NCBI GenBank assembly: GCA_001820175.1
Contig: MHOT01000019.1
Coordinates: forward strand, 1-49,382
DNA from: Candidatus Staskawiczbacteria bacterium RIFCSPHIGHO2_02_FULL_42_22
GTDB lineage: Bacteria; Patescibacteriota; Minisyncoccia; Minisyncoccales; Staskawiczbacteraceae
Length of the DNA: 49,382 bases
Reading direction: 5' to 3'
Positions 1 to 49,382 of this stretch are shown one piece after another. The notes beneath the pieces were generated by a model. That model did not search any database. It was not told the DNA's origin and saw only the letters and a list, made by a program, of their open reading frames with translations. Numbering within the stretch: the stretch's first letter is position 1; each line of letters begins with the position of its first letter. Both the position numbers and the translations under genes were made by a program.

Positions 1-58
1 GTTGCTTTCTTGGCTTAATAGGTTTTAATAGTTTCATATACCCCTATTATACCAAGAA

Positions 59-283
59 ATGAGCGTAAAATCAGTCGAATTATTCAACAAAGCCGCTTCA
101 GATTATAAAAATAGAAAATATGATGTAGTCCCTTATGACTCGAAATGGAAAGATGGTTTTGTTAAGGAAACAGATATTTTAAAATCTATTTTTGGCAAAG
201 ATATGCTTTCGGTTGAGCATATTGGTAGCACTGCAATCCCAGAATTAGCAGGCAAACCAACAATTGATATCTTAATAAGATAA
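59..283 (+). pseudogene. N-terminal fragment of a GrpB-family (UPF0157) nucleotidyltransferase-like protein
   Basis: Translation has the GrpB-like stretch VPYDSKWKDGFVKE...SVEHIGSTAIPELAGKPTIDILI, then stops at 74 aa; full GrpB domains are about 150+ aa. Confidence 0.5.
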
Positions 284-284
284 T

Positions 285-887
285 TTGAAAGAGCTTTTTA
301 AAAAACAAAATGAAAAAACTGTGAAAAACCTTAATGCAACTTCTGTAGATAAAGATGGGCTTTATTATGACGCAATGGAATGTCTTGAAAGCGGCAAGAG
401 TGGAGTCGAAAGGGCCGAAACATTATTACAAGAAGCATTAAACATAGATGCTGATTATGTTCAGACGCACATAGGATTTGCCCATATGTATGGCGCTAGT
501 GGCAATAAGAAAAAAGCGGAGGAGGCGATTAAAGAAGCGTACGAAATGACTCTTAAAGCATTTCCTAAATGGCCCAGAAGATTAGAGTGGGGATTTTTAG
601 AAAACCGCGCGTATTTAAGAGCATTGCAATACCGAGCTGATTTATATTGGGATGATGATGAAAATGATGAGGCTATAAAAATTTTCAGGCTATTGTTGAA
701 ACTCAATCCAAATGATAATCAAGGAGTAAGATATGAAATTGCCGGATTATATGCAGGGATCAATGGTAAAGAAGTTAGCCGTATGTTTGACGAAGGAAAT
801 ATGAAACAAGATTGGAGTAAGTTACAGAAATTAGTAAAAGACCAAAATAATAAGCACCATTTCTGGAAAGAACCAAAGTATGATTAA
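285..887 (+). CDS. TPR-like repeat protein
   Basis: 200 aa helical protein with TPR-like pattern (AETLLQEALNIDADYVQTHIGFAHMYGASGNKKKAEEAIKEAYEM). Starts 2 nt after the truncated GrpB ORF. Confidence 0.55.
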   Translation: MKELFKKQNEKTVKNLNATSVDKDGLYYDAMECLESGKSGVERAETLLQEALNIDADYVQTHIGFAHMYGASGNKKKAEEAIKEAYEMTLKAFPKWPRRLEWGFLENRAYLRALQYRADLYWDDDENDEAIKIFRLLLKLNPNDNQGVRYEIAGLYAGINGKEVSRMFDEGNMKQDWSKLQKLVKDQNNKHHFWKEPKYD

Positions 888-1078
888 TTTACCTGCTATT
901 CTGCAACACGCTATTCACAAGGAAGGTCGTAAATAGGCACGTAAACTAATATAAAGAGTGTTCTAAGCACAGAGGAGGATAAAAAGCATCTTTTTTGTGT
1001 GGGTATTGCATATTTTATATTATTATGGTATTATTTTTATCACATGTTTCCAAAACTACACTTATTAGGAGAAAGAAC

Positions 1079-1423
1079 GTGAAAGCACATTACTACAAGG
1101 AAATGGGCGAGTCTCTTGAGCCAGGAGCCGTGTTCTACCTGTGCGTGGATGGCAAGGTGCACCTTGCCATTACAGATCACCAATGGGGAGAGGTGACGTG
1201 CCGAGTGGCAGGGGCCTGCGACAGCTCTTGCGTCAAGGAGATGAACCTCAAAGAGGGCCCGATGGAGGTCACTCTGAAAGGGCAATTGCTTGCCCTTGTC
1301 GAGCAGTTTCTCGCTTCGAATGGCAAAGAATGTGGGAACTGCGACACCGACTTTCGCAAGGTGATGGAGTTTACCAAGGTTAGGAGTCCCTTGCCGCTCC
1401 AAAATCACCAAAAAGCTCATTGA
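1079..1423 (+). CDS. Hypothetical protein (GTG start)
   Basis: ORF 995..1423; RBS-like aggagaaagaac directly precedes GTG at 1079. Confidence 0.5.
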   Translation: MKAHYYKEMGESLEPGAVFYLCVDGKVHLAITDHQWGEVTCRVAGACDSSCVKEMNLKEGPMEVTLKGQLLALVEQFLASNGKECGNCDTDFRKVMEFTKVRSPLPLQNHQKAH

Positions 1424-1584
1424 GGAAATATGAGCTCGCATCTATGGGGAGAGACAGAAAATCTCCCCATCACTTCTTAGTTCTGAAAAAGTTTCAGTAT
1501 TAAGAAGTGAACTTTGACATGCGTTTCGGAAACGTTTTCCGACTCAATATAACTCCATGACATTTACCTAGAAAGGATACTAAC

Positions 1585-3309
1585 ATGGCTACGCCTAGCG
1601 TTTGGGGATGGTCAAAGGCAACGTTCTGCGAACACTGGAAAAGGATCATGTTCATCGCCTTCGTGACTGTCTTGTTGGCAGCCGCGAACGCAGCTTTTCC
1701 GTTGATTTGGCAAATACTGATCGACCAAGCAATCGGAGGCAGCGTGGATCAAGTGATCACGGCGGTGTTCGTCGTCCTGTTTATGGTTCGCGTGGTGCCG
1801 TTCGTGTATTTACTCAAAACGCGGTTTCTCAACCGCTATGAGTTCAATACGCGACTCCAGTTGTTCAAGCACGTACTCCGTTTGTCGGTTCCTTTCCACA
1901 AGGATAAGGAATCAACAAAGGTACTGCTCGAAGCCAACAAAGGCGTGAGTGCAGCGACTGGGTTACTGCGAATGTTTTTGCAAGGAGACATTATCGCAGA
2001 CATTCCCGTGGCGGTGTTCGCCTTCTGGTACATCGGTGCCCACAGCATTGTTGCCCTGTTAGTTCTCGTTATTTTCCTCGTTGCATTCTGGATGCTAAGC
2101 TACTGGCTTGGTCAAAAGATTGCAAAGGTGGAAGAAGAGTACAACGAGGTGGACAATGAAGTTTCCGCCCGTGAACGTGAAGTCGTTCAGCAGATTGAAA
2201 TGGTAAAGCTCCATTGCGCCGAGTCGCAAGAGGAGCGATGGTTTCGCGTTTCTGCACAGAAAGTCCTCGAACTGGACAACCGCAAGGTCGCTTACCACAC
2301 ATGGTTCCAACTCATGGCGAGTTTGGCCCATGTGCTACCATTCTGTATTGCATTGCTGATCTTCCTACCCGAAGTGACGAAAGGCACTTTGACGGTAGGC
2401 ACACTGATTGCCCTGCAAATCTACGCAACGATGGCAGTGGGGCCAGTTGGTTACTTGGCGAGCATGTATCACGAAATCAAGGCCAATGCGGCCAAGATCA
2501 AGCCCGCCTTGCAACTCCTTGAGCAACAACCGACTGTGACAGAAAGTAATGCTCCAGTGGAAATGAAGCCACTGCGACACGAAATCTGTTTCAAGGACAT
2601 CGCGTTCCAGTATCCGGGTGCTGACAAGCCAGTGCTATGTGGTATTTCGCTCACAGTCGCCGCAGGAGAAAAGGTGGCAGTGGTCGGAAAGACAGGGTCT
2701 GGCAAGACGACTCTGGCACGGTTGCTAGTACGCTTCTATGATCCAGATCACGGACTCGTCACCATGGACGGAACCGATCTGCGCCAGTTGAGTTTTGACT
2801 CGTTGTACCGACAGATCAGCTACGTTACCCAAGAGGTGCCGATATTCAGTGGTACGATTGGAGAGAACGTCCGCTACGGATTGCCCGACTGCGGAAACGA
2901 CCATGTGATGGTCGCATGCGTCAACGCTTCTGCCGACTTCGCGTTCCAGCAGAAGCAGGGACTCCAAACCCTTGTCGGTGAACTAGGAGAAAAGCTTTCT
3001 GGTGGCGAGCGGCAACGCTTGGCACTGGCTCGCATTTTCCTGCGACACCCCTCGGTTTTGATTCTTGACGAGGCAACCTCCGCGCTCGATCAGATGACCG
3101 AGCGAGAAGTACAGACAGCATTTGATCGTCTGTTGCAAATGAATGGTGGCACCACGATGGTTGTCATTGCTCATCGCATCACGACGGTCAAAAATGCTGA
3201 TCGCATTTTTGTCATGGACAAGGGTCGCATTGAAGACTATGGCACTCACGAGGAGTTGCTGGGTCGGTGCAACCTTTATCAAGAACTCTGTCGCGGAATG
3301 ACGGAGTAG
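1585..3309 (+). CDS. ABC transporter, fused permease/ATP-binding (MsbA/lipid exporter-like)
   Basis: N-terminal TM region; Walker A GKTGSGKTT, signature LSGGERQRLALAR, Walker B VLILDEATSALD, H-loop IAHRI. Confidence 0.93.
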   Translation: MATPSVWGWSKATFCEHWKRIMFIAFVTVLLAAANAAFPLIWQILIDQAIGGSVDQVITAVFVVLFMVRVVPFVYLLKTRFLNRYEFNTRLQLFKHVLRLSVPFHKDKESTKVLLEANKGVSAATGLLRMFLQGDIIADIPVAVFAFWYIGAHSIVALLVLVIFLVAFWMLSYWLGQKIAKVEEEYNEVDNEVSAREREVVQQIEMVKLHCAESQEERWFRVSAQKVLELDNRKVAYHTWFQLMASLAHVLPFCIALLIFLPEVTKGTLTVGTLIALQIYATMAVGPVGYLASMYHEIKANAAKIKPALQLLEQQPTVTESNAPVEMKPLRHEICFKDIAFQYPGADKPVLCGISLTVAAGEKVAVVGKTGSGKTTLARLLVRFYDPDHGLVTMDGTDLRQLSFDSLYRQISYVTQEVPIFSGTIGENVRYGLPDCGNDHVMVACVNASADFAFQQKQGLQTLVGELGEKLSGGERQRLALARIFLRHPSVLILDEATSALDQMTEREVQTAFDRLLQMNGGTTMVVIAHRITTVKNADRIFVMDKGRIEDYGTHEELLGRCNLYQELCRGMTE

Positions 3310-3315
3310 TAGTTC

Positions 3316-3361
3316 AAATAAAGTCCCAGTGGAATGGATTTCCCTGGGGCTTATTTTTTTC
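3316..3361 (+). terminator. Rho-independent terminator after the ABC transporter
   Basis: aaagtcccagtggaatggatttccctggggctta followed by ttttttt. Confidence 0.6.
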
Positions 3362-3472
3362 AGCGAATTTACTTTTTGATATTTTAGCGGTAGGATTAAT
3401 CTACAATTTTGATATAGAATGTAATGAAAGTTAATTTAGAACGTCAATAGTATTGACAATGATATATCGCAT

Positions 3473-3856
3473 ATGATATATAAGAAAGAAGAGGAATATA
3501 AAGTTAAATTCTATGAAGATGCTAAAACTGGGCGCAGCCCTGTCTTGGACTATATTGCTCATTTATCCGACAAAGAAGAAACTAAAGTTTTTAAATATAT
3601 CAATTACTTAAAAATTAATAGGGGAGTTTTAGATGAACCATATTCAAAACATATTAAGGGAAAAATCAGGGAGCTACGAGTTGATTTTTCGAATAATCGG
3701 CATCGGATATTTTATTTTACTTTTATAAATAAGAATATTATCTTTCTCCACGCATTTCTAAAGAAAACTCAAAAAACTCCGCCAGAAGAAATAAAAAAAG
3801 CAGAAAATAATTATTATAACGTTATTAATGACTATGAAAAACATAAACAAAAATAA
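3473..3856 (+). CDS. HigB/RelE-like toxin (phage Gp49-like family)
   Basis: YKVKFYEDAKTGRSPVLDYIAHLSDKEE...KGKIRELRVDFSNNRHRIFYFTFINKNIIFLHAFLKKTQKTP; overlaps the downstream HTH gene. Confidence 0.8.
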   Translation: MIYKKEEEYKVKFYEDAKTGRSPVLDYIAHLSDKEETKVFKYINYLKINRGVLDEPYSKHIKGKIRELRVDFSNNRHRIFYFTFINKNIIFLHAFLKKTQKTPPEEIKKAENNYYNVINDYEKHKQK

Positions 3857-4142
3857 ATACATTTCCGATTTTGATTTCGATAAATATCTTAAAGAGCAGC
3901 TTAAAGACCTAGTCTTTAAAAAGCACTACGATTATTACGGTAAGCAATTGGAAATTGCTTATCAGATTTTGCAATTGCGTAAAAAGAAGCACATGTCTCA
4001 AGCTAAGCTAGCAAAAAAGATAGGCACCAAGCAAAGCAATGTCGCCAGAATGGAAGCAGGAAACCAAAACTTTTCTATTGATACCCTTCAAAAATTGGCA
4101 GGAGCCCTTGGTACTGATTTAAAGATAGTGTTCTCGAATTAG
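3828..4142 (+). CDS. HigA-like XRE-family antitoxin
   Basis: HTH_3 pattern LRKKKHMSQAKLAKKIGTKQSNVARMEAGNQNFSIDTLQKLAGALG; partner of the upstream toxin. Confidence 0.85.
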   Translation: MTMKNINKNKYISDFDFDKYLKEQLKDLVFKKHYDYYGKQLEIAYQILQLRKKKHMSQAKLAKKIGTKQSNVARMEAGNQNFSIDTLQKLAGALGTDLKIVFSN

Positions 4143-4356
4143 GAAATAATTTACCTGCTATTCTGGAACACGCTATTCATAAAGAAGGTCGCAAGTAGGC
4201 GGGTTACAAAATATGGGAAGCGTAGTGTAATAAAGAGGTTGTTCGGGAGAACGGCCTCTTTTAGGTTAAGACGAAGATAATTGACAATGTAAGTAAAAAG
4301 TGTAAAGTATAGCCAGTGTAGATTCTATAAAACACTAACAAGAGGAGTACTTTGAC

Positions 4357-5070
4357 ATGAAAAAAGTGAACGTTTACGAGTTGCCGCTCGCTTTCAATAT
4401 CTGTGATCAGATGTTGCGCGAGGTGGAACGGATTCCTCACTGGAGTATGGCTCATGTGATAATGAATCCAAAGGCGGAATCGCTCCCGCATCACCACCAA
4501 GCAATGAGAGAGGCGTACGTCATCACTCGTGGCACAGGCCACCTGATAGTGGGGGGTCATAATTACCTCGTTCAGGCGGGGGATGCAATGGTCATCGACC
4601 ATCATATTACTCACGGACTCGTCAACTCCAGTGCTGCCAGTTTGGAGCACCTCGTCTTAGCTTGGCCACCGTTTGATCCCGCGGACGTCCACGTTAACCG
4701 CGACTACGAGGGACATAAAGGATTTGATCGTGTTTTCCCACAGCCGGAACCAGTAGAATGCTTTGATGGCGCCAAAATTATTGCCTACGAATTCGGCGAC
4801 ATTGCCAGTGTGGCGTTCGGTTGGGTCATCAATGATCCGAGGCGTCACAAGCCGGCACATTATCACAAGAAAACCATCGAATGGATTTTCGTGGTTGAGG
4901 GCGAGGGTTCTTTGGAGCTCAATGGCGAAAGCCACAACATTCGATCCGGTGACTGGATCCGCGTGGAGCCGGACGAATACCATGCTCTGCGAAATCGCAA
5001 AGATCAGCACATGGTTGTGGTGTGCGTATGCAATCCGTGTTTTTGCATGGACGACGTGCACTATCGATAA
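4357..5070 (+). CDS. Double cupin-domain protein
   Basis: Cupin motifs PHHHQAMREAYVITRGTGHLIVGG...VQAGDAMVI and PAHYHKKTIEWIFVVEGEGSLELNG...IRSGDWIRVEPDEYHALRN. Confidence 0.85.
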   Translation: MKKVNVYELPLAFNICDQMLREVERIPHWSMAHVIMNPKAESLPHHHQAMREAYVITRGTGHLIVGGHNYLVQAGDAMVIDHHITHGLVNSSAASLEHLVLAWPPFDPADVHVNRDYEGHKGFDRVFPQPEPVECFDGAKIIAYEFGDIASVAFGWVINDPRRHKPAHYHKKTIEWIFVVEGEGSLELNGESHNIRSGDWIRVEPDEYHALRNRKDQHMVVVCVCNPCFCMDDVHYR

Positions 5071-5079
5071 AAATAAAAC

Positions 5080-5119
5080 AAATCTCCGGCAAGAGAAATC
5101 TTCGCCGGGGCATTTTTTT
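5080..5119 (+). terminator. Rho-independent terminator
   Basis: ctccggcaagagaaatcttcgccggggcattttttt. Confidence 0.7.
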
Positions 5120-5120
5120 A

Positions 5121-5296
5121 GACCGTGAATCACGGAATGGTTTCTCTGGATTTTCTTCAATTTTTGAGATAGAAATTTGATAGAATTTTTTATCGTAGCC
5201 AAGGGCTACGGGAAAAAATTATAGCGAATTTGTAGCCAAAAATTGAAGAAAAGACAAGAAAAACTGTTTAAAATGTCCATTTCGTAATTCACGGTC
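5121..5296. repeat. MITE-like hairpin element, TIR gaccgtgaatcacg
   Basis: Inverted ends gaccgtgaat...attcacggtc; internal aaatttgatagaatttt...cgtagccaagggctacg...aaattatagcgaattt. Confidence 0.8.
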
Positions 5297-5400
5297 TTTA
5301 AGCATTTCAAAGATGCTTTTTTGTTTGCATTTTTACTTCAGAAGATACAGAATAAGGACAATTAAAATATTATACTACAAAGTACAATTACGGATATTTA

Positions 5401-5525
5401 TTGCCCAGGATTAGTGCAGTGCATGGCGTGTTCATGCACAAACGACGCTCCAGACCTGGCGAATTTTACCGCGGTAAAATTGTGCCTAGGTCTCGGGGCA
5501 ATACAGGGTTAATACCCTTTATTTA
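5401..5525 (+). repeat. Two-hairpin repeat (relative at 18700-18794)
   Basis: ttgcccaggattagtgcag-[tgcatg..catgca]-caaacgacgctccagacctggcgaatt-[ttaccgcggtaa]-aattgtgcc...gggttaataccctttattt. Confidence 0.65.
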
Positions 5526-5559
5526 AGATTTGAGTGATATAATTTGAGAATAGTTAAAA

Positions 5560-7266
5560 ATGAATTTTACGAAAAAACTTATTTTATTAACTTCCGTATT
5601 CTGCCTAGTAGCCCTAGGTGGAATTTTTGTTTTTCATCAAAATAAGTTGGTTATTAGTATAAGTGGCATAGCAGTGCCTCACCACGATTTGGTTGCCGCT
5701 AAAAGGGCTCAATTCTTTTCGGAGTTTGCTTCCCGCATTAAACAACCCAAAACTATTATTCTCATTTCGCCCAATCATTATTCCGCTGGGCAAGGAGATA
5801 TTCAAACTACTGATCAGGACTGGGATTTGGACAAAGGCAAAATAATCTCAAACAAAGATGCTATTTCTTTTTTGGTTGAGAAAAAATTAGTTACCAATGA
5901 ACCCGCAAGCTTTACTGATGAGCACGGCATTTATAATATTCTTGGAGATATTCATAATAATTTTCCTAACGCCACACTCATTCCACTTATTTTTAAAGAA
6001 GTTTCAGAGGAAGAGCTTAATAAACTTGAACAATCTCTTTTACAATCCTGCAAGGATTGCCTCATGATTGCCTCAGTTGATTTTTCACATTATCAACCAG
6101 CGGTTCTTGCCGATCTTCATGATGATTATTCTATCCGAGATCTGCAATTATTAGATACCAAAGATATTCTTGCCAATGCCGAAGTGGATTCTGGTCCAGC
6201 ACTTGCGCTTTTGACGATGTGGGCAAAGGATCATAATACTATTCAGTTTACGCTGAAATCCCACACTAATTCAGGAATTATTTTCCAGAATCCCGATGCA
6301 GAAACCACAACCCATGTATTTGGCTGGTATGAAAGAGGGAATATAGTTGAGCCCGAAAAAAGTGTCAGTTTTCTTTTTGGAGGCGATATGATGTTTGACC
6401 GGGGAATTTACCATACTTTCAACGATAATTTCAACCAAGCATTTTCGAAGTTTGGCGAAAGGGTATTTTGGGGCACCGCTGCATCAGTTATCAATCTTGA
6501 AGGGGCGATTACTACCAAAAAAATAGAAGACAATATCCAGCCGGATAATCTTGATTTTGAGTTTTCACCAAAAATAATAAAAACCCTTTCTTTTTTACAT
6601 ATCAATACAGCAAGCTTGGCTAATAATCATAGCGACAATGCAGGGAGCGAAGGAATTACCATTACCCGTTCTTTATTGGGCGCCGCAGGCATACAGCCAT
6701 TTGGCGGAGCCACTCAAAGCAGTGTTTTTCGCATTGCTCATATCACAGGAAACGGAATTTCCTTGGCGGTAATTGGAATGAATTTAACCTATCCAAACCA
6801 AGATGCAAACATATTAATTCCCATTATTGCCGAATTAAAAAAAGACCCGACGGTGCGCGTGATGATTATGCCTCATTGGGGAGAAGAGTATGAAAAAAAA
6901 CACACATTAGCCCAAGAAAATACCGCGCACACCTGGATTGATGCCGGAGCAGATATGATTATTGGCAGTCATCCTCATGTTATTGAAGATGCGGAATTAT
7001 ATAAAGGCGCGCCTATTATTTATTCTTTGGGAAATTTATTGTTTGACCAAACATTCTCAAGGGCTACCCAAGAAGGCCTTTTAATTGGTGGAAAATTTAC
7101 TACCGATGACTTAACTTTTTTTGGCTTGCCAGTGCAATCCATTAAATATCAGCCACAATTTATTAGGGGTGAAAGAAAAAAAGAAATCTTGAACTCACTG
7201 TATATTCCTTTTAAAAACTACGTTGTAGATTCTCCAGCCGGAGAAGTTGTTAAAATTAATAAATAA
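5560..7266 (+). CDS. MEMO-like (AmmeMemoRadiSam system B) domain fused to a CapA/PGA_cap metallophosphatase-like domain
   Basis: N-term ISGIAVPHHDLVAAKRAQFFSEFA...ILISPNHYSAGQG (MEMO-like); C-term FGGDMMFDRG...INLEGAIT...ANNHSDNAG...MPHWGEEY...GSHPHVI...YSLGNLLFDQ (CapA-like). Confidence 0.8.
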   Translation: MNFTKKLILLTSVFCLVALGGIFVFHQNKLVISISGIAVPHHDLVAAKRAQFFSEFASRIKQPKTIILISPNHYSAGQGDIQTTDQDWDLDKGKIISNKDAISFLVEKKLVTNEPASFTDEHGIYNILGDIHNNFPNATLIPLIFKEVSEEELNKLEQSLLQSCKDCLMIASVDFSHYQPAVLADLHDDYSIRDLQLLDTKDILANAEVDSGPALALLTMWAKDHNTIQFTLKSHTNSGIIFQNPDAETTTHVFGWYERGNIVEPEKSVSFLFGGDMMFDRGIYHTFNDNFNQAFSKFGERVFWGTAASVINLEGAITTKKIEDNIQPDNLDFEFSPKIIKTLSFLHINTASLANNHSDNAGSEGITITRSLLGAAGIQPFGGATQSSVFRIAHITGNGISLAVIGMNLTYPNQDANILIPIIAELKKDPTVRVMIMPHWGEEYEKKHTLAQENTAHTWIDAGADMIIGSHPHVIEDAELYKGAPIIYSLGNLLFDQTFSRATQEGLLIGGKFTTDDLTFFGLPVQSIKYQPQFIRGERKKEILNSLYIPFKNYVVDSPAGEVVKINK

Positions 7267-7280
7267 TATACAATGAAATT

Positions 7281-9122
7281 ATGGAACAAAATACGCAACA
7301 AAACGTAAATCAAAACATGCCACCAGTAGAGCCACGCAATATTTGGACCCCCAAATTAATTGCATTGATTGCGGGGCTTGTGATTATTATCGGAGCTACT
7401 ATTTATGGTGCTGTTTGGTATATGCAGAAAAACCAAGCAACTCCAAATAACCTACCCAATACTGAAAATAATTACCCTATAAATCAGGGGAATTATAATC
7501 CCCTAAAAGAAGGTGCCTATTTTGCTCCACCAGCACCCCCAACTTTAAGTGAATATTCAGTTCCGGTGCCAAATACCACGGTCCAGTGGAATAGTGACCC
7601 CAAGTTACTTACAGATTTAAAAATAGTACTTGGCTACCAAGATGATTATAATGGGGATTCTAGTCTCACTTATAGCGGTGGAGATATTAATTACTATGAC
7701 ATGGGAATGCATGGGAGTAATAAAATCATTCTTACCGTGGCTCCGGCAATGGATCCAGGCGGACCGACGCTTTTGTTTTTTGAAAAAACTTCTGATGGTA
7801 AATATATTTTCATGTCAAAAATGTATAACTATGGAGTATATGGAAATGGGAGTTCTGCTGGATATTTACTTTCTCCTATTATTTCATCAGCAGATACCAC
7901 GACATATTACAATGGCATTATAGGACCGGCCAACTTAATCTGGAAAGGCCTTGCATTGGAGCAACCATATCTTTACCCCTCCGATCTTTTCAGGAATTAT
8001 TTAAATGAAGAAAGAGTTGCTGACGTTCTTACTATTAAAAAGGTAGACACATTAGCAGAAGGTGATCTGTATCTTTACCAGCAAGCATATTATCCCTCCG
8101 GCACCAATCAGCCAGATACTACCCAGAAGTTTTACGTAAGACGCTACATATTAAAACTAAAGAGCGGGCTCTATACCACTTACAATAGCCGTTATACTTT
8201 CTTTAGCGATAATTCAGTGCCAAATATTACTTGGCTTGATGGTACAAAAAATCAAGATACTTATCGTATGGAGGCCAGCTTAGGTGGTTGTGGAAACCCG
8301 GGCGCTTATGTGGTTTCCGCCAGTGATGTCTCGGGTTTAGTTAAAGTGTCCGGTACAACCCCTGACGGACAATCAATTTATGAATTCACTGATAAAAATA
8401 ATCCGACTGAAAAGTTTTTTTACGATTTAATGCAAGGGCAGATATATGACTACAATACTGGGAATTCCGCTACTATTTCTTACCAAGAGTGGGCAAGTCA
8501 TCACCCTGTTGTGTTTTATAAGAACGCCCTAGGAGAACATGCTATTTTTACCAATAACAAATATGGTATGGCAGCAGAATGTGGTAAGCCGGTAATTTAT
8601 TTGTATCCAATCAAGCCAATTAATGTAACAGTTAAAGTAGGTGCGAATATTACCGTATCAGAACCCGAATATAATAATGGTTGGCAGGTTTTAGCAAACC
8701 CAGATGGAACTCTAAAAACTGGTGATGGTAATACCTATGAGTCACTTTTTTGGGAAGGAATTGGGTACGGTGTGTATCCATCAATTACAGAGGGTTTCGT
8801 AGTGGCACAATCAGAATTACAATCAACAATAGTATTACAACTTAAACAACTCGGTCTAAACGATAAGGAATCCGCCGACTTTTTGGAATTCTGGTTACCA
8901 AAAATGCCAAATACGCCATATGTCAGATTAACGTGGTTTACCGCCTCGCAACTTGACCAGTTGGCTCCATTAGTAGTGTGGCCACGACCAGATACTACTA
9001 TAAGAATATTTCTTGATTTCCAAGGGTTAGAAAAACAGATACCACTACCGCAACAACATCTTACCGCATTATCACGTAATGGATTTACGATGGTGGAGTG
9101 GGGAGGATTGCTGAGGAAATAG
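7281..9122 (+). CDS. Membrane-anchored protein of unknown function
   Basis: 613 aa with a single N-terminal TM helix and a long extracytoplasmic region; contains ECGKPVIYLYPIKPINVTVKV. Confidence 0.75.
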   Translation: MEQNTQQNVNQNMPPVEPRNIWTPKLIALIAGLVIIIGATIYGAVWYMQKNQATPNNLPNTENNYPINQGNYNPLKEGAYFAPPAPPTLSEYSVPVPNTTVQWNSDPKLLTDLKIVLGYQDDYNGDSSLTYSGGDINYYDMGMHGSNKIILTVAPAMDPGGPTLLFFEKTSDGKYIFMSKMYNYGVYGNGSSAGYLLSPIISSADTTTYYNGIIGPANLIWKGLALEQPYLYPSDLFRNYLNEERVADVLTIKKVDTLAEGDLYLYQQAYYPSGTNQPDTTQKFYVRRYILKLKSGLYTTYNSRYTFFSDNSVPNITWLDGTKNQDTYRMEASLGGCGNPGAYVVSASDVSGLVKVSGTTPDGQSIYEFTDKNNPTEKFFYDLMQGQIYDYNTGNSATISYQEWASHHPVVFYKNALGEHAIFTNNKYGMAAECGKPVIYLYPIKPINVTVKVGANITVSEPEYNNGWQVLANPDGTLKTGDGNTYESLFWEGIGYGVYPSITEGFVVAQSELQSTIVLQLKQLGLNDKESADFLEFWLPKMPNTPYVRLTWFTASQLDQLAPLVVWPRPDTTIRIFLDFQGLEKQIPLPQQHLTALSRNGFTMVEWGGLLRK

Positions 9123-9209
9123 TGCCACTATGTGGACATAAAGCTCATAAATTAAGAGATAAAAAGGTCGCTTCTATACATATTAAATATTAAATTGAGG
9201 TAATTAATT

Positions 9210-9386
9210 ATGGAAAACGTAAATTGCAAAAAGTGTGGTATGCCGGCCGATGCTCCAATGGCATATAAGTGCGATGTGTGCCAAGCCGAATCAGCGGCAC
9301 ATGACCCAAGCCATGGCTGCGGCGAAGAGCATTGTGTAGTAAAGTGTTCTGGCTGCAAAAAAGCCGAAACCCAGTGCGCTTGCTAG
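9210..9386 (+). CDS. 58-aa Cys/His-rich putative metal-binding protein
   Basis: MENVNCKKCGMPADAPMAYKCDVCQAESAAHDPSHGCGEEHCVVKCSGCKKAETQCAC, hand-translated; 10 Cys; just upstream of csoR/copA. Confidence 0.75.
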   Translation: MENVNCKKCGMPADAPMAYKCDVCQAESAAHDPSHGCGEEHCVVKCSGCKKAETQCAC

Positions 9387-9388
9387 CT

Positions 9389-9429
9389 CCAACAAAAAAT
9401 TCCGTCGAAATAACGGAATTTTTTGTTGG
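9389..9429 (+). terminator. Rho-independent terminator (near-perfect hairpin)
   Basis: ccaacaaaaaattccg tcgaaataa cggaattttttgttgg. Confidence 0.85.
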
Positions 9430-9454
9430 TTTAATTTTTCTTTTGCATTGGCTA

Positions 9455-9483
9455 TTGACAATACCCCCTAGGGGGTATATATT
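9455..9483 (+). promoter_or_regulatory. csoR promoter with CsoR-type operator in the spacer
   Basis: TTGACA (9455) - 17 nt - TATATT (9478); palindrome ATACCCCCTAGGGGGTAT at 9461-9478. Confidence 0.9.
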
Positions 9484-9489
9484 GGAAGT

Positions 9490-9759
9490 ATGAACCATGT
9501 AAAAAATAAAACTAGCGTCATGCGGCGGCTTAAATTAATTGAAGGCCAGGTTCGCGGGCTTCAAAAGCTGGTTGGTAACGGCACTTATTGTATTGATGTA
9601 ATTACCCAAACCTCTGCGGTAAAGCAAGGATTATCTAATGTTGAGGACCTGCTGCTTGAAAACCATTTGGCCACCTGTATTATCAATCAAATAACATCGG
9701 GAAAAACCCAAAAAGCCAAACAGGAAATTTTAAAAGTGTATAAACTTAAAAGGAAGTAA
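9490..9759 (+). CDS. csoR: CsoR-family metal-sensing repressor
   Basis: MRRLKLIEGQVRGLQKLVGNGTYCIDVITQTSAVKQGLSNVEDLLLENHLATCI; Cys...His...Cys ligand pattern. Confidence 0.93.
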   Translation: MNHVKNKTSVMRRLKLIEGQVRGLQKLVGNGTYCIDVITQTSAVKQGLSNVEDLLLENHLATCIINQITSGKTQKAKQEILKVYKLKRK

Positions 9760-9760
9760 T

Positions 9761-12139
9761 ATGAATACTCAAACCTACCAAGTAAGGGGGATGCATTGTG
9801 CTTCGTGCTCGGCCATTATAGAAAAAACCCTCAAAAAAGTGGATGGTGTTCAAAGTGTGGATGCAAATTTTGGCACTGAAGCGGTCAAGGTTGCTTTTGA
9901 TGCCGCCAAAACCAATCCCCAAGAACTTTCAAAAAAAATTGAGCCATTGGGATATTCGTTCATAGTTCCCACGCGTACAAATCATGGCGCTTCCACTCAG
10001 CGGACCTATCGCCGAGCTCAGCTCGGCGGCCAAACGGCAGACATTTCGGCTTCGCTCAGTGCGAGTCAAATGGGCATGAGTGAAGAGGAACACGCCGCGC
10101 ACACGGGTATTGGCCAATCCAAGCAAGAAAAATTAGCTGAAGTGGTTGACATGAAGATGAAAATTATCATGGTCATGCCCTTGGCCGCCTTTAGTATTTT
10201 TTTGATGGCGTGGGAAACATTGGCTACTGTTGGCCTGATGCCAAAAATGTCAGAAGTGCTCTTTGAGTTTTTCCATCACCTTTTGCCAATATTTGCCACG
10301 GCCACGTTTTTTGTCGCCGGTAAACCGTATCTCTTAGGTTTTTACCGCTTCTTGCGTTACGGCAAAGCCAACATGGATAGCCTTATTGGCATTGGCACCT
10401 CTGCTGCGTTTTTATACAGTTTCATCGTCACAGCATTTGAAGAACCATTGCGCCCATTCTTAAACGTTGAGAATGTCTATTATGATGTAACTATCGTTGT
10501 CATTGCATTTATTACCTTGGGTAAATACCTGGAAGCCAAAGCAAAAATAAAAACCGGCGATGCCATAGAAAAATTACTTAATCTGCAAGCCAAGACAGCA
10601 ATTGTCATTAAAGATGGTAAAGAGCAGGAGATTTCTATCAATCAGGTTGTACATGGAGATCAGATCGTAGTAAAACCCGGTACTCGTATTCCGGTGGACG
10701 GAACGGTATTTGACGGTTCGTCATTTGTCGACGAGTCTATGGTTACCGGTGAGTCTATGCCTACTGAGAAAGATACCGGGGATACGGTCGTTGCCGGAAC
10801 GATCAACACTACAGGATCATTCACGTTCAAGGCAACAAAGGTTGGATCTGAAACACTGCTTGCCCACATTATTAAAATGGTGGAAGAAGCACAGGGAAGC
10901 CGCGCCCCCATCCAAAAACTGGCCGATAAAATTTCATCCGTGTTTGTGCCAATTGTCATTGTTCTTGCTTTCCTCTCGCTTGGCGCGTGGCTGGTTATTG
11001 GCACTGCGTATTTTGGCTTTGCGCAGGCACTTTCGTATGCGCTGGTCTCATTTGTGGGAATTTTAGTCATTGCTTGTCCCTGTGCTCTGGGGCTTGCCAC
11101 TCCCACGGCCATTATTGTTGGAGTTGGAAAGGGGGCGAAGGAAGGTATTTTGATTAAAGATGCCACGACCCTGGAAAAACTCCATAAGGTCAATATCGTG
11201 GTGGTTGATAAGACCGGAACAATCACCAAAGGAAAGCCCCAAATCGTACATATACAAAACACCGCCGACCTTTCTGATGAGAAAATTATTTCTTTATTGG
11301 CTGCCCTGGAGAATAAATCCGAACACCCAATCGCCCATGCCGTTTTAGAATATGCAAAAGCAAAGGGTATTTCTTTTTTGCCGGTTTCTAACTTTGAAAT
11401 CATTAAGGGCAAAGGACTTAAGGCCGTCATAGAAAATGTTGAATACTTTGCCGGAAATACTAAATTAATATCCGATCTCAAATTATCTTTTGATTTAAAA
11501 AGGATCGAATTGGAAACTCTACAAGGAAAAACGCCCGTCATTCTCGCTACCAGTCAAAAAGTGTTGGGTGTGGTCATGGTGGCTGACGCAATCAAGCCCG
11601 AGGCAAAAGAAGCAGTCAAAAATCTCCATAAACTAGGGATCAAGACCGTTATGCTTACGGGTGACCATAAAAACACCGCGTTTGCTATTGCCAGGGAAGT
11701 AGGAATTGATGATGTGGTGGCCGAGGTGCTTCCCGATGAAAAACTTACCAAAATAAAAGAGTTGCAGCTTCAAGGTCATATTGTCGCAATGGCCGGTGAT
11801 GGTATTAATGATGCTCCGGCTCTAGCCCAGGCCGATGTTGGTATTGCCATGGCTACTGGTACGGATGTGGCCATTGAAACCGCGGGAATTACCTTGCTTG
11901 GCGGCGATATTTCAAAATTGGTCAAGGCCATTCGTCTTTCAAGGATTACCATGCGTGGCATCAAACAAAATTTGTTTTGGGCTTTTATTTATAATATTAT
12001 TGGTATTCCACTGGCCGGGGGTTTATTTTTCCCCATTTTCGGCTGGCTATTAAACCCTATTTTTGCGGGACTGGCCATGGCATTCTCAAGCGTATCAGTG
12101 GTCGGAAATTCGTTAAGGTTAAAGGCAAAGAAAATATAA
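9761..12139 (+). CDS. copA: Copper-translocating P1B-type ATPase
   Basis: HMA motif GMHCASC; CPC in IACPCALGLATPTAI; DKTGTIT; SEHPIAHA; GDGINDAPALAQADVGIAM. Confidence 0.95.
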   Translation: MNTQTYQVRGMHCASCSAIIEKTLKKVDGVQSVDANFGTEAVKVAFDAAKTNPQELSKKIEPLGYSFIVPTRTNHGASTQRTYRRAQLGGQTADISASLSASQMGMSEEEHAAHTGIGQSKQEKLAEVVDMKMKIIMVMPLAAFSIFLMAWETLATVGLMPKMSEVLFEFFHHLLPIFATATFFVAGKPYLLGFYRFLRYGKANMDSLIGIGTSAAFLYSFIVTAFEEPLRPFLNVENVYYDVTIVVIAFITLGKYLEAKAKIKTGDAIEKLLNLQAKTAIVIKDGKEQEISINQVVHGDQIVVKPGTRIPVDGTVFDGSSFVDESMVTGESMPTEKDTGDTVVAGTINTTGSFTFKATKVGSETLLAHIIKMVEEAQGSRAPIQKLADKISSVFVPIVIVLAFLSLGAWLVIGTAYFGFAQALSYALVSFVGILVIACPCALGLATPTAIIVGVGKGAKEGILIKDATTLEKLHKVNIVVVDKTGTITKGKPQIVHIQNTADLSDEKIISLLAALENKSEHPIAHAVLEYAKAKGISFLPVSNFEIIKGKGLKAVIENVEYFAGNTKLISDLKLSFDLKRIELETLQGKTPVILATSQKVLGVVMVADAIKPEAKEAVKNLHKLGIKTVMLTGDHKNTAFAIAREVGIDDVVAEVLPDEKLTKIKELQLQGHIVAMAGDGINDAPALAQADVGIAMATGTDVAIETAGITLLGGDISKLVKAIRLSRITMRGIKQNLFWAFIYNIIGIPLAGGLFFPIFGWLLNPIFAGLAMAFSSVSVVGNSLRLKAKKI

Positions 12140-12142
12140 TAG

Positions 12143-12232
12143 TGATCCGAATGATCCGAATTAGCATCCGAATGTTCCGAATCACGTTACTGTATTAGGA
12201 TCATTCGGATGATATTCGTAAATTAGGATCGC
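12143..12232. repeat. Word-repeat hairpin (gatccgaat units)
   Basis: gatccgaatgatccgaattagcatccgaatgttccgaatcacg then aggatcattcggatgatattcgtaaattaggatc. Confidence 0.65.
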
Positions 12233-12239
12233 TGATGAA

Positions 12240-13259
12240 ATGAAAACATACACATTCCACGTCAACGGCATGCACTGCAACGCGTGTGTGGTGCTGACCG
12301 AAAGCGAGCTAAATGATGTGCCAGAAGTATCGAAAGCAAAATCATCGCTTGTAAATCATAGCGTCCAAGTAACCGGCGAATTTGGCGATAAAGAACCAGA
12401 ACACATTGCGCGCGACTTGAGCGAAGTATTAAAACCGCATGGCTACGCACTTTCTCTTGAAAAACAGAATCATTTGGCAAAATGGTCGGATTTTAAGTTG
12501 GCATTTCCGATTGCCATCGGTTTTATTGCGTTATTTATTATGTTGCAGAAGATTGGCATCGTTAATTTGGTGACCGCATCAAGGGTTAGTTATGGCACAG
12601 CATTTGTCATTGGCCTTATTGCTTCTGTTTCTACCTGCATGGCGGTGGTGGGCGGCCTGGTGCTTTCCATGTCCGCCAATTTTGCCAAAGAGGGGGACAA
12701 AGTGCGTCCGCAGCTGCTATTTCATATTGGCCGACTGGCGTCATTTTTTGTGTTGGGGGGACTCATCGGCATGCTCGGGGCAGTGGTTCAATTCGGGCCC
12801 GCCGGCACCTTTTTTCTTAATATTACTATTGCCTTGGTGCTTCTTATATTGGGCATTAACCTGCTTGATATATTTCCCTTTGCAAAGAAGTTTCAGCCAA
12901 CGATACCCGGTTTTATTGGAAAACAGGTGCACGGCCTTAAAAATATCAACCACACCCTTACTCCTTTGCTGGTCGGTGTTGCCACCTTTTTTTTGCCTTG
13001 CGGTTTTACCCAATCCATGCAACTGTATACCTTGACCACCGGAAATTTTGTAACCGGCGCATTAATTATGGGGGCATTTGCCATTGGAACCCTTCCGGTG
13101 CTTGCCCTTTTAAGTTTCAGTTCACTGGGCATTCATAAAAAGGCGCAAAGCGGGGTGTTTTTTAAAACTGCGGGCCTTGTTGTTATATTTTTCGGAATTT
13201 TTAATGCAATGAATGCACTGGCTGCCGTAGGAATTATTTCCCCTCTATTTAGCTTTTAA
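12240..13259 (+). CDS. HMA domain + TauE/DsbD-like membrane protein
   Basis: N-term GMHCNAC HMA motif; multiple TM helices, VSTCMAVVGGLVLSMSANFA and FFLPCGFTQSMQLYTL. Confidence 0.85.
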   Translation: MKTYTFHVNGMHCNACVVLTESELNDVPEVSKAKSSLVNHSVQVTGEFGDKEPEHIARDLSEVLKPHGYALSLEKQNHLAKWSDFKLAFPIAIGFIALFIMLQKIGIVNLVTASRVSYGTAFVIGLIASVSTCMAVVGGLVLSMSANFAKEGDKVRPQLLFHIGRLASFFVLGGLIGMLGAVVQFGPAGTFFLNITIALVLLILGINLLDIFPFAKKFQPTIPGFIGKQVHGLKNINHTLTPLLVGVATFFLPCGFTQSMQLYTLTTGNFVTGALIMGAFAIGTLPVLALLSFSSLGIHKKAQSGVFFKTAGLVVIFFGIFNAMNALAAVGIISPLFSF

Positions 13260-13298
13260 TGCAAGGTTTATTAAAATTTGATAAAAAATATATTATTT

Positions 13299-13694
13299 AT
13301 GAAAAAAAATATAATTGCTATATCTATTATTGTTGTCTGTGTCGTCATCTCTGGAATTTTCTTATTTTCCGATAATAACAAAGAGAATAGCGAAAACTCA
13401 ACTGCAAGCAATATCAGCATTGTTGACGGTAAACAAATTATCACCATTAATGCCAAAGGTGGCTATTTGCCAAGAGTAACCGCGGCAAAAGCCGGTATTC
13501 CAACGGTAATTAATATGAAAACCCAAGGCACCTTTGATTGCTCGTCTTCGCTGACGATTCCGACTTTGAACTGGCGCAATAATCTTCCGCCGTCGGGGGA
13601 AACCTTAATCGATGTCCCAGCTCAAAACCCCGGCGCAACCTTGCAAGGCATTTGCTCTATGGGCATGTACAATTTTTCGATTAATTTTAATTAG
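13299..13694 (+). CDS. Cupredoxin-like membrane-anchored protein
   Basis: N-term TM; GGYLPRVTAAKAGIPTVINMKTQGTFDCSSSLTIPTLNWRNNLPPSGETLIDVP...GICSMGMYNFSI. Confidence 0.75.
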   Translation: MKKNIIAISIIVVCVVISGIFLFSDNNKENSENSTASNISIVDGKQIITINAKGGYLPRVTAAKAGIPTVINMKTQGTFDCSSSLTIPTLNWRNNLPPSGETLIDVPAQNPGATLQGICSMGMYNFSINFN

Positions 13695-13704
13695 GTTCCA
13701 TAAT

Positions 13705-14781
13705 ATGAATCAAAAAATTATTTTAGCTCTAATAATCGGGGTGGTCGTTTTGGTGCTGGCAGGCGTGGCATGGATGTTATTTTTTAGTAATGCCCCTGTA
13801 AATAACGGCATCGGTCAAAATCCATCGAATGTTATTATCCAAGGTATTATTACCAAAGATACTCCGGGGGCCCGGCCCGGGGTATGGTATATAACGTATG
13901 AGGAGCCAGGTTCTCCGGCGTTGCGGAAAGAATTGGATGTAAGCGCTATTAATTTTACCAATAAGTATCTTTATAATGGTCAAACGGCTCGTGTTGAAGG
14001 ATATGAAAGTAATAACGTGGTAAAAGTGACTACCTTGCAAATTCTTAATGTTTATAAAGATGATTTAATTTGGGCGGCTTCGCCTCTTCCTAATGATGTT
14101 TTGGTGAGTCCAATAATGGTTACGGGCCAGGCGCGAGGCAATTGGTTTTTTGAAGCCAGTTTCCCGGTCGCCTTACTTGATGCCAACGGAAAGGTGCTGG
14201 CCCAAGTTCCGGCGCAGGCCCAAAGCGAATGGATGACGACCGATTACGTGGGTTTTGGCGCTCTCTTGCCATTTTTAAAACCCGCCACTTCCACAGGAAC
14301 GCTGGTTTTGCAAAAAGATAATCCGTCCGGATTGCCTGAGCATGCCGATGAGCTGCGCATCCCTGTCCGTTTTGAAACGGCCGAAAAAACGGTAACGTTA
14401 TATTATTATAATGCCAATAACGATAAAGATGCTTCCGGCAACATTATGTGTTCCAGTCAAGGTTTGGTGGGGGTTGTGCGGCGCTTTCCAATTTCAACAA
14501 CGCCGATTCAAGATGCCATAAAACTGTTATTGCAAGGGCAATTGACGGCAGTAGAAAAATCCCAAGGGATTTCCACCGAATACCCGTTGCCGGGCGTTTC
14601 ATTAAAAAGCGCTAATTTAAAAGATGGGGTATTGACCCTGGAATTTTCAGATCCGCAAAACAAAACCGGCGGGGGATCGTGTCGGGTTGGAATTTTGTGG
14701 AAGCAAATAGAATCCACCGCCAAGCAATTTCCGGAAGTCAAAAGTGTTCGCTTTATTCCCGAGGAACTTTTTCAGCCGTAA
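13705..14781 (+). CDS. Gmad2 (Ig-like) + GerMN domain protein
   Basis: VLVSPIMVTGQARGNWFFEASFPVALLDANGKVLAQVPAQAQSEWMTTDYVGF (Gmad2-like); VTLYYYNANND...GVVRRFPISTTPIQDAIKLLLQG (GerMN-like). Confidence 0.75.
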   Translation: MNQKIILALIIGVVVLVLAGVAWMLFFSNAPVNNGIGQNPSNVIIQGIITKDTPGARPGVWYITYEEPGSPALRKELDVSAINFTNKYLYNGQTARVEGYESNNVVKVTTLQILNVYKDDLIWAASPLPNDVLVSPIMVTGQARGNWFFEASFPVALLDANGKVLAQVPAQAQSEWMTTDYVGFGALLPFLKPATSTGTLVLQKDNPSGLPEHADELRIPVRFETAEKTVTLYYYNANNDKDASGNIMCSSQGLVGVVRRFPISTTPIQDAIKLLLQGQLTAVEKSQGISTEYPLPGVSLKSANLKDGVLTLEFSDPQNKTGGGSCRVGILWKQIESTAKQFPEVKSVRFIPEELFQP

Positions 14782-14826
14782 CATTATTTTTTTATTGCCG
14801 AGGGTTTAATACCCTTTATTATGCGA

Positions 14827-14886
14827 CAAAAACCGCTTTTGCACAAAAACGGACGATCGTCCGTTTTTGTGCAAAAGCGGTTTTTT
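14827..14886. terminator. Long perfect palindrome, probable bidirectional terminator
   Basis: aaaaccgcttttgcacaaaaacggacgatcgtccgtttttgtgcaaaagcggtttt. Confidence 0.7.
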
Positions 14887-14943
14887 ATAACAAATGTTTA
14901 AGCCATTGAACAGTAACCCCTCGCGCCTCCCACTCTCATGTGT

Positions 14944-15303
14944 CGTCATTGCGAGGAGCAGCGATCGCAATCGTGGACGACGCGGCAATCCAGTAAGAGT
15001 GATGCTAAGAAACTGTTTAATAAGTCCACATTTGGTCTAAAATTCTATTTTTCGGTTGCAAATTCGCTATAATTTTTCGGCTTACACCCTGTGCAAACCT
15101 CAAAATTCTATCAAAATTACGATTTCTAAAATACGATTGGTGCAAACCACCCTTTCCGCTTTCTATTTTTCGCTCGAAAAATAGAATTTTATCCTCAAAA
15201 GCGACTTATTAGACAGTTTCTAAGATTGTCCCGATGGCTTTGTGCCATCGAGGATCCTCGATCTCATCGGGACTTCGTCACCCGCGTGCGCCTCGCAATG
15301 ACG
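14944..15303. repeat. CGTCATTGCGAG...CTCGCAATGACG composite repeat with nested hairpins
   Basis: Outer inverted ends; inner element ~15005-15224 (taagaaactgtttaataag / cttattagacagtttctaa) and a tgtcccgat...atcgggac hairpin ~15227-15275. Confidence 0.75.
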
Positions 15304-15425
15304 GTGGGGGTGTGAGGGGGGTTACATTGAACATAATGCATAATTGACAGTCAGTGATTATTTTTATACAGTTTATGTGGTGTTCGATCTTTGACAACCA
15401 GTTTTTTTGAAAGGAAAAGTGCCGT

Positions 15426-16898
15426 ATGACCAAACATTCTCCCATGCGAGCTGCAGTGCCGTTACTGCCAGGTCTGGAATTATTTTCCCGCGGAAAAGTG
15501 AGAGATACCTATGTGTTGCCCAATGGCAATTTGTTTTCCGTGGCAACCGACGGTATCAGCATTTTTGATTTTGTCCTCAATGGTTTGATTCCGGGCAAAG
15601 GCGTAATTCTTAACGCCATGAACCATTTCTGGTTAAAGTACCTTGAGTCCTTTGGAATTAAACATCATTTGGTTGCCGCAGGTAAAGACATTGACATGTT
15701 TTTGCCAAAAGCACTGCGAGGGGATCCCGATTTGCAATCGCGAGCTATTGTGATTCGCATGTTAACAATGGTTCCGGTGGAATTTATCGCAAGAGCATTG
15801 TTGGTTGGCTCAGGAGAAAGAAGTTACCAACAGTATTCTCATATTTGCGGACATAAACTTCCTTCGGGATTGCAAAGCGGAGATGCTCTTCCGTGTGTTA
15901 TTGATACACCTACCAACAAAGCTTTGGTGGGTCATGATGAAAACCTGGTGGCTAGTGAAGTCAGGGAAAAGTATCACAAGCAAACATATTTGTTGCTTTA
16001 TATCTTCCACCATGCTTCCCATTATGCAAAGGGGCGGGGTATTAAGTTGGTAGATACCAAACTTGAATTTGGCGAATGTGGCACGCTTGCTGATGAGGTG
16101 TTGACGCCGGATTCGAGTCGCTGGGCCGAATTTAGGGTTTGGGAAGAAGGAAGGAAAGTAGCAAGGGGAAGAAAGGCGCCGCCTTCTCTCGACAAACAGT
16201 ATGTCAGGGAATGGGGCGCCGCTCAAGGAATTAATGAACTGGATCCGAAAAATCCCGACCATGTAGAAAAGGTGCATTCCATTCTCTTTCCTGATAAACT
16301 AGGGCGCGAAACCAATCAACTTTACCGCTACATTTTCTGGCGTTTGACCGGACAGCAAATTGAAGTGTATCTTCGGGATCACATGAACGTGCCGGTTTCC
16401 CGAAAAGAAAAAAATATTGCTGTTGTGTGCGGGAGTAAAAGTGATCTTACGGTGATTGAGGAGGTTCTTGACCGTACGCCTTATAAAATGTGGGAAAAGG
16501 TAGTTTTCCATATTATGAGCTGTCATCGCAATCCTGAAGAAATAAGAGAATACGCAAAAACGGGATGCGGTGGAGCCGATGTGGTCATTTGCGTGGGAGG
16601 CAAGGCATTTGCATTGCCTGGAGTATTGGATGCCCAGCTTCATGCTTTTGGTTTTGATATTCCAGTTGTTGGAGTAGTGCTTGGCGAGCCAAATAGCGAG
16701 GAGCTTCAGGCCGCAAAGATTTCTATTAAACAACTTCCGGGAGCCCATGTCATTATGGATGATATTTACGATGAGGTTTATACGGGCCTCGAAGGTTTTC
16801 TGGGGGCTGTTAACCGGGTGCAATACGGTGAATTGCCGCCGCCAAAAACCCGTGTTCAAAAACCCGTTCAAATGAACGTGTTTAAAAAAGATTATTAA
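15426..16898 (+). CDS. Fused SAICAR synthetase (PurC) - AIR carboxylase/mutase-like (PurE)
   Basis: N-term FSRGKVRDTYVLPNGNLFSVATDGISIFDFVL...; C-term VVCGSKSDLTVIEEVL...MSCHRNPEEIREYA...VGGKAFALPGVLDA. Confidence 0.9.
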   Translation: MTKHSPMRAAVPLLPGLELFSRGKVRDTYVLPNGNLFSVATDGISIFDFVLNGLIPGKGVILNAMNHFWLKYLESFGIKHHLVAAGKDIDMFLPKALRGDPDLQSRAIVIRMLTMVPVEFIARALLVGSGERSYQQYSHICGHKLPSGLQSGDALPCVIDTPTNKALVGHDENLVASEVREKYHKQTYLLLYIFHHASHYAKGRGIKLVDTKLEFGECGTLADEVLTPDSSRWAEFRVWEEGRKVARGRKAPPSLDKQYVREWGAAQGINELDPKNPDHVEKVHSILFPDKLGRETNQLYRYIFWRLTGQQIEVYLRDHMNVPVSRKEKNIAVVCGSKSDLTVIEEVLDRTPYKMWEKVVFHIMSCHRNPEEIREYAKTGCGGADVVICVGGKAFALPGVLDAQLHAFGFDIPVVGVVLGEPNSEELQAAKISIKQLPGAHVIMDDIYDEVYTGLEGFLGAVNRVQYGELPPPKTRVQKPVQMNVFKKDY

Positions 16899-16902
16899 GA
16901 AA

Positions 16903-16940
16903 AAGACCTAATCCCTTGCCGAGTGCCAGGGATTTTTTTT
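16903..16940 (+). terminator. Terminator after purCE
   Basis: taatcccttgccgagtgccagggatttttttt. Confidence 0.55.
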
Positions 16941-16980
16941 GTGACATTTTTTGGTCTTGGTGGGAAACAATTTTTTCCAT

Positions 16981-17071
16981 CGTCATTGCGAGGAATCCAC
17001 AGACGACGAAGCAATCTGGGTTCAATTTGAGATTGCCGCGCCGCGCCCCACGGGGCGCGGCTCGCAATGAC
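16981..17071. repeat. CGTCATTGCGAG...CTCGCAATGAC repeat
   Basis: cgtcattgcgaggaatcc...gcaatctgggttcaatttgagattgc...ggctcgcaatgac. Confidence 0.75.
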
Positions 17072-17176
17072 AAAATAGGGGGTTACCAAACAGCACCACA
17101 TTTTTTGACTAATTATTTTTTTGAAGTAACATGAGAATAGTGTTTTTAACCTGTTCTTTGACAACGGGGGTTTCCC

Positions 17177-18661
17177 ATGCATCCGCGTTACGCGCACCCG
17201 CAAATTACTAATATCTGGTCTAGTGAAAACAAACTGAATCTATGGCAGGAAACGGAGCTGGCGGTTATTCGCGCCCGGGTTAATTTGGGCCAGTTGCCAA
17301 AAAGCGTATTTGAAAATATTTCTCGTTTATTAGGGGCAGAAAAAATTGATCTGGCTTGGTGGCAGCAAAAAGACAAGGAAGTGGGGCACGACCTCAACGC
17401 ATTTTTGGAAGAACGTTTGCGGTATTTGCCCATTGAATTACAGCAACATTTTCACGACGGCATGACGTCGTACGATACCGAAGAATCGGCGTTTGTTACG
17501 ATGCTTTCCCAATCACTATTTTTGTTTGAAGCGCCGCTTGAAGAATTGGTCAAGGTGTTGAAAACCATGGCTCTGCGCTACCGCTACACCATAATGATTG
17601 GCCGGACGCATGGCCAGGAGGCAGAACTTCAATCATTTGGTAAGCGTTGCCTTACGTGGCTGGTCGCTCTAAAAGAGGGTGTAAAAAATCTGACGCACGC
17701 CAAAGAAAACCTTAAGTATTCCAAACTTTCGGGTGCCATAGGAAACTATCACGGTATTAATGCGGCGACGGAAAAAGAAGCGCTGTGGCTATTGGGGTTT
17801 TTGCCATTTTATGGCACCACCCAAATTTTGCCGCGAGAACTGTATGTTCCCCTGGCGCAAGCGCTGACCCAAATCGTCATGACCATCAGTAAAATGGCGC
17901 TAGATATTCGCTTGGGAGCCCGAAGTGGCAGGCCTATTTACCAAGAACCATTTGGTAAAAAACAAAAGGGTTCTTCGGCCATGCCCGGCAAAAAAAATAC
18001 CATTGCCACCGAGCAACTGGAGGGCATGGCTCGCATGGCAAAAGGGTATTGCCGCATGATTGAGGAAAATATCGTGACCTGGGAAGAGCGGGCCATCGAA
18101 CAGTCGTGTGTGGAGCGAGTGGCCTGGCCAGATCTTTTCCATGCGGCTCTGCATTCAGTCAAAACCATCACCCGGGTTTTGGAAGGGTTGCAAGTGTACC
18201 CCGACAATATGATGCAAGAAATTATTGATTCGTGCGGCTGCTGGGCCGCCGGCCAAGCAAAAGAATTCTTACGCCATCAGGGTGCGCCCTACGGACTTTC
18301 CAGTGAAGATGCCTACCGGATTGTCCAGTCGGCGGCATTTAATGCGCGGGAACCAGTCGAGTGGCGGAAAAATATGAGAAAAGAAATTTGCGCTTCTTTT
18401 GAAAAAGCGGATTCTGAATTTTTCCATCGTCGAAGTCAAAAAGAGCCCACCTCGATACAGGACATTATTTCCAGATGTCTTCTTGTTGTTTCGTCTGAGT
18501 TAGCTGCAAGCCCGGAATGCATTAAAAGGTGGCACCAGTTATTGGAAAAGATTTTTTCAGGAAAACCTGATGTGCAGGATGCTTGGTGTCAAATTTTCAA
18601 ACCTTCGCATTCGTTGCGTGGCGAAGCCATTTTGTACAAACAAATTTTGGGGTATGACTAA
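17177..18661 (+). CDS. purB: Adenylosuccinate lyase-like protein
   Basis: RYAHPQITNIWSSENKLNLWQETELAVIRARVNLG; HDGMTSYDTEESA; GRTHGQEAELQSFGKR; signature-like GSSAMPGKKNTIATEQLEG. Confidence 0.88.
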   Translation: MHPRYAHPQITNIWSSENKLNLWQETELAVIRARVNLGQLPKSVFENISRLLGAEKIDLAWWQQKDKEVGHDLNAFLEERLRYLPIELQQHFHDGMTSYDTEESAFVTMLSQSLFLFEAPLEELVKVLKTMALRYRYTIMIGRTHGQEAELQSFGKRCLTWLVALKEGVKNLTHAKENLKYSKLSGAIGNYHGINAATEKEALWLLGFLPFYGTTQILPRELYVPLAQALTQIVMTISKMALDIRLGARSGRPIYQEPFGKKQKGSSAMPGKKNTIATEQLEGMARMAKGYCRMIEENIVTWEERAIEQSCVERVAWPDLFHAALHSVKTITRVLEGLQVYPDNMMQEIIDSCGCWAAGQAKEFLRHQGAPYGLSSEDAYRIVQSAAFNAREPVEWRKNMRKEICASFEKADSEFFHRRSQKEPTSIQDIISRCLLVVSSELAASPECIKRWHQLLEKIFSGKPDVQDAWCQIFKPSHSLRGEAILYKQILGYD

Positions 18662-18668
18662 CAATTAC

Positions 18669-18698
18669 AACCCGTAAGCTCCACGCTTACGGGTTTTT
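18669..18698 (+). terminator. Rho-independent terminator after purB
   Basis: acccgtaagctccacgcttacgggttttttat. Confidence 0.85.
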
Positions 18699-18699
18699 T

Positions 18700-18794
18700 A
18701 TTGCCGAGGATAGCGCAGATCATGCAAATCGCAATTTGCATGATCAAGCGACGCTCGAGGCCCAGCGAATTTCGCCGAAGCGAAATTGCGCCAT
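18700..18794 (+). repeat. Two-hairpin repeat, relative of 5401-5525
   Basis: ttgccgaggatagcgcag-[atcatgcaaat..atttgcatgat]-caagcgacgctcgaggcccagcgaatt-[tcgccgaagcga]-aattgcgcc. Confidence 0.65.
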
Positions 18795-18955
18795 TAGACC
18801 TGTCCCTAAATAAGGATTTACGCTGCAATTTGCAGTTTTGGCTGCAAAACCATAAAAACTCGTCGGCTTGCCCCTGGGCAAACCTCCTTGTTTTTCTGGT
18901 TTTTCGCTCAAAACTGCTTCATTTCGCTTATTAATCTTATTTAGGGACAGGTCTA
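18795..18955. repeat. MITE-like hairpin, TIR tagacctgtccctaaataag
   Basis: Ends tagacctgtccctaaataag...cttatttagggacaggtcta; second copy at 40220-40379. Confidence 0.85.
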
Positions 18956-18969
18956 TTCTGTTATTATAC

Positions 18970-19026
18970 GACAAAAACCGTTTTTGCACAAAAACGTACG
19001 ATCGTACGTTTTTGTGCAAAAACGTC
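18970..19026. terminator. Long palindrome, sibling of 14827-14886
   Basis: gtttttgcacaaaaacgtacgatcgtacgtttttgtgcaaaaac. Confidence 0.6.
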
Positions 19027-19187
19027 TTAAGGTAATACAGGGTTGCCCCCCCCGTGCTCGCTCCGGTTCCTTTCCTTGCCTCTCTATGGGCGGGGTGGGG
19101 TCCATGGCTTGTGACCATGGTTAATACCCTTTATTTGGAGTTTTTTGTTTTGACAGGATTATGGATTTTGGTTATCATGAGTGCATT

Positions 19188-19258
19188 AGGGGCGTGGTGA
19201 AATGGTATCATAAGGGTCTCCAAAACCCTTGGTCTGGGTTCGATTCCCAGCGCCCCTG
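19188..19258 (+). tRNA. tRNA-Trp (anticodon CCA)
   Basis: Acceptor aggggcg/cgcccct; anticodon arm agggt-ctCCAaa-accct; T arm ctgggttcgattcccag; 7-bp acceptor pairing. Confidence 0.93.
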
Positions 19259-19332
19259 CAAGCTTTGAATCATGAAGCCCTTTCGCAGGATTTTTCTAAA
19301 TTTGGAGATAGAAATTTGATAGGGAGGTTGCA

Positions 19333-19509
19333 ATGCTAAATCTGTTGGAAGGAGTCATTGAATTAGTTGTCGGGGGATTTGTCAGCGTCATCGTGATGAT
19401 GCTCATTTGTCTCCTTGCTGCAATTCAGGTGGCTATCAATCAAATTGATCCACCACTGCAAAGCGCGTGTGACTGGTTTACGGACTTCTGTTGGAGGCGT
19501 GGCAATTGA
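19333..19509 (+). CDS. Small hydrophobic protein (58 aa)
   Basis: MLNLLEGVIELVVGGFVSVIVMMLICLLAAIQVAINQIDPPLQSACDWFTDFCWRRGN; RBS-like gggaggttgca. Confidence 0.4.
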   Translation: MLNLLEGVIELVVGGFVSVIVMMLICLLAAIQVAINQIDPPLQSACDWFTDFCWRRGN

Positions 19510-19545
19510 GGCAGAATTATGGCACTGTTCGGAAACGTCTTCTTT

Positions 19546-19721
19546 CGTCATTGCGTCAAGTCGCGAGAATTATCCGCCGCAGCGGAAATTCCCGACTCAG
19601 GAGCCAGCAGGCGACGTGGCAATCTATGGTATGAGCGTATCCACCCTGGATTACCAACCACCTACAATTCGCTCGTGGCTAAAGGCCAAGGTATTTTATT
19701 TATTTTGGGCTCGCAATGACG
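19546..19721. repeat. CGTCATTGCG...CTCGCAATGACG composite repeat
   Basis: cgtcattgcgtcaagtcgcgag...ggcgacgtggcaatc...gggctcgcaatgacg. Confidence 0.65.
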
Positions 19722-19896
19722 ACGAAAAAGAATGTTTCAAAACAGCGCCCAGAATTATGGACATATGCCGCAAAACTTGGGGTTATTTTTCGCGTAAAGA
19801 TAACCCCCTTAAATTTGCAAAATTATTCTTTTTATAGTATCACTTAATTGTTACGGCGTTATTGTGGTATTATTAAAGAAATGAGTATGCATTTGT

Positions 19897-20415
19897 ATGT
19901 TCAAACTTTTTTTTAAGATATTCAAAAATAAAAATAATGTAATTTCTATTAGTCGAACCGACATCAGCCAAGCTGAAATTATTGCTATCGGCCAAAAACT
20001 ACAAAAAAATATAAAGAAATTATTTAAGGGATCTTTAGCCATTAGACAGGTGGATGCCGGTTCTGATAATGCCTGCGAACAAGAGCTGGTGGCGCTTTCC
20101 AATGCTTTCTATGATGTTGAGCGTTTCGGAATTCATTTTGTGGCATCGCCCAGGCATGCAGATATGCTTTTGGTAACGGGTCCGGTGACTAAAAATATGC
20201 AAGAAGCGCTCAAGAGAGCTTATGAAGCTACGCCCGGCCCAAAAATCGTAGTGGCAGTCGGTGATGATGCTATAGACGGTGGTATCTATAAAAATTCTTA
20301 CGCGGTTTTAAATGGAGTCAATAATGTCATTCCGGTCAACTACCAAATACCGGGGGATCCGCCAAGCCCTAAGGCAATTCTTGTGGGGCTTTTACATATT
20401 CTTGAAACAATATAG
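19897..20415 (+). CDS. NuoB/HyfI/HycG-like small subunit lacking most [4Fe-4S] ligands
   Basis: FDVERFGI-like YDVERFGIHFVASPRHADMLLVTGPVTKNMQEALKRAYEATPGPKIVVAVGDDAIDGGIY...IPVNYQIPGDPPSPKAILVGLLHIL matches the HycG/HyfI framework; Cys positions replaced (DAGSDNACEQE, VGDDAIDGG, IPGDPP). Confidence 0.88.
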   Translation: MFKLFFKIFKNKNNVISISRTDISQAEIIAIGQKLQKNIKKLFKGSLAIRQVDAGSDNACEQELVALSNAFYDVERFGIHFVASPRHADMLLVTGPVTKNMQEALKRAYEATPGPKIVVAVGDDAIDGGIYKNSYAVLNGVNNVIPVNYQIPGDPPSPKAILVGLLHILETI

Positions 20416-20592
20416 AACAAACATTATCACTTTGCACTAAAGTCGCCTCAGGTTTGGCAATCTTGGGCGGCTTGGAACAAAAAATATGCGAGGCGTAGCC
20501 GAAGCTACGGCAAACATATTTTTTGTGAAAACTGCCCAAGATTGGCAAATCCGTTAAGAATTGGAGTGCAAAGTGATAATGTTTGTTCTATA
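20411..20592. repeat. MITE-like hairpin, TIR tatagaacaaacattatcactttgcact
   Basis: 28-nt terminal inverted repeat; a partial copy in opposite orientation at 40821-40955. Confidence 0.87.
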
Positions 20593-20599
20593 TAGAAGC

Positions 20600-22654
20600 A
20601 TGATAGACGTTATTATTTCTCAAATAATATTTATAGCATCATTGCTGTGTTTTACCGTCGGGGGTATCGGAGCTTTGTTACTCAGAAAAAACGATGCGAT
20701 CGCCAACATTTGGAGTAATTTTTTTGCAATATTGGCCTCCCTGTTCGGACTTTCGTTTGCGGCCCTCGCCGTTATGAGCGGAGGCGATACATCGTTTTCC
20801 ATTGGTGCGTTTTCCCTGCCTTTCTTTTCATTATCATTCCATATCGATCAACTGTCCGCCTTTTTTATTTTTATTATTTCGCTAATTTCCCTTTTTTGCT
20901 CTGTGTACGCCATCGGGTACGTGAAGCATTTTTATAAAAAATACGATATTGGTGTTCTTGGGTTTTTTTACAATATGTTTATTTTGGGAATGCTTTTGGT
21001 GGCATCTTCTTCCAACTGGCTATTTTTCTTGGTTGCCTGGGAGATTATGTCCATTGCCTCATACTTCCTGGTGATCTACGATCGCCACGACCAAAATAAT
21101 GTAAGGGCCGGGTTTTTGTATCTTATTATGACTCATGTTGGTACGGCTTTTATTATACTTGCCGCGTTATTGTTGTATAAATTCACCGGATCGTTTGATT
21201 TTGCTTCCATACAATCGGCTTCTTTGCTTATTCCCGCACCGATAAAGAATATTATTTTTATTTTCGCTATCATTGGTTTTGGCACAAAATCAGGTATTAT
21301 TCCGTTTCACATCTGGTTGCCCGATGCTCACCCCGCCGCCCCATCGCATGTATCCGCGCTCATGTCCGGTGTGATGATTAAAACGGGCATTTACATGATG
21401 ATAAGGATATTCCTTTACATGATTTGGCCGGTGCCAGTGTGGTGGGGACTTGCGTTGCTGGTATTGGGGTCGGTATCTTCTTTGCTGGGAGTACTGTATG
21501 CGCTCACGGAACACGACATCAAACGACTCTTGGCTTACCATAGCATTGAAAATATCGGCATTATCTTGCTGGGGCTTGGCAGTGCGCTGACTTTCTTGTC
21601 GCTTGGTATGCCCTCGCTGGCGCTTTTGGGTTTTACCGCAGCGCTTTTCCATACCTTAAACCATGCCATATTTAAATCATTGCTTTTCCTTGGCGCCGGT
21701 TCGGTGATCAGTCAGACCCATACGCGCAACATGGAAGAATATGGCGGACTTATCAAATATATGCCCTATACCGCACTATTTTTTCTCATCGGATCCATGG
21801 CCATATCGGCACTTCCTCCCTTTAACGGATTCTTCAGTGAATGGCTGACTTTCCAATCGCTTTTTGCAGGAATCACATTGTTATCGTTCTACGAAAAATG
21901 GATTTTCATCTTAGCGTCCGGTTCGCTGGCATTTACCGGAGGATTGGCGTTGGCATGTTTTGTGAAGGCCTTCGGAGCCACATTTTTGGCCCGTCCAAGG
22001 AGCAGTCACGTAAGCCACGCCAAAGAATCGTCCCTTTCTTTGCGCATTGGAATGGCCTCGCTGGCGCTATTATGTCTTTTACTGGGAATTGGCTCCGGGG
22101 TGATGACGGTGGTGCTGGAAGGTGTTGGAAAAAATATGGCTGTTTTCAAAAACGCCGCTTCGGTGGTTTCGTTGTCCGGCCAGCATATTGTTGTTGGCAA
22201 GAATTTTGCTTCCGTCTCTTTGCCTCTGCTCGCTCTATTTTTCATGGTCACTGGCGGCCTGGTAATATACATCACTAAGTTTATCATTAATAAGCATCAA
22301 AAAGTTGAGAATAATATAACCTGGGATTGTGGAACCGACTTAACGGAACGTATGGAAATAACGGCCACCGGATTTTCCCGTTCCATTATTCTCATTTTCC
22401 GGGGTATTTTACGGCCAAGCATCCAGCATGATATTCAATACCACGATGCCCAAAGCCGTTATTTGCCAAAGTCAAGAACCGTCATTTTAAAGGTGCATGA
22501 CGTATATCGGTATTACTTTTACCAGCCGCTCCACTTAGCAGTTAATGCCGTGTCTTCACGAGTGAAAAATATCCAAAGCGGTAATACCAACGCCTACATC
22601 CTTTATATCTTTATCGCTTTAATAATCACCTTACTTTCAGTATTATGGAAATAG
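20600..22654 (+). CDS. HyfB/NuoL-like antiporter-type membrane subunit
   Basis: Proton-antiporter fold: FLVAWEIMSIASYFLVIYD (TM5 Glu), IGFGTKSGIIPFHIWLPDAHPAAPSHVSALMSGVMIKTGIYMMIRI. Start placed at MIDVIISQ, outside the repeat. Confidence 0.9.
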   Translation: MIDVIISQIIFIASLLCFTVGGIGALLLRKNDAIANIWSNFFAILASLFGLSFAALAVMSGGDTSFSIGAFSLPFFSLSFHIDQLSAFFIFIISLISLFCSVYAIGYVKHFYKKYDIGVLGFFYNMFILGMLLVASSSNWLFFLVAWEIMSIASYFLVIYDRHDQNNVRAGFLYLIMTHVGTAFIILAALLLYKFTGSFDFASIQSASLLIPAPIKNIIFIFAIIGFGTKSGIIPFHIWLPDAHPAAPSHVSALMSGVMIKTGIYMMIRIFLYMIWPVPVWWGLALLVLGSVSSLLGVLYALTEHDIKRLLAYHSIENIGIILLGLGSALTFLSLGMPSLALLGFTAALFHTLNHAIFKSLLFLGAGSVISQTHTRNMEEYGGLIKYMPYTALFFLIGSMAISALPPFNGFFSEWLTFQSLFAGITLLSFYEKWIFILASGSLAFTGGLALACFVKAFGATFLARPRSSHVSHAKESSLSLRIGMASLALLCLLLGIGSGVMTVVLEGVGKNMAVFKNAASVVSLSGQHIVVGKNFASVSLPLLALFFMVTGGLVIYITKFIINKHQKVENNITWDCGTDLTERMEITATGFSRSIILIFRGILRPSIQHDIQYHDAQSRYLPKSRTVILKVHDVYRYYFYQPLHLAVNAVSSRVKNIQSGNTNAYILYIFIALIITLLSVLWK

Positions 22655-23574
22655 ATATCATTGTTTGGATACTGCAAATCATATTAGTGCCAGTGACGGC
22701 ACCGCTTTGCGTTGGTATTATAAGAAAGATAAAAGCCAAATTACAGAATCGCCGGGGTGCCGGCATATTTCAGCCGTATCGGGATCTATGGAAATTGTTT
22801 CATAAAGATGAAGTGATAAGCAAGGACGCTTCCTGGATTTTTAGATGCGCGCCCTATATTGTTTTTACCGTAACGATAGTGGTGGGAGCCAGTATTCCTC
22901 TTTTTGCATCGTATAGTGATGTCACCGGTTCAGGTAACCTGTTGGTCATCATCTACACGCTTGCCATTGGCACATTCTTTTTGGCGCTGGCGGGCATTGA
23001 TATCGGTGGCGCATTTGGAGGGTTTGGTTCAAGCCGCGAAATGACCATGGCGGCGCTGGCAGAAGGAGGGTTTATTTTTTCGTTGCTAACCGTTGGGATT
23101 ATCAGCGGTAGCACGGATCTGTTTGCAATCTCTCAAAATGGACTCATTCAACAAGGATACCTATTGCCCAGCACCCTGGCTTTTTTGGGGCTATGTATTG
23201 TATTGTTAGCTGAGACCGCTCGTTTTCCATTTGACAACCCGGCCACCCATTTGGAACTAACGATGATTCACGAAGCAATGATTTTGGAATATTCGGGGAA
23301 AAAACTGGCACTCATGGAATGGGCGTCCGCCAACAAACTCCTCATTTTTATTGCCCTGGCTTCAAATCTTTTTTTCCCATTCGGCCTGGCCCAGCATGCC
23401 GACAGCGGAGCTGTTTTGGTGGCCCTCGCGGTATTTGCGGTAAAAACCATTATTTTCTGTCTGGTAATCGCCCTGCTGGAATCGTTCATCGCCAAGTTCC
23501 GGTTTTTCCGCCTGCCCGATCTTTTAATGATTGCTTTTATTTTTAATGTGGTGGCAATTATTCTTATACATTAG
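22645..23574 (+). CDS. HyfC/HycD/NuoH-like membrane subunit
   Basis: GIFQPYRDLWKLFHKDEV...GSSREMTMAALAEGG...LAETARFPFDNPATHLELTMIHEAMILEYSGKKLALMEW. Confidence 0.92.
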   Translation: MEIDIIVWILQIILVPVTAPLCVGIIRKIKAKLQNRRGAGIFQPYRDLWKLFHKDEVISKDASWIFRCAPYIVFTVTIVVGASIPLFASYSDVTGSGNLLVIIYTLAIGTFFLALAGIDIGGAFGGFGSSREMTMAALAEGGFIFSLLTVGIISGSTDLFAISQNGLIQQGYLLPSTLAFLGLCIVLLAETARFPFDNPATHLELTMIHEAMILEYSGKKLALMEWASANKLLIFIALASNLFFPFGLAQHADSGAVLVALAVFAVKTIIFCLVIALLESFIAKFRFFRLPDLLMIAFIFNVVAIILIH

Positions 23575-23579
23575 AATCT

Positions 23580-24227
23580 ATGAGTACCTTATTTTTACAA
23601 TTTTTACTTCAAATTATTTTTTTAACCATTGTCTTTTTGCATATTACAAAAAAGAACCTTGATGCGATTTTTGCCTACGGAATTCAGTCCTTGGCAATTT
23701 TAATATTACTCATTAATTCGTTTTTTGAAACCGGCGACATTTCACTACTGTTCATTGCCCTATTGGTATGCATCGTCAAAGTTATTTTGGCGCCGGGCTT
23801 TTTTGCCCAATTAATTAAAAAAAACGAGTTAATATTTTCAGCCAGCACATATCTTAATATGCCCCTAACCTTAGTTGTTTTAGCCACACTGACCGCCATG
23901 GCCCATTCTTATCGGTTTTCTCCCATCACCAATATTATTCCTGCTAACGAAACACTGCTCTCATTGGCGCTTTCTACCATGTTTTTATCTCTTTTTTTAA
24001 TCGTCAACCGCAAGGGAGCACTGTCGCAAATCATCGGCATCCTTTCGCTGGAAAACAGCATTGTGGCTTTTGCTATTTTTGCCGGACTGGAACAGTCGCT
24101 TGGTCTGCAAATCGGTATTTTGTTTGATATTTCCATTTGGCTTATTATTGCTACAGTGTTTATTTCAATGATTTACAAGCAATTCGGATCGCTCGACGTT
24201 ACCGATATGAAAAAATTAAAAGAGTAA
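23580..24227 (+). CDS. HyfE/NuoK-like membrane subunit
   Basis: 215 aa, multiple TM helices, position between HyfC- and HyfF-like genes; GILSLENSIVAFAIF resembles HyfE. Confidence 0.8.
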   Translation: MSTLFLQFLLQIIFLTIVFLHITKKNLDAIFAYGIQSLAILILLINSFFETGDISLLFIALLVCIVKVILAPGFFAQLIKKNELIFSASTYLNMPLTLVVLATLTAMAHSYRFSPITNIIPANETLLSLALSTMFLSLFLIVNRKGALSQIIGILSLENSIVAFAIFAGLEQSLGLQIGILFDISIWLIIATVFISMIYKQFGSLDVTDMKKLKE

Positions 24228-24244
24228 CATTCAAAGAATATTAT

Positions 24245-25714
24245 ATGTATCAAACAGAATTACTATTTATTTTAATATCTCTCTTTGCTGCGGCATTGTT
24301 GTGTTTTTTGTCTCGAAACCGACGGCTCATTGAGGTATCTTCGCTGGTTGCCTCTGGTATTGCCCTCATGGAATCAGTTGCTATTTCCCTTCAAGTGGCG
24401 CATTTTGGAGCGAATGTATCTGGTTTTTTCTCCACAGATGCACTAGAAGCTGTAATCATGCTCATTATTGCAGTTGTTGGATTTACCTCAACCGTATATT
24501 CCATTGAGTACCTTCGCCGGGAGACCAGCAAAAATATTATTGGATTGTCAGGAGTAAGCCATCTGCGTTCAAGAGTCAGGGAATATTTTATTTTGTTGAA
24601 TCTTTTCATGGCGATGATGTTTTTGGCTATTACGGTTTCCAGTCCGATATTTGCCTGGATTTTCATTGAAGCCACCACGCTTTCCACCGCATTTTTAATC
24701 AGTTTTTATAATAAACCATCTTCTATTGAGGGAGCATGGAAATACTTAATCATCAACTCCATTGGTATATTACTGGCATTTTTCGGAACATTGTTATTTT
24801 TCCCGGCCATGAATTCGGGTATCGGTAACGGACTTATCACCTGGCATTTACTTGCAACCAGTGCCGCTAATCTTGATCCGTTGGTTATTAAGGTGGCTTT
24901 TATTTTTATTTTTATAGGATATGGAACCAAAGTGGGATTCGCTCCGATGCACACCTGGAAACCCGATGCCTACAGCAGGGCACCGGCTCCTATTGGCGCG
25001 TTATTTTCGGGGGCTTTATTGCCGGTTGCTTTTGCCGTTATCTTGAAATTTAAAATGATAACTGATGCTACCGTGGGATCATTATTTAGCCAGAATTTAT
25101 TTATTATTTTCGGGTTATTGTCGGTGGCCATTGCGGCAGCTATTATATTTGTTTCCAGAAACTACAAACGGCTTCTGGCTTATTCCAGCATTGAAAATGC
25201 GGGAATCATGGCCCTTGGTTTTGCCTTTGGCGGCCTGGGTATTTTTGCGGCCATGCTCCACATGGTATACCATTCTTTTATCAAATCGGCGCTTTTTTTC
25301 TCATCGGGAAACCTGCTTCTTGCATACCATTCTGCCAAAATCGCCAGCGTTAGGGGGGTGATTAATATTATTCCCGTTACAGCGGTACTTTTTTTAACCG
25401 GGTTTTTTGCCATAACCGGAGCACCGCCGTTTGGAATATTTTTCACTAAAATATTCATTCTTTCGGCCGGCATTAAAGAACACCCCTTTATCGTCGCCAC
25501 GGTAGTATTGCTGGCGACCATCTTATTTATTGGATTTTTAAAGCACGCCAGCGCCATGGTTTTCGGGCAGCCCCCGGCCGATATTGTAAAAGAAAAAGAA
25601 GGTCTGTGGCTCATCATCCCACCCATTGCGCTTATGGCCCTTGCGTTATTGTTAAGTTTTTACATTCCGCCATTTTTATATACGTTGCTTAATAAGATTG
25701 CTTTGCATTATTAA
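24245..25714 (+). CDS. HyfF/NuoN-like antiporter-type membrane subunit
   Basis: FAWIFIEATTLSTAFLISFY and IGYGTKVGFAPMHTWKPDAYSRAPAPIGALFSGALLPVAFAVILKFK. Start at MYQTELLF. Confidence 0.9.
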   Translation: MYQTELLFILISLFAAALLCFLSRNRRLIEVSSLVASGIALMESVAISLQVAHFGANVSGFFSTDALEAVIMLIIAVVGFTSTVYSIEYLRRETSKNIIGLSGVSHLRSRVREYFILLNLFMAMMFLAITVSSPIFAWIFIEATTLSTAFLISFYNKPSSIEGAWKYLIINSIGILLAFFGTLLFFPAMNSGIGNGLITWHLLATSAANLDPLVIKVAFIFIFIGYGTKVGFAPMHTWKPDAYSRAPAPIGALFSGALLPVAFAVILKFKMITDATVGSLFSQNLFIIFGLLSVAIAAAIIFVSRNYKRLLAYSSIENAGIMALGFAFGGLGIFAAMLHMVYHSFIKSALFFSSGNLLLAYHSAKIASVRGVINIIPVTAVLFLTGFFAITGAPPFGIFFTKIFILSAGIKEHPFIVATVVLLATILFIGFLKHASAMVFGQPPADIVKEKEGLWLIIPPIALMALALLLSFYIPPFLYTLLNKIALHY

Positions 25715-25892
25715 GGCCCCTTCCATTACTAAATTGATATCTTACGCCCACTGCATCTTTGACTACAAGCACTATTCAATCGCAATATTCCTTGCCGTAC
25801 CCAAGGTACGGCTCGAAATATTGCTCAATCATAGTGCCTGCATTCAAAGCGCATTGAACGTAATCTTATCAATTTATTAATGGAAGGGGCCT
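25714..25892. repeat. MITE-like hairpin, TIR aggccccttccatta
   Basis: aggccccttccattactaaattgata...tatcaatttattaatggaaggggcct; apex gccgtacccaaggtacggc. Confidence 0.85.
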
Positions 25893-25905
25893 AAAAATAG
25901 TTATT

Positions 25906-27474
25906 ATGACCATAGAAAATATACAACAGTATCTCCCTAAAAACGCAAAAGTTGAAATTTGCGACAACATCGCCTTTTTTGAGGTATCGGCTTTTGAGAT
26001 TAAAGAAATTGCCGTTGATTTACAGGCCAAAGGCGCGATAATGAACCTCATTAGCGCCACCGATGAAGGGGGGGGGCAGGGAGGATTCAATATTTGGTAT
26101 GTGTTTGGCCTTCCTAAAAAAAATATATTTATCATTCCCTTTATTCGATTGCAGCATACTACCGAATTCCCTTCATTGACTCCGGCTATCCATAGCGCCT
26201 GTAATTTCGAAAAAAAGATACACACCTTTTTCGGACTCACTCCCGTGGGCCACCCTGATTTAAGACCGATTCTCCTGCATGAAAACTGGCCCGTCGATGT
26301 ATTCCCGTTAAGAAAAGATTTTGACTGGCAAACAAAAACCAAAGATGTGCAAAGGCCCTATTTATTTCAAAAAGTAGAGGGGGAGGGTGTTTACGAAATA
26401 CCGGTCGGCCCGATTCATGCCGGCATCATAGAACCGGGGCATTTCAGGTTTAGTGTTGCCGGGGAAGAAATCCTGCTCCTGGAAGCAAAACTTGGCTTCG
26501 TTCACAAGGGTAGTGAAAAATTATTTGAGGTACTCGGTCTTGGCGACAAGGTACGTCTTTCAGAAAAAATCTCTGGAGACAGTTCGTTCAGCCATTCACT
26601 GGCCTTCTGTCAGGCCGTGGAGCAATTAAGCGGTGTTACAGTTCCGGAACGCGCCCTTTATTTGCGCGTCATCTATGCGGAACTGGAAAGATTGGCAAAT
26701 CATTTCGGCGATATCGGCGCCATTATGATTGATACCGGTTTTAATTTTGGCGGCGCCAATGGGGCAAGATTACGGGAAATAATAATGCAAATAAATGAAC
26801 GATTGACCGGAAGCCGGTTTTTACGCGGCGCAGGCGCCATCGGTGGGGTTTTAAAAGATATTAATGCAAAAGAAGCCGTGGCATTGGGCAGGCATCTTGA
26901 AAAAATACGGAAAGATTTTTTAGAAGTCATTGCAATTGCAGAAAATAGCACGTCGCTATTAAATCGCTTGACGGATACCGGTGTGCTTTTGGCAAAAACC
27001 GCTCAAGATTATGGGGCTCTAGGAGTTGCCGCTCGCGCCGTTGGTATTATCTTTGATGCGCGCGTTGATTTTCCTTATGCGGCTTACGCCAAATTAGATT
27101 TCAATACGGTTGAAACCGAATCAGACGGCGATGTGTATGGGCGATTTAAAGTTCGCATCAAGGAATCCTTTGCCTCAATAAACCTCATTAAAAACGCATT
27201 AACTAAGCTGCCAAAAGGACCGGTGCATGTAAACATAGAAAATGTAGTATTCAAAAAAAATGCCTTGGCCCTTGGTGTTGTTGAGGGATGGCGCGGCCAA
27301 ATAATATATTTTATCACTACCGATGCATCGGGCAATATAAACAAGGTTACGCCCTGCGACCCGTCATTTTTAAATTGGCCCTTGGTTTCAGAAGTGGGTG
27401 CCGGCAATGTGGTGCCTGATTTCCCTTTAATTAATAAAAGTTTTAATTTATCCTACTCGGGAAACGATGTATAA
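25906..27474 (+). CDS. HyfG/HycE-like fused NuoC-NuoD large subunit lacking [NiFe] cysteines
   Basis: NuoC part FGLTPVGHPDLRPILLHENWPVDVFPLRKDF; NuoD part LGFVHKGSEKLFEVLGLGDKVRLSEKISGDSSFSHSLAFCQAVEQLSG...VPERALYLRVIYAELERLANH. C-term CDPSFLNW where DPCxxC is expected. Confidence 0.92.
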   Translation: MTIENIQQYLPKNAKVEICDNIAFFEVSAFEIKEIAVDLQAKGAIMNLISATDEGGGQGGFNIWYVFGLPKKNIFIIPFIRLQHTTEFPSLTPAIHSACNFEKKIHTFFGLTPVGHPDLRPILLHENWPVDVFPLRKDFDWQTKTKDVQRPYLFQKVEGEGVYEIPVGPIHAGIIEPGHFRFSVAGEEILLLEAKLGFVHKGSEKLFEVLGLGDKVRLSEKISGDSSFSHSLAFCQAVEQLSGVTVPERALYLRVIYAELERLANHFGDIGAIMIDTGFNFGGANGARLREIIMQINERLTGSRFLRGAGAIGGVLKDINAKEAVALGRHLEKIRKDFLEVIAIAENSTSLLNRLTDTGVLLAKTAQDYGALGVAARAVGIIFDARVDFPYAAYAKLDFNTVETESDGDVYGRFKVRIKESFASINLIKNALTKLPKGPVHVNIENVVFKKNALALGVVEGWRGQIIYFITTDASGNINKVTPCDPSFLNWPLVSEVGAGNVVPDFPLINKSFNLSYSGNDV

Positions 27475-27489
27475 GCAACGTCAGGGCTA

Positions 27490-27628
27490 GCTTGAATTTG
27501 AAATTTGAAATCAATTTGAAAAAATGAATTTGAAATGATTGAAAAGCGACGTTGTGTTTTCAAATTTAGTCATTTAAAAATTTAGTATTGATTTCAAATT
27601 GTAAATTTCAAATTTCAAATTTACAAAT
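27490..27628. repeat. AT-rich word-repeat hairpin (aatttgaaatttgaaatcaa)
   Basis: gaatttgaaatttgaaatcaatttgaa...gaaaagcgacgttg...gatttcaaattgtaaatttcaaatttcaaattt. Confidence 0.8.
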
Positions 27629-27629
27629 A

Positions 27630-28643
27630 ATGACCATCGGCCAAGGTTTTAAAAAAAAACTCTTTAATGGAATATGCGTTTTTTTGGCGCTGATTTTTTT
27701 TGTGGCGTTATTTGAAATATATGCCCCTAAATCATTTTCCCAAAAACCGTCCGCTTTGTATGTGGTGCAAAAGGGGAGTGGAGGCAGTGCCATTGCGTCT
27801 GATTTGAAAGCCGCGGGCATGATAAAAAGCACTCTGTTTTTTAGGGCCTACGCGATTGTATCTGGAAGTTACACCCGACTGCAAGCGGGCACGTACGAAA
27901 TTTCTCCTTACATGTCCATTGCCGCCATTATTAAAAAACTTGCTACCGGGGATGTGGCAAAAAATACCATTACCATTATTGAGGGGTGGGATAAACGGGA
28001 TATTATTCAATACGCGGAAAGCAAAAATCTCTTTTTAGGGGAAGAATTTTTGGCGGTTTTTTCCAGGGATTTCAGTTCCGGTTTTTCGTTTTTAAGTGAT
28101 AAACCAAGGGGATCGGATTTGGAAGGTTATATTTTTCCCGACACCTACCAACTAAAACTTGAGGCCGCTCCTGAGGAATTCATAAAAATTGCCCTGGCTA
28201 ACTTTGATAAAAAATTAACCCAAGGGTTGCGCCAGGAGATTGCTGGTCAGGGCAAGACCATCTTTGGGGTAATTACCATGGCTTCCATGATTGAAAAAGA
28301 GGTCCAAAGTATGAGTGATAAAAAAATGGTGTCAGGTATTTTATGGAAACGCCTTGAGGCCGGTATGCCATTGCAGGTGGATGCAACCGTTAACTATGTC
28401 ACTGGAAAAAATACCCGTAGCACCACCATAGTCGATACCGGTATTGATTCCCCGTACAATACCTATAAGTATTCGGGGCTGCCCAAGGGGCCTATTGGCA
28501 ATCCCGGAATAGATAGCATCATAGCTGCCGTTTACCCGGCAGAAAATCCTTATTGGTATTATCTTTCAACAAAAGAAGGTAAAACTATTTTTAGTAAAAC
28601 TCTGGAGGAACACAATGCCGCGGTGGCAAAGTACCTTAAATAG
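27630..28643 (+). CDS. mltG: Endolytic transglycosylase MltG
   Basis: VVQKGSGGSAIASDLKAAGMIKSTLFFRAYA...LEGYIFPDTYQL...MASMIEKEVQS...YNTYKYSGLPKGPIGNPGIDSIIAAVYPA. Confidence 0.93.
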   Translation: MTIGQGFKKKLFNGICVFLALIFFVALFEIYAPKSFSQKPSALYVVQKGSGGSAIASDLKAAGMIKSTLFFRAYAIVSGSYTRLQAGTYEISPYMSIAAIIKKLATGDVAKNTITIIEGWDKRDIIQYAESKNLFLGEEFLAVFSRDFSSGFSFLSDKPRGSDLEGYIFPDTYQLKLEAAPEEFIKIALANFDKKLTQGLRQEIAGQGKTIFGVITMASMIEKEVQSMSDKKMVSGILWKRLEAGMPLQVDATVNYVTGKNTRSTTIVDTGIDSPYNTYKYSGLPKGPIGNPGIDSIIAAVYPAENPYWYYLSTKEGKTIFSKTLEEHNAAVAKYLK

Positions 28644-28790
28644 GTAACCCCCCACACCCCCCCCACCATCACTACCGATGTCATTCCCGACGCGCACGAT
28701 CGGGAATCCAGGGTATCTTGTTTGAAAATCTTCTGGATCTCGCTTCAAAAGCCCGGGATGACAACGAGAGGCGTGAGGGGTTACTTAAAT
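28644..28790. repeat. GTAACCCC-capped repeat with gtcattcccg...cgggatgac core
   Basis: gtaaccccccacacc...gtcattcccgacgcgcacgatcgggaatccag...cccgggatgac...gcgtgaggggttac. Confidence 0.65.
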
Positions 28791-28831
28791 AGGTATTTAC
28801 AAAACAAAATAAATGTACTAATATCTTAATC

Positions 28832-29491
28832 ATGATTAACTTATCAGCAAATATACGAATTACCGTTGGCAAAAAGAACGCATCACTGAAAGCGGCTGGA
28901 AAGGTGCCGGCCGTGGTGTATGGACCTGGAGTCAAAAATGCTTCTTTGGAAATTGATGAAAAAGAATTTAAAAAAGTGTGGCTAAAGGCCGGGGAAAGCT
29001 CTTTGGTTGAACTTGTAATAGAAGGCGAAAAAGAGAAGCGGCCGGTATTAATTCACGAAATTCAAAGAAATCCGGTTTCCGACAAAATTATCCACGTCGA
29101 TTTTTTCCAGGCCTCTCTAAAAGAAGAAGTAGAGGTTGCCATTCCTTTGGTTTTTGAAGGCGTATCTTTGGCCGAAAAGGACTTGGGCGGAACCCTCAAT
29201 AAAAATATACTTGAAATTGAAGTAAAGGCCTTGCCTCAAAATTTACCCCACGAAATTAAGGTATCTATTGAATCGCTGAAGACCTTCGAAGACCATATTT
29301 TGGTAAAGGATTTGGTATTACCCTTGAATGTGACAGCATTAAAAAACCCTGACGAAATTGTGGCGTCAGTTTTGCCACCACAAAAAGTTGAGGAGGAGCT
29401 GGCAGCGGAAATTACTGAAAACGTTGAAGATGTGGCAAAGGTAGAGAAGGAGAAGAAGGAGGAAGAGGTAGTGCCGGAGATTAAAGAATAG
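28832..29491 (+). CDS. rplY: Ribosomal protein bL25 (Ctc-type)
   Basis: NASLKAAGKVPAVVYGPGVKNASLEIDEKEF...KRPVLIHEIQRNPVSDKIIHVDFFQ; acidic C-terminal tail. Confidence 0.92.
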   Translation: MINLSANIRITVGKKNASLKAAGKVPAVVYGPGVKNASLEIDEKEFKKVWLKAGESSLVELVIEGEKEKRPVLIHEIQRNPVSDKIIHVDFFQASLKEEVEVAIPLVFEGVSLAEKDLGGTLNKNILEIEVKALPQNLPHEIKVSIESLKTFEDHILVKDLVLPLNVTALKNPDEIVASVLPPQKVEEELAAEITENVEDVAKVEKEKKEEEVVPEIKE

Positions 29492-29495
29492 GTAG

Positions 29496-29526
29496 TAATG
29501 CAACCCCGCAGGGGGTTGTTTTTTTG
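29496..29526 (+). terminator. Terminator after rplY
   Basis: gcaaccccgcagggggttgtttttttg. Confidence 0.8.
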
Positions 29527-29550
29527 TGTGAAAAGAGGATAATGAAGACG

Positions 29551-29697
29551 TAATTTGAAATTTACAATTTGAAATTTGAAATCAATATTAAATGTTTTAA
29601 TAATTAAATTTGAAAACGTCGTGTCGGGTTTCCATCATTTCAAATTCACTTTTTTCAAATTGATTTCAAATTTCAAATTGTAAATTTCAAATTAAAA
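29551..29697. repeat. AT-rich word-repeat hairpin
   Basis: aatttgaaatttacaatttgaaatttgaaatcaa...gaaaacgtcg...ttgatttcaaatttcaaattgtaaatttcaaatt. Confidence 0.85.
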
Positions 29698-29699
29698 CC

Positions 29700-31085
29700 A
29701 TGTTTTCTATTAAAAAAACCATCATTACAGGATTGTTTCTATTGGGCTTACCCCTTTTAATCCATGCTGAAGACCTAGCTTTAACTTGCAAGCAGCTTTC
29801 AGAAACTCAAGATAGCTGCCAAAGTTTAAGTTCATCGGAGTGCCGGTCATTGCTTGAAAAATGTGCTGCTTACTACGATGCGCAAAGCGCGGCCATTGCC
29901 CAGGATATTACCAAAACCAGCCAACAGAAAAATACCTTGCAAAACCAAATTTCTCTGCTTAGGAAAAAAATTACCGGCCTTGAATACCAAATCAACCAAG
30001 GGACCCTGATGGTAAAGGATTTAAATTCTCAAATTGGTGATACCCAGGATTCAATTAATAAAACCAGTCAAAAAATTAATGAATCAAAGGCCCAAATCGC
30101 CGCCATTTTGAGGTCGCTGTATGAAGAAGACCAAAAATCATCTTTTCAGATTTTGCTTGAAGGCAATATTACTCATTTTTTCAGCAACCTTACCTACCTG
30201 GAAAATTTAAATGCCAGGGTATCGGATCTTTTGCAAAGTACCACCAATTTAAAATCGTACCTGGAAAGCCAGGAGGCGAAAATGGATGCAGAACGAGGCC
30301 AGTTGCAAAAGACCATAAAAATCCAAAACCAGCAAAGGCAAGAAATTAATCAAAATAAAAAACAGCAGGAGACGTATTTAAATCTTACCGAGGCCCAGTA
30401 CCAGCAGCAGCAGAAAGAAAAAGCAGCGGCAGATAAAAATGCAGCTTCTATTAAAGCTAGAATTTTTGATTTAATCGGTGTTTCCAAGGCGCCTAATTTT
30501 GGCCAGGCCTTGGAAATGGCAAAATATGTTTCCAGTATTACCGGTGTGCGGCCGGCATTCTTGCTGGCGGTATTAACCCAGGAGTCCAATTTGGGAAAAA
30601 ATGTGGGTCAGTGTTATGTGACCGATTTTTCCACGGGCAATGGCACTAATTTGCAGGGAACTCCAAAGCAAAGGGTAATGAGCCCAAGAACGATCCCCAG
30701 CTTTATTGAATTAACCGCAGGGCTTGGAATGGAATCAGCAAAGACACCGGTTTCTTGTTGGATACCCCTTTATTCTGGTGGCGTGCCGTATGGTTGGGGA
30801 GGCGCCATGGGGCCGGCGCAGTTTATTGCTTCAACGTGGAATTTGTATAAAGGCAAGGTAGCTCAAATAACTGGCAGTTTAGCCAATCCGTGGAACATTA
30901 AAGATGCATTTTTAGCATCGGGATTATTACTAAAAGATAATGGAGCGTTAACCAGCGAAGCAACTGCTGCGGCTAAATATTATTGCGGCGGCAGTTATAC
31001 CAGGAGCGAATGCCGATCGTACGCCAATTCGGTCCTGCGCTATGCCAGCCAGTACGAGGCGGATATTGCGGCCATCGGAGGGTAG
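29700..31085 (+). CDS. Secreted coiled-coil protein with lytic transglycosylase-like C-terminus
   Basis: Signal peptide; EnvC-like coiled coil; SITGVRPAFLLAVLTQESNLGKNVGQCYV...MGPAQFIASTWNLYK. Confidence 0.85.
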   Translation: MFSIKKTIITGLFLLGLPLLIHAEDLALTCKQLSETQDSCQSLSSSECRSLLEKCAAYYDAQSAAIAQDITKTSQQKNTLQNQISLLRKKITGLEYQINQGTLMVKDLNSQIGDTQDSINKTSQKINESKAQIAAILRSLYEEDQKSSFQILLEGNITHFFSNLTYLENLNARVSDLLQSTTNLKSYLESQEAKMDAERGQLQKTIKIQNQQRQEINQNKKQQETYLNLTEAQYQQQQKEKAAADKNAASIKARIFDLIGVSKAPNFGQALEMAKYVSSITGVRPAFLLAVLTQESNLGKNVGQCYVTDFSTGNGTNLQGTPKQRVMSPRTIPSFIELTAGLGMESAKTPVSCWIPLYSGGVPYGWGGAMGPAQFIASTWNLYKGKVAQITGSLANPWNIKDAFLASGLLLKDNGALTSEATAAAKYYCGGSYTRSECRSYANSVLRYASQYEADIAAIGG

Positions 31086-31097
31086 GGGGAGCGCTCA

Positions 31098-31215
31098 GCA
31101 ACGCACTAAAAGAACCCGGCATCGGCTCGCATAATCCGCCCACTGGCGGATGCGAGCCGTGCCTTTCTCTCGGCGCGACAATGCGCGCCTGCGAGGGGTT
31201 CTTTTAGTACGTTGC
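31098..31215. repeat. Large hairpin, TIR gcaacg(c)actaaaagaaccc
   Basis: gcaacgcactaaaagaaccc...ggggttcttttagtacgttgc with inner ggctcgcataatccgcc/ggcggatgcgagcc. Confidence 0.8.
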
Positions 31216-31310
31216 CCTCGCTTTAAGCGAATACAAGCCAGGCGCAGAATTTTACTGCTGCAAAATTGCCTGCGGGCCTGCGCCTGGAAAGGAAGGCGGA
31301 TGAATTAAAA

Positions 31311-31352
31311 ACACCGTAAATTTTGTGAATACAACATTTACGGTGTTTTTTG
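31311..31352 (+). terminator. Terminator hairpin
   Basis: acaccgtaaattttgtgaatacaacatttacggtgttttttgt. Confidence 0.75.
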
Positions 31353-31376
31353 TATCCATGTTTTTTTGTAAACCAG

Positions 31377-31405
31377 TTGACATGAATTAATGTAAGTGAT
31401 ATACA
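31377..31405 (+). promoter_or_regulatory. Sigma70-type promoter upstream of the structured region
   Basis: TTGACA (31377) - 17 nt - TATACA (31400). Confidence 0.65.
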
Positions 31406-31411
31406 TTAATT

Positions 31412-32045
31412 ACCATTTTTTGGAGGGGTTCTCCGACTCTTCCAGGTTGACGCCTCGCCTAGCGGGGGTTGTCAGCTCTTTTTCGGACAGCTAGGCCTCG
31501 GAGAGACGTTTCTCGGTCTTTCCAACGAGGAGCAACAGGGATAGTCCGGGTGCGGCCGACGCAATCCCGGGCGAATCCATCAGTCGGCTGCGGGAGGTTG
31601 AAGGGCAACCTTTGGCCTTCCGCAGATTCTTTGAATTCGTTAACGGAGGGTAATCTCGCATTCGCCATTCAGGGTATTAATACCCCCTGAACACCCAAGC
31701 GTGCCGGCGCGGTGAATTTTTTCCGGCCTCTTTACCATTCGATCGCAGCTGTATCAGACAGCGCGATCGCCGTTTGGAAGTTAGCGAGAATCTCGCCAAA
31801 CGGTTTTGTTCTTTTGAGAATTGACAGGGAGCAGACCCAAATCTGCTTAGCGTGGGCGGTTTAAGGCGGACCGCCTATGGGCGAATTAGCGAATTGACCA
31901 TATTCGCTTTAATCTCACTCAAACGCGAAGGGTCCCATTCTCACGGGATCTACCTGTCAATTTTTTCTCATAAAGCCGAGTCGAGATTTTCTTTAACGGG
32001 ACCTCATTCTCCCGTTTTAGCAAAGTTTCCTCGGCTTCTTTTTTT
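31412..32045 (+). ncRNA. Candidate structured non-coding RNA region (one or more RNAs), family not recognised
   Basis: Hairpins ctgcgggaggttgaagggcaacctttggccttccgcag, cagggtattaataccccctg, cgtttgg..ccaaacgg, aattgacagg..cctgtcaatt, aagccgag..ctcggcttctttttttt. No convincing long conserved protein. Confidence 0.4.
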
Positions 32046-32119
32046 TGGAAAAAATATGGTATAAATAAGTAGGGGTTATGGGGCGAATATGGGTCCTTCG
32101 CACTTTTCAAGGAGAAATC

Positions 32120-32287
32120 ATGGGGCTGCTCATTAGTGGCTTTTGCGGCATATTTTTATTAATTGCCTTTCTGCTTTCTGTTGGTAGTAATAAAAGGCCC
32201 GCATATTGTGTGCACTGTTCTCATACTACGAGAAAATCCTCGTTTTTTGGCACCTGCAATCGCTGTAGGAAATGTATTTACTGTTGA
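32120..32287 (+). CDS. Small TM + zinc-ribbon-like protein
   Basis: MGLLISGFCGIFLLIAFLLSVGSNKRPAYCVHCSHTTRKSSFFGTCNRCRKCIYC; RBS aaggagaaatc. Confidence 0.6.
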   Translation: MGLLISGFCGIFLLIAFLLSVGSNKRPAYCVHCSHTTRKSSFFGTCNRCRKCIYC

Positions 32288-32337
32288 AGCCGAATTGCGG
32301 CTACCCAAGAAATACTTGCTATATCTGGAGGGACGCC

Positions 32338-32502
32338 ATGGCTTTTTTTCTTCAATTTTTGGTGTATAGTGTTTTGGTGACCGCCGTGGTTTTTTGGGTC
32401 ACCTATGCCAAAAGTGAAGGCAAGACCTGCCGGCATTGCCGGCAGGTGATTGATACCAATAATGCTGGTATTTGCCAGCATTGCGGCCGATATATCGGCT
32501 AG
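32338..32502 (+). CDS. Small TM + zinc-ribbon-like protein
   Basis: MAFFLQFLVYSVLVTAVVFWVTYAKSEGKTCRHCRQVIDTNNAGICQHCGRYIG; RBS ggaggga. Confidence 0.65.
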   Translation: MAFFLQFLVYSVLVTAVVFWVTYAKSEGKTCRHCRQVIDTNNAGICQHCGRYIG

Positions 32503-32561
32503 TAGCGGTTGTCTTTCAACTGCGTTATGCTCGGAACCCCCATGTTTCGAGCTTTTATTAT

Positions 32562-32637
32562 GTCCCGATTGTTCCAACAGAATGGGAACAATCGAGGATC
32601 CTCGTATAAATTTAATGTTATTCAATTTATCGGGACG
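32562..32637. repeat. gtcccgat...atcgggac hairpin with atcgaggatcctcg
   Basis: Same family as ~15227-15275 (both contain atcgaggatcctcg between gtcccgat and atcgggac). Confidence 0.6.
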
Positions 32638-32676
32638 ACAAATTAACGCGTGTCATTGTTCCTATTTGATAACCCT

Positions 32677-32774
32677 CGTCATTGCGAGCCGCCCTGAGCC
32701 ATAGCAAAGGGCGGCGTGGCAATCTCAAATTGAGTAGAGATTGCTTCGTCATCTACGCCTTCCTCGCAATGACG
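32677..32774. repeat. CGTCATTGCGAG...CTCGCAATGACG repeat
   Basis: cgtcattgcgagccgcc...ggcgtggcaatctcaaattgagtagagattgcttcgtc...cctcgcaatgacg. Confidence 0.8.
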
Positions 32775-32906
32775 ACTTGTTCGGTGAGCAGTTACTGGTA
32801 GGGGGCTTTACTTTTTAAATTTTTAGTTTATGATACCTATTGTGTACTTTGTCAATTTAACGTCTGTTACTTTTTAGTAGCGGGCCACTCTTTCAGGGAG
32901 CATCTC

Positions 32907-33488
32907 GTGAATCGAGAAGATATTCTGCAAAGGATCGCCTCGCAGATCGACGAGGTCAAAAAACTGGAACTGGCTCTTGGGAAGTTGAATTCAAAACGCA
33001 ACCAGTTGTCTAAGGACTACGAGGAGAAAAAAAATCTTCTGGAGAGAATCTGTGGCGCATCCTGGGAGGATTTATGGAGTGCTATGGACGTGGCTCAAAA
33101 ACCGGAGGATAGTTCCGATTCGGAGCCCAAAAAAGTTCCGGAACCCAAAAGGGCCCAAACCCAAAAGCCCCGGCAGTCAAAACGACTGTTGGTGGCAAAG
33201 GATTCGGTCGCCTACTGGATTCTGTCCGCCATCGACCACTACGAGCGCAACAATCCCGACTCGCGCACCGATGTCGAGTCCATCAAAATTTTCATCGATT
33301 CCACTAAACCCGATTTCCTGCCGCATCACAGTCCAAACTCGGTTGCGTGGACCGTCTATAATCTGACTCTTCGGAGGATGATTACTAGAACTCGCGGCCG
33401 TTCGGGCAAGAACAAAAAATCCCAGTATCATCTTACGGATCTAGGAAAACAGGCGCTTCTGGTCCATCAGCAAGGGGGTGAGCAATGA
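32907..33488 (+). CDS. Coiled coil + winged-helix-like protein
   Basis: N-term coiled coil; C-term SVAYWILSAIDHY...VAWTVYNLTLRRMITRTRGRSGKNKKSQYHLTDLGKQAL resembles wHTH. Confidence 0.65.
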   Translation: MNREDILQRIASQIDEVKKLELALGKLNSKRNQLSKDYEEKKNLLERICGASWEDLWSAMDVAQKPEDSSDSEPKKVPEPKRAQTQKPRQSKRLLVAKDSVAYWILSAIDHYERNNPDSRTDVESIKIFIDSTKPDFLPHHSPNSVAWTVYNLTLRRMITRTRGRSGKNKKSQYHLTDLGKQALLVHQQGGEQ

Positions 33489-34285
33489 GTGACGATCCTC
33501 AAGTGGTAGCAGCTGCCAAGCTGCTACGCGACAAACTGAAGCTGACGATGGAACGCAAAAAAATAACATCGGTCAGCAAATTGGCCCGGTACCTCTGTGT
33601 ACCCCGGCCAACGATTCAGGATTACTTTTCGGATAGTAACACCTCTCGGTTGCCCACCCCCAAGACCTTAAACAGGATACGAAGGCGGGCAAGTGAAATC
33701 ACTGAAGAGGATGCCAGAATCATTGAAACTGGCTTCTCTCGCATGATTTCCCGAACACGGTCAGAAGGGGCTAAGACAAAAATAGAAGGACCTAAGGCCG
33801 GTCCGGATAATCGCCCGGCCCCATCTGTGCCTCCACCATTCGAACAATCTGCAGAGCCAGAAAGTTTGGCCCTGCAGCTGATTGCAATGATACTGGAAGA
33901 TGCCGCTAAGGCAAGCTCCTTAAACCCCATAGCTCTTTTGAGTCAAGCGGGGTTGGGCAGATACAGTGTCGGAGACATGCCTTGGATCTTAACTAAAGAC
34001 AATTTCCGGTGTTTTGATATTACGAAATGGACACCAGAAGAGCAGGGGCAATTTTTGGCCTATACCAACCTCGTGTTGGAACAAGCCAGAAAATGTATGC
34101 TGCTCTTGGCTCAATTCGAGCCGGGCCAGGTTCGGGATGAACTCGGTGAACGGTTAGCGCGTAACGCTGACCTCTTGTGGCAGACCTTCCGGGTTGCCAC
34201 CCATGTGCTTCCAGGTGAGCTGATAAAAGATATCGACCTGGAACTCATGTGTAAGTCCCTCAATTCCAACCAGAAAGGATCGTGA
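33485..34285 (+). CDS. HTH-containing protein of unknown function
   Basis: ITSVSKLARYLCVPRPTIQDYFSDSNTSRLPTPKTLNRIRRRA (HTH-like); translationally overlaps both neighbours. Confidence 0.7.
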   Translation: MSDDPQVVAAAKLLRDKLKLTMERKKITSVSKLARYLCVPRPTIQDYFSDSNTSRLPTPKTLNRIRRRASEITEEDARIIETGFSRMISRTRSEGAKTKIEGPKAGPDNRPAPSVPPPFEQSAEPESLALQLIAMILEDAAKASSLNPIALLSQAGLGRYSVGDMPWILTKDNFRCFDITKWTPEEQGQFLAYTNLVLEQARKCMLLLAQFEPGQVRDELGERLARNADLLWQTFRVATHVLPGELIKDIDLELMCKSLNSNQKGS

Positions 34286-36345
34286 CCATGAAAAAGTCCA
34301 AGAAGTGTGCGACCTATGTGGCCGAACAGATCCGCCCGCAGTGCGATCACTTAACGTCTATCCAGCGATTGACCTGCGATATTGGCGGTCCATTCGGCCA
34401 CCTGATCGAGGCCATCTGGAATTCCTACGAGCATGGTGAAGCCAAACACATTTGGATTATGGTGAATGGCCGGGGTTTAAGCTACGAAATCAGTATCGTT
34501 GACGATGGAAAAGGTATGAATGCCTACCGTCGCCAGCGTTCACTGAACTTGGCCATGACTGCGGAAGTCCAAGTCGGTCGGAATTACCAAGACCTAGGAC
34601 TGAAGCGGCTGGCGGCTGACTTCAAACACGTCACGGTGCATACCGTAAACGTCGATGAAAAAGAGGCCGATCCGGATTCGTATCCCATGTGGACCATGGA
34701 TTACGATTTCGATACCCTGTTCAGTATTCTTGCCGGTAAAACTGAAGGGACGATTGAAGCCAAGCCCTCTCCTCCGAATTTTTTGCAAATGGATTTGCCA
34801 GAGGGTTCAACGGGAACCAAGATTCACCTGAAGCAACCCCGCGAAGGCCGGCGGCATTTTACCGCCGAAAAAATTCGCAAGGATTTGCCGGATTGCTTGC
34901 CGCCGCAGGTTGCCGATCGGGTGTACGTGAACGGTTTGCCGCTTGAAAAGCGCCAGATCGTTGGAGAGCCCTTCAAGATGGTGATTGATGCCCATCCTCA
35001 TTTGGGGCGGGTTGGCATTGATCTCTATGTTCCCACGACCAGGACCATGCGAGACCAGCTCAAGATAGGACCCTTTGAGGGCGTTTGCGACTGGCGAAAG
35101 TTCTATTCCCAGATCCCCGAGGAGGTGGTGGGCGAGAAGCTCAATATTCTTCTTGACGGGGTCTTTGGAACAATCTACGTTGAGGCCTTCAAGGGCTTTG
35201 TGACGGCGTCTCGTCAGGATTTCGAGGCCTCGTTATTTTCCAACTCCCTTTTGCTCAAATTCGTCGATTTCATGGAACGGGAAGTTTGCGATCCCCTCCA
35301 ACAGCTTCTGGGGATGATTCAGCAGACCGAAGTCAATAAGCGTGATCAGCGCTTGTTGGATCAGTTAAGAAAGTATGCTGGAGCGCTCGGCGGCAAGGAA
35401 GATCGCGGGGTGGCCAAGCCCAGCATTCTGACCCTCGATACTTCGTTCATTGAAGTGCTGCCCAGCCAGTCCCGGCCGATTGAAATCAAGGTTGATAAAT
35501 ACGATCCTGATCTCAAGTTGGCATGGGAAATTTCAAGCTGCGGGGGTAGAACAGAGGTTTCTGCCGAGGGCCGTTCAGTCCGATACTGGCCTGGGGCCAA
35601 GGTAGGCGGATACGACCTGGTGTGCTACTACGTGGACGAGCCCAAGACCAGGGCGCGGGTCGAAATCTCAATAGTTTCAGAAAAAAAGCTCAGGATCCAT
35701 CCCCAGCGGGTTACCGTCTATCCGGGGCGGACTAAGCGCCTGATGGCTGTCAATTGGGAGGACTGTTCGTCCGGAGCCGAAAACCTCCGGTGGCGAATCG
35801 ACCCAAAAGAAGACAAGGAAGGTCGATTTATTTCAACCATCATGGACAGAAAGCGGGAATCGGAAACGGCCTGTGGCCCGGAAGCGGTCTATTGTGCCGG
35901 AAGTAAATTGGGCACCTATCGGGTCGAATTGTTCGACAAAAACAATCGGCGCGTAGTTGCTGTTTGTGATATCACGGTGGCCGAACCTCTTGAAAAGAAA
36001 GAAAGTGGCGGGCGCTCCCATGATGTTATCGTCATTGATGGGTCTCGTTACCACATTGACTTTGACCGCATGGCAACCTACCCCGGCCTCTCAAGGCTTT
36101 TCAGGGGGTCTCACCGAGATGTTGTGGAAATCAGGATCAACCGCCTTCACCCGGCGTGTAAGCACGCTGAAAGATGTCGCGGTGACGATGGGTTGCTGGA
36201 ACTGGCGCTAAACCAGTTACTCATGCTCCACATCGAGGATCGCGCTCGCCTGACAGGAGAATCACTGTCTTCAACCGAAATTACTCGCCGGTTCGGTGAT
36301 CTTTACCGGACCATGGTCGAGGAATACGAAAGACGTGATTCATAG
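34282..36345 (+). CDS. GHKL (HSP90/MutL/MORC-type) ATPase with beta-rich/Ig-like central regions
   Basis: N box GHLIEAIWNSYEHGEAKHIWI; G1 VDDGKGMNA; G2-like QDLGLKRLAADF; later VTVYPGRTKRLMAVNWED...LGTYRVELFDKNNRRVVAVCDI. Confidence 0.8.
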   Translation: MTMKKSKKCATYVAEQIRPQCDHLTSIQRLTCDIGGPFGHLIEAIWNSYEHGEAKHIWIMVNGRGLSYEISIVDDGKGMNAYRRQRSLNLAMTAEVQVGRNYQDLGLKRLAADFKHVTVHTVNVDEKEADPDSYPMWTMDYDFDTLFSILAGKTEGTIEAKPSPPNFLQMDLPEGSTGTKIHLKQPREGRRHFTAEKIRKDLPDCLPPQVADRVYVNGLPLEKRQIVGEPFKMVIDAHPHLGRVGIDLYVPTTRTMRDQLKIGPFEGVCDWRKFYSQIPEEVVGEKLNILLDGVFGTIYVEAFKGFVTASRQDFEASLFSNSLLLKFVDFMEREVCDPLQQLLGMIQQTEVNKRDQRLLDQLRKYAGALGGKEDRGVAKPSILTLDTSFIEVLPSQSRPIEIKVDKYDPDLKLAWEISSCGGRTEVSAEGRSVRYWPGAKVGGYDLVCYYVDEPKTRARVEISIVSEKKLRIHPQRVTVYPGRTKRLMAVNWEDCSSGAENLRWRIDPKEDKEGRFISTIMDRKRESETACGPEAVYCAGSKLGTYRVELFDKNNRRVVAVCDITVAEPLEKKESGGRSHDVIVIDGSRYHIDFDRMATYPGLSRLFRGSHRDVVEIRINRLHPACKHAERCRGDDGLLELALNQLLMLHIEDRARLTGESLSSTEITRRFGDLYRTMVEEYERRDS

Positions 36346-36374
36346 TTCTTTAATCTGCCATAGGCAGAATTTCA

Positions 36375-36412
36375 TGGGGCTGCATACCTATTGTGTGCAG
36401 CCCTTTTTTATT
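36375..36412 (+). terminator. Terminator after the GHKL gene
   Basis: ggggctgcatacctattgtgtgcagccctttttta. Confidence 0.8.
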
Positions 36413-36557
36413 GCGCAAGATTATTAACTTTAACGTGAAGCAGGGGGTATTGAGGGTGTTTTGAAAAATCCGTTTTCCCCCAAATGTCAGCGGGGGTGAT
36501 TGCGGGGAACTGACATTTGGGGGAAAAGCGAGATTTTCCGAATAGCACCAATTAAAT

Positions 36558-36586
36558 TTGACAAATTTATTTTTTAGGTTTAGTAT
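36558..36586 (+). promoter_or_regulatory. Sigma70-type promoter for the 491-aa ORF
   Basis: TTGACA (36558) - 17 nt - TAGTAT (36581); then gttctttgacaa leader motif and RBS ggaggaatt. Confidence 0.65.
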
Positions 36587-36637
36587 TTTAGATGTTCTTT
36601 GACAATCTGGGGAATCTCTTTTTTTTGTGGAGGAATT

Positions 36638-38074
36638 ATGAGTAACAAAGACAAAGACAAGAAACCGCCAAAGGTTCTTGTTCGAACCAAAGCGGGCCCA
36701 CAGTGGGTTGTTGATCATTCTATTAAGCCAGAAGAAAAGCCCTGGGCGACTCTCAAAGAGCTCCAAAAGCACATAGCGATTTCTTTGGAGGAGCTTCGTC
36801 AGAAGTACGAACACCTCGGACTTCGCGAGGTAGACCTCTATGGTTTTCTGCAGGCCGTTTTACAGGAAAGCCCCCATGAAGAGGGTCTGATGAGGCTTTT
36901 TGATCGGGCGGTATTGGAATCCTTAGATGCGCTACATGAAGTAGTAGCGGACCTGAGGCGAGAAGCACAAGAAGAAGCTGATCGACAGTTTCGGGATATC
37001 GTCAGAAGTTCGACGGCATCGGATCCGAATAATTTCACAAGGATGCTCGAGGCCTTTGAGCGGCAGGTCGAAACCCTTGATGCTATTGATCAGCAGATCG
37101 TATCCAATCTTGGATTGACCAGGGAATCTCTCGAAGAGATAGACCATCTCTTTGATCGTGGGGTGAGGATCTACCAAGATATTGCAAAGACCGATACGTG
37201 TCTGCAGGAGTTGGTCAGGGGCACCGCTCGTCAGCTGGCAGATTTCGATAACCTTCCCGCTAGGGCGGAACTGGAAATAATCTGGGTAGAGCTCGACCGT
37301 CTGCTGATAATTTGGCGAAAAGCCAAACTGGATTTACGCAGCGTTGATGAGCAGTATCAGGCCGTCACCCAAAAGTTTTTCCAAGGCCATGATGCCACAC
37401 ATCGGTGTGTTGGTGATTGGCGGCGGCAGCTTTCACTAGTTCAATCCAGTAAGAATTTGTTCGAGGCAGCCGGCCTTGATCCGTTCGAGTTTTCCGATCG
37501 CCTATCTCGACTGGATCAGAACAAAATCTTTGCCGTGTCCTGTGGTGATCGGCTGGCGGCGGTGGATTCTTTGATTCCTCAGGAATTTCCCAAATTCTCT
37601 GAGGGCTCGACAGAAGAACGCACCTGCAAGGTCATCGACGACCTTGAAAAGGTCATAGAGCTCCCGGTTGCACCACCCAAGCCCGAAACTTGTCCGATGG
37701 ATGTGGTTGAGCTGGTGGTCTGTGTATGGGCTGTGTGCACCAAGCGCACGCCCAAGGGAAACCCCTATCCCAAATCCGGGCGCACAATCCATAAGGTGTA
37801 CGAGGACATCCTGGCACCGATAGGATTATGCTTTGGGTATAGCGAAGGCCAGATCAGGGATGCGGTTTTGCAAGCGAGTGGAAAGGGGCTGATGCAGCAC
37901 TTTACCATCAAGGGGTCATGGATTATATACCAGGTCACAGTAGAAGGGTTTAAGCTTGCTGATACGCTGATGCCCAAGCTTCCAGCCGATTTTGCTAGCC
38001 GGATTCAAGGTCAGTACGCCAAGCTCTGCGTCGCACAAGCGGAGTTTAAGGGGAGGTTTAAAAAAACCTCTTAA
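36638..38074 (+). CDS. Coiled-coil protein of unknown function
   Basis: Start MSNKDKDKK with RBS; long helical central region (HEVVADLRREAQEEADRQFRDIV...) and a compact C-terminal region KGLMQHFTIKGSWIIYQVTVEGFKLADTL. Confidence 0.75.
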   Translation: MSNKDKDKKPPKVLVRTKAGPQWVVDHSIKPEEKPWATLKELQKHIAISLEELRQKYEHLGLREVDLYGFLQAVLQESPHEEGLMRLFDRAVLESLDALHEVVADLRREAQEEADRQFRDIVRSSTASDPNNFTRMLEAFERQVETLDAIDQQIVSNLGLTRESLEEIDHLFDRGVRIYQDIAKTDTCLQELVRGTARQLADFDNLPARAELEIIWVELDRLLIIWRKAKLDLRSVDEQYQAVTQKFFQGHDATHRCVGDWRRQLSLVQSSKNLFEAAGLDPFEFSDRLSRLDQNKIFAVSCGDRLAAVDSLIPQEFPKFSEGSTEERTCKVIDDLEKVIELPVAPPKPETCPMDVVELVVCVWAVCTKRTPKGNPYPKSGRTIHKVYEDILAPIGLCFGYSEGQIRDAVLQASGKGLMQHFTIKGSWIIYQVTVEGFKLADTLMPKLPADFASRIQGQYAKLCVAQAEFKGRFKKTS

Positions 38075-38084
38075 AGTTATTTAA

Positions 38085-38119
38085 TGCCGGCATGCCGAAA
38101 GGCGCGCCGGTTTTTTTAT
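38085..38119 (+). terminator. Terminator after the 491-aa ORF
   Basis: gccggcatgccgaaaggcgcgccggtttttttatt. Confidence 0.55.
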
Positions 38120-38120
38120 T

Positions 38121-38152
38121 GTAAAAAATCCGCATGTTATTGCGGATTTTTA
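38121..38152 (-). terminator. Terminator for the convergent release-factor gene
   Basis: aaaaaatccgcatgttattgcggattttt read on the minus strand. Confidence 0.65.
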
Positions 38153-38153
38153 A

Positions 38154-38960
38154 CTATTCACTACTCACTTTTTTTTCTTGTTCCTCTTGCCATTTTTTAA
38201 ATGCCTTAAAGATGGGTTCCATGTTTCCTTCAATAATATCTTCGAGGTTGTGCCAGGATTTTTCGATGCGGTGGTCGGTGATCCGGTTTTGGGGATAGTT
38301 ATAGGTGCGGGTTTTTTCGGATCGTTTAGCCCAGCCAATTTGTTCTCGGCGTGCGGCGGTTAATTTTGACAGGTCGTTTTCCTGTTGGGCTTGCAAGAGC
38401 CGCGCCGCTAAAATACTCATGGCGTTTTCTTTGTTTTGCAGTTGGCTTCTTTCGGTTTGGCTGGTGACTACAATGCCTGAGGGCTTGTGGGTAATGCGGA
38501 TGGCCGATTCGGTTTTGTTGACGTACTGGCCGCCGGCACCCGAAGACCGATAGGTGTCGATTCTTAAATCACCGGGATTTATATTAATATCCATTTTTTG
38601 GGGTTTTTCCAAAATGGCAATGGTAATGGTTGAGGTGTGGACGCGACCCTGCTTTTCGGTTTTAGGAATTCGCTGGACACGGTGGACGCCGCTTTCGTAT
38701 TGCATGTGGTCAAAAGCGCCCGTCCCCGTTAATTCAAAAACCATTTCTTTATAGCCCCCAATGTCGGATTGGTTGGAATCCAAAACGCGCTGGCCCCAGC
38801 CCTGGCTTTGGGCATACTTTGAGTACATTCTATATAGGTCGCGCACAAAAAGCCCGGCTTCGTCTCCGCCGGTGCCGGCCCTAATTTCGATAATAACCGA
38901 TTGTTTTGTCCCGCCCGAAGATTCATTGGCGGCAGTTTTTTGATATTCTTGGTAATCCAT
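38154..38960 (-). CDS. prfA: Class I peptide chain release factor, RF1-type, short N-terminus
   Basis: EIRAGTGGDEAGLF; RIPKTEKQGRVHTS (PxT motif); RSSGAGGQYVNKTESAIRITHKPSGIVV (GGQ). 268 aa. Confidence 0.85.
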   Translation of the reverse strand: MDYQEYQKTAANESSGGTKQSVIIEIRAGTGGDEAGLFVRDLYRMYSKYAQSQGWGQRVLDSNQSDIGGYKEMVFELTGTGAFDHMQYESGVHRVQRIPKTEKQGRVHTSTITIAILEKPQKMDININPGDLRIDTYRSSGAGGQYVNKTESAIRITHKPSGIVVTSQTERSQLQNKENAMSILAARLLQAQQENDLSKLTAARREQIGWAKRSEKTRTYNYPQNRITDHRIEKSWHNLEDIIEGNMEPIFKAFKKWQEEQEKKVSSE

Positions 38961-39053
38961 GAATCCAATCTATCATATAAACTTGATTTTGAAAACAGGA
39001 AATGCTACATATAAACTGGTTTTTCTTTTGTACCTTACCAAAGGAGGGATGCT

Positions 39054-39338
39054 GTGAATACCACAACCTGTTGTTGTGCTGGCAGCGAATTAAATCTTGC
39101 AGATAAAATAAAATGTAATGATTGCAGGAGAATTTCTTTAATTAGCGAACTCATTGCCGTGCCCGGTCACACTATTCCAAAAATAGACAAGCGCAAAGGG
39201 TATATGCAACAAATATTGTATTACTGTCCGTGCAATAAAAAAATGGTGCGGGCGTATGACCCGGGCGATGGAAGAATTATGTTAACCAATCCCGCGCACG
39301 CAAGTAAAGTGCCATTTCCTTCAAGTTGTGAATTATGA
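39054..39338 (+). CDS. Small Cys-rich protein
   Basis: MNTTTCCCAGSELNLADKIKCNDCRRISLI...YYCPCNKKMVRAYDPGDGRIML; RBS aaaggaggg. Confidence 0.6.
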   Translation: MNTTTCCCAGSELNLADKIKCNDCRRISLISELIAVPGHTIPKIDKRKGYMQQILYYCPCNKKMVRAYDPGDGRIMLTNPAHASKVPFPSSCEL

Positions 39339-39503
39339 AACCCCTCGGAGCTATTTTTTTCAGATTTTGAGTCAGAAATTTGATAGAATTTTCAGGCGTA
39401 GCCAAGGGCTACGCATGGAAATTATAGCGAATTTCTGGCCAAAATATGGAAAAAAGAGCCCGAAACTCTTTTAGCATGGGGGTTTCGTAATTCACAGCTT
39501 CAA
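39320..39503. repeat. MITE-like hairpin, TIR ttcaagttgtgaattatgaaacccc
   Basis: Inverted ends ttcaagttgtgaattatgaaacccc...gggggtttcgtaattcacagcttcaa; core cgtagccaagggctacg. Overlaps the 3' end of the preceding ORF. Confidence 0.82.
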
Positions 39504-39640
39504 GTTAGTTAAAGTGTCAAAGCCCCCGCAGTTTGCCAACTGGCAAAAGTAGCACCCGGGGCTCTTTTTTTAAAAAAAATCCACCCAGAGCATGGTTTCC
39601 GTAAAGGAATTTTGCTTTGAGTGGTCTGTGGGCTAGGATA

Positions 39641-40054
39641 TTATCCTTCGCCCTTGAGGTGAAGACCTTGTTCTTCAAGAAACCGGAGAGTTAGACCCAG
39701 AGAACATCGGCCGAAGTTTTTGATTGTGCGAAGCTCGGTGGAGTCCTTTTGGAGAAGTTGCGCGAGTGTCTGAATGCCCGCTCCCTGTAAACATGCCTTC
39801 GCCCTTTTTGGTATGTCGAGGGATTGGATCGGGGTGTTCGGATCTAGCGTTTTTTTCACCTCCTCCCTTTCTACGACGGCGGTCGTGGTGTAAAGGATTG
39901 CCGGGATGCGTTGGCCATCCATGACCATTACCTCTGTTTTGACAGAAACAAACTCCCATCCAGGCCCCATGTTCCGGAGCTTGTTGTTGATGAGATTCTC
40001 CACTGCGTCCTCATTGTGGTGGCTTGCGATTAGGAGTTGTTGGCGCTTTACCAT
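39641..40054 (-). CDS. Protein with RNA polymerase alpha-CTD-like helix-hairpin-helix domain
   Basis: IQSLDIPKRAKACLQGAGIQTLAQLLQKDSTELRTIKNFGRCSLGLTLRFLEEQGL matches the alpha-CTD pattern L.LS.R..NCL..AGI.T...L......L..IKNFGKKSL. Confidence 0.75.
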   Translation of the reverse strand: MVKRQQLLIASHHNEDAVENLINNKLRNMGPGWEFVSVKTEVMVMDGQRIPAILYTTTAVVEREEVKKTLDPNTPIQSLDIPKRAKACLQGAGIQTLAQLLQKDSTELRTIKNFGRCSLGLTLRFLEEQGLHLKGEG

Positions 40055-40219
40055 TTGCCATGCCCTTCGATGTTAGATGAACGATGTTTTGGACTTCCCA
40101 AAACCTAATGACATACTAGCATTTTATGTTATTTTAGTAAATGTTTTGCCTCACCGTCATTGCGAGCCGCGCGCTCGCGAGCGCGCGGCGTGGCAATCCA
40201 GAGTGATAGAAAGTATTAA

Positions 40220-40379
40220 TAGACCTGTCCCTAAATAAGATTTTACTGCAAATTCCATATTTTGGCTGAAAATTTGCAATAATTTTTCGGCGGGCCTATG
40301 GGCAAGCCGAAAAATTCTATCAAATTTTTAGCTCAAAATCTGTAATTTTCGTAACAAATCTTATTTAGGGACAGGTCTA
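40220..40379. repeat. Second copy of the tagacctgtccctaaataag hairpin
   Basis: tagacctgtccctaaataag...cttatttagggacaggtcta. Confidence 0.87.
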
Positions 40380-40633
40380 ATGCGAATCTCGTTAGGCAAA
40401 AATGTAAAAGGGTCTCGGGCCGCCCAAGAGGGGCGAGCCTCGCCTTTTGGCGGGTTATTTGTGGATAACATTGCCGCAAAGCTTGGTAAAAATGTGCTCG
40501 GCGTAGGCAAGCTACCAAGATGTGGACAAATTTGTCGCAACAAATTTATCCACATCTTGACCTAAACATTTTTCTAAACCTGGCGGCAATGTTCGGCCAC
40601 AACTAACTCCGATTGCCAAACGAGATTCGCATT
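40379..40633. repeat. Hairpin element, TIR aatgcgaatctcgtt(t)ggcaa
   Basis: aatgcgaatctcgttaggcaa...ttgccaaacgagattcgcatt; inner gatgtggacaaatttgtcgcaacaaatttatccacatc. Confidence 0.8.
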
Positions 40634-40797
40634 ATTGCATATACTTCAGATTACCGCGTCGCGTGCGCGCTCCTGAGTCGGGATTTTCCCGCCTTTCGGG
40701 CAGGAAAAATCTCGCGACTTTACGCAATGACGCAGGAGTGTGTTAAGGTGTGAGGAGTTACAGGGGTGTAACCCCTCACGCCCCTACGTATACCCAC

Positions 40798-40989
40798 CGT
40801 CATTGCGAGGAGCCCCGATCGCAATCTTGGGCAGTTTTCACAAAAAATATGTTTGCCGTAGCTACGGCTACGCCAAACATATTTTTTGCTCCAATCCGCC
40901 CAATATTGCCAAACCGCCGGCGACTTTAGTGCAAAGTGATAATGTTTGTTCTATAGATTGCTTCGTCGCTGTGGCTTCTCGCAATGACG
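40798..40989. repeat. CGTCATTGCGAG...CTCGCAATGACG repeat hosting element 40821-40955
   Basis: ccgtcattgcgaggagccccgatcgcaatc ... gattgcttcgtcgctgtggcttctcgcaatgacg. Confidence 0.8.
40821..40955. repeat. Partial copy of element 20411-20592
   Basis: caatcttgggcagttttcacaaaaaatatgtttgccgtagct.cggctacg...gactttagtgcaaagtgataatgtttgttctata, near-identical to the reverse complement of 20411-20592. Confidence 0.88.
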
Positions 40990-41144
40990 ACGGGCGGGAA
41001 TGAGAGGTGTGAGGGGTTACACAGGGGTGGCTTGCATTAATTCGTAATTCTTGCTAATATTTGAAACATCGTATAGTATAAACGTATTCGCACATTTGCA
41101 TTTTTGTAGATTAGCATAAGATTCGCAAAATTTGCATTATTATT

Positions 41145-41459
41145 ATGAAAACTGATATCCACCCAATTTATTTTGCCAAAGCAAGCGTAAAATGCGCCTG
41201 CGGTAATTCGTTTATCGTTGGCTCAACCAAAGAATTTATCGAGACCGAAATTTGCGCCAAATGCCACCCTTTTTATACCAAGAAAGAAAAGGTACTGGAT
41301 TCATTGGGTAGGGTTCAGAAGTTTAAGGATAAACTGGCAAAAGTTCAGCCAAAGAAGGTTCACCATGTTAAATCCCGCGAAGCGGGAATTTCTCCAGAGG
41401 AGAAATTATTTAACATGGTAAAGAAGGTGAAGGCGAAAAAGGAAACAAAAACAATCTAA
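41145..41459 (+). CDS. rpmE: Ribosomal protein bL31 with C-terminal extension
   Basis: [49 protein letters not shown]. Confidence 0.93.
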
Positions 41460-41461
41460 AA

Positions 41462-41566
41462 ATTATCAATTATCAAGTATCAATTATCAAATGCGATTTC
41501 GTCATTGAAAATTCGCCAAATTGATAATTTATTGAAAATTGATAATTGAAAATTGAAAATTAGTTT
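41462..41566. repeat. AT-rich word-repeat hairpin (attatcaa/ttgataat)
   Basis: attatcaattatcaagtatcaattatcaaatgcgatttcgtcattgaaaattcgccaaattgataatttattgaaaattgataattg. Confidence 0.8.
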
Positions 41567-41568
41567 TC

Positions 41569-42267
41569 ATGGAAAACGACTCTAAACCATCAATTATGAA
41601 TACTCAAGACATGGAAAAAGCGGGCCTGCATTTTGGGCATCGCGTTTCGCGTTTGCATCCGAAAATGAAGCCGTATGTATCGGGTATTAAAAATAATGTC
41701 CATATTATCGATTTAGAAAAAACCACTAAGGAATTTGATAGGGCCCTAACCTTTATTAAAAAATTAGCGGGTGAAGGAAAAACGATATTATTTGTGGGGA
41801 CTAAAATCCAGGTAAAAAATTTAGTAAAAAATAATGCAGAGGTTTCGGGCATGCCCTATGTTATTGAACGCTGGCTTGGAGGAACCTTTACCAATTTTGA
41901 GACCATTTTAAAGCGGGTGCAGTATTTTAAAGAACTGGAAAGCAAGAAAGCCACGGGTGAATTAGAAAAGTATACCAAAAAAGAGCGCTCCATGTTTGAT
42001 AAAGAACTGGCTATTTTGCAAAAAAAGTTTGAAGGAGTAAGAAATTTATCAAAACTACCTGACGCCGTTTTAATTTTAGATGTTAAAAAAGATCTTACGT
42101 GCGCTCGCGAGGCCAGGCGAAAGGGGATTGCTATTGTAGGGGTTGTGGACACTAATATTGACCCGACATTAACAGATTACCCGATTCCTGCAAACGACGA
42201 TGCCATTTCTTCGGTGGGATATATTTTGGAGAAAGTAGCGGAAACAATACAAAACGCAAAGGTGTAA
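41569..42267 (+). CDS. rpsB: Ribosomal protein uS2
   Basis: GLHFGHRVSRLHPKMKPYVSGIKNNVHIIDLEKT...ERWLGGTFTNFETI...PDAVLILDVKKDLTCAREARRKGIAIVGVVDTNIDPTLTDYPIPANDDA. Confidence 0.96.
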   Translation: MENDSKPSIMNTQDMEKAGLHFGHRVSRLHPKMKPYVSGIKNNVHIIDLEKTTKEFDRALTFIKKLAGEGKTILFVGTKIQVKNLVKNNAEVSGMPYVIERWLGGTFTNFETILKRVQYFKELESKKATGELEKYTKKERSMFDKELAILQKKFEGVRNLSKLPDAVLILDVKKDLTCAREARRKGIAIVGVVDTNIDPTLTDYPIPANDDAISSVGYILEKVAETIQNAKV

Positions 42268-42396
42268 TTATCAAATTATCAATTATCAATTATCAATCAA
42301 GTATTAAATTATCTAATTATCAATAAACGTTGCCGTTATTGAAAATTAAGTAATTAAGAAATTTATTGAAAATTGAAAATTGAAAATTGAAAATTT
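42268..42396. repeat. AT-rich word-repeat hairpin
   Basis: attatcaaattatcaattatcaattatcaatcaag...aaacgttgccgtt...attgaaaattgaaaattgaaaattgaaaattt. Confidence 0.75.
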
Positions 42397-42397
42397 A

Positions 42398-42982
42398 GTG
42401 ATTTCTATTGACGATATTAAAAAGTTAAGAGACGAAACCGGTGTCTCGCCGGTGGAAATTAAAAAGGCCTTGGCCGAAGCCAACGGGGATGCAGATAAGG
42501 CAAAGGAATTACTGCGAATTTGGGGTAAAAAGATAGTCGATAAGAAAATTTCACGAGAAACATCGCAGGGATTGATTGATTTTTATCTGCACCCTAATGC
42601 CAAGACCGGCGTACTGTTAGATATTAGGTGTGAGACCGATTTTGTGGCATCTTCTCCTGAATTTAAAAATTTGGCCCATGAGATTTGCCTGCAAATTGCG
42701 GCCTTAAAGCCCCTGTTTATTTCAGAAAACCAAATTCCCGGAGAATTTTTAGATGGAGAAACCAAAATTTATAAGGCAGAAATAGCTAATTCCGGAAAAC
42801 CGGAAAACCTGGTTGCGCAAATTCTGGAAGGCAAGATAAAAAAGTACAAAGAGTCAATTTCTTTATTAGCCCAGTCGTGGATAAAAGATGATTCAAAAAC
42901 GATAAAGAATATCATAGAAGACACCGTGGCTAAAGTGGGGGAGAATATTGAGGTGAAGAGGTTTGCAAGGTACGAAATATAA
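42398..42982 (+). CDS. tsf: Elongation factor Ts
   Basis: IKKLRDETGVSPVEIKKALAEANGDADKAKELLRIWG...LDIRCETDFVASSPEFKNLAHEICLQIA. Start uncertain (GTG 42398 or TTG 42380 inside the repeat). Confidence 0.93.
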   Translation: MISIDDIKKLRDETGVSPVEIKKALAEANGDADKAKELLRIWGKKIVDKKISRETSQGLIDFYLHPNAKTGVLLDIRCETDFVASSPEFKNLAHEICLQIAALKPLFISENQIPGEFLDGETKIYKAEIANSGKPENLVAQILEGKIKKYKESISLLAQSWIKDDSKTIKNIIEDTVAKVGENIEVKRFARYEI

Positions 42983-43054
42983 ATAGTAGAACGCGTAGCG
43001 TGCAACGCGGAACGTTTCTAGTGTTCTGCGCTACACGTTATACGTTACACAAAC

Positions 43055-43375
43055 GTGTTTCAATTAATTGCTTTCATTATTTTTATCATATCTTTCAGTG
43101 GTATCTTTTTTATTATTGTCCGAAAAATGCCGGTACTTGCGACCCTTCCTAAAAACGGCCACCACGGGTTTAAAAAACACGCATTTATCGTGCGTATAGA
43201 AAAACGGGCAAAAGAACTTCACTTCGATTTTTTTCATAAACAAGTGTGGCTCCATAAATTACTTTCATTTATTAAAGTGCTCACGTTGAAAGTAGAAACG
43301 AAAATTGACCATCTGTTGCGCGCCTTACGCAAAAAAGCCCAGGAATTGGATAAAGAATTGAAAAAGAAGAAGTAA
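43055..43375 (+). CDS. Small single-TM protein with basic C-terminus
   Basis: 106 aa: FQLIAFIIFIISFSGIFFIIVRKMPVLATLP then a basic helical tail. Confidence 0.6.
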   Translation: MFQLIAFIIFIISFSGIFFIIVRKMPVLATLPKNGHHGFKKHAFIVRIEKRAKELHFDFFHKQVWLHKLLSFIKVLTLKVETKIDHLLRALRKKAQELDKELKKKK

Positions 43376-43379
43376 TTAC

Positions 43380-43450
43380 GCCTCCTTAGCTTAGTGGTAA
43401 AGCAGGGCTTTTGTAAAGCTCAGATGCGGGTCCGATTCCTGCAGGAGGCT
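43380..43450 (+). tRNA. tRNA-Thr (anticodon TGT)
   Basis: Acceptor gcctcct/aggaggc; anticodon arm gggct-ttTGTaa-agctc; T arm tgcgggtccgattcctgca. Confidence 0.92.
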
Positions 43451-43474
43451 CAAGATAAATTTCCTCCGCTCTAT

Positions 43475-43498
43475 TTACCCATTCGCGCGAATGGGTAA
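43475..43498. promoter_or_regulatory. Perfect 24-bp palindrome, putative operator copy 1
   Basis: TTACCCATTCGCGCGAATGGGTAA, 19 bp before the ArsR-like start codon. Confidence 0.7.
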
Positions 43499-43517
43499 GT
43501 AAAGTAAAAATAAAGAA

Positions 43518-43787
43518 ATGGTTAATAAAAAATGGGTTATCATATTCAAGGCATTGGGCAATGTAAACCGTATGAAAATTATTGGGATGCTAGCTTCCGG
43601 AAATCAAATGAGTGTTTCTGAAATTTCTGAGAAAATTGGAATTTCTTTAAAGTCAACTTCTAAAAACTTAATTATTCTACAGAATTTAGATATCCTTGAA
43701 AGTGAAGGTAGAAATAATCACATGTGGTACAGGTTAAATAAAAGCTTACCGAAAGATATTAAAAGGGCGATAAGTCTTTTCTGTTAA
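43518..43787 (+). CDS. ArsR-family winged-helix regulator
   Basis: IFKALGNVNRMKIIGMLASGNQMSVSEISEKIGISLKSTSKNLIILQNLDILESEGRNNHMWYRLN. Confidence 0.85.
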   Translation: MVNKKWVIIFKALGNVNRMKIIGMLASGNQMSVSEISEKIGISLKSTSKNLIILQNLDILESEGRNNHMWYRLNKSLPKDIKRAISLFC

Positions 43788-43812
43788 CGTCTCAAGGGTT
43801 TTATAATTTAAG

Positions 43813-43836
43813 TTACCCATTCGCGCGAATGGGTAA
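43813..43836. promoter_or_regulatory. Perfect 24-bp palindrome, putative operator copy 2
   Basis: TTACCCATTCGCGCGAATGGGTAA, identical to copy 1, upstream of the 152-aa ORF. Confidence 0.7.
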
Positions 43837-43957
43837 TTAAAGGAGTTGGGGAATAGAGAAGGAGGGAAAGGGTTATTTGAGCCATAAACTAAGTATACTA
43901 AATTAATAAAAAACTGGGAGTACAAAATAATGGCCCGTTTGTCGCAAATTAGTTTAC

Positions 43958-44416
43958 ATGACAGAAAATCATGAAGAAAATTTTGAGAAACCTTCAATAG
44001 ATCCAGAATCTTATGGATTACCTAAAGTTATTATTGAAATCCAGCAACCAAAAAAAGAATCAAAAGGAACTTTTAAATCACAAAAACTAATTATAAAAAA
44101 CGAGCAAAATGAAGAAATTGGAACTGCTACTCTAAATATTTCTAGTCCTAAAAAAGGCGAGGCGTCAGCATATTTAAATACGATTAATATTAAAGAGGAA
44201 CTAAGGGGTAGAGGATATGGCAAGTCGGCATATCTGGAAATTATAAAATTATTGGGTAGCGTTAAATTGAAATCGGGATTTGGACTAAGTAGAGGCACTA
44301 AAAAAATTTGGGATTGGTTGTTGTTAAATGGATTAGCGCGAAAATTGGATGAGGGGATTGTAGATGAAGCTACGGAAAACGCTGGATATAGCTCCGCCGA
44401 ATACGAAATTATTTAA
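43958..44416 (+). CDS. GNAT-like acetyltransferase-fold protein
   Basis: LNTINIKEELRGRGYGKSAYLEIIKLLG resembles the GNAT acetyl-CoA loop (RxxGxG/A). Confidence 0.6.
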   Translation: MTENHEENFEKPSIDPESYGLPKVIIEIQQPKKESKGTFKSQKLIIKNEQNEEIGTATLNISSPKKGEASAYLNTINIKEELRGRGYGKSAYLEIIKLLGSVKLKSGFGLSRGTKKIWDWLLLNGLARKLDEGIVDEATENAGYSSAEYEII

Positions 44417-44432
44417 TAACATTATTTACCTA

Positions 44433-44460
44433 TTGACAACAGATTTATTTCGACTAGAAT
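44433..44460 (+). promoter_or_regulatory. Putative rRNA promoter
   Basis: TTGACA (44433) - 16 nt - TAGAAT (44455). Confidence 0.6.
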
Positions 44461-44530
44461 ACAGTCATATATTTTTAAAACTTAAAAACCCAACAAACAT
44501 TTTTAAAACTTAACGAGTTTTTAAAAATAT

Positions 44531-44577
44531 CCGCGAAAATATTTAATTCATTAAATATTTTCGCGGGTCTTTTTTTC
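44531..44577 (+). terminator. Terminator-like hairpin in the rRNA leader
   Basis: ccgcgaaaatatttaattcattaaatattttcgcgggtcttttttt. Confidence 0.7.
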
Positions 44578-44820
44578 AGAATTGATTGCAGGGTAAGAAT
44601 TTTGACAACTAAATATGAAATCCCGGTTGAGTAAAACCATGCTCATGCCGGGGAAGTAAGGTAAGAAATTAGTTTTTTAAAGTTGTTTCGAATAAAGTCC
44701 GTAAGTACTTACTTAAACTTACATATTTTTTGAGAGTTTGATCCTAGCTCAGGGTGAACGCTGGAAATGTGGATACCGGCATGCAAGTCAAGGGGCCTGC
44801 GCATCACGGTGCGTGTGATG

Positions 44821-44942
44821 CGACAATTGACCTTTAACCGTTGACAATTGACCAACGTCGCGATTTTTTGCTCTGCAAAAATCGCGAAAGTCAAATGTTA
44901 AATGTTAATGGTCAAATGTTGCGCATCGCGCTTAGCGTGATG
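44821..44942 (+). repeat. Insertion in the 16S V1-region helix, word-repeat hairpin
   Basis: Between gcatcacg/cgtgatgc arms: acaattgacctttaaccgttgacaattgacc...gtcaaatgttaaatgttaatggtcaaatgtt. Confidence 0.6.
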
Positions 44943-45059
44943 CGTTGGCACCGGCGAACGGCTTAGTAACACGTAGATACATACCGTAAAGTGGGGCATA
45001 GCTCGTCGAAAGACGGGGTAATTTCCCATAGTACCAATCCAAAACTTAGGAAGTTTTGG

Positions 45060-45210
45060 CAAATCCTAAATCCCAAATCCTAAATCCTAAATAACTACGA
45101 AATCCTAAATTCTAAATCCTAAACTCTAAAACGAAGGCCGTTTAGAATTTAGAGATTAGAATTTAAAGTTTCGCGAACATTTAGAATTTAGAATTTAGAG
45201 TTTAGAGTTT
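45060..45210 (+). repeat. Insertion in a 16S V2-region helix, (taaatcc)-type word-repeat hairpin
   Basis: caaatcctaaatcccaaatcctaaatcctaaata...aaaacgaaggccgttt...agaatttagaatttagagtttagagtttt, between ccaatccaaaactt and aagttttgg / gagttttggattgg arms. Confidence 0.65.
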
Positions 45211-45366
45211 TCCGATCCAAAATTTCTTGAGTTTTGGATTGGTTAAAGGCGCAAGCCGCTTTATGAATGGTCTGCGGTCTATCAGCTAGTTGGTGGGGTA
45301 AAGGCCTACCAAGGCTATGACGGATAGGGGGCGTGAGAGCGCGACCCCCAAGAATGGCACTGCGAT

Positions 45367-46120
45367 CAATCGGTCGCCTAGAGAAGTAATTTTCTAGTAA
45401 AATCTAGCTATAACGGTGGAACCCAGGCCATTGCTGCTGCAATGGAATTTTCAATTTCCAATTTTAAATTTTCAATCAATTTTCAATGATTAAATTTTTA
45501 AAACACGAATTGATGATTGCATTGTGGCAGTAATGAGGGCAATACCGTGGGAAGTCTATAGTAATTCAAAAAAGGAGGGTAACGTGAAAATTCGGTTAAC
45601 GGCACAATGGTTTCGCATTAGCCATGATGGGCTAGGCGATGCTACGTGGAAGGATCCATCAGGTGATCCAAAAACGATTGTGATTGACACGGAAGTCGAT
45701 CGCAGATATGATGGTGCAAAAACCGTCGAAGATGTCAAGACGACATTTCTCCAACAATCGCATACTCCCGATCCTATGCACAATGTGGTGCTTGAAGTGA
45801 CGGAGTGTGTGGAGTTTTAATCAACTCACGGAATATTCGCAGAAATCGGTAAGCCGATTTCTGCGATACTTTAATTTTGATTTTTGAATTTTACATTTTG
45901 AATTATTTATGACCCCGTAACGACTTAGAGAGAAATCTCTGGATGGAGGGGCGTAATCCTCCATAACACGCTAGCGCCAAGTATTTTTTCTAAAATATTT
46001 GGATGAAGGTATAGTCTGCACCTTTAGTGATAAAGGTATTCGTAATCGCGTCGTAGGTTTCTGCGTAGTTTAGCGTGAAATTCTGCGTAATTCCGCGATA
46101 TTTTACGAAGTAAAAATGTG
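45367..46120 (+). mobile_element. Group I intron A in 16S rRNA
   Basis: P1: exon GCGAU pairs intron GGUCGC with U.G at the splice site; ends in G; R-like cccgtaacgactta; S-like gatgaaggtatagtct. Spliced GGCACTGCGAT|ACGGGCCATACTCC. Confidence 0.85.
45584..45820 (+). CDS. Small intron-encoded ORF, unknown function
   Basis: GTG start after aaaggagggtaac; 78 aa, no LAGLIDADG/GIY-YIG/HNH motif seen. Confidence 0.5.
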   Translation: MKIRLTAQWFRISHDGLGDATWKDPSGDPKTIVIDTEVDRRYDGAKTVEDVKTTFLQQSHTPDPMHNVVLEVTECVEF

Positions 46121-46286
46121 ACGGGCCATACTCCTACGGGAGGCTGCAGTCGAGAATCTTCCGCAATGGGCGAAAGCCTGACGGAGCGACATTTCGTGAT
46201 GGATGAAGGCCTTCGGGTTGTAAACATCTTTTATCTGGGAGCAACTTAATGAGAGTACCAGATGAATAAGGGGATACTAATTCTGT

Positions 46287-47207
46287 GAGGTTTGCGCAAC
46301 AATTTGTTGCTAAAAAACCTTGGCGCAGAAGTAAAATTCGGCTAATATGCTGGAAAACTTTTCGTTGTCCGCTAAAAAATCTTCATTGTATTAACAATGA
46401 AGACGCGACGAAAAACAATCAGCAGGGAAGTCAACTTTGTGGTATAATCAGATAATGAATATACCGCTTACGGAGAAACAAAAAGCAATTATTATTGGAA
46501 ACGTATTGGGAGATGGAGGAATATATTGTTCCAAAAACCTAAACGGAAAGAATAGTTATTTTTACATCAAACAATGCAATAAGTATAAAGAATATATTTA
46601 TTGGTTGTTTGGTGAACTGAAAACTATCTGTCCGTCTGGGGTCAAGCATAAAAAAGCTTATAATCAATGGTATTTCTACTCAAGATATTTAGAAAATCTT
46701 ACTGAAATACGAAAAGCTTTTTATGTTGATAATAGGAAAATAGTTCCCAAAAATATAAAAGAATGGCTTACTTCGCCATTGAGTTTGGCAGTATGGTATA
46801 TGGATGATGGTGGCTTGGATTTTCGTCCAAAGTACCATTATAGTTTTGATTTTAGCACTAATGCTTTTTCAGTGGAAGAATGTTATTTACTGATTGACGC
46901 GCTAAAAGAAAACTTTGGAATTGATGCCACTGTTCAAAATCCTTTGTGTAGAGGTAAAAGATATCCGGAAATTTATATTGGAGTCGCAGGACGCAATAGA
47001 TTTCTATCTTTAGTAAAGTCATACATTTTACCATGCTTTTCTCATAAAATTCCTCCGTTTGAAAGTTTGACCCCTCAGAGACTGAGTCCTTAAGTGGACG
47101 AGATGGCGGTATTTAAACCTGCCATAAGACGCCGAGTGCCGACTAAAAACGGCAAAGAGATAGTCCATATTAGATATTGACAATAATTTATTTTATTGGC
47201 TAATGTC
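46287..47207 (+). mobile_element. Group I intron B in 16S rRNA (E. coli ~516 site)
   Basis: P1: exon UUCUGU pairs GCAGAA; aattcggctaatatgctggaaaac; aatcagcagggaag (Q-like); cctcagagactgag (R-like); gagatagtccatat (S-like). 3' junction uncertain by 1-3 nt. Confidence 0.87.
46455..47093 (+). CDS. LAGLIDADG homing endonuclease
   Basis: QKAIIIGNVLGDGGIYCSK... and SPLSLAVWYMDDGGLDFRP...LLIDALKENFGIDATVQ. Confidence 0.9.
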   Translation: MNIPLTEKQKAIIIGNVLGDGGIYCSKNLNGKNSYFYIKQCNKYKEYIYWLFGELKTICPSGVKHKKAYNQWYFYSRYLENLTEIRKAFYVDNRKIVPKNIKEWLTSPLSLAVWYMDDGGLDFRPKYHYSFDFSTNAFSVEECYLLIDALKENFGIDATVQNPLCRGKRYPEIYIGVAGRNRFLSLVKSYILPCFSHKIPPFESLTPQRLSP

Positions 47208-47486
47208 GCCAGCAGTAGCGGTAATACAGAATCCCCGAGCGTTACCCGGATTTATTGGGCGTAAAGAGTCTGTAGGTGGTAGAGTAAGTTGTAAATTAAA
47301 CTTCATCGGCTTAACCTTTGAACTGTTTACAATACTGCTATACTAAGAGGGCGTTAGAGGCAAACGGAACCGATGGAGTAGGGGTGAAATCCGTTGATAT
47401 CATCGGGAACACCAAAAGCGAAGGCAGTTTGCTGGGACGACCCTGACACTGAGAGACGAAAGCGTGGGGAGCAAAAAGGATTAGAT

Positions 47487-48194
47487 ACGGCCATTGCTTT
47501 GCAATGGGAATTTGAAATTTACAATTTGAAATTTGAAATCAATTTGAAATGATTCAATGTTTCAATTTGAAAACGTGGAATTTCCATTGCAGGGCGATGG
47601 TGTCTGTGTCTCACGCGTTTGGCATGGTGCCAGACAGTGTAAAAATTTAGCTATATGCTGGAAACTCCGAGTATCCGACACTACCCCGATTGTTTCGTGG
47701 GTAAAAATGTGTTCGGTGCGGACAATCAGCAGGGAAGATCAAAAAAAGGAGACCGTGATGAATAAAGTCAGTTGTAACTTTTGTGGTAATGCGAAGAAAT
47801 ATGCACTAGAGGAATTGACGTCCAGAACACATCTGGGTCGAAAAGTTCTCCAGTGTCCTATTTGCAGAACGCACCTCTTCATCGAAGAAGGGGGTGAACT
47901 CCGCAAAACAAGCATGACTACCCTTGAATCAAAGGATGATACAAGATCATTTGAATGATCCCCTCAGAGACTACACGCTAGACAATTAAACAGAATGGGC
48001 GAAAGGCATTCGCCAAGTAGCCCACATTTTTTAATTGATGATATAGTCCGGACTGCATAGCGATATGCAGAGTTAACCAGAAATGAGTTAACCATGCACA
48101 ACGAGTTTGAGTAATTTCAAATTGAATTATTGAAACATTGATTTCAAATTTCAAATTGTAAATTTCAAATTCATTGTTGCATAGCAACAATGCG
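47487..48194 (+). mobile_element. Group I intron C in 16S rRNA (E. coli ~793 site)
   Basis: Spliced GGATTAGAT|ACCCTTGTAGTCC; aatttagctatatgctggaaact, aatcagcagggaag, cctcagagactacacg, gatatagtccgg. Confidence 0.9.
47758..47958 (+). CDS. Small intron-encoded zinc-ribbon-like protein
   Basis: MNKVSCNFCGNAKKYALEELTSRTHLGRKVLQCPICRTHLFIEEGGELRKTSMTTLESKDDTRSFE; RBS aaaggagaccgtg. Confidence 0.6.
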   Translation: MNKVSCNFCGNAKKYALEELTSRTHLGRKVLQCPICRTHLFIEEGGELRKTSMTTLESKDDTRSFE

Positions 48195-48478
48195 ACCCTT
48201 GTAGTCCACGCTGTAAACGATGGATACTGGATATTGGCAGTGTCGACCCTGCCAGTGTCGAAGCTAACGCGTTAAGTATCCCGCCTGGGAAGTACGGTCG
48301 CAAGACTAAAACTCAAAGGAATAGACGGGGACTCACACAAGCAGTGGACCATGTGGCTTAATTCGACAACAAACGAAGAACCTTACCAGGACTAGAAACC
48401 CAACTGACCAGCCCATGAAAGTGGGCCTTCGCAAGACAGTTGGGCAGGTGCTGCATGGTTGTCGTCAGTTCGTGTCTT

Positions 48479-49338
48479 AAACATCTTGAGACCTTCAGGA
48501 GTAATCCTGATGAAAAATCTGACTCATAACGGTGAACCCCTATCGAATTTGAAATTTGAAATTTACAATTTGCCGCCCAAAAGGCGAGCCTCGCCCAAAA
48601 GGGGCGGGAAATCAATTAGAAAATTGTGAATGAATAAATTTGAAAACGAGGGCAACGCCGTGGGAAGTATAAACGTTAATTTGTACAATTTCAAACCATC
48701 AAAAGGAGGTTCGTGATGCAAATGCATTTGATTAGTGAATCAGTGAATTTGACTCCCCACTTTGTTGGTCATCACGCACACAGAGAAAGAATCTCTGGGA
48801 TCAACAAAGATTTGGAGAAATTCGGTTTGCAAATCTTCGACCTCTCTTTTGACTCAAAGAGTGGCGAGTTTCACTACTGTGTATCAAGTTGGTACAACGA
48901 AGGTGCTTACGCCCTAATCGAAAAAGTCGTGAAAACACACACGAAATCGTGACTTTGGATGGGTGAAACGGAGAAATCTAAAGTAGCCCAATATTTTTGA
49001 AATTGTAGAAATTAACGTTTATACCCCGTAACGACTTTTCCTTCGGAGCTTTATGCGAAGAAGGAAGGAATAGGGTATATAAACCCTATTAAAACGTCAG
49101 CCCCACAAAATTTTGCTCGACAAAATTTTGAACAATTAACCATTAACTTTTAACAATTAACTCTTAAGTTAAATGTCAATTGTCAAATGTTAAATGTTCC
49201 ACGAGCAAAGCGAGTGGGTGAAGGCATAGTCTAAACTCTAAAGTAATTTAGAGAAGCGTTTAAAGTTTAAATCATCGCACCCGCAGGCGCGATACCAAAA
49301 TTTTGAATTTTGATTTTTAAATTTTAAATTAGCAAATG
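48479..49338 (+). mobile_element. Group I intron D in 16S rRNA (E. coli ~1078 region)
   Basis: P1: exon GUCUU pairs intron GAGAC; P-like ctcataacggtgaaccc; R-like ccccgtaacgactt; S-like gtgaaggcatagtct; spliced TTCGTGTCTT|GAGACGTACCGTTAA. Confidence 0.85.
48713..48952 (+). CDS. Small intron-encoded ORF, unknown function
   Basis: 79 aa with RBS aaaaggaggt; no recognised homing endonuclease motif. Confidence 0.55.
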   Translation: MMQMHLISESVNLTPHFVGHHAHRERISGINKDLEKFGLQIFDLSFDSKSGEFHYCVSSWYNEGAYALIEKVVKTHTKS

Positions 49339-49382
49339 GAGACGTACCGTTAATTCGGGTAACGAACGTAACCCTTGCTCTG

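Follow-up and report, generated by a model that had tools for sequence, protein, structure and literature searches.

The six-gene operon at 19897-27474, on the + strand of contig MHOT01000019.1, falls within the complex I superfamily on the branch of Ehr, the energy-converting hydrogenase-related complexes, is under purifying selection and, judged from its aligned ligand positions, contains no complete site for any known redox cofactor. The window, that is, the whole stretch of DNA analysed here, comprises 49,382 nt of this contig (assembly GCA_001820175.1, Candidatus Staskawiczbacteria bacterium RIFCSPHIGHO2_02_FULL_42_22). The home genome is a CPR genome of 0.82 Mb (95% complete), and its owner is a tiny bacterium that is probably symbiotic. 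As a preliminary description of the window had proposed, the operon runs from a small subunit through HyfB, HyfC, HyfE and HyfF to a fused NuoC-NuoD large subunit, in six intact open reading frames with a Pfam or NCBIfam match for every product; the match of HyfE to PF00420 is weak and under the Pfam cut-off, but the NCBIfam HyfE model does recognize it. The features of the region are as follows.

19897-20415, + strand: small subunit (NuoB/HyfI/EhrS-like, 172 aa; PF01058, E=1.7e-26)
20410-20593, no strand: 184-bp element separating the small subunit from HyfB, bounded by perfect 29-bp terminal inverted repeats (hairpin z=-13.8)
20600-22654, + strand: HyfB, antiporter-like subunit of NuoL/MrpA type whose C-terminal part carries the ND3-like loop WDCG (PF00361, E=8.6e-63; NF005086, E=5e-199)
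22645-23574, + strand: HyfC, membrane anchor resembling NuoH/ND1, carrying the E-channel acids and an ND1 loop of sequence DNPATHLEL (PF00146, E=1.3e-47)
23580-24227, + strand: HyfE, NuoK/MrpC-like subunit (NF008556, E=1.4e-14)
24245-25714, + strand: HyfF, second antiporter-like subunit of NuoN/M, MrpD type (PF00361, E=4.3e-43)
25715-25895, no strand: insert of ~180 bp separating HyfF from the large subunit and flanked by GGCCCCTTCCAT...ATGGAAGGGGCC, which form an imperfect inverted repeat (direct reading)
25906-27474, + strand: large subunit (fused NuoC-NuoD/HyfG/EhrL-like, 522 aa; PF00346 and PF00329)

The start of HyfB is most likely ATG 20600, since the alternative TTG 20561 falls within the repeat element, and that of HyfF is most likely ATG 24245.

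Matches to the large subunit were obtained in 16 of 380 genomes spread over the phylum, of which about 13 are of the Ehr type; three genomes (G072, G096 and G113) keep the [NiFe] cysteines and encode ordinary group 4 hydrogenases. Within the home genus the operon is present in 4 of 13 genomes, and the genus-mates that carry it are labelled Candidatus Staskawiczbacteria. The same gene order, which the preliminary description had suggested looking for in relatives, recurs in nearly all the CPR loci recovered from about 20 CPR genomes, some of them cut by contig ends; in the most divergent CPR locus (L059) the small-subunit gene is placed after that of the large subunit. In a large-subunit tree with few hydrogenase references and some long branches, the CPR sequences are monophyletic (100/97) and join the non-CPR Ehr (96/94), grouping with other Ehr and apart from the hydrogenases. 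The CPR complex is a conserved Ehr variant, not a new superfamily.

Ehr complexes, a group reportedly defined by Marreiros in 2013, have been described before, but we know of no function established for them. Other Ehr have been linked by inference to formate dehydrogenase (PMC6349859; PMC7894505). In the CPR Ehr clade that Jaffe et al. reported in 2020 (PMC7304191), the same small and large subunits occur together with antiporter-like, NuoH-like and NuoK-like subunits, and the monophyly of its large subunits agrees with the tree obtained here. The absence of both [NiFe] motifs from these large subunits was already published in that work, which removes part of the novelty of the present operon. 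The open papers searched do not describe the missing small-subunit cluster, the retention of the coupling loops or the adjacency to ATP synthase genes, and a paper on Patescibacteria and Ehr (PMC9469722) and a survey of complex I (PMC12361115) do not deal with the subject; these three features are provisionally regarded as new, the search having covered the open literature.

Cofactor sites of the soluble arm

In the large subunit, three alignments place KISGDSSFSHS at the position of RVCGICGFAHS, and both cysteines are replaced by serine, as initially noted. The preliminary description was also right that both C-terminal cysteines are absent, but it had located the loss at CDPSFLNW, a placement ruled out by three alignments: this segment pairs with CRAATYANW of HyfG, a conserved stretch without ligands. 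The true counterpart of DPCYSCTD is NLSYSGND, at residues 514-521 (window ~27445-27468), where one cysteine has become Ser and the other Gly; these are the last residues of the protein, which has no cleavable C-terminal extension. The large subunit resembles those of group 4 hydrogenases and lacks both [NiFe] cysteine pairs, as Ehr do, and neither the four NiFe-binding cysteines nor the maturation genes of group 4 [NiFe] hydrogenases (Hyf/Hyc/Mbh/Ech) are present, HypD being absent from 15 of the 16 operon genomes, the home genome among them. The large subunit is predicted to have the usual fold (AlphaFold pLDDT 87; best Foldseek match 7z0s_E, HycE, TM 0.90), with low confidence for the GPIHAGIIEPGH loop in the monomer model. 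A further cysteine, Cys235 (window ~26608-26610), lies in a helix directly after the former active-site motif and is found in 31 of 32 Ehr sequences, CPR and non-CPR; HyfG, NuoCD and the CPR hydrogenase of the alignment have no equivalent.

In the small subunit, the four positions that should bind the proximal (N2-type) [4Fe-4S] cluster read Asp, Cys, Asp and Asp (GSDNAC, GDDA, PGDPP), with Cys60 as the sole cysteine kept; the preliminary description had overlooked this loss. Among 18 CPR small subunits, ligands 1, 3 and 4 are never Cys, while ligand 2 remains Cys in 13, the other five having Glu or Ala. A metal site built from the replacing Asp residues is not favoured, as these positions vary among D, T, S, N, G and E across CPR. 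The N-terminal ferredoxin domain is missing too, and no Fe-S subunit for electron input is encoded in or near the operon of the window, in keeping with what had been reported for the cluster; beside the other operons, no Fe-S motif protein was found except within L059 and in one distant ORF of L010. The predicted fold is again usual (AlphaFold pLDDT 86; Foldseek 7z0s_G and 6cfw_J), with HycG and MbhJ as the best solved relatives. Taken over the 18-20 CPR sequences available for each subunit, the ligands of both known cofactors are missing or incomplete. The divergent CPR small subunit of L059 (9159-9902) keeps an N-terminal ferredoxin-like motif and has no proximal-cluster ligands. Two Ehr from Actinobacteria (L021 and L025) have small subunits without all four proximal cysteines, and they fall in a separate clade of the tree; loss of these cysteines therefore occurred more than once.

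This combination sets the operon apart from each of the known systems that it resembles. Ehr small subunits of Alphaproteobacteria and Terriglobia possess all four proximal cysteines and a fused N-terminal ferredoxin domain, both of which the CPR form has lost; the latter is nevertheless treated here as an Ehr variant, because no definition of Ehr found in the open literature demands the proximal site. The closest solved folds are those of E. coli hydrogenase-4 and formate hydrogenlyase, FHL (HyfA-J, HycA-I), with homologous HyfB, HyfC, HyfE and HyfF subunits and conserved coupling loops, but the operon lacks their [NiFe] ligands, their Fe-S ligand set and HyfA, HyfH and HyfD. The membrane-bound sulfane reductase (MBS) of Pyrococcus furiosus is likewise a complex I relative without [NiFe] function (PMC7684303), yet it keeps three [4Fe-4S] clusters, the proximal one held by three cysteines and catalytic, together with ferredoxin input, whereas at most one such cysteine is left here. 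Respiratory complex I (Nuo) shares NuoB, CD, H, K and L/M/N-type subunits and the E-channel, but its NADH module and its NuoI, NuoA and NuoJ genes are absent here, as are the N2 cluster in NuoB and the electron-input module that mark complex I, Fpo and NDH-1. Finally, Mrp-type Na+/H+ antiporters carry out no redox chemistry and have homologous antiporter subunits and a NuoK/MrpC-like subunit, but they consist of MrpA-G only, with MrpE/F/G and no soluble arm or NuoB/NuoD/NuoH-like subunits; the present operon is the reverse, with PF01058, PF00346 and PF00146 and no MrpE/F/G-like gene within it.

Ion pathway, selection and genomic context

The membrane subunits had been described as retaining the Glu and Lys residues of ion translocation, and the alignments confirm it. 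Residues E161, K243 and E427 of HyfB (numbered from TTG 20561) and E140, E190, E204, E210 and E215 of HyfC are conserved, K67 and E158 of HyfE show no variation in CPR, and E178, K265 and K383 of HyfF (numbered from TTG 24137) are invariant; the conserved channel residues include the equivalents of E144 and K229/K234 of NuoL/M, E407 of NuoM and E157 of NuoH. Across about 20 CPR genomes the antiporter Glu and Lys residues, the E-channel and the coupling loops are nearly invariant. The beta1-beta2 loop of the large subunit reads EIPVGP[IV]HAGIIEPGHFRF, the ND1-like loop of HyfC D[DN]P.THLEL, and the ND3-like loop of HyfB WDCG in nearly all CPR copies (WECG in L054, WGCA in L059). Their counterparts in E. 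coli FHL, together with the cysteine of the ND3 loop, connect the catalytic arm to the membrane part (PMC9474812).

Comparison of four genus-mates in pairs gives dN/dS of ~0.04-0.15, far under 1, for all six genes where computable, with dS near or at saturation, so that the values are approximate and demonstrate constraint rather than its exact strength. Together with the intact reading frames, the absence of frameshifts and the gene order shared by about 20 CPR genomes, they rule out chance and a decaying or pseudogenized operon. Invariant residues of the NuoD domain are ~7-fold enriched around the former active site, the motif limits having been drawn by eye after viewing the alignment, so the p-value of this enrichment should not be read at face value. 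The redox centres had been called apparently eroded, a misleading term for a region that is among the most conserved parts of the complex.

Gene families were searched for one at a time in drafts mostly >90% complete, and single absences weigh less than the overall pattern. NuoF is absent from all 16 operon genomes and COX1 from all 25 genomes searched, the home genome included in both, and a UbiA-type prenyltransferase from 12 of the 16, again with the home genome among them, a UbiA-family gene being present in the other four. Membrane pyrophosphatase occurs in 11 of 16 operon genomes. PF00999 Na+/H+ exchangers occur in 9 of 16 and in none of nine operon-less genus-mates searched; they are, if anything, commoner in operon genomes, so the complex does not replace them, and the idea that the operon compensates for missing exchangers is not supported.

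Genes for F1Fo-ATP synthase were identified in all 16 operon genomes, in 15 through the c subunit and in the home genome through a gamma subunit cut by a contig end, against 233 of 380 genomes of the phylum with a c subunit (Fisher p=0.015 for c subunits, uncorrected for relatedness). Na+-type c rings carry a Gln; the recovered c subunits lack it and are of the H+ type by motif. In five of ~17 lineages (L011, G359, G288, G244 and L013) atp genes lie within ~10 kb of the operon, and in L011 atpC ends 136 bp upstream of it on the same strand. A rough binomial, with a per-locus chance of 2.7% that is our own estimate from genome and cluster size, gives 7e-5 for 5/17 and 1.5e-3 for 3/9, and since the five cases fall in about three independent clades of the large-subunit tree, a chance of ~1e-3 is the more appropriate figure. 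No other conserved partner gene was found near the operon, and within the window the operon does not adjoin atp genes. In L013 and L052, the Ehr operon and its neighbours lie between atpD and atpC, with the atp genes on the opposite strand.

Possible modes of action

The preliminary description had envisaged a complex whose driving force is neither H2 nor quinone chemistry, or else an antiporter that is passive or regulated. That direction fits the evidence, even though one motif was misplaced, the word eroded was misleading and the [NiFe] loss was already in print, and it is strengthened because the last Fe-S cluster, the electron-input domain and, in the home genome, UbiA and the [NiFe] maturation genes are missing as well. 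The best explanation, which we hold tentatively and at a little under even confidence, is that this six-subunit CPR-type Ehr is a redox-free ion translocator linked to the proton motive force, probably a cation/H+ antiporter, gated by its former catalytic arm. It would be a membrane machine with the fold of complex I that no longer carries electrons, in which HyfB and HyfF may carry H+ across the membrane in exchange for Na+, K+ or another cation of this kind, powered by the proton motive force that F1Fo-ATPase and membrane pyrophosphatase would supply. The small subunit, the large subunit and HyfC would form the gate, and binding of a small ligand, or a change of charge in the old active-site chamber, would shift the beta1-beta2, ND1 and ND3 loops and so open or close the E-channel; the whole would amount to an Mrp-like antiporter with a redox-dead hydrogenase arm as its regulator. 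Points against this explanation are the lack in the operon of the MrpB/E/F/G subunits of a true Mrp, a conservation of the old chamber beyond the needs of a passive antiporter, the PF00999 exchangers present alongside the complex, the concentration of the five adjacency cases in about three clades and the separation of operon and atp genes in the window itself.

The chamber conservation bears on a second reading, in which the chamber that once served [NiFe] or quinone would host a non-redox reaction, or bind and release a metabolite, and so drive pumping through the conserved coupling loops as quinone chemistry does in complex I, a possibility we consider rather unlikely. Even with no cofactor left, the loops of the former active site rank among the most conserved parts, the E-channel is intact, and the near-universal Cys235 of Ehr, absent from the aligned hydrogenases and NuoCD, would fit such a primary pump, but no energy-rich non-redox reaction is known for the complex I fold, and ATP synthase is the only conserved neighbour, with no gene for a candidate substrate or partner enzyme beside the operon. 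Cys235, kept in 19 of 20 CPR large subunits, and Cys60, kept in 13 of 18 small ones, could alternatively point to retained redox chemistry, with a diffusible or salvaged cofactor (a host quinone, a flavin or these thiols) taking up electrons or hydride in the chamber. CPR cells may import lipids, which would make the absence of UbiA compatible with a salvaged quinone, four operon genomes do have a UbiA-family gene, and the divergent copy in L059 has a ferredoxin-like N-terminal domain. Yet Cys60 is Glu or Ala in the other five CPR copies, one or two cysteines do not suffice for a [4Fe-4S] cluster, and the lack of NuoF throughout and of adjoining Fe-S motif proteins outside L059 and the distant L010 ORF makes this reading improbable. 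The adjacency of atp genes in several lineages would also suit a structural or regulatory relic that translocates no ions and acts as a scaffold or modulator, for instance of F1Fo-ATP synthase; this is very improbable, given that antiporter Glu and Lys and E-channel acids needless in a pure scaffold have stayed near-invariant over long divergence.

Turning back to the gated, redox-free translocator, we rate as evenly balanced the claim, made from sequence comparison, that ion translocation of the complex I family operates here without any redox cofactor, with the chamber as a ligand-operated gate and in partnership with the CPR F1Fo-ATP synthase. The link between electron transfer and ion pumping in complex I is a matter of debate. 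A natural relative with the loops and channels but no electron path separates the two halves of that question in a small six-gene system suited to testing it; if the claim is true, electron transfer is not required for the coupling of complex I. The system also suggests a way in which tiny CPR bacteria that lack a respiratory chain may handle ion gradients with an ATP synthase.

Repeats and other features of the window

The 184-bp element between the small-subunit and HyfB genes is not part of the machine. It has a second site in the window (40821-40955) and 76 full or partial matches in the home genome, both palindrome strands counted, with 10 matches in one genus-mate and none in the other eleven searched, and it looks like a recently active MITE. 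The ~180-bp insert between HyfF and the large subunit is absent from genus-mates, relatives showing short gaps at that point, and probably represents another family of mobile element. For so small a genome the contig is rich in repeats, and further dispersed repeats, mostly intergenic, occur at 14816-14879 and 18961-19024 and at 29552-29619 and 47509-47576 of the window. At 9761-13259, a P-type ATPase with a heavy-metal domain lies beside a DsbD-like protein that has a heavy-metal domain fused to it, and the two look like a metal-handling pair.
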